In this document: in pieces, positions 1-43,617 of the stretch
Numbering within the stretch: position 1 is the first letter of the stretch
Layout: each line of letters starts with the position of its first letter
Source: Rhodospirillales bacterium
Lineage (GTDB): Bacteria > Pseudomonadota > Alphaproteobacteria > Rhodospirillales > Magnetovibrionaceae
Reading direction: 5' to 3'
Length of the DNA: 43,617 nt
NCBI GenBank assembly: GCA_024653965.1
Contig: JANLGW010000034.1
Coordinates: 1 to 43,617 of the forward strand
The notes under the pieces: generated by a model
What the model was told of the DNA's origin: nothing
The model's input: the letters and a program-made list of their open reading frames with translations, nothing else
The model's database searches: none
Position numbers and translations under genes: made by a program

Positions 1-768
1 AACAAACGTCGCTTTGCCCTGGGCCTCGTCCTTGCCGATGCGCTTGCCAACGGCGGACTCATCGCCCACGAGATCAAGCAGATCATCCACAATCTGGAAT
101 GCCAGCCCCAGATCGTGGGCATAACCATGCAATTTTTGACGCGCGCTGTCGGACGCCTTGCCCAAGATTGCGCCCGCCAAACAGGCGAAGTTAATCAAAC
201 CCCCGGTTTTCATGCGCTGCAGACGGGCGATTTCGTTCATGTCAAAATCGTGCTGGTGCGCAACCAAATCCAGCATCTGCCCGCCAACCATGCCGAGCGG
301 TCCCGAGGCACGCGCCAGTTCCTGTACCAGTTCTGCGCGCACCGTGGCGTCTTGATGGGTTTGCTCTTCGGCCAGAACTTCAAACGCCCGCGTCAACAGC
401 GCATCGCCAGCCAAGATCGCCGTGGCTTCGTCGAACTTGATATGTACGGTCGGCTGGCCGCGACGCAAATCGTCGTTATCCATGGCCGGAAGATCGTCGT
501 GCACCAGCGAATAACAATGCACCATTTCAATGGCCGCCGCCGCACGCAATACGCATTTAGGATCGACATTAAACAACGCCGCCGTGCGAATGGTGAGATA
601 CGGGCGCACCCGCTTCCCGCCCAGCAGCGCCGCATAACGCACCGCTTCCATCAGGCGGCCTTCGGGGCCGTCATCTTCGGGTAACAGGGTATCCAACGCA
701 CGGGTGACGAATTCGGCATCCTGGTTCAGGCGCGCGGTAAAGGTATCTAGATTAAAAGGGGCGTTCAC
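1..768 (-). CDS. ispA: Polyprenyl (farnesyl/geranylgeranyl) diphosphate synthase, partial
   Basis: This gene condenses isopentenyl diphosphate with allylic diphosphates to make farnesyl or geranylgeranyl diphosphate in the cytoplasm, feeding quinone and undecaprenol synthesis. Reading the minus strand from the GTG at 768 gives 256 codons that run off the left edge, so the C-terminus is missing. Both aspartate-rich motifs of trans-prenyltransferases are visible: HDDLPAMDNDD (DDxxxxD type) around residue 90 and DDLLD near residue 235, together with GGKRVRP near residue 50, which binds the homoallylic substrate. It starts 2 bases after the xseB stop, so the two are very likely co-transcribed and translationally coupled. 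The xseB-ispA order is common in proteobacteria and often continues into dxs, which would lie beyond this window. Chain length of the product cannot be decided from the fragment. Confidence 0.93.
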   Translation of the reverse strand, partial: MNAPFNLDTFTARLNQDAEFVTRALDTLLPEDDGPEGRLMEAVRYAALLGGKRVRPYLTIRTAALFNVDPKCVLRAAAAIEMVHCYSLVHDDLPAMDNDDLRRGQPTVHIKFDEATAILAGDALLTRAFEVLAEEQTHQDATVRAELVQELARASGPLGMVGGQMLDLVAHQHDFDMNEIARLQRMKTGGLINFACLAGAILGKASDSARQKLHGYAHDLGLAFQIVDDLLDLVGDESAVGKRIGKDEAQGKATFV

Positions 769-770
769 GG

Positions 771-1028
771 TCACTCGAACTCCACCGTTTCAAGGTCTTG
801 CGCACCCCCTGATCCGGGTAAAATCTTTTCGATACGCGCCTCGGCTTCTTTCAATTTGGCTTCACAATGGCGTTTTAAAAGGGTGCCGCGTTCAAATGCC
901 TTGATTGCCCCTTCCAGTTCGCCGCGCCCATCGTCCAAATCGCGCACAATCGCTTCAAGCTCCGCCAGCGCAGCCTCAAAACTAAGTTTTTGAATGTCTT
1001 TAGGGATTTCCGAGGTGTTGTCTGCCAT
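771..1028 (-). CDS. xseB: Exodeoxyribonuclease VII small subunit
   Basis: This is the small subunit of exonuclease VII, which with several copies per XseA degrades single-stranded DNA in both directions to acid-soluble oligonucleotides. The 85-residue protein has the family pattern: a short N-terminal tail, then a helical hairpin with LSFEAALAELEAIV and the acidic turn LDDGRGELEGAI, followed by a Leu/Lys/Glu-rich helix. The length is typical. An AAGGTAGG Shine-Dalgarno-like sequence precedes the ATG at 1028. It heads a two-gene unit with ispA. XseA is not in this window. Confidence 0.95.
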   Translation of the reverse strand: MADNTSEIPKDIQKLSFEAALAELEAIVRDLDDGRGELEGAIKAFERGTLLKRHCEAKLKEAEARIEKILPGSGGAQDLETVEFE

Positions 1029-1265
1029 CAGTGCCTACCTTGTTGCGTTGCCCAAACTTTAGAGCCCCGTTCCCGGCGGGGCAAGCCTAAAGCACGGTAT
1101 GCATATCGCGCCCACGGCCTTAAAATCCCCACAAATTCAATTACATTATCAACGACCCTGATACATTGGGTTACAATTGCCCGCTTGACCATATCTTCTC
1201 ACGCACCATACAACTCTGCGGTAGGGATTAGGGGCCGTAAAAGATCCTTGGAAGGACTTTGACCG
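1029..1265. promoter_or_regulatory. Divergent intergenic region, xseB / RND operon
   Basis: This 237-base gap separates xseB (minus) from the efflux operon (plus). A possible sigma-70 site for the efflux operon is TTGACC at 1185-1190, then 16 bases, then CATACA at 1207-1212. The -35 is good and the -10 is weak. The Shine-Dalgarno GGAAGGAC lies about 7 bases before the ATG at 1266. I did not find an ATTC-N8-GAAT dyad here, the element expected for a SqrR-type regulator. Confidence 0.35.
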
Positions 1266-2426
1266 ATGTTCGTTCGCCGCACGACGATTGCCGCCACGAT
1301 GTCCATAATCCTATTGGGCCTATTGGGCACATCATTTTTTGCGCTCTCCCCCACTCCGGCCCTCGCCCAGCAGAACAAACCGTCCGATGATCGTGCCGTC
1401 ACGGTCGATGTCGATGCCGTCATCGAAGAACAGGCCCGCCAGAACGTTCCCGTCATTGGACGTTTGGTGGCGCAGAACTCGGGAGTCGTATCGGCCATCA
1501 TCAAAGGCGCCGTCCAAGAAATGCGCGTGCATGTCGGTGATCGCGTCGACGTAGGCGACGTGCTGGCGGTACTGGCGAGCGATTCTTTAAAATGGTCCCG
1601 CGAACTGCGCGTCGCCGAAGTCAAAAGCGCCGAAGCCGATCTGACCAACGCCCGCGCCCAAGCAAAGCTGCGCCGTCAGGAATTGCAGCGCTTGGAAAAC
1701 CTGCGCCAATCATCAGCCTTCAGCCCCGCCCGTTTTGAAGATGCCCAGCAAGAATTGGCCAAGGCGGAAAGCAGCGCAGCACGCGGCGAATCCGATTTGT
1801 CGGTTGCCAAAGCCAACCTCAATCTCGCCGATATTGATCTTGCCAACGCTCAGGTCAAAGCACCTTACGCTGGCGTGGTTACCGCAACGCTTACCGCGGT
1901 AGGTACATACCTCAATGCCGGAGAGCCGGTGTTAAGCTTAGTGGACGACCTCAGCATGGAAGTTGAAGCCGATGTACCCGCAGACCGGGTTCAAGCCCTG
2001 ACGCCGGGAACGATGGTGAGTTTCGGCATCGGCGCAGACGGCGTGGAACGCTTCGCCGCAGTACGCGCCCAGGTCCCCGAAGAAAATCCACTGACCCGCA
2101 CGCGCAAGGTCCGCTTCAGCCCCGCAGAAGATGCGCTGGGCCAAAATGCGGCGGCGAACCAAAGCGTGTCCATCGCCATTCCATCCGGCCCCATGAAACA
2201 GGTCATTACCGTACATAAAGATGCAGTGTTGACCAAAGGCGGTCAGCGCGTGGTGTTTTTGGTGACCGATGGCAAGGCCGAGTTGCGCCCGGTCGAGTTG
2301 GGCGAAGCCGTGGGCGGACGTTTTATCGTGCATTCCGGCCTCAAATCCGGCGACGAAGTTGTGGTGCGCGGCAATGAACGCTTAGCGCCTGGACAAACCG
2401 TTCAGACCAAAAAAACGAAAAAATAG
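1266..2426 (+). CDS. RND efflux periplasmic adaptor (membrane fusion protein)
   Basis: This is a periplasmic adaptor that links an inner-membrane RND pump to an outer-membrane channel. The 386-residue protein starts with a Sec signal peptide (two Arg, a hydrophobic stretch and a cleavage site after PALA at about residue 34). A split lipoyl domain follows, with VSAIIKGAVQEMRVHVGDRVDVGDVLAVL near 75-105 in two pieces around the helical hairpin. The hairpin is an Ala/Glu/Arg-rich coiled coil at about 115-190, then KAPYAGVVTA closes the lipoyl fold and beta-barrel and membrane-proximal domains complete the chain. It has no lipobox cysteine, so it is probably not lipid-anchored. Ten bases separate it from the RND permease. 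No outer-membrane factor gene is adjacent, so a shared TolC-like channel is likely. The substrate cannot be predicted. Confidence 0.93.
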   Translation: MFVRRTTIAATMSIILLGLLGTSFFALSPTPALAQQNKPSDDRAVTVDVDAVIEEQARQNVPVIGRLVAQNSGVVSAIIKGAVQEMRVHVGDRVDVGDVLAVLASDSLKWSRELRVAEVKSAEADLTNARAQAKLRRQELQRLENLRQSSAFSPARFEDAQQELAKAESSAARGESDLSVAKANLNLADIDLANAQVKAPYAGVVTATLTAVGTYLNAGEPVLSLVDDLSMEVEADVPADRVQALTPGTMVSFGIGADGVERFAAVRAQVPEENPLTRTRKVRFSPAEDALGQNAAANQSVSIAIPSGPMKQVITVHKDAVLTKGGQRVVFLVTDGKAELRPVELGEAVGGRFIVHSGLKSGDEVVVRGNERLAPGQTVQTKKTKK

Positions 2427-2435
2427 GCGCGCGTC

Positions 2436-5400
2436 ATGAACATCATCCGCATCGCCATTGAAAGACCCATCGCCGTTATCGCCGCCGTGTTGATGGTGGT
2501 GATGTTCGGTCTTGTCGCCTTGGGCAACATCCCCATTCAATTGACTCCGGACATCCGTAAACCAACGCTATCGGTTCGCACCAATTGGCCCGGTGCGGCG
2601 CCTGCCGAAGTAGAACGCGAAATCCTCAACCGCCAAGAAGACGTGCTGCGCGGGCTGGAGGGCCTGGAAGAAATCAGCGGACAGGCGCAAACCGGACAAG
2701 CCACGGTGACGCTGGAATTCAGAGTCGGCCAAGACATGGACAAAGCCCTACTGCTGGTCGCCAACAACCTAGATCGCATTTCCGGTTATCCCGATGAAAT
2801 CGACAATCCTACCCTAGCCACTCGGGGAAGCGAAGACACGCCGATTGCTTGGTTCGCGCTCAAAGGCAAGGATGCGCCCGTCAACGACATCCACACCTAT
2901 GGCGATTTCGTCGAAAACATCATCCAGGACCGCTTGGAACGCGTAACCGGCGTGGCAGGCATGAACGTATACGGCGGCACGCCGAAGGAAATGCGCGTCA
3001 CCGTGGACCCCGAGCGCTTGGCGTTTTACGCGTTGACCGTACCCGAAGTCATCACCGCATTACGCAACGCCAATTCCAGCGCCACTGCGGGTACCGTAGA
3101 CGAAGGCAAGCGTCGCTACACGGTACGCACCGAAGGCGAGTTGACGACCACCGAACAGGTGGAAAACGTCGTGGTACGCTCCATCAAAGATCCGCTTTCC
3201 GGCGCGGTGTCGCGTGTCACGGTGCGCGATCTGGGCACCGTCACCTTGGCTCACAAAGATCCAACCGCCTATATCCGACGCAATGGGGTTCCCGCCATGG
3301 CGATGAACGTAGAGCGTGAAACCGGCGCCAACGTCATGGAAATCATGGATGAGTTGCGCATGGCGGTAAAAGAACTGAACGATGGCCCCCTGCAGCGCGC
3401 GGGGCTAGTTTTGGATCAAATTTACGACGAAACCATCTACATCAGCTCCGCCATCGATTTGGTACAACAAAACATCTGGATGGGCGGCGCGCTGGCGGCA
3501 ATGATCTTGCTACTGTTTTTACGCTCGGGCGCGGCGACCCTGATCATTGCCTTCGCCATTCCGGTTTCCGTCATCGGCACCTTCGTCGCCATGGCGGCCA
3601 TGGGTAGATCCATCAACGTCATTTCACTAGCGGGCATCGCGTTCTCGGTGGGCATGGTGGTAGATGCCGCCATCGTGGTGCTGGAAAACATCTTCCGCTT
3701 GCGCCAGGAAGGCCAATCGGCGCGCGATGCTGCCTACAATGGCGCAGCACAGGTATGGGGCGCGGTGTTGGTATCGGTGCTGACCACCGTGCTGGTATTT
3801 GCGCCTATTCTTCTCATGCAGTTGGAAGCGGGACAGTTATTCCGCGATATCGCCGTGGCCATCTCGGTTTCGGTGACCTTGTCGCTGGTCGTCGCGGTGA
3901 CGGTCATTCCCGCGCTGGCCAACCGCATGCTGGTCAACCTGCCGGGCTCCGGCAAGGTCAAAAAGCTAGAGGCTCTGGATGCCTGGGCCAGCCGCTTTAC
4001 GGCTTATATCGTCGCATTCACCCACTCCGTTGCGCACAACCGGCCTAAGGCCGCCACGGTGGTCGGCGCGTTGATCCTCGGCGCTGCGGTGGTCACGTGG
4101 GGCATGTTGCCCAAACTGGAATATCTGCCCGAAGGCAACCGCAACCAAGTCATGGGCATTATCATGCCGCCGCCGGGATATAATTTGGAAACAACGACCC
4201 AGACTGCACGCGAAATCGAGGCCGCGGTCAAACACCTGTGGGCCAGTGAAACGGGGCCGGAAAGCAACTCCGGAGAGCCGCCCAAAATGGCCGACTTTTT
4301 CTTCATCGCCCGCCCGACCACCACCTTCGTCGGCGCACGCGCGGTGGAGGCCGACCGGGTGGCAGAACTGATCCCGGTCATCCGCAAACCGATCTTCAAA
4401 GAACCCGGCACCTTTGGCTTCATCTCCCAGCCGTCGCTGTTTGGACGAGGCATCGGCAGTGGGCGAACCATTGATGTAAACATTTCCGGTCCCGATATAG
4501 AAGCCGTGTTGGCCGTAGCGATCAAAGCCACCGGCCTGATCAACACGATTATGCCCCGCGAACAGGGCACCCAGTTGCGCCCCCGTCCCGGCCTGGAATT
4601 GGGCGCGCCCGAAATCCGCGTCATCCCTGATCCGGTGCGTATGGCCGACAACGGCGTTACCGCGCGTGATTTCAGCCAGACTGTGGATGCCTTCAATGAT
4701 GGCCTGCGCGTCGCGGAAATCACCGTGGACGGACAACGCATTGATCTGACGCTGGGCGGACCAGACAAAAAAATCATTCAGACCCAAGGCATCGGCAACC
4801 TGCCGGTAGTGACCAGCACGGGCACGATTGTCCCGGTCAGTTCCCTGGCCGATGTGGTGGTTACTTCCGGCCCCACCGAAATTCGCCATATCGAACGTGA
4901 ACGCACCGTGACGCTTCAAGTGCGTCCGTCGAACGCGATCCCCCTGGAAACTGCCATTGAACTCATCACCGAGCACGTCGCCCAGCCATTGCGCGATGAG
5001 GGCCTACCCGATGGCGTGCGTATTCGTCTTGCGGGCACGGCAGATCAGCTAAACGTTACATGGCATGCGATGATGTTCGACCTGCTACTCGCCATCGCCA
5101 TCGTCTATCTGGTGATGGCGGTGCTGTTTGAAAGCTTCCTCTATCCGTTCATCATTGTACTGAGCGTGCCACTGGCCACAGCGGGTGGTGTCATAGGGCT
5201 TGGCATATTGAACTTGTTTACCCCCCAATCGTTGGACATGCTGACGCTACTGGGCTTCATCATCCTGGTCGGCATCGTGGTGAACAACGCCATTTTGATC
5301 GTCCATCAGACGCTGTACCACCAACGCACCGACGGTATGGAGTTGGAAACCGCCATCATCGCCGCGACGCAAAACCGCATCCGTCCGATTTTCATGTCGA

Positions 5401-5624
5401 CGCTGACATCCGTGGTCGGCATGTTGCCGCTGGTGATCTTTCCCGGCGCTGGGTCTGAACTTTACCGGGGGCTTGGCTCCGTCGTTGTCGGCGGACTATC
5501 GCTGTCGGCGATTCTAACGCTATTCATCATCCCGCCTCTATTAACGCTGTTTGGCAACCTGCTGAACCGGGGCCAATTCAACCTTTTCAAGCGTCCCAAA
5601 CGATCAAAAAAAGCAACGGGTTAA
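2436..5624 (+). CDS. RND efflux transporter permease (AcrB/HAE family)
   Basis: This inner-membrane proton-driven pump exports hydrophobic or toxic compounds with the adaptor encoded just upstream. At 1062 residues it has the family's full length: TM1 near residues 9-30, a large periplasmic porter and docking loop, TM2-6 near 340-500, a second periplasmic loop, and TM8-12 near 880-1045. The TM4 signature VVDAAIVVLEN keeps the first aspartate of the proton relay (D410, equal to AcrB D407) but has Ala in place of the second (D408). In TM10 the lysine equal to AcrB K940 is Asn (N950 in VVNNAILIV). This matches the HAE subgroup without the Asp-Asp-Lys triad rather than true AcrB. The TAA is followed by 228 bases before the regulator gene. 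Substrate is unknown. Confidence 0.94.
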   Translation: MNIIRIAIERPIAVIAAVLMVVMFGLVALGNIPIQLTPDIRKPTLSVRTNWPGAAPAEVEREILNRQEDVLRGLEGLEEISGQAQTGQATVTLEFRVGQDMDKALLLVANNLDRISGYPDEIDNPTLATRGSEDTPIAWFALKGKDAPVNDIHTYGDFVENIIQDRLERVTGVAGMNVYGGTPKEMRVTVDPERLAFYALTVPEVITALRNANSSATAGTVDEGKRRYTVRTEGELTTTEQVENVVVRSIKDPLSGAVSRVTVRDLGTVTLAHKDPTAYIRRNGVPAMAMNVERETGANVMEIMDELRMAVKELNDGPLQRAGLVLDQIYDETIYISSAIDLVQQNIWMGGALAAMILLLFLRSGAATLIIAFAIPVSVIGTFVAMAAMGRSINVISLAGIAFSVGMVVDAAIVVLENIFRLRQEGQSARDAAYNGAAQVWGAVLVSVLTTVLVFAPILLMQLEAGQLFRDIAVAISVSVTLSLVVAVTVIPALANRMLVNLPGSGKVKKLEALDAWASRFTAYIVAFTHSVAHNRPKAATVVGALILGAAVVTWGMLPKLEYLPEGNRNQVMGIIMPPPGYNLETTTQTAREIEAAVKHLWASETGPESNSGEPPKMADFFFIARPTTTFVGARAVEADRVAELIPVIRKPIFKEPGTFGFISQPSLFGRGIGSGRTIDVNISGPDIEAVLAVAIKATGLINTIMPREQGTQLRPRPGLELGAPEIRVIPDPVRMADNGVTARDFSQTVDAFNDGLRVAEITVDGQRIDLTLGGPDKKIIQTQGIGNLPVVTSTGTIVPVSSLADVVVTSGPTEIRHIERERTVTLQVRPSNAIPLETAIELITEHVAQPLRDEGLPDGVRIRLAGTADQLNVTWHAMMFDLLLAIAIVYLVMAVLFESFLYPFIIVLSVPLATAGGVIGLGILNLFTPQSLDMLTLLGFIILVGIVVNNAILIVHQTLYHQRTDGMELETAIIAATQNRIRPIFMSTLTSVVGMLPLVIFPGAGSELYRGLGSVVVGGLSLSAILTLFIIPPLLTLFGNLLNRGQFNLFKRPKRSKKATG

Positions 5625-5723
5625 CACCCCTTTTCCGATCACTCCAATCTGCTTCGCTTTTTTTTCTAGCGACCCGCCGTGATGGCCTCTAGAGTATATG
5701 AGGTTGTTGTGATACATAAATAC

Positions 5724-5739
5724 ATTCTCTTTAGGGAAC
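5724..5739. promoter_or_regulatory. Candidate SqrR-type operator
   Basis: The sequence ATTC, eight bases, GAAC matches seven of eight defined positions of the ATTC-N8-GAAT dyad that I recall for SqrR of Rhodobacter. It lies 114 bases upstream of the GTG of the SqrR/BigR-like regulator, where autoregulation would be expected. The right half-site overlaps the AGGGA Shine-Dalgarno-like sequence of a short leader ORF. The assignment depends on the regulator identification and is an inference. Confidence 0.4.
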
Positions 5740-5745
5740 GCGGAC

Positions 5746-5850
5746 ATGAACAACACCGCCGCGATGGGGGAATATAGAGGATCGAAAACAACGCCTTGTT
5801 TGCTCGGCAGTGCCGCCGGGGCGGGCGGCTCGAACCTGGGGGATACTTAA
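5746..5850 (+). CDS. Possible 34-residue leader peptide ahead of the regulator
   Basis: An ATG at 5746 with AGGGA 8 bases upstream opens a 34-codon frame that ends with TAA at 5848-5850, two bases before the GTG chosen for the downstream regulator. The predicted peptide begins MNNTAAMGEYRGSK and has one Cys; it has no recognisable domain or signal peptide. The close abutment suggests translational coupling, but a frame of this length can occur by chance. I do not know a homologue. Confidence 0.3.
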   Translation: MNNTAAMGEYRGSKTTPCLLGSAAGAGGSNLGDT

Positions 5851-5852
5851 CT

Positions 5853-6209
5853 GTGGTCAGTGAAAGACTAAAAACCATCCAAGCTAACGCACTACGCGCT
5901 AGCACATTGCTCAAAGCCATGAGCAACCAACACCGCCTGATGATCTTGTGTCAGTTGGTGCCTGGGGAAAAGTGCGTCAGCGATCTGGAAGAGATCATTG
6001 GGCTGAGCCAATCGGCGCTGTCCCAGCACCTTGCGCGCCTGCGTCGCGACAATCTGGTGCAAACGCGACGCGAAGCACAAACCATTTTTTATTCGCTGTC
6101 CGGAGAAGAAGCCAGCGGTGTAATCGAAACACTCTATGGCCTGTATTGCGGCCAGGACGCAAGGTTGATCGTCAACGACGTCGAAGGCCCTAAGGTCAAG
6201 GCCATTTGA
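5853..6209 (+). CDS. ArsR-family winged-helix repressor, SqrR/BigR-like persulfide sensor
   Basis: This is a dimeric ArsR/SmtB-fold DNA-binding repressor. The start was placed at GTG 5853 because a GGGGGA sequence lies about 7 bases upstream; the frame could open 19 codons earlier at an ATG, but that extension is Arg/Gly-rich and unlike the family. From this start the protein has 118 residues. Residues 16-47 form the N-terminal helices (LLKAMSNQHRLMILCQLVPG), and the recognition helix is LSQSALSQHLARLR at 51-64. Cysteines fall at 33, 41 and 99. C33 (in MILCQL) and C99 (in LYC) are 66 residues apart, the same spacing and sequence context as C41 and C107 of SqrR, which form a tetrasulfide or disulfide with reactive sulfur species. 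No metal-binding ELCVCDL motif of ArsR is present. It lies downstream of the RND pair, which it may control, and just before a terminator. Sulfide-oxidation genes are not in this window. Confidence 0.82.
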   Translation: MVSERLKTIQANALRASTLLKAMSNQHRLMILCQLVPGEKCVSDLEEIIGLSQSALSQHLARLRRDNLVQTRREAQTIFYSLSGEEASGVIETLYGLYCGQDARLIVNDVEGPKVKAI

Positions 6210-6230
6210 TCCTGAGCCATGCACGCATAA

Positions 6231-6270
6231 CAATAAACGGGCGGAAATTTTCCCGCCCGTTTATTGTTTT
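6231..6270. terminator. Strong bidirectional intrinsic terminator
   Basis: A perfect 14-bp stem (CAATAAACGGGCGG at 6231-6244 with its complement at 6253-6266) encloses an 8-base loop and is followed by TTTT on the plus strand. It sits between the convergent regulator gene (ends 6209) and the minus-strand gene ending at 6300, so it can serve both. Confidence 0.92.
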
Positions 6271-6299
6271 ATGGCTATTGGATATTGGCAGCCCAAAGA

Positions 6300-7097
6300 T
6301 TAGTGCACACCATGTTTGCTAACGATGGCGCTTTTGCCCTTTAGTTTTTTATCCGCCTGTTTTTTCTGGCGTTCATGCGACACGATCCAGCGCAATTCTT
6401 CCTGCAAAACGTCGATGTGACGGCTTTCCGGGGCCTTGGCGACGGCCTGGATGATGCCTTGGCGCGTCGGCAACGGGAAACTGTTGAAATGTTCCAGCAT
6501 CAAGAATTTGATGCCTGGACGCACCGTTTCCGAAAGCAACAAACTGGTCACCAGCTTTTGCCGCACATCACTGCGTAGGTTGCCCGCCTCGGTCAACTGG
6601 ATGAACTGGCTAACGAATTCACTGGATGGCATTTCGCCATCCAACAACGCCCGCAACAAAGCCTTTAGCGCATTAGCGTACTGTTTACGCGTTTCAACGA
6701 TGAATAGGCTGGTGCGCGTGCGCACAAAAGCAATGGCCTTGGGGTTGAAATCGTTTTCGCGCACCACGTCGATGCAGCGCTTGACCAGCGGGTGGCGGGT
6801 CTTTTCCCCCACCAACTGATACACGCCGGTGATCAAATCCTTATGACAGGCCTTAGGCGAAAGACGCGTGACGGCGGCAAGCGCCATGGGGGATTCCGGA
6901 TCGCGCGTAGCCATCATCGCCAACGGCAGCGGATCTTCGAAATGCACCAGATCCAAATCGGTATTGATCAGATGTTCGGGAAGCAAAATACGCGCAGGCT
7001 CACCCGGCACACAAATGGGATTGCCCGTGCGGTAGCTTTCTTTAATCACAAGCGCGGCATTGATGCCGTCTCTGGAAATGCCAATTTTTTCGCTCAT
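6300..7097 (-). CDS. Uncharacterised alpha-helical protein
   Basis: I do not recognise this 265-residue protein. It is soluble, with no signal peptide or membrane segment, and appears almost entirely alpha-helical in the style of HEAT-like repeats, with segments such as DPESPMALAAVTRLSP and LRSDVRQKLVTSLLLSE recurring at intervals. The C-terminus is Lys/Gln-rich and ends with a His-containing tail. A GAGGG sequence about 7 bases before the ATG supports the start. It is transcribed behind the XRE regulator gene, 48 bases away, so the two may form a unit. A scaffold or protein-interaction role is possible but not shown by any motif. Confidence 0.75.
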   Translation of the reverse strand: MSEKIGISRDGINAALVIKESYRTGNPICVPGEPARILLPEHLINTDLDLVHFEDPLPLAMMATRDPESPMALAAVTRLSPKACHKDLITGVYQLVGEKTRHPLVKRCIDVVRENDFNPKAIAFVRTRTSLFIVETRKQYANALKALLRALLDGEMPSSEFVSQFIQLTEAGNLRSDVRQKLVTSLLLSETVRPGIKFLMLEHFNSFPLPTRQGIIQAVAKAPESRHIDVLQEELRWIVSHERQKKQADKKLKGKSAIVSKHGVH

Positions 7098-7145
7098 GTC
7101 GCAACCCTCACATTTTGGTCTTTTTGTTGCGTCCTCACGTCACCC

Positions 7146-7634
7146 TCATCGGGCCGCAATGAACCGCTTTTCCTGTAACCGCTTGGCCGCACCGGACGAC
7201 CACCACGCACGAAACAACTGCGCACCTTCCCGGACATCCCCAACCGCCAATTCCCGGTTCAGCACATCTTGGTAAACAAGGTAGGCTTTGGCCGCATCCA
7301 ATCTCGCGCTCCAATCATCGCCCGCCCCTCCACCCTTGGCCGTTTCCGCCTCCATCGCCTGAGCATCATCTAAAAGATGCGCCAAAACCAATGTGACAAA
7401 CGCAAGTCGTTCACCGGGAATGTGTACTTTTCCACTGCGCCATTTGCTGACCGTAGGCGGCGTTACGCCCGCAAACTCGGCAACATCCCGGCCCGTTAGA
7501 CCCAGTTCATTCAGCGCAGCGAACACCGGAAGGTGCGACGATACGCCTAAGCGAACATCCCCTTCTGTGGTGTATTCCCGGTCGGATTCTCCGTGGGGTA
7601 CCTGACGGGCGAGCGAATCGTTGGCATGTGTCAC
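7146..7634 (-). CDS. XRE-family helix-turn-helix regulator
   Basis: This 162-residue protein has a Cro/C1-type helix-turn-helix at about residues 45-75: LTGRDVAEFAGVTPPTVSKW, followed by RSGKVHIPGERLAF, the standard third-helix and cap pattern. The C-terminal half is helical and Ala/Asp-rich with no identified ligand domain, and ends with a basic cluster (AAKRLQEKRF). The start is GTG at 7634, with GGAGAGG 5-7 bases upstream. It lies upstream of the helical unknown gene and faces away from the small gene at 8048; the long intergenic region between them holds inverted repeats that could be operators. Regulatory targets are unknown. Confidence 0.85.
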   Translation of the reverse strand: MTHANDSLARQVPHGESDREYTTEGDVRLGVSSHLPVFAALNELGLTGRDVAEFAGVTPPTVSKWRSGKVHIPGERLAFVTLVLAHLLDDAQAMEAETAKGGGAGDDWSARLDAAKAYLVYQDVLNRELAVGDVREGAQLFRAWWSSGAAKRLQEKRFIAAR

Positions 7635-8047
7635 GGCTACCTCTCCCTTTTAAGCCCAATGGGTTAGCAAACCCTTATCATTTCCGTGGCATACGGACTT
7701 TTTTTCTACATCCGCTACCCGAAGCACATCATTCCGCTCGATCGTGGGGATGCCCCCGCGTGCCACAATTTATAGGGCCATTCTGGCACTCCCGGCACCA
7801 GATGTTGTGACTGGTGCGGTATTCTACGCGGATAGCGATGACTTGGGTTTGACTTACGAAATATTGTATAGTCCCCTAAATACAGTGCGCCCTCCATTGA
7901 CACTACACTCTATCTATTATAGTTAATTTATAGTTTACGAACCCCAGATTCGGGGATTTAAAGCCGGAAAATCGGCAACCCGAGGGAAGTTCGATCTCAC
8001 CCGGTTGTGGTGTAGGTGGCTAAATTACAGGCCAGGGGGGCTTGCCA
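7635..8047. promoter_or_regulatory. 413-base intergenic region with a promoter and structured leader
   Basis: This region separates the XRE gene (minus) from the small gene at 8048 (plus). It contains a 7-bp inverted repeat GCACCAG/CTGGTGC (7795-7801, 7811-7817) and a 6-bp one GTGCCA/TGGCAC (7760-7765, 7784-7789), either of which could be an operator. A promoter-like pair at 7897-7923 is followed by about 115 bases of leader with small hairpins: CCCC/GGGG at 7942-7955, GCCG/CGGC at 7963-7976 and CAACC/GGTTG at 7976-8007. I do not recognise a known riboswitch class. No tRNA is visible. Confidence 0.5.
7897..7923 (+). promoter_or_regulatory. Sigma-70-like promoter for the 8048 gene
   Basis: A consensus -35 TTGACA (7897-7902) and a near-consensus -10 TATAGT (7918-7923) are separated by 15 bases, two shorter than ideal. 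Transcription would start near 7930 and give a leader of about 115 bases. Confidence 0.5.
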
Positions 8048-8389
8048 GTGAAAACTTCTTTTGAACGCTCAACGCTTGCCAGCTTGGCGGAAGTGGACGC
8101 CAAGTCACAAGAAAAACGCTTCACCGTCACGCTGATCCGTCCCGGTGATTCAGAAGAAATCTCGATGGAAATGATCTCTGCGCCGGGCCTCAGCGCTGCC
8201 TTCATGAAAGCGCAACAGGTTTTCCCCGGTGCGCGCATTCTGTCCGTCGAAGCGGTACCCGACCCGCTGCCCGTGCGCGCAGCGCGTGACAAGGGCACCA
8301 ATGCGCCCGGCGCGCGGTTCATCCGGGGCATGTTCCGCCCTGCCCTGTTCAGCGACGAAATTGAGCTGACCAAGCTCGGCGGCGAGTAA
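8048..8389 (+). CDS. Uncharacterised 113-residue protein
   Basis: I do not recognise this small soluble protein. It starts best at GTG 8048, because AGGGGGG at 8034-8040 lies 7 bases upstream; an in-frame TTG at 8042 would leave only one base. It has mixed charge, a central segment ISAPGLSAAFMKAQQVFPG that resembles a helix leading to a turn, and a C-terminal Arg/Phe-rich part (GARFIRGMFRPALF). There is no signal peptide or membrane span. Its long structured leader and strong Shine-Dalgarno suggest regulated and perhaps abundant expression. The sugar kinase gene begins 33 bases later and may be co-transcribed. Confidence 0.7.
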   Translation: MKTSFERSTLASLAEVDAKSQEKRFTVTLIRPGDSEEISMEMISAPGLSAAFMKAQQVFPGARILSVEAVPDPLPVRAARDKGTNAPGARFIRGMFRPALFSDEIELTKLGGE

Positions 8390-8422
8390 CACAAAGACAC
8401 CCCGCACGACGAGAGGCCCCGC

Positions 8423-9328
8423 ATGCGTATCGGCATTGACCTGGGCGGCACCAAAATCGAAGGCCTGCTGCTGACGTCAAACGGCATCGAAGCCAAGCGT
8501 GTGCGCATTCCCACCCCACAAGGCGACTATGCCGCCACGGTTCAAGCCATCGCCGCCTTGGTGCGTCAGCTTGAGCAAGGCACCAAAACCCAGGCCAGTG
8601 TCGGCATCGGCATCCCCGGCACGATTTCGCCCCAAACGGGGCTGGTAAAAAACGCAAATTCAACTTGCCTCATTGGTCACCCCCTGGACCAAGACATCGC
8701 TGAGGCCATTGGCCGGGATGTACGCTTGGCCAACGACGCCAACTGTTTCGCCGTTTCTGAAGCGCACGATGGCGCAGCAGCCGGAGCGCATGTCGTATTC
8801 GGCGTCATTCTCGGCACTGGCGTGGGCGGCGGCATCGCCATCGATGGCCGCGCACTGGTCGGCGCCAACGCCATCGGCGGGGAATGGGGGCATAATCCAT
8901 TGCCTTGGCCACAAGTCTTCGACGGCAACGATGAACGCCCCGGCCCCGCATGTTATTGCGGCCAACACGGCTGCATCGAAACGTTTCTTTCCGGGCCAGG
9001 CCTGAGCAGAGATCACAAAACCCACGTCGGCGAGGATTTAAGCGGCGAAACGATTACGGCCCGCGCGAAGGATGGTGATGACGCCTGCAAAGCCACGCTG
9101 AGCCGTTATGAACGCCGTCTGGCGCGGGCGCTGGCCACCGTCATCAATATCATCGACCCGGACGTGATCGTGCTGGGCGGCGGACTGTCGAATATCGAAC
9201 AGCTCTATAAAACCGTGCCCAATCTTTTAGATACCTGGGTGTTTTCCGATCACGTCACCACGCGCTTAGTGAAAAACGTCCACGGCGACAGCTCCGGCGT
9301 ACGCGGCGCGGCGTGGCTGTGGGATTGA
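8423..9328 (+). CDS. mak: ROK-family sugar kinase, Mak-type fructokinase
   Basis: This kinase phosphorylates a hexose, probably fructose, with ATP in the cytoplasm. The 301-residue protein opens with the phosphate-binding GIDLGGTK (residues 4-11), and carries KNANSTCLIGHPL and RLANDANC in the sugar-binding region. The ROK hallmark follows: GEWGHNPLPWP, whose ExGH histidine binds zinc, then the zinc cysteines in CYCGQHGCIETF. The late motif GDSSGVRGAAWLW is shared almost word for word with E. coli Mak (YajF), as is the length of about 300. GAGAGG precedes the ATG. No sugar transporter lies nearby, so the physiological substrate remains inferred; N-acetylglucosamine kinase is the main alternative. 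Confidence 0.88.
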   Translation: MRIGIDLGGTKIEGLLLTSNGIEAKRVRIPTPQGDYAATVQAIAALVRQLEQGTKTQASVGIGIPGTISPQTGLVKNANSTCLIGHPLDQDIAEAIGRDVRLANDANCFAVSEAHDGAAAGAHVVFGVILGTGVGGGIAIDGRALVGANAIGGEWGHNPLPWPQVFDGNDERPGPACYCGQHGCIETFLSGPGLSRDHKTHVGEDLSGETITARAKDGDDACKATLSRYERRLARALATVINIIDPDVIVLGGGLSNIEQLYKTVPNLLDTWVFSDHVTTRLVKNVHGDSSGVRGAAWLWD

Positions 9329-9350
9329 TCAAAACCCTCTGACGCATCCC

Positions 9351-9402
9351 GGAATCAGATTCCCATCGACCGGCAATTTCTGCCGGATCGGCAATTTTTG
9401 CC
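9351..9402. repeat. Three consecutive short inverted repeats after mak
   Basis: Three small dyads follow one another: GGAATC-A-GATTCC (9351-9363), CCGGCA-atttc-TGCCGG (9370-9386) and GGCAA-ttt-TTGCC (9390-9402). None is followed by a T-tract, so they are not canonical terminators. They may stabilise the 3' end of the kinase mRNA or act as operators for the downstream diguanylate cyclase. Confidence 0.5.
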
Positions 9403-9544
9403 CAGTCCTCAATTTTACTAACTATTTGATCTAAAACGAAACATGTTTTGGCACAGACGTTGCCTCTACCCTTAAGCAACCCCACAAGAATCGTGAGGCC
9501 AAATTTTCGAAGAAATGGCCAGAACGGCTGAGGAGACCAGGGGC

Positions 9545-10333
9545 ATGAACAACGTACTGAGATTTCCGATGAACGCGCCAACGAACATTTTGGATATGCT
9601 TAAAGCCAAGCCCAAAAATGGAAGCTCCGACGCGGGACAATCGGCAGGAGCATATCCTGCCGATGACAGCCTGCTCGCGACCCTGTCATTCGTGCGTGAG
9701 TGCCTGCACGGCGGAAAAGACGGATTGGACGCCCAAACCCAGCACCTATGCCTAGAAGCGATAGAAAGTGCGCTGACCTCAGCCATCAGCCTGGAGCGCA
9801 CGGTACTCAACCAAACGCTTTACATCGAAGACATGGCCCGCCTCGCCTGCACCGACCCGCTGACCGGCGCTTACAATCGGCGTGGCTTCGAACAAGAGTT
9901 CCACCGCACTTTAGCCGCCGCCACACGCTACGAAGAAACCGGCGTATTGGTATACGTCGATCTGGACGGTTTCAAGCCCATCAACGACACCTATGGCCAT
10001 GCCGCAGGCGATCAAGTCTTGATCGAAGTAACCCGCGTTTTGCACGAAAACATCCGCCCTCAAGACATGGTGGCGCGCATCGGCGGCGACGAATTCACCG
10101 TCTTGCTAACGCGCACCGATTGGGAAAACGGCCTAGCGCGCGCCGAATACCTTAAGCACCTGCTCAACACCCTGTATGTACGCTGGAACGGCAAGAACAT
10201 CGCGGTGCGCGCCAGCTTAGGTTTTCAGCGCTATGGCGCAAGTGACGACGCCGATTTGCTGCTCAAGAAAGCCGACAGCGCCATGTATGAAGCCAAGCGC
10301 CTGCACTGCGGTTCGCGCGGCGCAGATATTTAA
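9545..10333 (+). CDS. Diguanylate cyclase (GGDEF domain)
   Basis: This enzyme makes cyclic di-GMP from two GTP and is predicted to be cytoplasmic. The start at ATG 9545 has AGGAG nine bases upstream and gives 262 residues; an ATG at 9515 is also in frame but lacks a ribosome site. Residues 1-85 carry no recognised sensor domain. The GGDEF domain runs from the DPLTGAYNRRGF motif to the C-terminus; the metal and substrate loop is DLDGFKPINDTYGHAAGD and the catalytic loop is an intact GGDEF at residues 180-184. An inhibitory I-site RxxD (RPQD) lies five residues before GGDEF, so product inhibition is expected. No EAL domain is present. The signal it answers is unknown. Confidence 0.92.
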   Translation: MNNVLRFPMNAPTNILDMLKAKPKNGSSDAGQSAGAYPADDSLLATLSFVRECLHGGKDGLDAQTQHLCLEAIESALTSAISLERTVLNQTLYIEDMARLACTDPLTGAYNRRGFEQEFHRTLAAATRYEETGVLVYVDLDGFKPINDTYGHAAGDQVLIEVTRVLHENIRPQDMVARIGGDEFTVLLTRTDWENGLARAEYLKHLLNTLYVRWNGKNIAVRASLGFQRYGASDDADLLLKKADSAMYEAKRLHCGSRGADI

Positions 10334-10559
10334 CTCTCCCCAAAGGACGATCGGAAAACTCAGCAACCCATGTTTCGAATTTCATGGCCAGTCGATCGAA
10401 GGCCAGCAGTTTCAAGACCCATAGCTTCAAGGAAAGACGAGTTTGCTTCTCCATGATCACTCTCCCTCAAGCCCAAACTTGCGTCCCGCGCCACTTCGGT
10501 GGCCGGGGCGATTTTTTCCCCAAAGCGCATAACACGCCCAAGGAACTGGGGCACGCGTC

Positions 10560-11069
10560 ATGAAGATCGATCTCAAACCACCGCCTTCCCATACGCACGG
10601 TCTTTCCTCCCCCGACCCGACCGTGCCCGCCACCGAGCCCAAGCCTTCCCCCGGGCGCAGCTTGGTGGCGGTTGAGGATGCGCTGGTACCCGAAGTGGTG
10701 CCGGGATCCGGGCGCACCTTCATCGAAAGCCCGTTGAAGCAGATCTTGCTGAACATCAACGCACGCGCCATTTCACCGCGCGCCATTCATTCCCTGAGCG
10801 AAGACCTCTATGCCGGCGGCGTGCTGACCTGGGACGAGCACGCCGAACTGTCGTTCCAGGCCGAACTGCACCCCGATTTCCCCCGCACCATCGGCGCGCT
10901 GACGGGCGAGAAACCCCGGCCCGACCGTCCCCGTGACTACGTCAAGGAATGGGAAAGCCGCCTGGACTTTGAACGCCGCCATTTTCCCGAAGGCCCCGAA
11001 CGCGAACGCGCCCTGCACATCCTATCGGTACTCAGGCGTATCGAAAAACCCACCGATCTCAAAGCCTGA
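10560..11069 (+). CDS. Uncharacterised protein with Pro-rich N-terminus
   Basis: I do not recognise this 169-residue protein. Residues 1-50 are Pro/Ser-rich and probably disordered. The rest has a conserved-looking helical core, with ISPRAIHSLSEDLYAGGVLTW near 75-95 and an acidic/aromatic stretch YVKEWESRLDFERRHFPEG near 130-150. There is no signal peptide or membrane segment. GGGG lies about 8 bases before the ATG. Its stop overlaps the stop of the convergent P-type ATPase gene by 11 bases, which supports the reading frame of both. The 226 bases before it hold no gene that I can support. Confidence 0.7.
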   Translation: MKIDLKPPPSHTHGLSSPDPTVPATEPKPSPGRSLVAVEDALVPEVVPGSGRTFIESPLKQILLNINARAISPRAIHSLSEDLYAGGVLTWDEHAELSFQAELHPDFPRTIGALTGEKPRPDRPRDYVKEWESRLDFERRHFPEGPERERALHILSVLRRIEKPTDLKA

Positions 11070-13806
11070 TCCTTTTCACTTTGTTCCGGCCATTGATTCT
11101 AAACAGCATCTTTTCCAATTCCACCAAGAACAACACGCTCGACGACACCCCTACGATGACCAGCCAATCGACCCAACCTATATTGGTGGTTCCAAACAGC
11201 GTTTGCAGCAAGGGCAGATAGGTGAAACCGACCTGCAAGACAATCAACACGCCGATCGCCAGCAGAACGTATTTATTACCAAACAAGCCTTCGCGGGTAA
11301 GTACCGTCGCGGTGATGTAGCGCGAATTGAACAAATAGAAAATTTGAAAGCCAATGAGCGCGTTGACGGCCATGGTGTGCGCTCGTTCAACGCTTGCGCC
11401 CTGCTGCATTTCCCACAAAAACATCCCGAACGTGCCCGCCAGCAAGATCGCCGACACAAAGGCGGTGCGCCACAGCAAAATCGGCGTCAAGACCGCCTCG
11501 TTACGGTGTCGGGGCGGACGCTGCATGACGTCGCTCTCCGAGGGCTCAAACGCCAGCGCCATCGCCAAAGTGACCGCCGTAATCATGTTCACCCATAAAA
11601 TCTGCAACGGCGTCAACGGCAGTTCCGGCATGCCGATCAACACGGCGGCAATGATGATCATCCCTTCGCCGCCATTGGTGGGCAGGATAAACAAGACCGA
11701 CTTGCGGATGTTGTCAAAGGCTGTGCGCCCTTGCTCCACGGCATGCGCAAGGGTGGCGAAATTATCATCGGCCAACACCATCTGCGATGCCTCTTTGGCG
11801 GCCTCGGTTCCCTTGTTTCCCATGGAGATGCCGATGTCTGCGCGTTTTAGAGCCGGAGCATCGTTGACCCCGTCTCCGGTCATGGCGACGGTCAGGCCAC
11901 AATCTTGCAACAGACTAACCAAACGCAGTTTATGTTCCGGGCTAACACGAGCAAACACGTTAACGCGCTGCACCCGTTCGCGCAGCTCCGCATCGTCCAT
12001 GGTTTCCAGCTCATAGCCCGTCAATGCGTCGTCGGGATTGGCCAGATGCAGTTGACGGGCAATCGCGCACGCCGTCGCGCGGTGGTCGCCGGTGATCATC
12101 TTGACGACAATGCCAGCACTCTGACATTGCTGCACGGCGATGATCGCTTCTTCGCGCGGCGGATCAATAAAGCCAAACAGAGCCAGCAGCACCATGCCGC
12201 TTTCGACATCGCTGAAATTCAGCTCGATCTTGTCGCTGTCGCCCGGTTTGTAGGCCACCGCCAGCACCCGTTGCCCCTGCGCCGCCAAGGCTTCGATACG
12301 CGCATGCCAAAGCGCCTTATCTAATGGCCGATCGCCAGCCGAAGTGCGCACCGTCGCGCACATCTCCAGCACCCGCTCGGGCGCGCCCTTTTGAAAAATA
12401 AACACTTCCCCCGCATGGCTGTGATGCAGGGTCGCCATAAACTTATGTTCGGATTCGAAGGGGATCAGATCGGTGCGCGGGAATTGTAGAACGACGTTAT
12501 CGGGCTCTTCCCCCGCTTTTAGGCCGGCAATCAACAGAGCGCCCTCCATCGGGTCGCCATGCACGCGCCAATCTCCTTCGCACTGTTCAAGCTGGGCATC
12601 GTTGCACAAGGCCGCCGCACGCACGGCCTCAAGCAGCAACTCATGATCCAGCGGGGGGATGTCCGCGCCATCGACTTGAAAGCCGCCATGCGGGTCGTAG
12701 CCGGTGCCCGAAACGTCATAGTGCGCATCAGCGGTGACGATGGTACGCACGGTCATTTCGTTGCGCGTCAAGGTGCCCGTCTTATCCGTGCAAATGACGT
12801 TCACCTCGCCCAAGGTTTCGACGGCGGGCAGACGGCGCACGATGGCGTTGTGCGCCGCCATACGCTGCACGCCGATGGCCAGCGTGATGGTGATGACCGC
12901 AGGCAGGCCTTCGGGGATGGCGGCGACCGCAAGACCGACCGCCGCCAGAAACATCTGCGGTACGGTATAGTGCTGCACGACTACGCCAAATACAGCCGTC
13001 GCCGCCGCAACGCCCAAAATCACGCCGCTCAGCCACCGTCCGAACTGGGTCATCTTGTTCATTAACGGCGTGGTTAGAATATCCACCTTCGCGACCAGGG
13101 TGCTGATGCGGCCAAGCTCGGTTTGTGAACCGGTGGCGACCACCACCCCGGTACCCTGGCCGGAAGTTACCAAGGTGCCCGAATAAGCCATACACAGGCG
13201 GTCCGCCAACAGCGTTTCCAGGGCCAGCGACACGATCTCTTTTTCCACCGCTACCGATTCCCCGGTCAGGGCGGCTTCCTGAATTTTCAGTCCCTTGAGA
13301 CGCAACAGCCGCATATCGGCAGGCACCCGGTCACCCGATTGCAGCATCACGACGTCGCCCGGCACGACGTTCGAAGCATCCACCGTGATGCGCCGCCCGT
13401 CGCGCAAGACCATCGCTTGCGGCGACAGCATCTTGCGGATGGCCTGCAAGGCATCTTCGGCTTTGCCTTCTTGGATGAAACCGATGATGGCGTTGATCAC
13501 CACCACGCCGATGATGACCGAGGTATCGATCCAATGGCCCATCGCCGCAGTAGTCGCGCCGGAAGCCAGCAGAACGTAAATCAATACGTTGTGAAACTGG
13601 CTCAAAAACCGCTTGAAGGGCCCGACCGGCTTGACCTCGGCCAGCATATTGGGACCGAAGCGATCCAACCGCGCCTGCGCTTGCAAGGCGCTCAAGCCCA
13701 GATTCGCGGCACCTAAGCGATCAAAGACTTCGGCGACGTCCCACGCGTGCCAGGCAAGCGAAGAGCCGTCATCTTCGGGCCGTATCTTGGGAGCGTGTCT
13801 GGGCAT
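11059..13806 (-). CDS. P-type cation-transporting ATPase (P2, Pma1/SERCA-like)
   Basis: This inner-membrane ATPase exports or exchanges a cation through an aspartyl-phosphate cycle. The 915-residue protein has the cation-ATPase N-terminal domain (residues 18-60), the actuator TGES (181-184), PEGL in M4 (298-301), the phosphorylated D341 in DKTGTLT, and GDGVND (644-649). M5 keeps N711 and E714 of the SERCA calcium site. In M6, however, NMITA (740-744) has Ala where SERCA D800 lies. That change is typical of the bacterial Pma1-like branch as I recall it, so calcium specificity should not be assumed; Na, K or Mg are possible. It starts 29 bases after the aspS stop, with GGAG 8 bases upstream of its ATG, and is probably read through from aspS. 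Confidence 0.9.
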   Translation of the reverse strand: MPRHAPKIRPEDDGSSLAWHAWDVAEVFDRLGAANLGLSALQAQARLDRFGPNMLAEVKPVGPFKRFLSQFHNVLIYVLLASGATTAAMGHWIDTSVIIGVVVINAIIGFIQEGKAEDALQAIRKMLSPQAMVLRDGRRITVDASNVVPGDVVMLQSGDRVPADMRLLRLKGLKIQEAALTGESVAVEKEIVSLALETLLADRLCMAYSGTLVTSGQGTGVVVATGSQTELGRISTLVAKVDILTTPLMNKMTQFGRWLSGVILGVAAATAVFGVVVQHYTVPQMFLAAVGLAVAAIPEGLPAVITITLAIGVQRMAAHNAIVRRLPAVETLGEVNVICTDKTGTLTRNEMTVRTIVTADAHYDVSGTGYDPHGGFQVDGADIPPLDHELLLEAVRAAALCNDAQLEQCEGDWRVHGDPMEGALLIAGLKAGEEPDNVVLQFPRTDLIPFESEHKFMATLHHSHAGEVFIFQKGAPERVLEMCATVRTSAGDRPLDKALWHARIEALAAQGQRVLAVAYKPGDSDKIELNFSDVESGMVLLALFGFIDPPREEAIIAVQQCQSAGIVVKMITGDHRATACAIARQLHLANPDDALTGYELETMDDAELRERVQRVNVFARVSPEHKLRLVSLLQDCGLTVAMTGDGVNDAPALKRADIGISMGNKGTEAAKEASQMVLADDNFATLAHAVEQGRTAFDNIRKSVLFILPTNGGEGMIIIAAVLIGMPELPLTPLQILWVNMITAVTLAMALAFEPSESDVMQRPPRHRNEAVLTPILLWRTAFVSAILLAGTFGMFLWEMQQGASVERAHTMAVNALIGFQIFYLFNSRYITATVLTREGLFGNKYVLLAIGVLIVLQVGFTYLPLLQTLFGTTNIGWVDWLVIVGVSSSVLFLVELEKMLFRINGRNKVKRIRL

Positions 13807-13835
13807 GCAACGTCTCCACCAAAGAAAGAACCGAT

Positions 13836-15653
13836 CTAGGTTTTGCTTACGTCCTCTTTATCGCCGCCCTTTTCCGCTTTGGGTAGGGGCGCCAATTTGA
13901 TGTAGAGTTCGCGCAGGCGTTCGGGTTCCGCCACCGCCGGTGCACCCATGAGCAAGTCCTGCGCCTGCTGGTTCATGGGGAAGGCGATGATTTCGCGGAT
14001 GTTGGGTTCGTCGGCCAGCAGCATCACCATGCGGTCGATGCCCGGCGCGGAACCGCCGTGCGGCGGCGCGCCGAACTTGAAGGCCGAAAGCATGCCGCCG
14101 AACTTTTGTTCCACCACTTCCGCCGAATAACCGGCAAGAGCGAAGGCCTTGTACATGATTTCCGGCAGATGGTTGCGGATCGCGCCCGACGACAGCTCGA
14201 TGCCGTTGCACACGATGTCGTATTGATAGGCCAAGATATCGAGCGGGTTCATCGTTTCCAGCGCCTTCATGCCGCCCTGGGGCATGGAGAACGGATTGTG
14301 CGAAAACTCGATCTTGCCGGTGTCTTCGTCCAGTTCGTACATGGGGAAATCGACCACCCAGCAGAATTTGAACTTGCCCGTTTCGCGCAAGCCCAATTCG
14401 TCGCACACCTTGTTGCGCGCAAAACCCGCATACTTGGCGGCGGCGGCTTCGACCTGACAGACGAAGAACACGGCATCGCCATCATTGACACCCGCGGCGG
14501 CTTTGATGGCGGCGACACGTGCGGCGTCCAGATTCTTGGCTATGGGGCCTTTGGCTTCGCCGTCGGCGCCAAAAATGATGTAACCCAAACCGCCCATGCC
14601 TTCTTCACGCGCCCAATCGTTGAGCTTGTCGAAGAAACTGCGCGGACGATCCGCAGCACCAGGGGCGGGAATGGCGCGCACCACCGAACCGCTGTCGATG
14701 TTCTTGGCGAACAGGCCGAAGCCGCCGCCGGCAAAGTGTTCGGTGACGTCGGTGATGATCAGCGGGTTGCGCAAGTCAGGTTTGTCGCAGCCGTATTTGA
14801 GCATGGATTCTTTATACGCGATGCGCGGGAACGGATAGGCGGTGACTTCGCGGCCCTTGCCAAATTCGGTGAAGATGCCGTGCAGCACCGGCTCGATGGC
14901 GGCGAACACGTCTTCTTGGGTGCAAAACGCCATTTCAAAATCGAGCTGATAGAACTCGCCCGGCGAACGGTCGGCGCGCGCGTCTTCATCGCGAAAACAC
15001 GGCGCGATCTGGAAATATTTGTCGAAGCCCGACACCATCAGCAATTGTTTGAACTGCTGCGGGGCCTGCGGCAACGCGTAGAACTTGCCGGGGTGAATGC
15101 GTGACGGCACCAGATAATCGCGCGCGCCCTCGGGCGACGACGCGGTGAGGATCGGCGTCTGCATTTCCAAGAAACCCTGCTCAACCATGCGGTTGCGGAT
15201 CGAGGCAATGACCCGCGAGCGCAGCACGATGTTGGCATGGACCTTTTCGCGGCGCAGATCGAGATAACGGTGCGTTAGGCGCATTTCATCGGAATAGTCT
15301 TCGCTGCCCGCCACCTGCATGGGCAAGACGGCGGCGGCGCTTTCCAGGTGGAAGTGTTCCACCACCAATTCGATCTCGCCGGTGGGCAGATCGGCATTGA
15401 TGGTATCGGCGGAGCGTTTAACCACGCGCCCGGTCAGGGTGACGACACTTTCGGGGCGGGCCGCTTCGATGGCCTTGAACATCTCGCTCGATTGATCGAT
15501 CACCGCCTGGGTGATGCCGTAATGATCGCGCAGATCGACGAACAACAACCCGCCATGATCGCGTTTGCGATGCACCCAGCCGGAAAGACGGACTTCTGAC
15601 CCTGAATGTTCGGCGCGCAGCGCGCCACAGGTGTGTGTTCGGTAGGGGTGCAT
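13836..15653 (-). CDS. aspS: Aspartyl-tRNA synthetase
   Basis: This class II synthetase charges tRNA-Asp, and in bacteria using GatCAB often also tRNA-Asn. I placed the start at ATG 15653, with AAGGA about 7 bases upstream; an in-frame start 18 codons earlier would add a tail that the family lacks. The resulting 605 residues match the bacterial type. The N-terminal OB-fold anticodon domain contains [21 protein letters not shown] in two overlapping beta strands. Motif 2 is [19 protein letters not shown] in part, the GAD insertion domain fills about 290-420, and motif 3 is GIDRMVMLL near residue 540. Neighbour genes are the P-type ATPase (downstream) and rnd (divergent). Confidence 0.96.
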
Positions 15654-16310
15654 GGACGATCCTTTGAGCTTTATCGGTTTATTGCTTGGGTCAATTCTAG
15701 GCGGCAAAACAGGCTAGCGGTAAACTTCGTGAAAGTGGCGCAAAAGCACAACTTTGTGGGCACTTTGTCAAGAACGGACTCACCCCGGCCCGAACTTAAA
15801 GATGCTTAAGGGTAAATCGCGCCCGAACCACCCCCGTTTCACCGCCGCAAAACAACAACAAAATAAAAAAAGTGACGGAACGAAGCCAATTTCCCCTTTA
15901 TTTTCAAGAGGCGGTTATCCGCGTATGCGCACCCCCTGCCCCGAAACCTCCACGACAAAAATCGCTCCTTTTGCACGCCCAACCGCCGCTTATGGACAAA
16001 AAACGCAACGAAGCGTCGCTGCTGCGGGGCTGTTGCGATTGAGTCAAAAGCAATAATAGGAATATATATCATATTTAGGAAAAACTATCAACCCCTTCCC
16101 TTAAAGCTATCCCCCCAAAAAAACAGACCGGGCACATTTAGTCTAACTCATTGAAATATAAAATATTTCCACTTTTTGAGTTGGCGTGCATCGCCTTGGT
16201 GGAAAAACGTTTTATATCAACCAGATCGCCCACTCCAGCTTCGCCACGTACGGGCCGATTTCCCTTCTAAACCCTTTCAGCCCGTGGAGAATCCGTGTAA
16301 AAGCACGTCT
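15654..16310. other. 657-base divergent intergenic region, aspS / rnd
   Basis: This stretch contains no gene that I can support. It is AT-richer than its surroundings, especially 16040-16180. Its clearest element is a perfect 7-bp inverted repeat with a 3-base centre, GAAATAT-aaa-ATATTTC at 16153-16169, about 140 bases before rnd. Short frames on both strands have Arg/Pro-rich low-quality translations and no ribosome sites. I could not identify a convincing sigma-70 promoter for either flanking gene. Confidence 0.6.
16153..16169. promoter_or_regulatory. AT-rich perfect palindrome upstream of rnd
   Basis: GAAATAT and ATATTTC are exact reverse complements around AAA. The size and symmetry suit a dimeric regulator site. 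No regulator can be assigned. Confidence 0.35.
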
Positions 16311-17468
16311 ATGAACCTGATCACCAAAACTCCCGACTTGGTCCACTTCTGCCAATCGCTCAAGGGTACGCCGTTCGTCACCGTGGACACCGAGTTCATG
16401 CGCGAGAACACGTATTACCCCATTTTGTGCCTGGTGCAGGTCGCCGGACCCGACGACGCGGCGGCCATTGATGCGCTCGCGCCGGGGCTCGATCTCGCGG
16501 CGCTGTTCGATTTGATGGACGCGCCGGAAACGCTCAAGGTGTTTCACGCCGCCCGCCAGGACATCGAAATTTTTTATCACCTGATGGGCCACGTGCCAGC
16601 ACCTTTGTTCGACAGCCAAATCGCCGCCATGGTATGCGGCTTCGGCGATCAGGTGGGTTATGAAAACCTCATCGCCAAGCTGACCAAGGCGCGCATCGAT
16701 AAATCGTCGCGTTTTACCGATTGGTCGCGCCGTCCGCTATCGGATAAACAAATTCAATATGCGCTGGCCGATGTGACGCACCTGCGCGACGCCTACCGCA
16801 AGCTGGTGGCCGAGTTGGAACAAAATGGCCGCGAAAAATGGCTGGAAGCGGAAATGGCCATCCTCACCTCGCCCGCCACTTATGAAGCCGACCCGATGCA
16901 GGCCTACAGGCGCATCAAGGCGCGCAACGCCAAACCGCGTGTGGAAGCCTTGCTGTGCGAACTGGCGGCATGGCGCGAACGCGAGGCCAAACGCCGCGAT
17001 GTGCCGCGCAACCGCGTGCTGCGCGACGAAACCTTGCTGGAAATCGCCCACCACGCGCCCAAAACACCGATCGAATTGGAACGCACACGGGGCTTGGGCG
17101 AACGCCTAGCGCAAGGCCCACAAGGCCAGGAAATCTTAAAAGCCATTGAGCGCGGCCTAGCCGTGCCCGATGCCCAACTGCCCAAAGCGGAAGAACGCGA
17201 CGATCTGCCGTCGGGCATCGGCCCGGTGTCGGATTTGCTTAAAGTCTTTCTCAAGATGATCTGCGAAGAAACCGGAGTGGCGCAAAAGCTCATCGCCAGC
17301 GCTTCCGACATCGACAACATCGCCGCTTACGGGGCAAAAGCCGAGGTGCCCGCGATGGAAGGCTGGCGCTATGAAATGTTCGGCCAAGCGGCGGTCAAAC
17401 TGCGCTCGGGCGAGATGGGTTTGGCGATCAAAAACAAAAAAGTCGTGCTGCTGGACAACAGCAAATAA
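16311..17468 (+). CDS. rnd: Ribonuclease D
   Basis: This 3'-5' exoribonuclease trims tRNA and other structured RNA precursors. The start at ATG 16311 gives 385 residues, the usual alphaproteobacterial size; the frame remains open upstream but that part is not family-like. The DEDDy exonuclease domain fills residues 1-175, with DTEFMRE (Exo I), FHAARQDIEIF (Exo II) and the Y..AD pattern in QYALADVTHLRDAY (Exo III). An HRDC domain follows at about 205-285 (ELAAWREREAKRRDVPRNRVLRD, read in two halves), with a second helical region to the end. Its stop lies 4 bases from the convergent ppx stop, and no terminator is visible between them. Confidence 0.94.
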   Translation: MNLITKTPDLVHFCQSLKGTPFVTVDTEFMRENTYYPILCLVQVAGPDDAAAIDALAPGLDLAALFDLMDAPETLKVFHAARQDIEIFYHLMGHVPAPLFDSQIAAMVCGFGDQVGYENLIAKLTKARIDKSSRFTDWSRRPLSDKQIQYALADVTHLRDAYRKLVAELEQNGREKWLEAEMAILTSPATYEADPMQAYRRIKARNAKPRVEALLCELAAWREREAKRRDVPRNRVLRDETLLEIAHHAPKTPIELERTRGLGERLAQGPQGQEILKAIERGLAVPDAQLPKAEERDDLPSGIGPVSDLLKVFLKMICEETGVAQKLIASASDIDNIAAYGAKAEVPAMEGWRYEMFGQAAVKLRSGEMGLAIKNKKVVLLDNSK

Positions 17469-17472
17469 AGCA

Positions 17473-18987
17473 TCAGACGATCGAAGCCTTGAGATTCATC
17501 GCGCGCGCCAGCGTTTTAAGGCGGCGCTCCACGGCTTCACTGAGCAGCGCGATACGGTCTTCTGCGGCCACCGTCAGCACCAGATTTTCACCGTCCCTGG
17601 CAATTTTAGTGCGCGACAGCAGGCCCGGCGCGCTGCCCGAAATGGTGTGCGCTAAGCGCAGCGCCAATCCGGTCATGTGAATCCACGACAACTGCCCCGC
17701 ATCCACCAGCCCCAAAATCGGGCGCAGCAGCTCGTCGTCCATCTCGCCGTTTTGCCGCACGTACAAGGTCGCGGCCAGCACCGCGCGGTCGGGGTGGGTC
17801 AGTCCCGCATAAGGAATGCGCAGCACACGGATGAACGTATGCTCGGCGCGGTAATCGGAATGTTCATTCCAGCCGATGTCGCTCATCAAACACGCGGCAT
17901 AACGCAGGCGGTATTCGGCCTTGCTTTCGCCTTGATAAAGCGGCGCCATCCAATCGCGGATTTCCCGTCCATGCAATGAAAAGCGCCCGGTGCGTTCGGC
18001 CATGGTCTTGCACGCGCTGAGCAACGGGTCTTGATGGCGCAGGGCATCGGGCAACACCGACAGCAACACGCCTTCGCGCATGCCAAAGCCGGTGAACTGC
18101 ACCTTGGCTGCGCCGCTGGCCACCAGCAGACCTTCCAGCGCGGCGGCGGCGAACGGCAGCGTTTCTACGCGTTTTTTGGGGATGCCGGGAATTTGCACCA
18201 ACGACGAAGGCCCCGCCCCGCTGATCAAGCGCAAGATGCCGAGCGCAACTTCCGCCCGGATGGAGAAATTATCCACCACGTGCAATGGATGGTGGGTCTG
18301 TTCGATCAAAATGCGGGCGATGGCGCGCCACGACCCGCCCGCCGCGTACAGCGTGCGTCCCTTGACATCTTTTAACCAATAGAGGCCCTTGAGCGCCTCA
18401 TCCACCAGCGCGCGGGCTTTTTGCGGGTTGCCCCCTGAGGTTTCGGACAGCCGCAAATGGCCGAGCGCAAAGGTCGCCGAATGGCCGAACTGGCCGTGAT
18501 CCAAGCCCACCAGATCGAGCGAACCGCCGCCCAAATCGCCGATCACACCATCGGCATCGGGTACGCCCATCAACAGCCCCAAGGCGGCGAACTTCGCTTC
18601 GTCTTCGCCGCTGAGGATCTGGATGTCATGATCGATGATTTCGCTGACACGCTGGATAAATTCAAATCCGTCGCTGGCTTCGCGCACCGCGGCGGTGGCA
18701 ACCATGTCGAGCGTTTCCACCCCCATGGCGTGGGCTAGGCCGTAAAACCGCGCGATGCTTTTCAGCGCGCATTCGACGCCTTCGGGGTTGAGTTTGCCGG
18801 TCTGGCCCATGCCGCGCCCCAACGCGCATTGGGCCTTTTCGTTGTACATCGGAATGGGCAGGCGCGTCGGCGCATCATACACCACCAGACGCACCGAGTT
18901 GGAACCGATGTCCACGACCGCGAAACGGCCCGCCGGAGAGCCCGGCTTAATCAGCATAAGACCCGCCATTTCGCCCTGCGCGCCCAT
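17473..18987 (-). CDS. ppx: Ppx/GppA-family exopolyphosphatase
   Basis: This enzyme hydrolyses terminal phosphates from polyphosphate, or the 5' phosphate of pppGpp. The 504-residue protein starts at ATG 18987, three bases after the ppk stop; an internal ATG at 18969 is nearly as good. The actin-like ATPase fold shows FAVVDIGSNSVRLVVYD (residues 22-38), a second phosphate loop IGDLGGGSLDLVGLDHGQF, in two strands near 140-160, and a C-terminal HD-like helical domain with HSDYRAEH near residue 390. Coupling with ppk suggests balanced synthesis and breakdown of polyphosphate. Confidence 0.92.
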   Translation of the reverse strand: MGAQGEMAGLMLIKPGSPAGRFAVVDIGSNSVRLVVYDAPTRLPIPMYNEKAQCALGRGMGQTGKLNPEGVECALKSIARFYGLAHAMGVETLDMVATAAVREASDGFEFIQRVSEIIDHDIQILSGEDEAKFAALGLLMGVPDADGVIGDLGGGSLDLVGLDHGQFGHSATFALGHLRLSETSGGNPQKARALVDEALKGLYWLKDVKGRTLYAAGGSWRAIARILIEQTHHPLHVVDNFSIRAEVALGILRLISGAGPSSLVQIPGIPKKRVETLPFAAAALEGLLVASGAAKVQFTGFGMREGVLLSVLPDALRHQDPLLSACKTMAERTGRFSLHGREIRDWMAPLYQGESKAEYRLRYAACLMSDIGWNEHSDYRAEHTFIRVLRIPYAGLTHPDRAVLAATLYVRQNGEMDDELLRPILGLVDAGQLSWIHMTGLALRLAHTISGSAPGLLSRTKIARDGENLVLTVAAEDRIALLSEAVERRLKTLARAMNLKASIV

Positions 18988-18990
18988 GCC

Positions 18991-21177
18991 TTAGGCCCGC
19001 TTGCTGCTGTCGGGTTTGTCGTCAGATTTCGTCGGGTTCGCCTCAAGCTTCTTGATCTTGAATTTTTCTTTGCCCTTGACCTTGCGCCCGCCCGAACCGC
19101 GCCCCGAAAGGCTGGGGTTGGTCATGAAATAATGATGCACATTGACGCGGTTTTCCGTGGCCTTCACCCGCTCGTAACTGCCGTCCGGCAGCAACACCCA
19201 GCTTTGTTCGGTATCGCGCAAATTCATCACTAAAATTTCATCAAGCACCTGACGGTGTACGGTGGCGTTTTCGATCGGCACCAGCGTTTCCACACGACGG
19301 AACAGATTGCGCGGCATCCAGTCGGCCGACGAAATGTAAACCTTGGCTTGACGCGACGGCAATTCCTGGCCGTTACCAAACGCGATGATCCGCGCGTGTT
19401 CCAAATAACGCCCAACGATGCTTTTGACGCGAATATTTTCGCTCAATCCCTTCACGCCGGGGCGCAGACAACAAATGCCGCGCACCACCAATTCGATCTT
19501 CACGCCCGCGTTCGAGGCCTTGTACAGGGCATCGATCAGCGCCGGATCGACGATCGAGTTCAGCTTCGCCCAAATGGCGGCAGGCTTGCCCGCCTTGGCG
19601 TTTTTGACTTCATCGTCGATGCGCGCCAGCAGATATTCGTGCATGGTCAACGGCGAGAACACCAGTTTTTCCATGCCTTCCGGCTGGGCGTAACCGGTCA
19701 TGTAATTGAACAGCCGCGCCGCATCCGCGCACAATTCTGGATCGTCGGTGAATAAAGATAGATCGGTATAAATCTTGGCCGTAATCGGGTGATAATTGCC
19801 GGTGCCGTAATGCACATAGGACTGCAAGCCCTTGCTTTCGCGCCGTACCACCAAGTTCACCTTGGCGTGGGTCTTTTTATCCATAAAGCCGTAAATCACC
19901 TGCACGCCCGCGCGTTCCAGATCGCGCGCCCAGCGGATGTTGGCCTCTTCGTCGAAACGCGCCTTCAGCTCCACCATCGCGGTGACGGACTTGCCCGCTT
20001 CGGCGGCTTCGATCAGCGCTTCGACAATAGGGCTGTCGTTGGAGGTGCGATACAGCGTCTGTTTGATCGCCACCACCTTAGGATCGCGCGCGGCCTGGCG
20101 CAGAAACTGCACCACCACGTCGAAACTTTCATACGGGTGATGAACAATCAGGTCTTTTTTGCGAATGGCCTCAAACACGTTGCCGCCAAAATCGCGCACC
20201 CGTTCGGGGAAGCGCGCATTAAACGGCGTAAACAGCAATTCCGGGCGGTCCTTGACGATCAACTGCGACAAATCCGCCATGCCCAAGATGCCGCCCAGGT
20301 GGAAAACGTCGCTTTCATCCACGCCGATTTCATCCAAAATCAGGCTTTCCAGTTCCGGCGTCATTTCCATGTTCACCGTCAAGCGGATCACGGAACCGCG
20401 GCGGCGGCGCTTGAGCGCGGTTTCGAACGTGCGCACCAAGTCTTCGGCTTCTTCGTCGATTTCCATTTCGCTGTCGCGGATGATGCGGAAATTGGCGATC
20501 TGAATAGGGTCGTAATCGGGAAACAGGCGATCCAGAAACAACATCAACAAGTCTTCGATCGGAATAAAGCGGATCGCTGCGCCCGGCAGGCGCACAAACC
20601 GATCGATCAGATGCGGAATGGGCAGTAGGGCGCGCAAAATTTCCTCGGACTTGCGACGCTTCAACAGCATCACCAGCGAGAACCCTAAATTGGGCAGAAA
20701 CGGAAACGGATGCGCGGGATCGATGGCCAGCGGCGTCATCACCGGAAAGATGTGATCCATGAAATAACTGTCGAGCCACTTCTTGTCGCGCTCGGAAAGT
20801 TCCGCCAACTCGAGAACGCGGATGCCGTGGGTATTCAACTCACCTTTCAAAAACGCCCAGATGCGCTGCTGTTCGAGCATCAGCTTCTGCGCCGCCTGAT
20901 TGATGGCGACCAACTGTTGTTTGGGCGTCAGGCCATCTTGGCTGATGGACTGCACGCCCGCGCGATCCTGGCCCTTTAGACCCGCCACGCGCACCATGTA
21001 AAATTCATCCAGGTTGTTGGCGGAAATGCTTAAAAACCGCACCCGTTCCAACAGCGGATGATTTTCATTCATCGCCTCTTCCAACACCCGGGTATTGAAA
21101 GCCAGCCACGACAATTCGCGGTTAATGAAGCGGTCGGTGGAATGCATATCGATGTGAAGTTTCTGCGGGGGAGTCAT
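18991..21177 (-). CDS. ppk1: Polyphosphate kinase
   Basis: This membrane-associated enzyme polymerises the gamma phosphate of ATP into polyphosphate. The 728-residue protein has the four PPK1 domains: an N-terminal helical domain with [17 protein letters not shown] near 18-35, a head domain, and two phospholipase-D-like catalytic domains. The autophosphorylated histidine lies in [10 protein letters not shown] near residue 450, by comparison with H435 of E. coli, and the second active histidine is in a later conserved block. The C-terminal 35 residues are Lys/Gly-rich. ppx follows immediately. I checked the upstream region for a Pho box and saw only a single TTGTCAT-like half-site. Confidence 0.96.
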
Positions 21178-21401
21178 GCACCTAAGTCCTGATACGGAGT
21201 GAGTGAAGCGAACTTCCTGATTCTCGAGACAGCTTAATCACTTAATAGCCCTTTGTCATGGCCGGGGGATGGACAATTACGCCCCGTGACACGTTTTTTT
21301 CAGGCTTTTCTTTCAGGCGCCTTAAAAATTGGCATTGAAAATTTCGCCGGCCCTCCCAAATGCACTTATAACCGACTAATTCAATACACTATTAAACCCT
21401 G

Positions 21402-21523
21402 AGAATGCCAACCCACGCCGCAACTGAAGCACACGGCGAAACCGGGAAATCTCCTCAAGATCGTGCTTCACACCTCAACCGCCACCTTCCACCCGTCCCC
21501 CCGGGAGGTGGCGGTCTTTTTTT
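21402..21523 (+). ncRNA. Candidate trans-acting small RNA
   Basis: A plus-strand transcript ending at the 21478-21523 terminator would contain a perfect 8-bp stem, TGAAGCAC (21425-21432) with GTGCTTCA (21463-21470). The loop between the arms carries CTCCTC (21451-21456), complementary to the Shine-Dalgarno core GAGGAG. C-rich anti-Shine-Dalgarno loops are a known feature of several alphaproteobacterial small RNAs. A weak promoter can be drawn from TTATAA (21366-21371) and TATTAA (21390-21395) with an 18-base spacer, so the 5' end is uncertain. There is no open frame of note on this strand. Confidence 0.5.
21478..21523 (+). terminator. Intrinsic terminator of the candidate small RNA
   Basis: A 13-bp stem (21478-21490 with 21503-21515, one G-U pair) is followed by C and seven T. 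It is oriented on the plus strand and is not downstream of any plus-strand protein gene. Confidence 0.88.
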
Positions 21524-21584
21524 ACATCTACATGCGGTTAAACCTCGTCATTTTGTCGCATGATATTAATCCGTATGAGTAGTA

Positions 21585-21601
21585 CCCATACTATATATGG
21601 G
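21585..21601. promoter_or_regulatory. CCCATA/TATGGG inverted repeat
   Basis: A 6-bp perfect dyad with a 5-base AT centre lies about 125 bases upstream of the degenerate GGDEF gene. It could be an operator; its centre CTATA-TAT also resembles a -10 region. Confidence 0.35.
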
Positions 21602-21727
21602 GTGATAAGCATTCGGCCGTGGGGACAATACGACAATCATTTGCGCCGGCATCTGAACATGCGCTCTCCCCACCACCCGCGCCCTTCGTGGTTGGCGCAC
21701 ATTGGTTTTTTCTGCGGAGATTAGAGC

Positions 21728-22612
21728 ATGGAGCAGCATTCAATTTATTTTTTAAGCTATGCCGGAATGGCTACCCTTGGGGGAATTATCTCCGCCTGGG
21801 CCATGTACGGTCGGCAAAAAAATGAAGGCATTGCGATCAATTTCAACGTCCTAAAGGCCATTTTCGGTTTTGCATTTGCCATGTGGCTGGGCGTTGCATA
21901 CTCGAACCTCGCCTATAACGTCACACCGACCAACGCCGCCATCGTGGCCTTTTTCATGGGCACCGCTTTCAGCATTTTCATGGTCTGGCAGATCAAAATG
22001 GTTATCCAGAAATTGAACGCCGACGCCAAAACCATCAAAGAACTGTCGACCAGTTGTTCCCTGACTGAGCTGTGGAATCGGCGCGTTTTCCAAGAGCGCC
22101 TGTCTTTGGAATTTGCGCGTTCCAAGCGCCACAAACACCCCCTGTCGGTGTTGTTGCTGGATGTCGAATGCTTGGGCGAAGTGAACTCCAAATACGGCTA
22201 TGTAATCGGCGATAAGGTTCTGTTGAATCTGGCGAAGCTTCTTGTAAATTCGACACGAAACGTCGATATGGTCTGCCGTTACGGCAGCAACCTGATCACC
22301 ATCGTTCTTCCCGATACACAACTGAACGCCGCCGAAACGTTCGCCAGCCGACTAAAAGAAAAAATTGCCGCCAATCCGTTTGAAGTGACCGATGCGGAAC
22401 CTCTGTTCATCACGGTCAGCATCGGTGTTTCGGGATTCTCGGAAAACATCGAAACCGACGGCATCATGATGGACGTCGCCCACGATGCCTTACGCGCCGC
22501 GCGGAAAATCGGGCGAAACCAAGTCGTCGCGCTGGCTAGGGAAGGCGCGGCTGTCGAACATGATCAAGCCCAGTCCGAACGGCTCACTCCCGCTCTCGCC
22601 GTCGCGAGCTGA
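21728..22612 (+). CDS. Membrane protein with degenerate GGDEF domain
   Basis: This 294-residue protein has three probable membrane helices (about residues 8-26, 43-63 and 70-92), a short linker, and a C-terminal GGDEF-fold domain. The catalytic signature is lost: GSNLI (residues 186-190) replaces GGDEF in an otherwise recognisable context CRYGSNLITIVLP. The entry motif is also changed to SLTELWNRRVF, while the first metal aspartate in LLLDVECLGEVN remains. No I-site RxxD is present before it (STRNVD is out of register). It is therefore not expected to make cyclic di-GMP; it may bind GTP or act as a signalling scaffold. A GGAGA lies about 8 bases before the ATG. A bidirectional terminator follows. 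Confidence 0.88.
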   Translation: MEQHSIYFLSYAGMATLGGIISAWAMYGRQKNEGIAINFNVLKAIFGFAFAMWLGVAYSNLAYNVTPTNAAIVAFFMGTAFSIFMVWQIKMVIQKLNADAKTIKELSTSCSLTELWNRRVFQERLSLEFARSKRHKHPLSVLLLDVECLGEVNSKYGYVIGDKVLLNLAKLLVNSTRNVDMVCRYGSNLITIVLPDTQLNAAETFASRLKEKIAANPFEVTDAEPLFITVSIGVSGFSENIETDGIMMDVAHDALRAARKIGRNQVVALAREGAAVEHDQAQSERLTPALAVAS

Positions 22613-22637
22613 ACAAAACAACGTCGGCCTGCTCTGC

Positions 22638-22681
22638 AAAATCCGCCCCTGGGTCAAAACCGATCCAGGGGCGGATTTTTT
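22638..22681. terminator. Bidirectional intrinsic terminator
   Basis: A 15-bp stem (22638-22652 with 22665-22679) with a 12-base loop and flanking A and T tracts lies between the convergent GGDEF-like gene and the His-tailed gene. The core ATCCGCCCCTGG is perfectly paired. Confidence 0.92.
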
Positions 22682-22688
22682 AAACTTG

Positions 22689-23114
22689 TTAGTGTTTATG
22701 GCCGCAGCAGGAGCCATGCTCGTGATCATGGTCATGGTCATGGTCATGATCGTGTTCGTGCGAAATCTGAATATCGTTCACGGAGGCATATTCCACCGTA
22801 TTGAGCGAACCGTCCAAATCGACGATCACAATATCGCCCGTGATGACGCGGTCGGCCTGGGGATTGGTGTTGAAAAAATTCCAGATGTAACACGCCGCCA
22901 GAATCTCACCCGGACCTTGATCGGCATTCTCATCGCTGCGCGCGCGAAACATGAAGTTATCGAGCAAGGTGCGCGCTTTCATCAAATCGGTTTCGCCGTA
23001 GCGTTCAATCTGCCCGGCGGCGTCTTCCAAATCCGCCAGAAACTTGTCGAAGGCCTTATCGCTGATGGCGAAATCGGCGACCAAGCCGCCGCTGTAATAA
23101 ATCACTTTACGCAT
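22689..23114 (-). CDS. Uncharacterised protein with His/Asp/Cys metal-binding tail
   Basis: This 141-residue protein has an acidic, helical body (FDKFLADLEDAAGQIERYG near 24-42) and a beta segment (RVITGDIVIVDLDGS) that I do not recognise. The last 24 residues form a metal-ligand tail of alternating His and Asp ending in HGSCCGHKH, similar in style to the nickel or zinc stores of SlyD, HypB or UreE, though no homology to them is claimed. ATG 23114 was preferred over the adjacent ATG 23117 because GAGGAA is then 7 bases away. It starts 9 bases after the hdaA stop and is the last gene of that operon. The tail is encoded by a tandem CATGGT repeat. Confidence 0.78.
   Translation of the reverse strand: MRKVIYYSGGLVADFAISDKAFDKFLADLEDAAGQIERYGETDLMKARTLLDNFMFRARSDENADQGPGEILAACYIWNFFNTNPQADRVITGDIVIVDLDGSLNTVEYASVNDIQISHEHDHDHDHDHDHEHGSCCGHKH
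22727..22748. repeat. Tandem hexanucleotide repeat (CATGGT) encoding the His-Asp tail
   Basis: Three full copies of CATGGT and a partial fourth are perfectly repeated inside the coding sequence. On the minus strand they read as alternating Asp and His codons. Slippage would alter tail length in frame. Confidence 0.8.
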
Positions 23115-23123
23115 CATGGTTCC

Positions 23124-23813
23124 TCAATCGTGTTCCAACACCCGGCGCACCAGCGGAATGGTGATGGCGCGTTTTTCCGCCAAAGCCGCTTCATCGATAG
23201 CACGCACCAAATCTTGCACCCCCGCGAACGAACGGTCCATCCGCGCCAGCATATACGCCAACACATCCTGGTCCACCCCCAATTGGCGATCCGCAAATTG
23301 CTTGACGATCAACGCACTCAGCAAGGCATCGTCGGGGGGGCGGATTTCCGCCACCTGGGCGATATTGAGGCGCGAGCTTAAATCCTTCAGGCCGATGGCC
23401 CAGCGCGCGGGCGGCGTCTCGGCAGTGAGCAGCAGCTTCACCCCCGCTTCACCCGCCAAATTATAAAGATGCAGCAATTCTTCATCCAGGCCCACACCGA
23501 TGAATGCGCCCAAGTCTTCGAGCACCAAGGCCGGTTGACGCTCAAGCACGCGGTCCGCGCCCTCTTCGCGCAAAATGGAATGGGTGATGGCCGGTGCATG
23601 GCTGATGGCCTGAAACACATGCGCCAGATGGGTCTTGCCCGCGCCCCGGGGGCCGACAATCACCAGCGCCGTGCCGGGCCAGTCGGGCCAGCGTTCCACC
23701 CATGCCACGGCTTCGGCATTGGAAGGGGCGACCAAAAAATCCTCGCCGCCCAGGGCCGGACGCGGATCGAAATCGAATGGAAGCTGTTTAGGTGGTTGAG
23801 CAGACGGCGACAC
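23124..23813 (-). CDS. hdaA: HdaA-like regulatory inactivator of DnaA
   Basis: This protein is a short AAA+ relative of DnaA that, with the sliding clamp and ADP, promotes ATP hydrolysis by DnaA to prevent over-initiation. It carries the clamp-binding motif QLPFDF at residues 10-15 when started at GTG 23813, which immediately follows the perM stop; an upstream start at 23855 would overlap perM by 41 bases. The 229-residue chain shows Walker A GPRGAGKTH, Walker B ALVLEDL, and sensor/lid helices (LSSRLNIAQVAEIRPPDD in part). It lacks the DnaA DNA-binding domain IV, as expected. It is fourth in a tight minus-strand operon. Confidence 0.9.
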   Translation of the reverse strand: MSPSAQPPKQLPFDFDPRPALGGEDFLVAPSNAEAVAWVERWPDWPGTALVIVGPRGAGKTHLAHVFQAISHAPAITHSILREEGADRVLERQPALVLEDLGAFIGVGLDEELLHLYNLAGEAGVKLLLTAETPPARWAIGLKDLSSRLNIAQVAEIRPPDDALLSALIVKQFADRQLGVDQDVLAYMLARMDRSFAGVQDLVRAIDEAALAEKRAITIPLVRRVLEHD

Positions 23814-23814
23814 G

Positions 23815-24870
23815 TTACGAACCCGTGTACAACGTGCTGGCGCGATAGCGGTCAAGACTGAACCGCACCAAAACGCCGATCACCGCCGCCGTCGGCACGG
23901 CCAACAGTACGCCCGTAAAACCGAACATCGCGCCGCCCGCCATCAACGCAAAAATGATCCATACCGGATGCAAGCCGACCCGCCCGCCCACCAGATTGGG
24001 GGTCAAAAATGCGGCATCCAACGCCTGCCCTGCGGCGAATACCGCACCCACCAAAACAAACGACATCAGATCGGAAAATTGAATCAAGGCCACGGCATAC
24101 GCAATCGTCAAACCGATCAACATGCCCACATAAGGAACGAACGCCATCACTCCCGTAAGTAAGCCGATCAATAAGCCGAAATCCAAGCCCACCACCGTCA
24201 GCCCAACGGCGTATATGGCCCCCAAACACAGGCAGACGGTAGCCTGACCGCGCACAAACCCGGCGATTGTTTCATCGATTTTGATGAACTGTTGACGAAT
24301 GGTCGCCGCCGACGCGCGCGGCAGCAGTTCATCTACCTTGCTCACCAATTTGTCCCAATCGCGCAACAGGAAAAACGCCACGATCGGCATGATGAACAGC
24401 AAGGACAACGCGTTGACCACCGCCTTGCCGCCCAAAAACAGGTTCTTGAGCACATCGATCGCCCACGTTGCCGCGCTGCCCGCGAACGCACTGGCGCCAT
24501 CCTTCAATTTTTGGATGTCTTCGGCGCCTAAGTTTTTTTGCAGCTGCGTCACTAAGGGATCGAGCAATTCATGTGCCGCGACGACCGCTTCGGGCATGCG
24601 CGCCACTAGACCCGCCACCTGCGCCTGCAACAGCGGGAATAAAGCCATGCCCAATCCCGTAACGACGGCAAAGAAAGCCAGCAAAATTAAAGCCGTCGCC
24701 GCCGTGCGCGATTTCAACCGCCGTTCCAATTTGTCCGCCAGCGGATCGAGAAAATACGCCACCGCCAACCCGGTGACGAACGGCGTCAACACACCAGAAA
24801 GCACATAGAGCAGACTTAAGAATACCGCTAGGCCCGTCAACCAGAACCACACCTGCTTTTCACGGCTCAT
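23815..24870 (-). CDS. PerM/AI-2E-family membrane protein
   Basis: This is a 351-residue inner-membrane protein of the AI-2 exporter / PerM family, with about seven or eight hydrophobic segments, an N-terminal pair (WFWLTGLAVFLSLLYVLSG, 7-25), a central soluble helical region (LVARMPEAVVAAHELLDPLV) and a conserved C-terminal block PNLVGGRVGLHPVWIIFALM. The start is ATG 24870, with GGAGG 8 bases upstream, overlapping the end of the phosphatidyltransferase gene by 11 bases. The family includes quorum-signal exporters and sodium/proton antiporters; the true substrate cannot be deduced. Its fixed place before hdaA recurs in related bacteria. Confidence 0.88.
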   Translation of the reverse strand: MSREKQVWFWLTGLAVFLSLLYVLSGVLTPFVTGLAVAYFLDPLADKLERRLKSRTAATALILLAFFAVVTGLGMALFPLLQAQVAGLVARMPEAVVAAHELLDPLVTQLQKNLGAEDIQKLKDGASAFAGSAATWAIDVLKNLFLGGKAVVNALSLLFIMPIVAFFLLRDWDKLVSKVDELLPRASAATIRQQFIKIDETIAGFVRGQATVCLCLGAIYAVGLTVVGLDFGLLIGLLTGVMAFVPYVGMLIGLTIAYAVALIQFSDLMSFVLVGAVFAAGQALDAAFLTPNLVGGRVGLHPVWIIFALMAGGAMFGFTGVLLAVPTAAVIGVLVRFSLDRYRASTLYTGS

Positions 24871-25414
24871 TCTTGGTATCCTCCAACTGCGCCCAGCGCT
24901 TGATCCACACGATGGCATAGGCAACCCCCGAAGCGATCGTCGTGGCGGCGGTCGCTAAAACCAGCGCATCCATGCCGCCGTCCAATTCAATACCATATCC
25001 CACATTCGCCATCACCGCCGCCGCAAATACGATTTGCACGGTGGTATTGACCTTGCTGATCATCAACGGCTGCATGGTAAGCGAATGCGTCATGGTTTCA
25101 AAGAGCAGCGCGCCGCCGACGATAAATACGTCGCGAAACACCACCAAGATCACCAGCCAGCTGGCGATGTACCCTTCGATGCCTAAAGTCACGAAAACCG
25201 ACACCAGCAAAGCCTTATCCGCCAAGGGGTCCAGGTATTTTCCCAATTCGGTTTCCATGTGGAAGCGCTTGGCGATAAAGCCGTCCAGGGCATCGGAAAT
25301 GCCCGCCGCCACGAACACCCAAAATGCCCACATCAGATAACCTTCCACGATCAACCACACGGCAAGCGGCACCGCAGCGATACGCAAAAGGGTGATGATG
25401 TTGGGCAGGTTCAT
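24860..25414 (-). CDS. CDP-alcohol phosphatidyltransferase (PgsA-like)
   Basis: This integral membrane enzyme exchanges CMP of CDP-diacylglycerol for an alcohol, probably glycerol 3-phosphate. The 184-residue protein begins MNLPNIITLLRI, as PgsA does, and contains the full signature DALDGFIAKR...GKYLDPLADK (D-x2-DG-x2-A-x-R-x8-G-x3-D-x3-D), which binds magnesium and CDP. Five to six hydrophobic helices follow. Its ATG overlaps the stop of the DUF2066 gene (ATGA). PgsA is the best guess, but other alcohol acceptors are possible. Confidence 0.9.
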   Translation of the reverse strand: MNLPNIITLLRIAAVPLAVWLIVEGYLMWAFWVFVAAGISDALDGFIAKRFHMETELGKYLDPLADKALLVSVFVTLGIEGYIASWLVILVVFRDVFIVGGALLFETMTHSLTMQPLMISKVNTTVQIVFAAAVMANVGYGIELDGGMDALVLATAATTIASGVAYAIVWIKRWAQLEDTKNEP

Positions 25415-26559
25415 CAGTTCTGAGTCTTTTGTCCGAGATACCAAATTCCGGCTTCTTCCCACAGCGCCAGATCCGCCTGATCCAACGACAGCGCCAACTG
25501 CTCGGCCCCCCCGATGAAGTGCAGATTGACCCGCACCTGATCGCGGCGCATCAGCACCAGCTCCATACGGCGAATGATGGCCACGCCGTTCAGACGGCTC
25601 TGCACGCTCACCCAATCTTTAAGACCGTTCACCCGCACCTGAATGGGCAGCACCTGGGCATGGCCCGCCTGGATCAAGTTGTCTTGTTTCCAATTATCTT
25701 CTATTTGCCCCTTCAAAGAGGTGGCCGTGCGGGCCAACAGTTGGGGGGCGTCTTCGCCCGGATCGGCCAAAAAGGTTTTCACCACGGTTTGCTCCTGCAG
25801 CGTAGAGCCGAACCGCGTCAGATACACTTCCAATTCGGGCAGCACGCCCGATACATCCATGCGCATAATGGCGTGCGCCACCACCACATCGCCTGCGTCA
25901 TAACGCTCGGCGAGTTCTTGCAGGCGTTGCATATCGCCTTCGATGGCCTGTTCCGCGCCAATAATGCGCACATCCTGCAAGTCGCCCAGCGCAAGGGTCA
26001 TCGGCACCAAATCACCGGCGCCGCCAACCCCCACCGTGTCCCATGCGGCACGCCACGGGTTCGTATCATCCCACAGCAAAAGCGCGTCCGCCGATTGATA
26101 AACAGGCAAAATCAGCACCGGCTTGGACACGGTCTCGGCATAGGGAATGCCGTTCGCATCCAAAAGCGCGCGCACCCCGGCGGCGCGGAAATGATAATTG
26201 AGCTTGGCGATGTAGCGCACGCGAGAGGCTTTTTCGCCGGTTACCGAAAAATCCACGACCAAAGCCGTGATCTCGGAGGCCGACACGACGGGCAGACGGT
26301 CATGATACGCCTGCAAGGTTAAGCGCCGCAAAAGCTGGTCGAATGCCTTGATTTCGCCCTCGGCCATGGCCTGAACGCGGGCGGCCTGGGCCGAATCGGC
26401 GGTAACGTCGACGGTCACGCCCCGAACCTCAAACTGAGTGGGTTGCGCGGCCTGAACAGGCCCGTTCAGCACGGCGCAAACCGCCAGCAGCGCAAGGCCT
26501 AAGGCCAGATGCACGCCTAACCGCGTCTTTACCTGCTTCAATGCCTCGTTCTCGGCCAT
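25414..26559 (-). CDS. DUF2066 domain secreted protein
   Basis: This 381-residue protein belongs, by its pattern of conserved hydrophobic blocks, to the DUF2066 family of envelope proteins of unknown function. The chosen start ATG 26559 gives a signal peptide (basic region, then HLALGLALLAVCAVL and a site after VQAA near residue 38). The family block FEVRGVTVDVTADSAQAARV follows, and later YIAKLNYHFRAAGVRALL and VLILPVYQS. The frame stays open to an ATG at 26664, but that start would overlap the ribosome site of purM and adds an unusual tail. Transcription is divergent from purM. Confidence 0.82.
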   Translation of the reverse strand: MAENEALKQVKTRLGVHLALGLALLAVCAVLNGPVQAAQPTQFEVRGVTVDVTADSAQAARVQAMAEGEIKAFDQLLRRLTLQAYHDRLPVVSASEITALVVDFSVTGEKASRVRYIAKLNYHFRAAGVRALLDANGIPYAETVSKPVLILPVYQSADALLLWDDTNPWRAAWDTVGVGGAGDLVPMTLALGDLQDVRIIGAEQAIEGDMQRLQELAERYDAGDVVVAHAIMRMDVSGVLPELEVYLTRFGSTLQEQTVVKTFLADPGEDAPQLLARTATSLKGQIEDNWKQDNLIQAGHAQVLPIQVRVNGLKDWVSVQSRLNGVAIIRRMELVLMRRDQVRVNLHFIGGAEQLALSLDQADLALWEEAGIWYLGQKTQN

Positions 26560-26650
26560 TGCAAAGCGTCCCGGAATGGTTATGTTCTCGTCTATTGCAC
26601 TGTTTTTACCACGTTGAGCCATCATTACCAGAGCGGCGTATAAATCCCGC

Positions 26651-26665
26651 AAGGAGGCAGCCATT
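26651..26665 (+). promoter_or_regulatory. Shine-Dalgarno and ATT initiation codon of purM
   Basis: AAGGAGG at 26651-26657 is the strongest ribosome site in the vicinity. The only plausible initiator at a suitable distance is ATT at 26663-26665. ATT is a known rare start codon (infC of E. coli). Confidence 0.7.
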
Positions 26666-27787
26666 TCCGGGGCAAGCTATAAAGACGCAGGCGTCGATAT
26701 TGACGCCGGAAATCAGCTGGTTGAGGCCATCAAACCCGCCGCCAAATCCACGGCGCGTCCGGGGGTGATGTCCGGCCTGGGCGGCTTTGGCGCCATGTTC
26801 GACTTAAAGGCCGCAGGTTTTACCGACCCCATCTTGGTGTCGGGCACGGATGGCGTCGGCACCAAGCTGAAGGTAGCCATTTCCACCGGTAAACACGACA
26901 CGGTGGGCATCGATCTGGTCGCCATGTGCGTCAACGATTTGGTGGTGCAAGGCGCGCAGCCTTTGTTTTTCTTAGATTATTACGCCATGGGCAAGCTGGA
27001 TGTGGATGCGGGCCGGCAGATCATCGAAGGCATCGCCGAAGGTTGCCGCCAGTCCAATTGCGCCCTAGTCGGCGGCGAAACGGCGGAAATGCCCGGCATG
27101 TACGGCGGCGGCGATTATGATCTGGCCGGATTTTGCGTCGGCGCGGTAGAACGCGACCAGGTGCTTACCGGCGACAAGGTCCAAGACGGCGACATCGTAT
27201 TGGGTCTGGCGTCCAGCGGCCTGCACTCCAACGGTTTTTCTTTGGTGCGCAAGGTGGTGGCGGATTCTGTCATTGGCGGCCCCGCCGACACCAAATTGCA
27301 AGCGGCGGTGCGCGACCACATCGTCGACAAGGCGCGTCTGGCCTACACCGCCCCGGCCCCCTTCGCGCCCGGCAAGACCCTGGGCGAGGCGTTGCTGATC
27401 CCCACCAAGATTTATGTCAAATCCTGCATGGCGGCGATCAAATCCGGCGGCATCCACGCGCTAAGCCACATCACCGGCGGCGGCGTGGAAAACATCCCAC
27501 GTGTACTGCCCGAAACCCTGGCCGCCGAAATCGACGCCACAGCCTGGAACACGCTGCCCGTATTCAAGTGGCTGCAAAAGGCCGGCAACATTCAGGCCAG
27601 CGAAATGGCGCGCACCTTCAACTGCGGCGTGGGCATGGTCGTCATCGTCGACAAATCCGCCGCCCAGAGCGTGCGCAAAACGTTCGAGACTAACGGCGAA
27701 ACCGTCTATGAGATCGGCCGCATCGTCAAACGCCCGGCGGGCAACGATGGCGTCATCTTGCGCAACGCCGACAAGGCATGGGGCTGA
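26663..27787 (+). CDS. purM: Phosphoribosylformylglycinamidine cyclo-ligase (AIR synthetase), probable ATT start
   Basis: PurM closes the imidazole ring in de novo purine synthesis, using ATP to convert FGAM to AIR. The conserved N-terminus [21 protein letters not shown] lies before the first in-frame GTG (26765), so that GTG cannot be the real start. The frame is open back to a TGA at 26615-26617 and contains no ATG, GTG, CTG or TTG before this block. AAGGAGG (26651-26657) is placed 5 bases before ATT at 26663, which would give an N-terminus of [12 protein letters not shown], normal for the family. From there the protein has 374 residues with the ATP-binding [11 protein letters not shown] and GGETAEMPG motifs. 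purN follows after 10 bases. Confidence 0.93.
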
Positions 27788-27797
27788 GGCTGAGGCG

Positions 27798-28439
27798 ATG
27801 AAGCTCGCGGTGCTGATCTCCGGGCGCGGTTCCAACTTGCAGGCGCTGATCGACGCCTGCGCCGCGAAGGACTTTCCCGCCGAAATCGTTTTAGTGCTGT
27901 CCAACAAAGCCGATGCCTTGGGCCTGGAACGCGCCCACAAAGCAGGCATTCTCACGCAGGTTCTCAATCACAAAGATTACACCGACCGCGACAGCTTCGA
28001 TCGAGCGATGACCGATGCCATCGTCGCCGCAGGGGCTGAATTCGTCTGTCTGGCGGGCTTCATGCGCCTGTTGTCGGACGATTTTGTGCGCACTTGGCAT
28101 GACAAATTGATCAACATCCACCCGTCGTTGCTGCCCGCCTACAAGGGCCTGCATGTGCATGAACGGGCGATCGAGGAAGGCGCGCGTTTTTCCGGCTGCA
28201 CCGTGCATTTTGTGCGCCCCGCCATGGATGAAGGCCCGATCATCGCGCAGGCCGTCGTGCCGGTGCTGCCCGACGACACGCCCGACACGTTAGCGGCGCG
28301 TATTTTGGAACAAGAACACGTCCTTTATCCCTTGGCCGTGCGCCTGATCGCCGAAGGGCGCGTGCGCGTCACCGCCGAAACGGTGCGCATCGACGACCAT
28401 CAGCCGCCCAAGGGGGCGCTGCTCAATCCGGCGTCTTAA
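27798..28439 (+). CDS. purN: Phosphoribosylglycinamide formyltransferase
   Basis: PurN transfers a formyl group from 10-formyl-tetrahydrofolate to GAR in purine synthesis. The 213-residue protein starts MKLAVLISGRGSNLQALID, the phosphate-binding strand-turn of the family. The folate and catalytic region shows GFMRLL, then INIHPSLLPAYKGLHVH with the catalytic Asn and His, and later GPIIAQ after the catalytic Asp in MDEGP. It lies 10 bases after purM, with a GAGG sequence between them, so the two are an operon. The N-terminal extension that an upstream frame could provide overlaps purM and is not credible. Confidence 0.96.
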   Translation: MKLAVLISGRGSNLQALIDACAAKDFPAEIVLVLSNKADALGLERAHKAGILTQVLNHKDYTDRDSFDRAMTDAIVAAGAEFVCLAGFMRLLSDDFVRTWHDKLINIHPSLLPAYKGLHVHERAIEEGARFSGCTVHFVRPAMDEGPIIAQAVVPVLPDDTPDTLAARILEQEHVLYPLAVRLIAEGRVRVTAETVRIDDHQPPKGALLNPAS

Positions 28440-28526
28440 CGGCCCGATTTCAAGATAACAACGCAACGATCCGCATACCCCACCTATCCCACGGATTGGG
28501 CCGCAATATTTTCTTCTTTTTGCAAT

Positions 28527-28541
28527 TATAATACTATAATG
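28527..28541 (+). promoter_or_regulatory. Two overlapping consensus -10 hexamers at the kinase start
   Basis: TATAAT occurs twice, at 28527-28532 and 28535-28540; the second includes the first two bases of the ATG at 28539. No good -35 is spaced 16-18 bases upstream of either. If one is used, the mRNA would begin inside the first codons of the annotated kinase. Confidence 0.4.
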
Positions 28542-30569
28542 CCCAAAGGCTTATCCTCAAAAACGATTATTGATGGATTGGACTGCATAGCCGTGAATTT
28601 CTTTGGGAACGAAAATCGAATTCAGTCCCCCTGGGTTATTCTCATCGTCATCGCCTTGATTTCAGGGTTTGGCGCAACGCTGCTGAATGCCTTATTCCCG
28701 GAATGGCGCCTAATCCACTACCCCCTGCATGCGGCTGTGGAAAGCGTGGGCGCTTTTGCAGCCCTGATTGTTGCGTTGTTGATTTTAGGGCTGCGCAACC
28801 ACGGCCACCTCGGCACATCTTACACCTGGGTCGCTTCAGCTCTGATCGGCATGGGCTTCCTCGATGGACTGCACGCCCTGCACCATGCCGGAACGAATTT
28901 CATCTGGCTGCACAGCGTAGCGACGCTCATCGGCGGCATGACTTTTATGGGCGTATGGCTGTCGGACCGTTTTGCTCGTTTTTCATTCATTCAACGTCTC
29001 CCCCAAACGGTTCTGGGCCTTGCCGTCTTCATCGGGGTTGGAAGCATTATTTTTCCCCAATTCATCCCCGCCATGATGATTGACGGAGCGTTCAACGTTT
29101 GGGCGCGGACGGCAAATATCGCCGGGGGCGTCGGTTTTTTGATCGCATCCGCGTATTTTGCGATCCGCGATAAACAAACCGCAAATCACGGCAATCGCCT
29201 CGTCTTTTCAGCGCATTGTTTTTTATTCGGCATATCCGGCGTTATTTTTGAGTTTTCCGTCATCTGGGACGCCACATGGTGGTTTTGGCACATTTTACGC
29301 ATCTGTGCGTACATGATCGCCACGTTCTTCTATTTCAACCTCGCCCGCTCGATCGAACGGGAACTCTACATACTCAAACAAAACCTCGAACGCACCGTTA
29401 AGGAGCGCACCGCATCTTGGGAAAAGGAAATGCTCTTGCGTCAGGAAGCCCAGACGACCTTGCGCAAGATCGGCATGGCCATTGACCAAAGCCCCATCCT
29501 CGTTTTCATCACGGATACCGCGGGCGTCATCGAGTACGTCAACCCAAAATTCGAACAGGTCACGGGTTACAGCCGGGAAGAAGCCATCGGCAACACTCCC
29601 CGGATTCTCAAATCGCCGGATACGCCAAGACAAACCCATGAAGATATGTGGAAAACCATTTTATCCGGAAAGGTTTGGACCGGCGAAATCAAGGATCGGA
29701 TCAAAAACGGCGACGTGTTTTGGGCGAGCGCCATCATCTCGCCAATTCGCAACGAGCAAAACGCGATTACCCACTTTGTCGCCATGCATGAAGACATCAC
29801 GATTAGAAAGCTCGCCGAAGAAGCCATGGCGGAGGCCCGAAGAGCTGCGGAAATCTCCAACAAGGCTAAAACCGATTTGATGGCTAATGTCAGCCATGAA
29901 CTGCGAACCCCACTCAATGCGATCATCGGGTTTTCCGAAACCATCAAGGATGCCGTGTTTGGACCCGTCGGAAATGATCGATACCAGCAATACGGAGAAT
30001 ACATCCATTCTTCCGGCAGGCATCTGCTGGAGCTCATCAATGACATTCTTGACGCATCCGCCGTCGACGCAGGCAAACTCGAACTCCACGAGGAACCGGT
30101 CGATATTGCCGCCGTTTGCGATGTGGCGCTCCGCCTTGTCCAGCACAAAGCGCGGCAGGGTAATGTGACGCTATCGAGAATTGAGAACCCGGATCTTCCG
30201 CTTCTTTGGGCCGATGAACGGCGCATGAAACAGATATTTCTCAACCTCTTGTCCAACGCCGTAAAATTCACCCCGCCACAAGGGGAGGTTTTCTGCCACG
30301 CCCATATCGACGACGATGCCAGCATGACCATAACCGTTTCGGATAGCGGCATCGGCATGGATCAAGAAGGCTTGGCAACCGCCTTGAGCAAGTTCGGGCA
30401 AGTTGACAGTTCGCTGTCTCGCAGGCACGAAGGCACCGGTCTTGGCCTGCCTCTGACCAAGGGGCTTGTCGAGTTGCATGGCGGGCGGATGACCTTGGAA
30501 AGCCAGCCCGGAAAGGGCACGATCATAACGTTGAGCTTCCCGCCTGAGAGGGTCATCCCTCCTGTCTAA
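28539..30569 (+). CDS. Membrane sensor histidine kinase (7TM-type sensor, PAS, HisKA, HATPase)
   Basis: This is an inner-membrane two-component sensor of 676 residues. Residues about 32-275 contain seven hydrophobic helices with GFLDGLHALHHAG and FNVWARTANIAGGVGFL between them, resembling the MASE3-type sensor region. A coiled coil (REL...KERTASWEKEM) leads to a PAS domain at about 325-440 with the ITDTAGVIEYVNPKFEQVTGYS signature in parts. The phosphoacceptor is H453 in ANVSHELRTPLN, and the ATPase domain has DSGIGM and GTGLGLPL. It ends with no receiver domain and no adjacent response regulator, so it is an orphan. The start is doubtful: ATG 28539 overlaps a -10-like hexamer and lacks a ribosome site; GTG 28593, before the first helix, is the alternative. 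Confidence 0.92.
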   Translation: MPKGLSSKTIIDGLDCIAVNFFGNENRIQSPWVILIVIALISGFGATLLNALFPEWRLIHYPLHAAVESVGAFAALIVALLILGLRNHGHLGTSYTWVASALIGMGFLDGLHALHHAGTNFIWLHSVATLIGGMTFMGVWLSDRFARFSFIQRLPQTVLGLAVFIGVGSIIFPQFIPAMMIDGAFNVWARTANIAGGVGFLIASAYFAIRDKQTANHGNRLVFSAHCFLFGISGVIFEFSVIWDATWWFWHILRICAYMIATFFYFNLARSIERELYILKQNLERTVKERTASWEKEMLLRQEAQTTLRKIGMAIDQSPILVFITDTAGVIEYVNPKFEQVTGYSREEAIGNTPRILKSPDTPRQTHEDMWKTILSGKVWTGEIKDRIKNGDVFWASAIISPIRNEQNAITHFVAMHEDITIRKLAEEAMAEARRAAEISNKAKTDLMANVSHELRTPLNAIIGFSETIKDAVFGPVGNDRYQQYGEYIHSSGRHLLELINDILDASAVDAGKLELHEEPVDIAAVCDVALRLVQHKARQGNVTLSRIENPDLPLLWADERRMKQIFLNLLSNAVKFTPPQGEVFCHAHIDDDASMTITVSDSGIGMDQEGLATALSKFGQVDSSLSRRHEGTGLGLPLTKGLVELHGGRMTLESQPGKGTIITLSFPPERVIPPV

Positions 30570-30576
30570 ACGCCGC

Positions 30577-31227
30577 TCACCACCCGATGGTGGCCAGTGC
30601 GTCTTGCAGTTGTTGATCCGTCAATGTAAACACTGGGCCGGGCGCTTCGCCCGCATGGATCAACACCGCAGTTTTGGGATCGGTCAACGTCACGGAACCT
30701 TGGGCGGTCGTGAGGGTCAGCTCCCCATCATCCAACAACGCCATGAGCAATTGGTCGGCGCTTTGCTCGCCCCAAAAATCCGTCCCCCGCACGCCGATGG
30801 TCGCCATCGGCGTCGCAATGACGAGCGCCCCGCCGGGAACCTTGTTCACTTGCCCGCTGACCATGCGAAACACTCCGTGGGTCAGGCGCAACGCCCCCAT
30901 ACTCAATTGTTCCGGGCTCAATTGTTCCGGGCCGGATTGATCGGGACTGTAGACTAAAGAATCGATGACGATCTCTGATCGATCACCCAACATCAGCCGC
31001 GTATCGTCGATGAACGTGACATAAAGACGGGAACCCGCGCCGGTGCGCAACACATCATCGACCTGCACGGCGCTGCCGTCCGATAGCACACGGGTTTGAT
31101 CCATTTGAGACGCAGACGTCTCGCCACGCGCCCGTTCGACCGCGCCGACGGTTTCGGCCCCGGCCGGAAGCGCAAACGCCATCGACACGATGACGCACAT
31201 CCATAAAAAGGGGGGCAACACCCGCAT
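30577..31227 (-). CDS. Secreted FecR-domain protein
   Basis: This 216-residue protein has a signal peptide (MRVLPPFLWMCVIVSMAFALPAGAE, cut near residue 25, shown here in part) and a FecR-type beta domain at about 50-165, recognisable by VLRTGAGSRLYVTFIDDT, then LGDRSEIVID and the hallmark ATIGVRGTDFW. FecR domains occur in sigma-factor signalling but also in many periplasmic proteins with unknown roles; no FecI-like sigma factor or TonB receptor is nearby. GGAG lies 8 bases before ATG 31227. Its end is only 7 bases from the convergent histidine kinase end. A small in-frame duplication gives PEQLSPEQLS. Confidence 0.85.
   Translation of the reverse strand: MRVLPPFLWMCVIVSMAFALPAGAETVGAVERARGETSASQMDQTRVLSDGSAVQVDDVLRTGAGSRLYVTFIDDTRLMLGDRSEIVIDSLVYSPDQSGPEQLSPEQLSMGALRLTHGVFRMVSGQVNKVPGGALVIATPMATIGVRGTDFWGEQSADQLLMALLDDGELTLTTAQGSVTLTDPKTAVLIHAGEAPGPVFTLTDQQLQDALATIGW
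30901..30932. repeat. 15-base tandem duplication in the FecR gene
   Basis: CTCAATTGTTCCGGG occurs twice in direct tandem. It encodes two copies of PEQLS in the FecR-domain protein and keeps the frame. Confidence 0.75.
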
Positions 31228-31289
31228 CGAACCATCTCCACAAAAGCCCACGCTACCCAGATATGAGAACGCCCCGCAATTTTTGCCAT

Positions 31290-31325
31290 AAAAAAAGGCC
31301 GCCCCGTTGCCGGAGCGGCCTTTTT
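31290..31325 (-). terminator. Intrinsic terminator of ndk
   Basis: On the minus strand a hairpin with GGCCGC/GCGGCC arms, extended by A-T pairs, is followed by seven or more T. It begins about 20 bases after the ndk stop. Confidence 0.88.
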
Positions 31326-31346
31326 GATGAATGCACAACGCTTAGC

Positions 31347-31769
31347 TTAACCGACGATTTCGATGCCGGCGAAGTAGAACGCGATTTCCTGCGCCGCCGT
31401 TTCCGGCGCGTCGGAACCATGCACCGAATTGTTCTGCACGTCGACAGCGAAGTCTTTGCGGATGGTGCCCGCATCGGCGTTTGCCGGGTTGGTGGCGCCC
31501 ATCACTTCGCGATATTTTGCGATGGCGTTTGCGCCTTCCAAAACCTGCACGACCACGGGGCCGGAGATCATAAATTCCACCAATTCGCCAAAGAACGACC
31601 GTTCCTTGTGAACCGAGTAGAACGATTCCGCTTGTTTGCGGGTGAGACGAATGCGTTTTTGCGCAATGATACGCAGGCCCGCTTTCTCGATGTAGGAGTT
31701 GATGCTACCGGTCAAGTTACGCTCGGTGGCATCCGGTTTGATAATGGACAGGGTCCGTTCGACAGCCAT
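31347..31769 (-). CDS. ndk: Nucleoside diphosphate kinase
   Basis: Ndk balances nucleoside triphosphate pools by transferring a gamma phosphate through a phosphohistidine. The 140-residue protein has the N-terminal [11 protein letters not shown] and the active-site segment [12 protein letters not shown], whose His is phosphorylated. The length is typical of a tetrameric bacterial Ndk. I chose ATG 31769, with AAGG 9 bases upstream; an in-frame TTG two codons earlier is possible. It ends in its own terminator and is divergent from yheS. Confidence 0.97.
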
Positions 31770-31811
31770 GCTCAAGAGCCTTATTGCTGTTAAAATGAAA
31801 TCTCTTAGCCT

Positions 31812-31839
31812 TCATGCAAGCTTTAGTCTGTTTGCATGA
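31812..31839. repeat. 8-bp inverted repeat between ndk and yheS
   Basis: TCATGCAA (31812-31819) and TTGCATGA (31832-31839) are perfect complements across 12 bases, in the 220-base gap between the divergent ndk and yheS genes. It may be an operator. There is no T-tract. Confidence 0.4.
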
Positions 31840-31989
31840 GGTCGCGGGGTTATACCCGTATCGCCCCGCCGTTGCAAGAGGGGGAGAAAATCACTCCTTT
31901 TCCACGCCTTTTGCATGTCTTTTGCTTCCATGTCTTTTGCGGGCCATTTCCCATTTCCCCCTTCGCCGGACCGTGCTACAAGCCCCGCC

Positions 31990-33882
31990 ATGTTACACAT
32001 CAACGATCTTACATACCGCGTTGGCGGGCGATTGCTTTTCGATGGCGCTACCGTAAACGTGCCCATGGGCCACAAGGTGGGCTTGGTGGGGCGCAACGGC
32101 ACAGGCAAGTCGACGCTGTTCAAACTCATCACCGGTGAACTGCCATCCGATGGCGGAAGCATCACGCTGCGCCCCGGCGCACGCTTGGGCATGGTCGCGC
32201 AGGAAGCGCCTGCCGGACCGGAAAGCCTGATCGACACGGTGCTGGTTGCCGACGTCGAGCGCACGGCGCTGCTGCATGAAGCCGAAACCGCCCACGACCC
32301 CGAGCGCATCGCCGACATCCACAACCGTCTGGCCGACATCGACGCCCACGCGGCTCCCGCCCGCGCGGCGCGCATTCTTTCCGGCTTAGGTTTCGACGAA
32401 GAAGCGCAAGCGCGCCCGTGTTCCGATTTTTCCGGCGGCTGGCGCATGCGCGTGGCCTTGGCGGCGGCGCTGTTTGCCCGCCCCGACATGCTGTTGCTGG
32501 ACGAACCCACCAACCACTTAGACTTGGAAGCCGCATTGTGGCTGGAAAACTATCTGGCCAGTTGGCCGGGGACGTTCATGGTCATCAGCCATGACCGCAC
32601 GCTGCTGAATTCTTCGGTGGATGAAATTGTGCACTTGGACGATTGCCGCCTCACACGCTATGGCGGCGGGTACGACTTTTTCGAGCGCACCCGACGCGAA
32701 CGCTTGAGCCAACAATCGCGCATGCACGCCAAACAATTGGCCGAGCAACGCCACATCCAAGACTTCGTCGATCGTTTCCGCGCCAAGGCTTCCAAGGCCA
32801 AACAGGCGCAAAGCCGTCTTAAAATGCTCGAACGCATGCAGCCCATCGCCGCCGTGATGGAAGACAAAACGGTCAGCTTCAACTTCCCCAACCCGGCCCC
32901 CCTGTCGCCGCCCTTAGTGGCGCTGGACGATGTGGTGGCGGGTTATGGCAACGCCAAGCCGATCTTGCAGGGCCTGAACCAACGCATCGATATGGACGAC
33001 CGCATCGCCCTGTTGGGCGCCAATGGCAACGGTAAATCAACCCTGATGAAACTGTTGGCCGGACGGCTTACCCCCCAAGAAGGCCGGGTGGTGAAATCGG
33101 GCAAGCTGGAAGTCGGTTATTTCGCCCAACATCAGGCCGAAGAACTGCCGCTGCGCGAAACCGCCTACGAATACATGCAAGACCAGATGAAAGGCGTAAT
33201 CGAACCGCGCGTGCGCGCGCATTTGGGGTCGTTCGGTTTCAACAAGGATAAAGCCGATACGCCGATCGCCAATCTTTCGGGCGGGGAAAAAGCGCGCCTG
33301 CTGTTCGCCGCCATGAGCCGCACCGCGCCACACATTATGCTGCTGGACGAACCCACCAACCACTTGGACGTGGATGCCCGCGAGGCGTTGATTGCCGCGC
33401 TCAACACCTATGATGGCGCGGTGGTATTGGTCAGTCACGATCCGCACTTGGTGGAGCTGGTCTGTGATACCCTCTGGGTGGTCCAAGACGGCACCTGCCA
33501 GCCCTTTGACGGCGATTTGGGCGAATACCGCCAAAGCCTGTTGGACTCCCGCAAAGGCCGCAGAACCTCGGGCGGCGGTAAAAACGCCCAAAATGCGCCG
33601 CAATTGGACAAAAAAGCCGAGCGGCGCGCCCGCGCCGACGCCCGCGCCGCGACCCAAAGTCTACGCGCCAACGCCCAAAAGGCCGAAAAGAACTTGGCGC
33701 GCCTCAATGAAGAAAAAACTCGGATTGAAAACGAACTTGCCGATCCCAAAATCTATGAAGGATCATCGGAACAACTGAAACGCCTGCAAATTCAATTGGG
33801 GAAAATCAATAAAAACCTGGAAGAAGCGGAAAATATATGGCTGACAGCCGTGGCCGAACTGGATATCGTTTCGCCCGAGTAA
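31990..33882 (+). CDS. yheS: ABC-F translation factor, YheS type
   Basis: ABC-F proteins are cytoplasmic twin ATPases without membrane parts that act on ribosomes, in some cases relieving stalling. The 630-residue protein has two ABC cassettes: Walker A GRNGTGKS and Walker B LLLDEPTNHLD with the signature DFSGGWRMRV in the first, and GANGNGKS, LSGGEKARL and LLDEPTNHLD in the second. The linker contains RFRAKASKAKQAQSRLKMLERM, nearly the E. coli YheS sequence, split across two helices. A C-terminal Ala/Lys/Glu-rich coiled coil (about 545-630) is present, as in YheS and Uup. The start is ATG 31990. Confidence 0.93.
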   Translation: MLHINDLTYRVGGRLLFDGATVNVPMGHKVGLVGRNGTGKSTLFKLITGELPSDGGSITLRPGARLGMVAQEAPAGPESLIDTVLVADVERTALLHEAETAHDPERIADIHNRLADIDAHAAPARAARILSGLGFDEEAQARPCSDFSGGWRMRVALAAALFARPDMLLLDEPTNHLDLEAALWLENYLASWPGTFMVISHDRTLLNSSVDEIVHLDDCRLTRYGGGYDFFERTRRERLSQQSRMHAKQLAEQRHIQDFVDRFRAKASKAKQAQSRLKMLERMQPIAAVMEDKTVSFNFPNPAPLSPPLVALDDVVAGYGNAKPILQGLNQRIDMDDRIALLGANGNGKSTLMKLLAGRLTPQEGRVVKSGKLEVGYFAQHQAEELPLRETAYEYMQDQMKGVIEPRVRAHLGSFGFNKDKADTPIANLSGGEKARLLFAAMSRTAPHIMLLDEPTNHLDVDAREALIAALNTYDGAVVLVSHDPHLVELVCDTLWVVQDGTCQPFDGDLGEYRQSLLDSRKGRRTSGGGKNAQNAPQLDKKAERRARADARAATQSLRANAQKAEKNLARLNEEKTRIENELADPKIYEGSSEQLKRLQIQLGKINKNLEEAENIWLTAVAELDIVSPE

Positions 33883-34166
33883 TCAATTGGCGCAGATGAT
33901 TTTATAAAAGTATTACACAATCTTGGAATTTTCTCGTCTACATTTCGTATTGCATATTTTTTTAATTACTATAAACCCCAACGCACGCCGAAGGAGAATT
34001 GGACCGCTTACTATGCGCGTAACCATTTCTTCATAGAAAGGGGACACTATTTTCAAAATGCGCGAATTTCGATTCGCGTCTGCATTTGGGAGCTTGAGCG
34101 CCAGACACGACGGCTGGCCAAGTGCAGAAATGGGGCTGTGTGACGGCCTTGAAGTGGAGGGTGGCC
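33883..34166. other. 284-base intergenic region after yheS
   Basis: The first 100 bases are AT-rich (33890-33980), probably holding a promoter for the small membrane gene; I could not fix its elements. Nearer the gene lies a tetraloop hairpin at 34061-34078. There is no clear terminator for yheS. Confidence 0.5.
34061..34078 (+). promoter_or_regulatory. TTCG-tetraloop hairpin in a probable 5' leader
   Basis: CGCGAAT-TTCG-ATTCGCG is a perfect 7-bp stem closed by a UUCG loop, an exceptionally stable combination, flanked by ATGC/GCAT-like complementary bases. It lies about 90 bases before the ATG at 34167. It lacks a T-tract, so it is not a terminator. Confidence 0.55.
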
Positions 34167-34655
34167 ATGGGAGAAATGTACTTCGATCTCCTTAGAGCTT
34201 TTGGCTTTAAAGAAATGCAAATGTGGATCGTGACCATGAGCACGCTCCTATTTTCATCCAGCCTGCTGGGCGGCATATTGAGCGCGCTAATGTTCGTGAA
34301 CTCAAGCGCATTGCAGCAGCGCCCGCTAAAAGAACGCATCTCATTTCGCCTATTCATGCTCAGCGAAGTCATCTTAGTGGTTTTCATTTTTTTCTATCAC
34401 GCGTTCATGATCGAGCGCATGTCGATTTCGCACATCGTTTATTGGATTTCGGCAATGATGATCATGCCGCTTCTGGCCATTATCGGTAGTCAGGCCATTC
34501 AGGTGGTGTTCAGTGGCCGCCTCAAGGCTAAGCACGAGGCCTTAAAACGCCAAGGCCAAGCCGCACGCGCCAAGCAAGCCGAGGGGACAGAGCACTCTAG
34601 CGGCAAACCGGCGCCCGCCGGCGGTAAACCGGGGCATGTCGCGGGAAGGCGCTAA
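34167..34655 (+). CDS. Uncharacterised membrane protein (three helices)
   Basis: I do not recognise this 162-residue protein. It has three membrane helices, at about residues 20-42 (MWIVTMSTLLFSSSLLGGIL), 62-82 (FMLSEVILVVFIFFYHAFM) and 90-112 (IVYWISAMMIMPLLAIIG), then a basic helix (RLKAKHEALKRQGQAARAKQ) and a Gly/Pro/Lys-rich tail that is probably cytoplasmic. GGAGGGTGG stands 4-7 bases before the ATG at 34167. Its stop overlaps the convergent holC stop by 4 bases. Confidence 0.72.
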   Translation: MGEMYFDLLRAFGFKEMQMWIVTMSTLLFSSSLLGGILSALMFVNSSALQQRPLKERISFRLFMLSEVILVVFIFFYHAFMIERMSISHIVYWISAMMIMPLLAIIGSQAIQVVFSGRLKAKHEALKRQGQAARAKQAEGTEHSSGKPAPAGGKPGHVAGRR

Positions 34656-35116
34656 GCCTCTTTCTTTTGCCATCCGCCGCTGTCGGTCTGCTGCCAATAG
34701 GTCAACGCCAAGCCTTGATCTTTAAAGGTTTTCCATTGTGCGCGTGCGGCTGTCATCGCCGCGGAAGAAGCGCCGTCGAACAACACAAACGCACGTTCAA
34801 AAGCGCTTAAATCGTCTTGCGTCACACCGTCGGTAAAAAACACAAACGATGCTTGGCCCGGATTGTCATCGCCATCGGTTAGCCACACCGGCTGATCTTC
34901 ACCCGCACCGTCCTGGGCCGAACCATGTGGCAACCACGACGCGGGATCATAGGTCCACAAGGCGACGTTCAGGTCCTCGGCCCGTTGACCCGAAGCCACC
35001 CGCACCACCGCACGTTTGCCCGCCGCCAAGGTTTTTTCCAAAAGCTTAGGCAGCGCTTGCTCAAGCGTCGAGCGCGTGAGGTGATAAAAGGCGACTTCGG
35101 TCATGGCTTTGGTCAT
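34652..35116 (-). CDS. holC: DNA polymerase III chi subunit
   Basis: HolC links the clamp loader to single-strand binding protein at the replication fork. The 154-residue protein has the family start TEVAFYHLTRSTLEQALPKLLEK, split over two helices, and the internal blocks VRVASGQRAEDLNVALWTYD and SFLPHG-like SWLPHGSA. The remainder carries NPGQASFVFFTDG. The start at ATG 35116 has GGAT upstream; an in-frame ATG four codons later is possible. It follows pepA by 11 bases, the pepA-holC order common in proteobacteria. Confidence 0.92.
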   Translation of the reverse strand: MTKAMTEVAFYHLTRSTLEQALPKLLEKTLAAGKRAVVRVASGQRAEDLNVALWTYDPASWLPHGSAQDGAGEDQPVWLTDGDDNPGQASFVFFTDGVTQDDLSAFERAFVLFDGASSAAMTAARAQWKTFKDQGLALTYWQQTDSGGWQKKEA

Positions 35117-35127
35117 GAACTATCCGC

Positions 35128-36636
35128 TTATTTCTCGATTTTGTCGCGCACCCACCGGTCCAACAGGCGCACGCCGAAGCCGGTGCCGCCCGCAGGTTTG
35201 GTGGCAGTGCCGGTCTTGTTCCAGGTCACGCCCGCAATGTCCAAATGCGCCCACTTGGTGTCGCCGACAAAGCGTTTGAGGAACTGCGCCGCCGTAATCG
35301 AACCGCCCCAACGCCCGCCAACGTTTTGCATATCGGCGGCGGGGGAATTGATCAGCTTGTCGTAACCTTCGCCCATCGGCATCATCCACACGCGTTCATC
35401 CACCGCGCGTCCGGCACTGATCAGTTCATCGGCCAACCCGTCGTTGTTGGAAAACAGGCCCGCGTATTGATCGCCCAGCGCCACCATGATGGCCCCGGTC
35501 AACGTCGCCAGATCGACCATGGTGTGCGGCTTGAAGCGTTCCTTGGTGTACCAAAGCGCATCGGCCAGCACCAAACGGCCTTCGGCGTCGGTGTTGATGA
35601 CTTCGATGGTCTGCCCCGACATCGATGTAACGATGTCGCCCGGACGCTGCGCGGTGCCCGACGGCATATTTTCCACCAGACCGATCACGCCCACCACGTT
35701 GACCTTGGCCTTGCGTCCGGCCAGCGCCTTCATCAAACCGATGACGACACCCGCGCCGCCCATATCCCATTTCATGTCTTCCATGTTCGCGGCGGGTTTA
35801 ATCGAAATACCGCCGGAATCGAAGGTCACGCCCTTGCCGACGAACGCCACCGGAGCATCGGCTTTGCCTGCCTTCGCGCCCGCTCTTTGCGGTTTGCCGT
35901 TATAGTGCATCACCACCAAACGCGGATCGTGCGCGCTGCCCTGGGCCACGCCCAGCAACGCCCCCATGCCCAGCTTCTTCATCTGCGCCGGAGTGAGCAC
36001 TTCGACCTTCACCCCCAGCGCGGCCAGGGATTTGGCCTGAGCCGCCAGGGTTTCGGGATAAATGACGTTGGACGGCTCGCTCACCAGATCGCGGGTAAAA
36101 AACACCCCAGCGGCGACTTTCTCTTCGATCTCGAACGCCGCTTTGGCTTTGGGCGAAAGTTTACACAACACCTTGACCTCGGCCAGTTTGGGTTTGTCGT
36201 GTTCTTTGACCTTGGTTTTGTATTTATCGAAACGATAGCTGCCCAACTTTGCGCCCAGGGCGATTTCGGCGGCCATTTCGTGAGCCTTAAGATCGCAGCC
36301 CTCAACCTCGTCCACCAACACCTGCACGCTGGTCGCGTGGGCGTTCAACGCTTTGACCACGTGGCCGCCCAAGTTCTGCAACTCCAACCGGGTGAGTTCC
36401 TTGGCCTTGCCCAAACCGAAGCACACCACCCGCGCCAGCTTGCCGCCCGGCGTCATGATGGTCAGCGAATGGTGTTTAGCGCCCTTGAAACTGCTGGCCT
36501 TGATCGCGCGCGTCACCGCCCCCTTGGTGGCCTTGTCCATGGCCTCGGCGCTGGCGGTGAGCTTGCGCCCCTCCAACACGCCGACGACGACGGCGCCGGC
36601 GGCGGGAACGGCGAGATTGGCGAATGTAACTTTCAT
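35128..36636 (-). CDS. pepA: Leucyl aminopeptidase (cytosol aminopeptidase)
   Basis: This M17 metallopeptidase removes N-terminal residues from peptides as a hexamer and in some bacteria also binds DNA in site-specific recombination. The 502-residue protein shows the two-metal site in [17 protein letters not shown], the middle aspartates in MKWDMGGAG and the family signature [18 protein letters not shown] lies about 8 bases before ATG 36636. The N-terminal half is a weakly conserved macro-like domain, as is normal. It is co-transcribed with holC. Confidence 0.96.
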
Positions 36637-36747
36637 CAAAGAACTCCATTGAGACAGGATATTGGCTTACCCGTATATGGGCAGCCGATTCGGCTTTGCG
36701 AACACTCTAGCGCAAAGAAAAGGGGATTGTCAGGAGACAATGTTATC

Positions 36748-37722
36748 TTAAGCCGCGTCCACCTTGGCGGCGAAGGCTTCAGCGTCTTTGAGCGTGCGCC
36801 GCTTAGCGGCCAGCCATAACACCACACCAGGCAGGCTGATGACGGCCATGACCAATCCATACAGAATCGAGAGCGCCAGCGCTTCGTCCGCAGCCACACC
36901 CGCCAGCGCAAACAGCGCCACCAAAGCTCCCTCGCGCACCCCCCATCCGGCCAGCGAGATGGGTACGATCTGCGCCAACAGCGATGGCGGAAACAACACC
37001 AGACAGAGCAGCAAACTCAGTTCAATGTTCAAGGCGCGGGCCAGCAGGTACACCACCAGCGACAAATTGACGTGGCCCAAAAACGACCAGCCCATGGCGC
37101 GGGTCGCACGAACGGGGTGCAGCAGTGCGCGGCGGGCGTCGCCAGCCAACACCACCAGCCCCCGTACAACGCGAAACCGCGTGAGCGACGCCGGCAAACG
37201 GTCCAGCGCCATCATCACCGCCGTGCCGCCCAGCGCCGCCGCCAGCGCCAGCCACACCGCGCGCTGAAACCACTCGCCGCCCTGAAGATCGGCAACAACG
37301 AACGGCGTCAGTACCGCTACTAAAACCACCAGCGCCAACACGGTAGCGACGCGCTCCAACACCAAGCTGCTGAGCACCTGGGCGAAGCTCAGACCATGCT
37401 TGAATGCCAGATAACCACGCACCGCGTCGCCACCGACGCTTGAAGGCAGGGTCTGGCTAAAAAATGCGCCGATGTACCAAAATATCCAGGCGTCCTTGGC
37501 CGAAAGCCGGGCGTCAACCGCCGCCAGCACGCCGCGCCAGCGTTCCGAACACAATACGATCTGAAACAACGCCACCACCAGCGCCAACGACAACCACACC
37601 GAGTTGACTTGGCTCAACCGCGCCACCGCATCCTCAACACCGATGGCGTTGAACAACACAACGATCAATACAAGGGAGATGGCAACTTTGAAAACGGCGC
37701 CCAACCAACGACGATACTTCAT
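36748..37722 (-). CDS. Lysylphosphatidylglycerol-synthase-like / YbhN flippase-type membrane protein
   Basis: This 324-residue integral membrane protein has about eight hydrophobic segments and belongs to the UPF0104 / LPG-synthase membrane-domain family. Conserved motifs are FFSQTLPSSVGGDAVRGYL, then PISLAGWGVREGALVALF in the second half. It has no aminoacyl-transferase domain of MprF, so it resembles the flippase-like part alone. Such proteins accompany lipid or glycolipid export genes. Its ATG overlaps the stop of the radical SAM gene (ATGA at 37719-37722), so translation is coupled to that gene. The substrate is unknown. Confidence 0.88.
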   Translation of the reverse strand: MKYRRWLGAVFKVAISLVLIVVLFNAIGVEDAVARLSQVNSVWLSLALVVALFQIVLCSERWRGVLAAVDARLSAKDAWIFWYIGAFFSQTLPSSVGGDAVRGYLAFKHGLSFAQVLSSLVLERVATVLALVVLVAVLTPFVVADLQGGEWFQRAVWLALAAALGGTAVMMALDRLPASLTRFRVVRGLVVLAGDARRALLHPVRATRAMGWSFLGHVNLSLVVYLLARALNIELSLLLCLVLFPPSLLAQIVPISLAGWGVREGALVALFALAGVAADEALALSILYGLVMAVISLPGVVLWLAAKRRTLKDAEAFAAKVDAA

Positions 37723-38834
37723 CCGTGTGCGTTCATCCTCGCGGTCATATTGACAGGACGGCGTTTTGCCCCCCAATCCCCTCCGGGCCCGTCGAACACC
37801 CCGGCGCAGGTTTCGCCGCATTTGGTGCAGTGACCGTCTGCGGTCAAATTCCACGCGCTGAGCACGTACCAGTCGCGCCCGATCAGACGCTGGCCGCAAC
37901 CGTGACAATAAGTGCTTTCGGCCTCCAAGTCATGCACATTGCCGACATAGGCGTAACGCACCCCGTTATTAAGCGCAATCTGGCGAGCCATCAACAGCGT
38001 CGCGTGCGGCGTGGCAGGAATATCCAGCATCTTCCAATCGGGATGGAAGGCGGTGAAGTGCATGGGCACGTCGGGGCCGAGTTCCTTGACCACCCATTTT
38101 GTCATGGCGTCGATTTCGGACGCGGAATCGTTTTGCCCGGGAATTAACAACGTGGTCAGTTCAAACCATACCTTCGTTTCGTGTTTGATATAAACCAAGG
38201 TGTCGAGCACATCCGCCAAATGGCCGGTGCATAGGTTTTGGTAAAACTCCTCGGTAAAGCCCTTCAGGTCCACATTGGCGGCGTCCATATGGGCATAAAA
38301 TTCCCGGCGCGGTTCAGGCGAAATATAACCCGCCGTCACCGCCACCGTTTTCACCCCCAGCTTATGGCACTCGATGGCGGTATCCACGGCGTATTCCAAA
38401 AACACCACCGGGTCGTTGTAGGTGAAGGCGACGGATTTACAGCCCAATTCCTTGGCCGTTTTGGCGATGGCTTGAGGCGTCGCCGCGTCGGCCAAGGTGT
38501 CGAACTCGCGCGATTTCGAAATGTCCCAGTTCTGGCAGAACTTGCACGTCAGATTGCAGCCCGCCGTGCCGAACGAAAATACCGGGGTGCCGGGCAAAAA
38601 ATGGTTGAGCGGCTTTTTTTCGATGGGATCGATGCAAAACCCGCTGGAACGGCCATAGGTGGTCAACACCACTTGGCCACCCTGGGCCGCACGCACGAAA
38701 CACAGGCCGCGCTGGCCGTCGTGGATTTTGCACGCGCGCGGGCACACGTCGCACTGCACGCGCCCATCGTCGAGCTTGTGCCAATAGCGGCCCGGCGTCG
38801 CACCGGGAAACGTCTGCGAGGCCTGATGTGACAT
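37719..38834 (-). CDS. AmmeMemoRadiSam system radical SAM enzyme
   Basis: This is a radical S-adenosylmethionine enzyme of the PflA-like type that occurs together with AMMECR1 and Memo proteins. The 371-residue protein has an N-terminal cysteine group (CDVCPRACKIHDGQRGLC), the iron-sulfur motif CNLTCKFC in FGTAGCNLTCKFCQNW, and a C-terminal pair of CxxC sites (CHGCG and CTKCGETC) that may bind zinc or an extra cluster. The start at ATG 38834 has AGGAG 10 bases upstream; the longer frame would overlap the memo gene. It is divergent from memo, with only 50 bases between starts. The reaction is not known. Confidence 0.92.
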   Translation of the reverse strand: MSHQASQTFPGATPGRYWHKLDDGRVQCDVCPRACKIHDGQRGLCFVRAAQGGQVVLTTYGRSSGFCIDPIEKKPLNHFLPGTPVFSFGTAGCNLTCKFCQNWDISKSREFDTLADAATPQAIAKTAKELGCKSVAFTYNDPVVFLEYAVDTAIECHKLGVKTVAVTAGYISPEPRREFYAHMDAANVDLKGFTEEFYQNLCTGHLADVLDTLVYIKHETKVWFELTTLLIPGQNDSASEIDAMTKWVVKELGPDVPMHFTAFHPDWKMLDIPATPHATLLMARQIALNNGVRYAYVGNVHDLEAESTYCHGCGQRLIGRDWYVLSAWNLTADGHCTKCGETCAGVFDGPGGDWGAKRRPVNMTARMNAHG

Positions 38835-38884
38835 GGCGTTTAGGCTCCTTTCGCCCATCCCCACAAAATGATACCATATTTGGC

Positions 38885-39727
38885 ATGACCTTAACACGAC
38901 CCCCCGCCGTGGCGGGCGCGTTTTACCCCGCCGATCCGGCCACGCTCCGGCGCGATGTCCAGGCTTACCTGGATGCGGCAGGCGGTGATGCGCCAAAAAT
39001 CCATGATGTTCCGCCCCACACATCCCCGCCCCACACATCCCCACCTAAGGCCATCATCGTGCCCCACGCGGGTTATGTATATTCCGGCCCCGTGGCCGCG
39101 TTCGCTTACGCCCAACTGCTGGCGCTTAAAGGAAAAATCGAACGGGTGGTGCTGCTGGGGCCCTGCCACCGCGTCGCGGTGATGGGCTTGGCCCTTTCCA
39201 GCGCCGACGTTTTCACCACGCCCTTGGGCGACATAGCCATCGACCATACGCTGGACGACCTATTGCTGGCCCTGCCCCAGGTCGGCGTTTTTGACGCCAC
39301 CCACACCCAGGAACACAGCCTTGAAGTACAACTGCCGTTTTTGCAAACCGTTCTGGGAAGCTTCAAGCTGTTGCCCATGGTGGTGGGCGACGCCACGCCA
39401 TCCCAAGTCGCCGACGTGCTGGAGCGCGTATGGGGCGGAGCGGAAACGCTGATCGTCATCAGTTCGGATTTGAGCCATTACCTCGATTACGACCGGGCCA
39501 GGGCCATTGATCTGGTCACCTGCCGCGCCATTGAGCAGCTGGACGCCCACGCCATCGGCCAAACCCAGGCGTGCGGGCGCACACCGGTAAAGGGCTTTCT
39601 GGAAGTGGCGGTGCGCAAGGGACTTCACGTCGAAACCCTAGATCTGCGCAATTCCGGCGACACCGCCGGTTCGCGCGACCGGGTGGTAGGATACGGCGCA
39701 TGGGCATTTTGGGAAGATGCCGCATGA
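38885..39727 (+). CDS. AmmeMemoRadiSam system protein B (Memo-like)
   Basis: This protein is homologous to human MEMO1 and structurally related to LigB dioxygenases. The 280-residue chain starts MTLTRPPAVAGAFYPADP, as the family does, and keeps the putative metal-ligand histidines in IVPHAGYVYSGP, LLGPCHRVAV and SSDLSHYLDYD, with HSLEVQLPFLQ between them. The start at 38885 has no clear Shine-Dalgarno. It contains a small duplication (PPHTSPPHTSPP) that is unusual for the family. The AMMECR1 gene overlaps its stop by ATGA. Whether it acts as an enzyme is not known from sequence. Confidence 0.92.
   Translation: MTLTRPPAVAGAFYPADPATLRRDVQAYLDAAGGDAPKIHDVPPHTSPPHTSPPKAIIVPHAGYVYSGPVAAFAYAQLLALKGKIERVVLLGPCHRVAVMGLALSSADVFTTPLGDIAIDHTLDDLLLALPQVGVFDATHTQEHSLEVQLPFLQTVLGSFKLLPMVVGDATPSQVADVLERVWGGAETLIVISSDLSHYLDYDRARAIDLVTCRAIEQLDAHAIGQTQACGRTPVKGFLEVAVRKGLHVETLDLRNSGDTAGSRDRVVGYGAWAFWEDAA
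39010..39044. repeat. 15-base tandem repeat inside the memo gene
   Basis: CGCCCCACACATCCC is duplicated in tandem and encodes a repeated PPHTS motif. It is in frame and lies in a predicted surface loop. Confidence 0.7.
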
Positions 39728-40353
39728 GCGAAACGGACAACGCCGATTTCGCCCAGCGCACCCGTGCCCTGTTAAACGCGCACGGCGATGTTATGCTGCA
39801 CCTGGCCAAACGCTCCATCACCCACACCCTGACCACCGGTGCGGTCATGGAGCTGGACTTGGCCACCGTACCGCCGGAACTCACCGCCCAGGGGGCGTGT
39901 TTCGTGACGCTGAACCTAAACGCCCGCCTGCGCGGTTGCATCGGCTCGCCCGAAGCGTGGCGTCCGCTGGCCGCCGACGTGGTGGAAAACGCCAACCGCG
40001 CCGCTTTCCACGATCCGCGTTTTGCGCCGCTCGGCCAAAACGAATGTGACCGATTGGAAGTGCATATCTCGGTCTTAAGCCCCGCCGAACCCTTTGCGAT
40101 TGCCGATGAAACAGACCTGTTGGCCAAGCTGGTGCCCGGAACCGACGGACTGATCATCGCCGATACCGTTCAGGGGCAAACCCGGCGGGCGCTGTTTTTA
40201 CCCTCGGTGTGGAAACAACTGCCCCGACCCGAACAATTCCTCGCGCACTTGAAGGCCAAAGCGAGCTTGGCGCCCGATCAACACTCGCCCGCTTTCAAGG
40301 CGTGGCGCTTCATCGCCGCCGAAACCGAGGCGTTGTGGCCCGATATCCCATAA
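39724..40353 (+). CDS. AmmeMemoRadiSam system protein A (AMMECR1 domain)
   Basis: This 209-residue cytoplasmic protein has the AMMECR1 domain, marked by GACFVTLNLNARLRGCIGS, which contains the conserved RGCIG, and later VENANRAAFHDPRF and LEVHISVLSPAEP. Its ATG is coupled to the memo stop (ATGA at 39724-39727). AMMECR1, Memo and the radical SAM gene recur together in many genomes, which defines the three-part system; the biochemical role of the set is unknown. cysQ begins 82 bases later. Confidence 0.92.
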   Translation: MSETDNADFAQRTRALLNAHGDVMLHLAKRSITHTLTTGAVMELDLATVPPELTAQGACFVTLNLNARLRGCIGSPEAWRPLAADVVENANRAAFHDPRFAPLGQNECDRLEVHISVLSPAEPFAIADETDLLAKLVPGTDGLIIADTVQGQTRRALFLPSVWKQLPRPEQFLAHLKAKASLAPDQHSPAFKAWRFIAAETEALWPDIP

Positions 40354-40435
40354 ACCGAGCATCCAGTAACCTTGATCCCGTTTGCAATCGCGCATAGGTT
40401 TGGTCGCGATCACGTTACTTCTGGAGTCTCTGCGC

Positions 40436-41215
40436 ATGACCGTCAACATTCCTCTTTCGCTGCTCGACACCCTGCACGCCATCGCCATCGATGCGGGCAA
40501 GGCGATCTTGGAAGTCTACAACTCCAACTTCCAGGTGGACGCCAAGGCTGACCGGAGCCCCGTCACCGAAGCCGACCGCCGCGCCGAAGACCTGATCACC
40601 CGGCGCATCAAAGCCGACATCGGCGAAGCCTTCCCCATCATCGGCGAAGAGGCCTTCAGCGAAGGCCGCGCGCCAGTCATCGGCGACACGCCGTTTTGGC
40701 TGGTGGACCCATTGGACGGCACCAAGGAATTCGTCAGCCGCAACGGCGAATTCACCGTCAACATCGCGCTGATCGAATTTGGCCGCCCGGTGCTGGGCGT
40801 GGTCCATGCGCCCGCCATCAACCAGATTTTTATGGGCAGCCGACACGGCGCATCCGCTTCCATCGGTGGTGCTAGGCCCCAGCCCATCCGCTGCCGCACG
40901 GCCCCCACCAATGGCCTGACCGCATTGGTGAGCCGCAGCCACAGTTCCCCGGAAACGGATGAATTCCTCAAAGACTTCACCATCAAGGAAGAAATCAGTT
41001 CCGGCAGTTCATTGAAGTTCTGCATGGTGGCGCGCGGTCTGGCGGATATTTATCCGCGTCTGGGCCGCACCATGGAATGGGACACCGCCGCCGGCCATGC
41101 GGTGCTCAAAGCCGCAGGCGGTTCGGTCAAAACCCTGGAAGACCGGGAATTAAGCTACGGCAAACCCGGCTTCGAAAACCCCCACTTCGTCGCCTGGGGA
41201 CTGCAGGATAAATAA
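40436..41215 (+). CDS. cysQ: 3'(2'),5'-bisphosphate nucleotidase
   Basis: CysQ removes the 3' phosphate of PAP, the by-product of sulfate assimilation and sulfotransfer. The 259-residue protein has the inositol-phosphatase fold: DRSPVTEADRRAED near the N-terminus, the metal ligands IIGEEAF, DPLDGTKEF and, late, EWDTAAGHAVL. GGAG lies 9-10 bases before ATG 40436. It may be transcribed with the AMMECR1 pair. Inositol-1-phosphatase is a less likely alternative because of the CysQ-like DGTKEF context. Confidence 0.93.
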   Translation: MTVNIPLSLLDTLHAIAIDAGKAILEVYNSNFQVDAKADRSPVTEADRRAEDLITRRIKADIGEAFPIIGEEAFSEGRAPVIGDTPFWLVDPLDGTKEFVSRNGEFTVNIALIEFGRPVLGVVHAPAINQIFMGSRHGASASIGGARPQPIRCRTAPTNGLTALVSRSHSSPETDEFLKDFTIKEEISSGSSLKFCMVARGLADIYPRLGRTMEWDTAAGHAVLKAAGGSVKTLEDRELSYGKPGFENPHFVAWGLQDK

Positions 41216-41339
41216 ACCTGGGGGGCGCGGAATAAACCCAACCCCCAAAGGGCAGGCCCCCTGACCGGAAATCGTCTCCTTTTAGGAGCATTTTTCGCTC
41301 ATGCCCTGTCAACAGGCGGATGTTCTTAACCCTCGGCGT

Positions 41340-41556
41340 TGACGGTCCTAAGCCATAACGCGCACACTTTATTTGCCGGACAAGGGAGGAAACTCCCGGT
41401 ACCGCGAAAAAGCCGCCGCACCCTGTGCGGCGACTGCAGGACGGACCACCACCCAAAACCATTGCCCGAGGGCGTGAAATGGGCGGTCCGCGCCAGAAGC
41501 AGAGCGAAGATAGAGGAGTCGTACACCGAGGGTGACGACTCCTCGTTTCGTTTTTT
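41340..41556 (+). ncRNA. Structured RNA candidate of unknown class
   Basis: Four independent stems can be read in order on the plus strand. The first is GGGAG-GAAA-CTCCC (41384-41397), closed by a GNRA tetraloop. The second is CGCCGCA-ccctg-TGCGGCG (41414-41432). The third is CGGACC (41442-41447) with GGTCCG (41485-41490), which encloses CCATT/AATGG and GCC/GGC. The last is the terminator hairpin. No known signature (RNase P, SRP, tmRNA, cobalamin, TPP, SAM) was recognised. A TTGACG -35-like sequence lies at 41339-41344 without a convincing -10, so the 5' end is approximate. It may be an independent RNA or a leader of tsaC. Confidence 0.55.
41505..41556 (+). terminator. Intrinsic terminator of the structured RNA
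   Basis: GAGGAGTCGT (41513-41522) pairs exactly with ACGACTCCTC (41535-41544), and the outer CGAA/TTCG (41505-41508, 41547-41550) adds a second short helix that ends directly at six T. It is directional for the plus strand. Confidence 0.85.
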
Positions 41557-41643
41557 AAAGCTTGTTGCGGGTGGACGCGGCACCCATTTGGCACTAAAAC
41601 CGCTCCAAACTCAGCCCCTGGCCCCAACCCTGGATTTCAAACC

Positions 41644-42708
41644 GTGACCGCCAAAACCGATGCCGCCGCCAAAGACCTGCCCGACTTTCAGGTGCTCGAA
41701 GCCAGCCCCGAGGCTGTGCACGAAGCCGCGCGCATCATCCGCGCGGGCGGGCTGGTGGCGTTTCCCACCGAAACGGTCTATGGCCTGGGCGCCGACGCCA
41801 CCAACGATCTGGCCGTCGCAAGCATTTTCGACGTCAAGGGCCGCCCCCAGTTCAACCCCTTGATCATCCACGTGCGTGACGAAGTTCAGGCCGCCGAAAT
41901 CGCCATTTTTGACGAGCGCGCGCAGAAACTGGCGCACCACTTCTGGCCCGGCGCGCTGACCTTGGTATTGAAACGCAGGCCCGACGCCAAACTATCCTTG
42001 GTCGCCACCGCCGGGCTCGATACCGTGGCCGTGCGCGTGCCCGCCCACCCGTTTGCCCACGCCCTGCTGCTTGAGGCGGGTGTGCCCATCGCCGCGCCCA
42101 GCGCCAACAAATCGGGCTACATCAGCCCCACCCAGGCGCTGCACGTGCTGATGCAGTTCAAAGACCGCCAAGGCCTGAACCTGATCATCGACGGCGGCGC
42201 GTGCCCGGTCGGCGTGGAAAGTACCATCTTGGACCTGACCAGCACTTCGCCCACCTTGCTGCGCCCCGGTGGGGTGGCGCTGGAAGAATTGGAAGCTGTG
42301 CTCTGCCCCATTCAAGTGATTGAAAAACAAGGCGAAGGCGGCGATATCAGCGCGCCCGGCCAGTTGCAAAGCCATTACGCGCCATCCATTCCGATCCGCA
42401 TCAATGTCAAACCGGAAGAGCGCGAACGCGGCGAAAGCCTGCTCACCTTTGGCCCCGACATGCCCAAACGCGCGGCGCTGAATCTGTCCAAATCGGGCGA
42501 TCTGCGTGAAGCGGCGGCCAATTTGTTCACCATGATGCGGGCACTCGATATGCCGGGCATTCGCGGCATCGCCGTAGTGCCGATCCCCAATGTCGGCCTG
42601 GGCCGCGCCATCAACGACCGTTTAAACCGTGCCGCCGCCCCCAAACCGGGCGAAACCAAGGGCGGCCCGCCCAAGGCGTTTGATCCCATCGGCAAGATCG
42701 AGATTTAA
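41644..42708 (+). CDS. tsaC: Threonylcarbamoyl-AMP synthase (TsaC/Sua5, long form)
   Basis: This enzyme makes threonylcarbamoyl-AMP from threonine, bicarbonate and ATP for the t6A37 modification of tRNA. The 354-residue protein is the Sua5 form: a YrdC-like domain (residues about 20-215) with FPTETVYGLGADA, the KxR motif in VKGRPQFNPLI, and APSANKSGYISP, then a linker with SAPGQLQSHYAP and a C-terminal Rossmann-like Sua5 domain. The start is GTG 41644 with no evident Shine-Dalgarno. It is preceded by the RNA terminator 88 bases upstream. Confidence 0.95.
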   Translation: MTAKTDAAAKDLPDFQVLEASPEAVHEAARIIRAGGLVAFPTETVYGLGADATNDLAVASIFDVKGRPQFNPLIIHVRDEVQAAEIAIFDERAQKLAHHFWPGALTLVLKRRPDAKLSLVATAGLDTVAVRVPAHPFAHALLLEAGVPIAAPSANKSGYISPTQALHVLMQFKDRQGLNLIIDGGACPVGVESTILDLTSTSPTLLRPGGVALEELEAVLCPIQVIEKQGEGGDISAPGQLQSHYAPSIPIRINVKPEERERGESLLTFGPDMPKRAALNLSKSGDLREAAANLFTMMRALDMPGIRGIAVVPIPNVGLGRAINDRLNRAAAPKPGETKGGPPKAFDPIGKIEI

Positions 42709-42717
42709 GGACGCGCC

Positions 42718-43617
42718 TTACGGACAGGTCGTGCCGTTGGTGAACCCGATGGAACCGCTGGTGGGTGCGCCGTCGCAGGTGCCGCTGCCGCGCGTATTTC
42801 CGGTCGAGCCGGCGTTGATGGTGGCAGCGCCCACAGACGCCATATTGTTAGCCGTGCCGCCCGAGGCGCTCAGGCTGTTGCCCGTCACGGTGACCGTTGT
42901 CGCGCCGCTGTTTATGCCGAGGGCCGTCATGGTGGTGGCAGTGCCGCTGCCCGTCGCGGTGAGGGTATTGCCGCTAATTGTTCCGCTTGCGCCGGCACTG
43001 AACGTCAGAGCCCCCGCCCCATTGGCGCCGCTTTGACTCGTCGAGATCGTGTTGTTCGCGATGGTCACGCCCCCGGCGCCACCGGCGACAAGGACGGCCC
43101 GACCGCCGCTGCCGTCGTTATAGGCGTTGGTGATCGTCAATCCCGACAGCGTTCCGTTGGAATTGACCTGAACGGTCGAACCGGCAACGTTCGTGCCGTG
43201 AACCGCCGCACCGGTGCTCAGGGTCGCGGTTCGTCCCGCGGCATTGCGCACGGTGGCCGTTCCGGTCAGCGTCTGGGCGTTGGCCAGGCTGATTGTGTTA
43301 CCCGTGGTGACCTGAAAAGTGCCGGACAGGATCACCGTGCTGCTGGCACCCGCCGCCGTCACGGCGGTGTCCAGATCGTTGCCGGTGGTGGTGGCGCTGT
43401 TGAGCACCGTGAAGGCCGCTCCGCTGGCGAGCTGCGTCACGATTTCGGACGCGCCGTAAGCGCCCGCCTGGGTTACCACGTCGATATCGCGCACGATGGG
43501 GTCGGCCATGCGCCGTTCCCTGGCCGTCAATTTCCGCCCACCGCCGCCCGCAAACAGATCCAACGGCAGCCGCAGCCGCGCCGAAAGAAAACCCTGAGAG
43601 CCACGCGGGTTGTCGTG
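42718..43617 (-). CDS. Beta-helix surface protein, C-terminal part (probable inverse autotransporter passenger)
   Basis: The minus-strand frame is open to the right edge, so the N-terminus is missing. The visible 299 residues begin HDNPRGSQGFLSARLRLPL and LTARERRMADPIVRDIDVV, which in my judgement resemble the end of an inverse-autotransporter beta-barrel and its following linker. The rest is a Gly/Thr/Ser/Asn-rich right-handed beta-helix with repeats such as TISGNTLTATGS and VTVTGNSLSASGG, ending in a short segment with two Cys (GTCDG and TTCP). A passenger after the barrel is the topology of type Ve secretion (intimin-like). The ligand is unknown. Function beyond surface display is not supported. 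Confidence 0.7.
   Translation of the reverse strand, partial: HDNPRGSQGFLSARLRLPLDLFAGGGGRKLTARERRMADPIVRDIDVVTQAGAYGASEIVTQLASGAAFTVLNSATTTGNDLDTAVTAAGASSTVILSGTFQVTTGNTISLANAQTLTGTATVRNAAGRTATLSTGAAVHGTNVAGSTVQVNSNGTLSGLTITNAYNDGSGGRAVLVAGGAGGVTIANNTISTSQSGANGAGALTFSAGASGTISGNTLTATGSGTATTMTALGINSGATTVTVTGNSLSASGGTANNMASVGAATINAGSTGNTRGSGTCDGAPTSGSIGFTNGTTCP

Follow-up and report, generated by a model that had tools for sequence, protein, structure and literature searches.

AUU, AUC and AUA start codons at purM in much of the Alphaproteobacteria, as indicated by comparison of start regions

Introduction

In 2002, Binns and Masters reportedly described an AUU start codon in the Escherichia coli gene pcnB. 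The classic case of such a start is infC, which is thought to be autoregulated through a start codon that is discriminated by IF3 (PMC13009471); here and below, statements credited to PMC13009471, PMC4611024, PMC5622118 and PMC11445065 reflect excerpts of those papers. IF3 discriminates AUU, AUC and AUA (together AUH), and not AUG, GUG or UUG (PMC4611024). In Staphylococcus aureus, ccpN (AUA), cvfC1 (AUU) and citZ (AUA) have non-canonical starts with an extended Shine-Dalgarno (SD) sequence, of which those of ccpN and cvfC1 are reported to be conserved and that of citZ occurs in one strain lineage. In S. aureus reporters, AUU and AUA starts gave about 10% of the AUG output in poor medium, and output from the ccpN start reached up to 30% in rich medium (PMC13009471). 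One reconstruction found that 1 of 61,358 ancestral AUG starts had switched to AUU (PMC5622118). Non-ATG starts, mainly GTG, in carbohydrate regulators of Enterobacteriaceae are a related published theme (PMC11445065).

We analysed the start of purM in a stretch of 43,617 nucleotides, referred to as the window, which comes from a draft genome of 153 contigs and 2.99 Mb. A sequence-only reading of this DNA had proposed that purM begins with ATT, and had regarded this as a rare single oddity. Instead, a start of this type proved to be conserved in purM across much of the Alphaproteobacteria, where AUU, AUC and AUA are each used.

Materials and Methods

The ranks used were the family Magnetovibrionaceae, the order Rhodospirillales and the class Alphaproteobacteria, all following GTDB. 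The family comparison covered 16 members including the window, in an ungapped alignment anchored on the start codon. For the order, 100 genomes were searched and 95 had a match, of which 90 were examined, leaving out G012 (partial gene), G022, G024 and G057 (short fragments), and G093 (distant match). Outside the order, 205 genomes of the class had a match, and the 144 examined came from the better-scoring of the matches listed. A third sample of named organisms consisted of the best 80 of at least 594 loci, with most named genera lying outside it; five of these loci repeat the start region of another genome, and the named loci include two identical pairs.

The label FORCED was given to a gene whose frame had no ATG, GTG or TTG from the in-frame stop (at most 46 codons away) to the conserved motif YKDAG. 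The label ATH-SD was given to a gene that had ATT, ATC or ATA within 25 codons, with an SD of -5 kcal/mol or stronger that beat every canonical candidate by 2 kcal/mol. SD strength thus enters the ATH-SD rule and not the FORCED rule. All other genes were called CANON or unclear, and the looser rule counts FORCED and ATH-SD together. Because some ATH-SD calls were wrong, a strict rule was added, which keeps only those ATH-SD calls whose ATH codon is at least four codons from YKDAG, with no canonical codon in between. For each control gene, the 30 best-scoring loci among 60 genomes (that of the window and relatives) were called by the looser rule. The PurM tree, a quick FastTree run on this gene alone, has 197 rows, some of which are repeats.

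Results

In the window, purM, encoding phosphoribosylformylglycinamidine cyclo-ligase (AIR synthetase), occupies 26663..27787 on the forward strand (374 codons plus stop). Its frame matched TIGR00878 with 441.4 bits (cut-off 236), beginning at model position 2, and contains the Pfam domains AIRS (PF00586) and AIRS_C (PF02769). Upstream, the frame is closed by an in-frame TGA at 26615..26617 (+), and between this TGA and YKDAG (26678..26692, +), the anchor used for comparing starts, it holds no ATG, GTG or TTG; the first canonical in-frame codon is a GTG at 26765..26767 (+), codon 34 after ATT. The ATT itself lies at 26663..26665 (+), and the conserved N-terminal residues of PurM come directly after it. 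It is preceded by the SD sequence AAGGAGG at 26651..26657 (+), whose 5-nt spacer is proper and whose predicted duplex with the anti-SD is strong at -11.2 kcal/mol. The sequence-only reading had stated the ATT start, the lack of any standard start before GTG 26765, and the AAGGAGG five bases before ATT, and each of these statements held, the first on the strength of reading frame, SD, family alignment and the frame control described below. The start of purM at ATT 26663 is strongly supported by this comparison. For A. brasilense Sp7, where the codon is ATC, or another cultured member of the Rhodospirillales, the N-terminal peptide predicted from such a start is (M)STQSNNTSDAYK.

The gene downstream on the same strand is purN (27798..28439, +), with an ATG start. 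Divergently oriented is a DUF2066 gene at 25414..26559 (-), for which the start at 26559 is our choice; the longest mechanical ORF, 25414-26664 (-), overlaps the purM start, and the likely start is nearer 26559. This minus-strand ORF has an ATG at 26664 over the ATT, and an antisense start there was considered and rejected, since the C that it requires is not conserved: the triplet before ATT is gct in L012 and gtt in L013. Rfam returned no matches over the whole window at gathering thresholds. Folding of the start region and leader, in the window only, gave z values of 0.61 and 1.25, no more stable than shuffled sequences, and a regulatory structure is not indicated. Around PurM residues 200 to 220 (27260-27322 of the window), order-wide matches from other families were often split at query positions 200-220, pointing to an insert specific to the window's family.

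Comparison with the upstream DNA of close relatives, as the sequence-only reading had proposed, showed ATT at the homologous codon in 10 of 15 other family members and ATG in the remaining 5 (ATT in 11 of 16 with the window counted). All three congeners in which purM was found have ATT, and a fourth congener gave no match. In family members, SGASY or a near variant directly follows the start codon. GGAGG is present before 8 of the 11 ATT genes and GGAGA or GGAGC before all 5 ATG genes, as if SD strength and start codon offset each other in this family. That a relative with ATG would mark the ATT as an error, as had been suggested, does not hold, for some relatives have ATG and others, congeners among them, ATT. 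The source being a draft of 153 contigs and five family members having ATG are the points that could favor a sequencing or assembly error of ATG; however, ATT is also carried by three congeners and by seven further family members, AUH occurs in many families, and ATC is present in four complete Azospirillum replicons. Because independent genomes carry ATT, we reject an error, to which we assign the smallest probability of all the readings weighed here.

The same 16 family members show where coding begins. Upstream of the SD, mean pairwise mismatch at codon positions 1, 2 and 3 was 0.72, 0.71 and 0.74, and over codons 5-33 it was 0.12, 0.08 and 0.52, with the switch to codon-like conservation falling at ATT. 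These values bear on whether the AUH codon could be a sense isoleucine within a longer protein begun further upstream by other means, given that isoleucine is encoded by just these three codons, ATT, ATC and ATA. Against this, the codons upstream lack protein-level conservation, the homologous codon is ATG in five family members, an in-frame stop comes as close as two codons before ATT in L265 (TGA) and four codons before the start in L112 (TAG), and the known case infC has the same three codons in the order. We reject this reading, which appears highly improbable.

Translation could alternatively begin at another canonical codon, either an upstream ATG where one is present or, in the window, the internal GTG at 26765. 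An in-frame ATG does occur 4-7 codons upstream of the ATH codon in L014, L018, L019, L024 and L041, and part of these ATGs overlap the SD of the ATH codon. In L019, L024 and L041 the ATG lies four codons upstream of ATT and overlaps the SD (ATGGAGGAAGCCATT), and translation in these species could begin at the ATG or at both codons. The internal GTG, however, would cost the protein a conserved N-terminal region that is under strong codon-level constraint, and just 6 of 16 family members have GTG at its position, the others having GTA, GTT or GTC. Moreover, an AUH codon with no AUG, GUG or UUG available was found in the window and in 44 of 314 purM genes, which have no canonical codon from the stop to YKDAG; these FORCED genes comprise 28 ATT, 10 ATC and 6 ATA, and 43 of the 44 start regions are distinct. 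A start at the internal GTG is rejected on this evidence, and a canonical start elsewhere is, as a whole, very unlikely. At least two near-cognate candidates occur in some purM genes: adjacent ATA and ATT in L248, ATA and ATT in L275, and ATT and CTG in L279.

The other reading frames served as a control. Among the 44 FORCED genes, an ATH codon with an SD of -5 kcal/mol or stronger was present in frame in 43, more than expected by chance, compared to 4 and 5 in the other two frames of the same stretches. The median predicted SD was -7.4 kcal/mol at the FORCED AUH starts, compared to -5.2 kcal/mol at the best canonical candidates. By the looser rule, ATH starts were called in 30 of 30 infC loci, in none of 30 each for purN, purH and purD, and in 1 of 30 for fmt; this single fmt call (L476) is spurious, with a sense ATC at the anchor. 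FORCED genes made up 14 of the 30 infC loci and none of 30 for each of the other four genes. Thus, the looser rule picks up the infC starts and seldom makes a call in these ordinary genes. The infC loci from the order (30 examined of 57 found) had 18 ATA, 11 ATC and 1 ATT, the 14 FORCED ones being those without a canonical alternative. In several of these infC loci (L320-L349), an in-frame ATG occurs further downstream, which gene callers may take as the start.

Under the strict rule, AUH starts were assigned to purM in 57 of 90 genomes of the order, in 52 of the 144 from the rest of the class, and in 10 of the 80 named loci. Counted in families, the total is 54 of 107, made up of 20 of 28 within the order and 34 of 79 outside it. 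The looser rule gave 62 of 90, 58 of 144 and 16 of 80, in 60 of 107 families. These looser calls are made up of 22 FORCED and 40 ATH-SD genes in the order, beside 28 CANON; 18 FORCED and 40 ATH-SD in the rest of the class, beside 83 CANON and 3 unclear; and 4 FORCED and 12 ATH-SD among the named loci, beside 64 CANON. The strict rule removed 17 looser calls with an intervening canonical codon. Five of them (L176, L213, L216, L237 and L253) are plainly ATG genes, with an ATG downstream of the called ATH and before the motif, and some others, e.g. Kiloniella majae (L129), are likely true ATA starts with a downstream sense TTG.

Within the named sample, i.e. the best 80 of at least 594 loci, 12 of 14 loci of NCBI Rhodospirillales had AUH starts under the looser rule (8 of 14 under the strict one), Azospirillum, Roseospira, Terasakiella and Pacificispira among them, with Thalassospira being CANON. 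None of 24 Hyphomicrobiales, 21 Rhodobacterales or 4 Halomonadaceae loci in this sample had an AUH start, and the one looser call among 4 Sphingomonadales was false (0 of 4 strict). Azospirillum purM starts with ATC and has no canonical codon upstream of the motif in four complete replicons, including that of A. brasilense Sp7. These genes (L431-L434) sit on a replicon of 1.75-2.05 Mb deposited as a plasmid, a core metabolic gene on a chromid-like replicon; the deposited records show no annotated genes in the purM stretch. Outside the class, 20 genomes of the phylum, hand-picked at one per family, were all CANON by the looser rule, and E. coli purM, in one strain, starts with GTG. The non-canonical start of purM is thus conserved in relatives, though not universal.

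On the PurM tree, changes between ATH and canonical numbered 31, compared to a shuffled-label mean of 64 (29 compared to 58 under the strict rule), and by these calls the AUH trait follows descent, yet with many gains or losses. Under the strict rule, the AUH rows show 14 changes of codon identity, with a shuffled mean of 16.9 and a lowest shuffled value of 14, so ATT, ATC and ATA readily take one another's place. The adherence to descent would also be expected if the start were real and had no regulatory role, being an old alphaproteobacterial substitution that was tolerated owing to the strong SD and inherited since. The 5 family members of 16 that carry ATG at the homologous codon fit such neutral inheritance, as does the lack of a conserved leader structure in the Rfam and folding results, which cover the window only. 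In opposition to it, AUH has been kept in 54 of 107 families by the strict count even though one substitution would turn ATT into ATG, T, C or A can stand in third position with a number of identity changes not far below the shuffled mean, and the same codon set is used by infC, whose weak start has a known role. We consider neutral inheritance unlikely, although it deserves far more weight than the other alternatives above.

Discussion

The explanation we consider probable is that purM has a maintained, weak start that is discriminated by IF3, is offset by a strong SD, and limits PurM synthesis. Initiator fMet-tRNA would start purM at AUU 26663, recruited by the strong and well-placed SD, which would hold up the weak start. 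Since the third base of AUU, AUC and AUA is not G and IF3 discriminates against these codons, we expect initiation to be weaker and IF3-sensitive: several-fold weaker than at AUG, and rising when IF3 is short relative to 30S subunits. That the start has been kept across much of the Alphaproteobacteria suggests a limit on PurM synthesis. The position of the start, its conservation, the use of three AUH codons and the strong SD are all read directly from the compared genomes; lower output, IF3 sensitivity and adaptive value would follow by analogy with the known systems. In the same way, the suggestion of the sequence-only reading that the start is rate-limiting and IF3-dependent is plausible, given infC, pcnB and S. 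aureus ccpN.

What argues most strongly for a maintained function is that the start persists in many families while the three IF3-discriminated codons exchange for one another. What argues most strongly against it is the ATG in 5 of 16 family members together with the canonical starts seen at the Hyphomicrobiales and Rhodobacterales loci, because of which the weak start is dispensable; the CANON calls in 28 of 90 genomes of the order and 83 of 144 others of the class also count against our explanation.

The weak start may tie PurM synthesis to the state of the initiation machinery. We raise only tentatively, and with some doubt, the broader idea that, in much of the Alphaproteobacteria, purM and infC belong to a small set of genes whose translation is set by IF3 discrimination, tying de novo purine synthesis directly to the initiation machinery, whose state would in that case be the ratio of IF3 to 30S subunits or the supply of fMet-tRNA. 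10-Formyl-THF is common to purine synthesis and the initiator tRNA, and a link of the purM start to formyl donors is speculation on our part.

Starts rejected by IF3 are among the rarest in bacteria, and it is unexpected for a core metabolic gene to keep one across dozens of families. Gene callers restricted to ATG, GTG and TTG probably mis-annotate purM genes with AUH starts. Through purM one could also test directly whether IF3 discrimination controls metabolism, beyond the gene of IF3 itself, and A. brasilense Sp7, whose purM has ATC and lacks a canonical alternative, is a tractable organism in which to do so. Our literature search, which covered few subscription papers, listed no recognizable report of an AUU, AUC or AUA start in purM, and a prior description is possible.

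Among the known systems, infC resembles purM in its same three start codons, its SD and its broad conservation. The two differ in that purM encodes a metabolic enzyme and not the discriminating factor, and in that AUH starts of purM were seen here in part of one class. As the product of purM is not the discriminating factor, any effect of IF3 would act in trans, with no feedback loop. pcnB is alike in being a chromosomal gene limited by an AUU start, and differs in the gene concerned. ccpN, cvfC1 and citZ of S. aureus share with purM a non-canonical start and an extended SD; in the excerpts of PMC13009471 they are described in staphylococci, whereas the purM start is conserved over many families of a class. 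E. coli purM is an orthologue that also starts with a codon other than AUG, but its GUG ends in G and is not discriminated by IF3 according to the excerpts of PMC4611024. Likewise, the GTG starts of the Enterobacteriaceae regulators are not IF3-discriminated, unlike the AUH starts of purM. The kind of start described here is therefore already known from infC, pcnB, ccpN and cvfC1, and what is unusual is its occurrence in a metabolic gene and its conservation over many families of a class.
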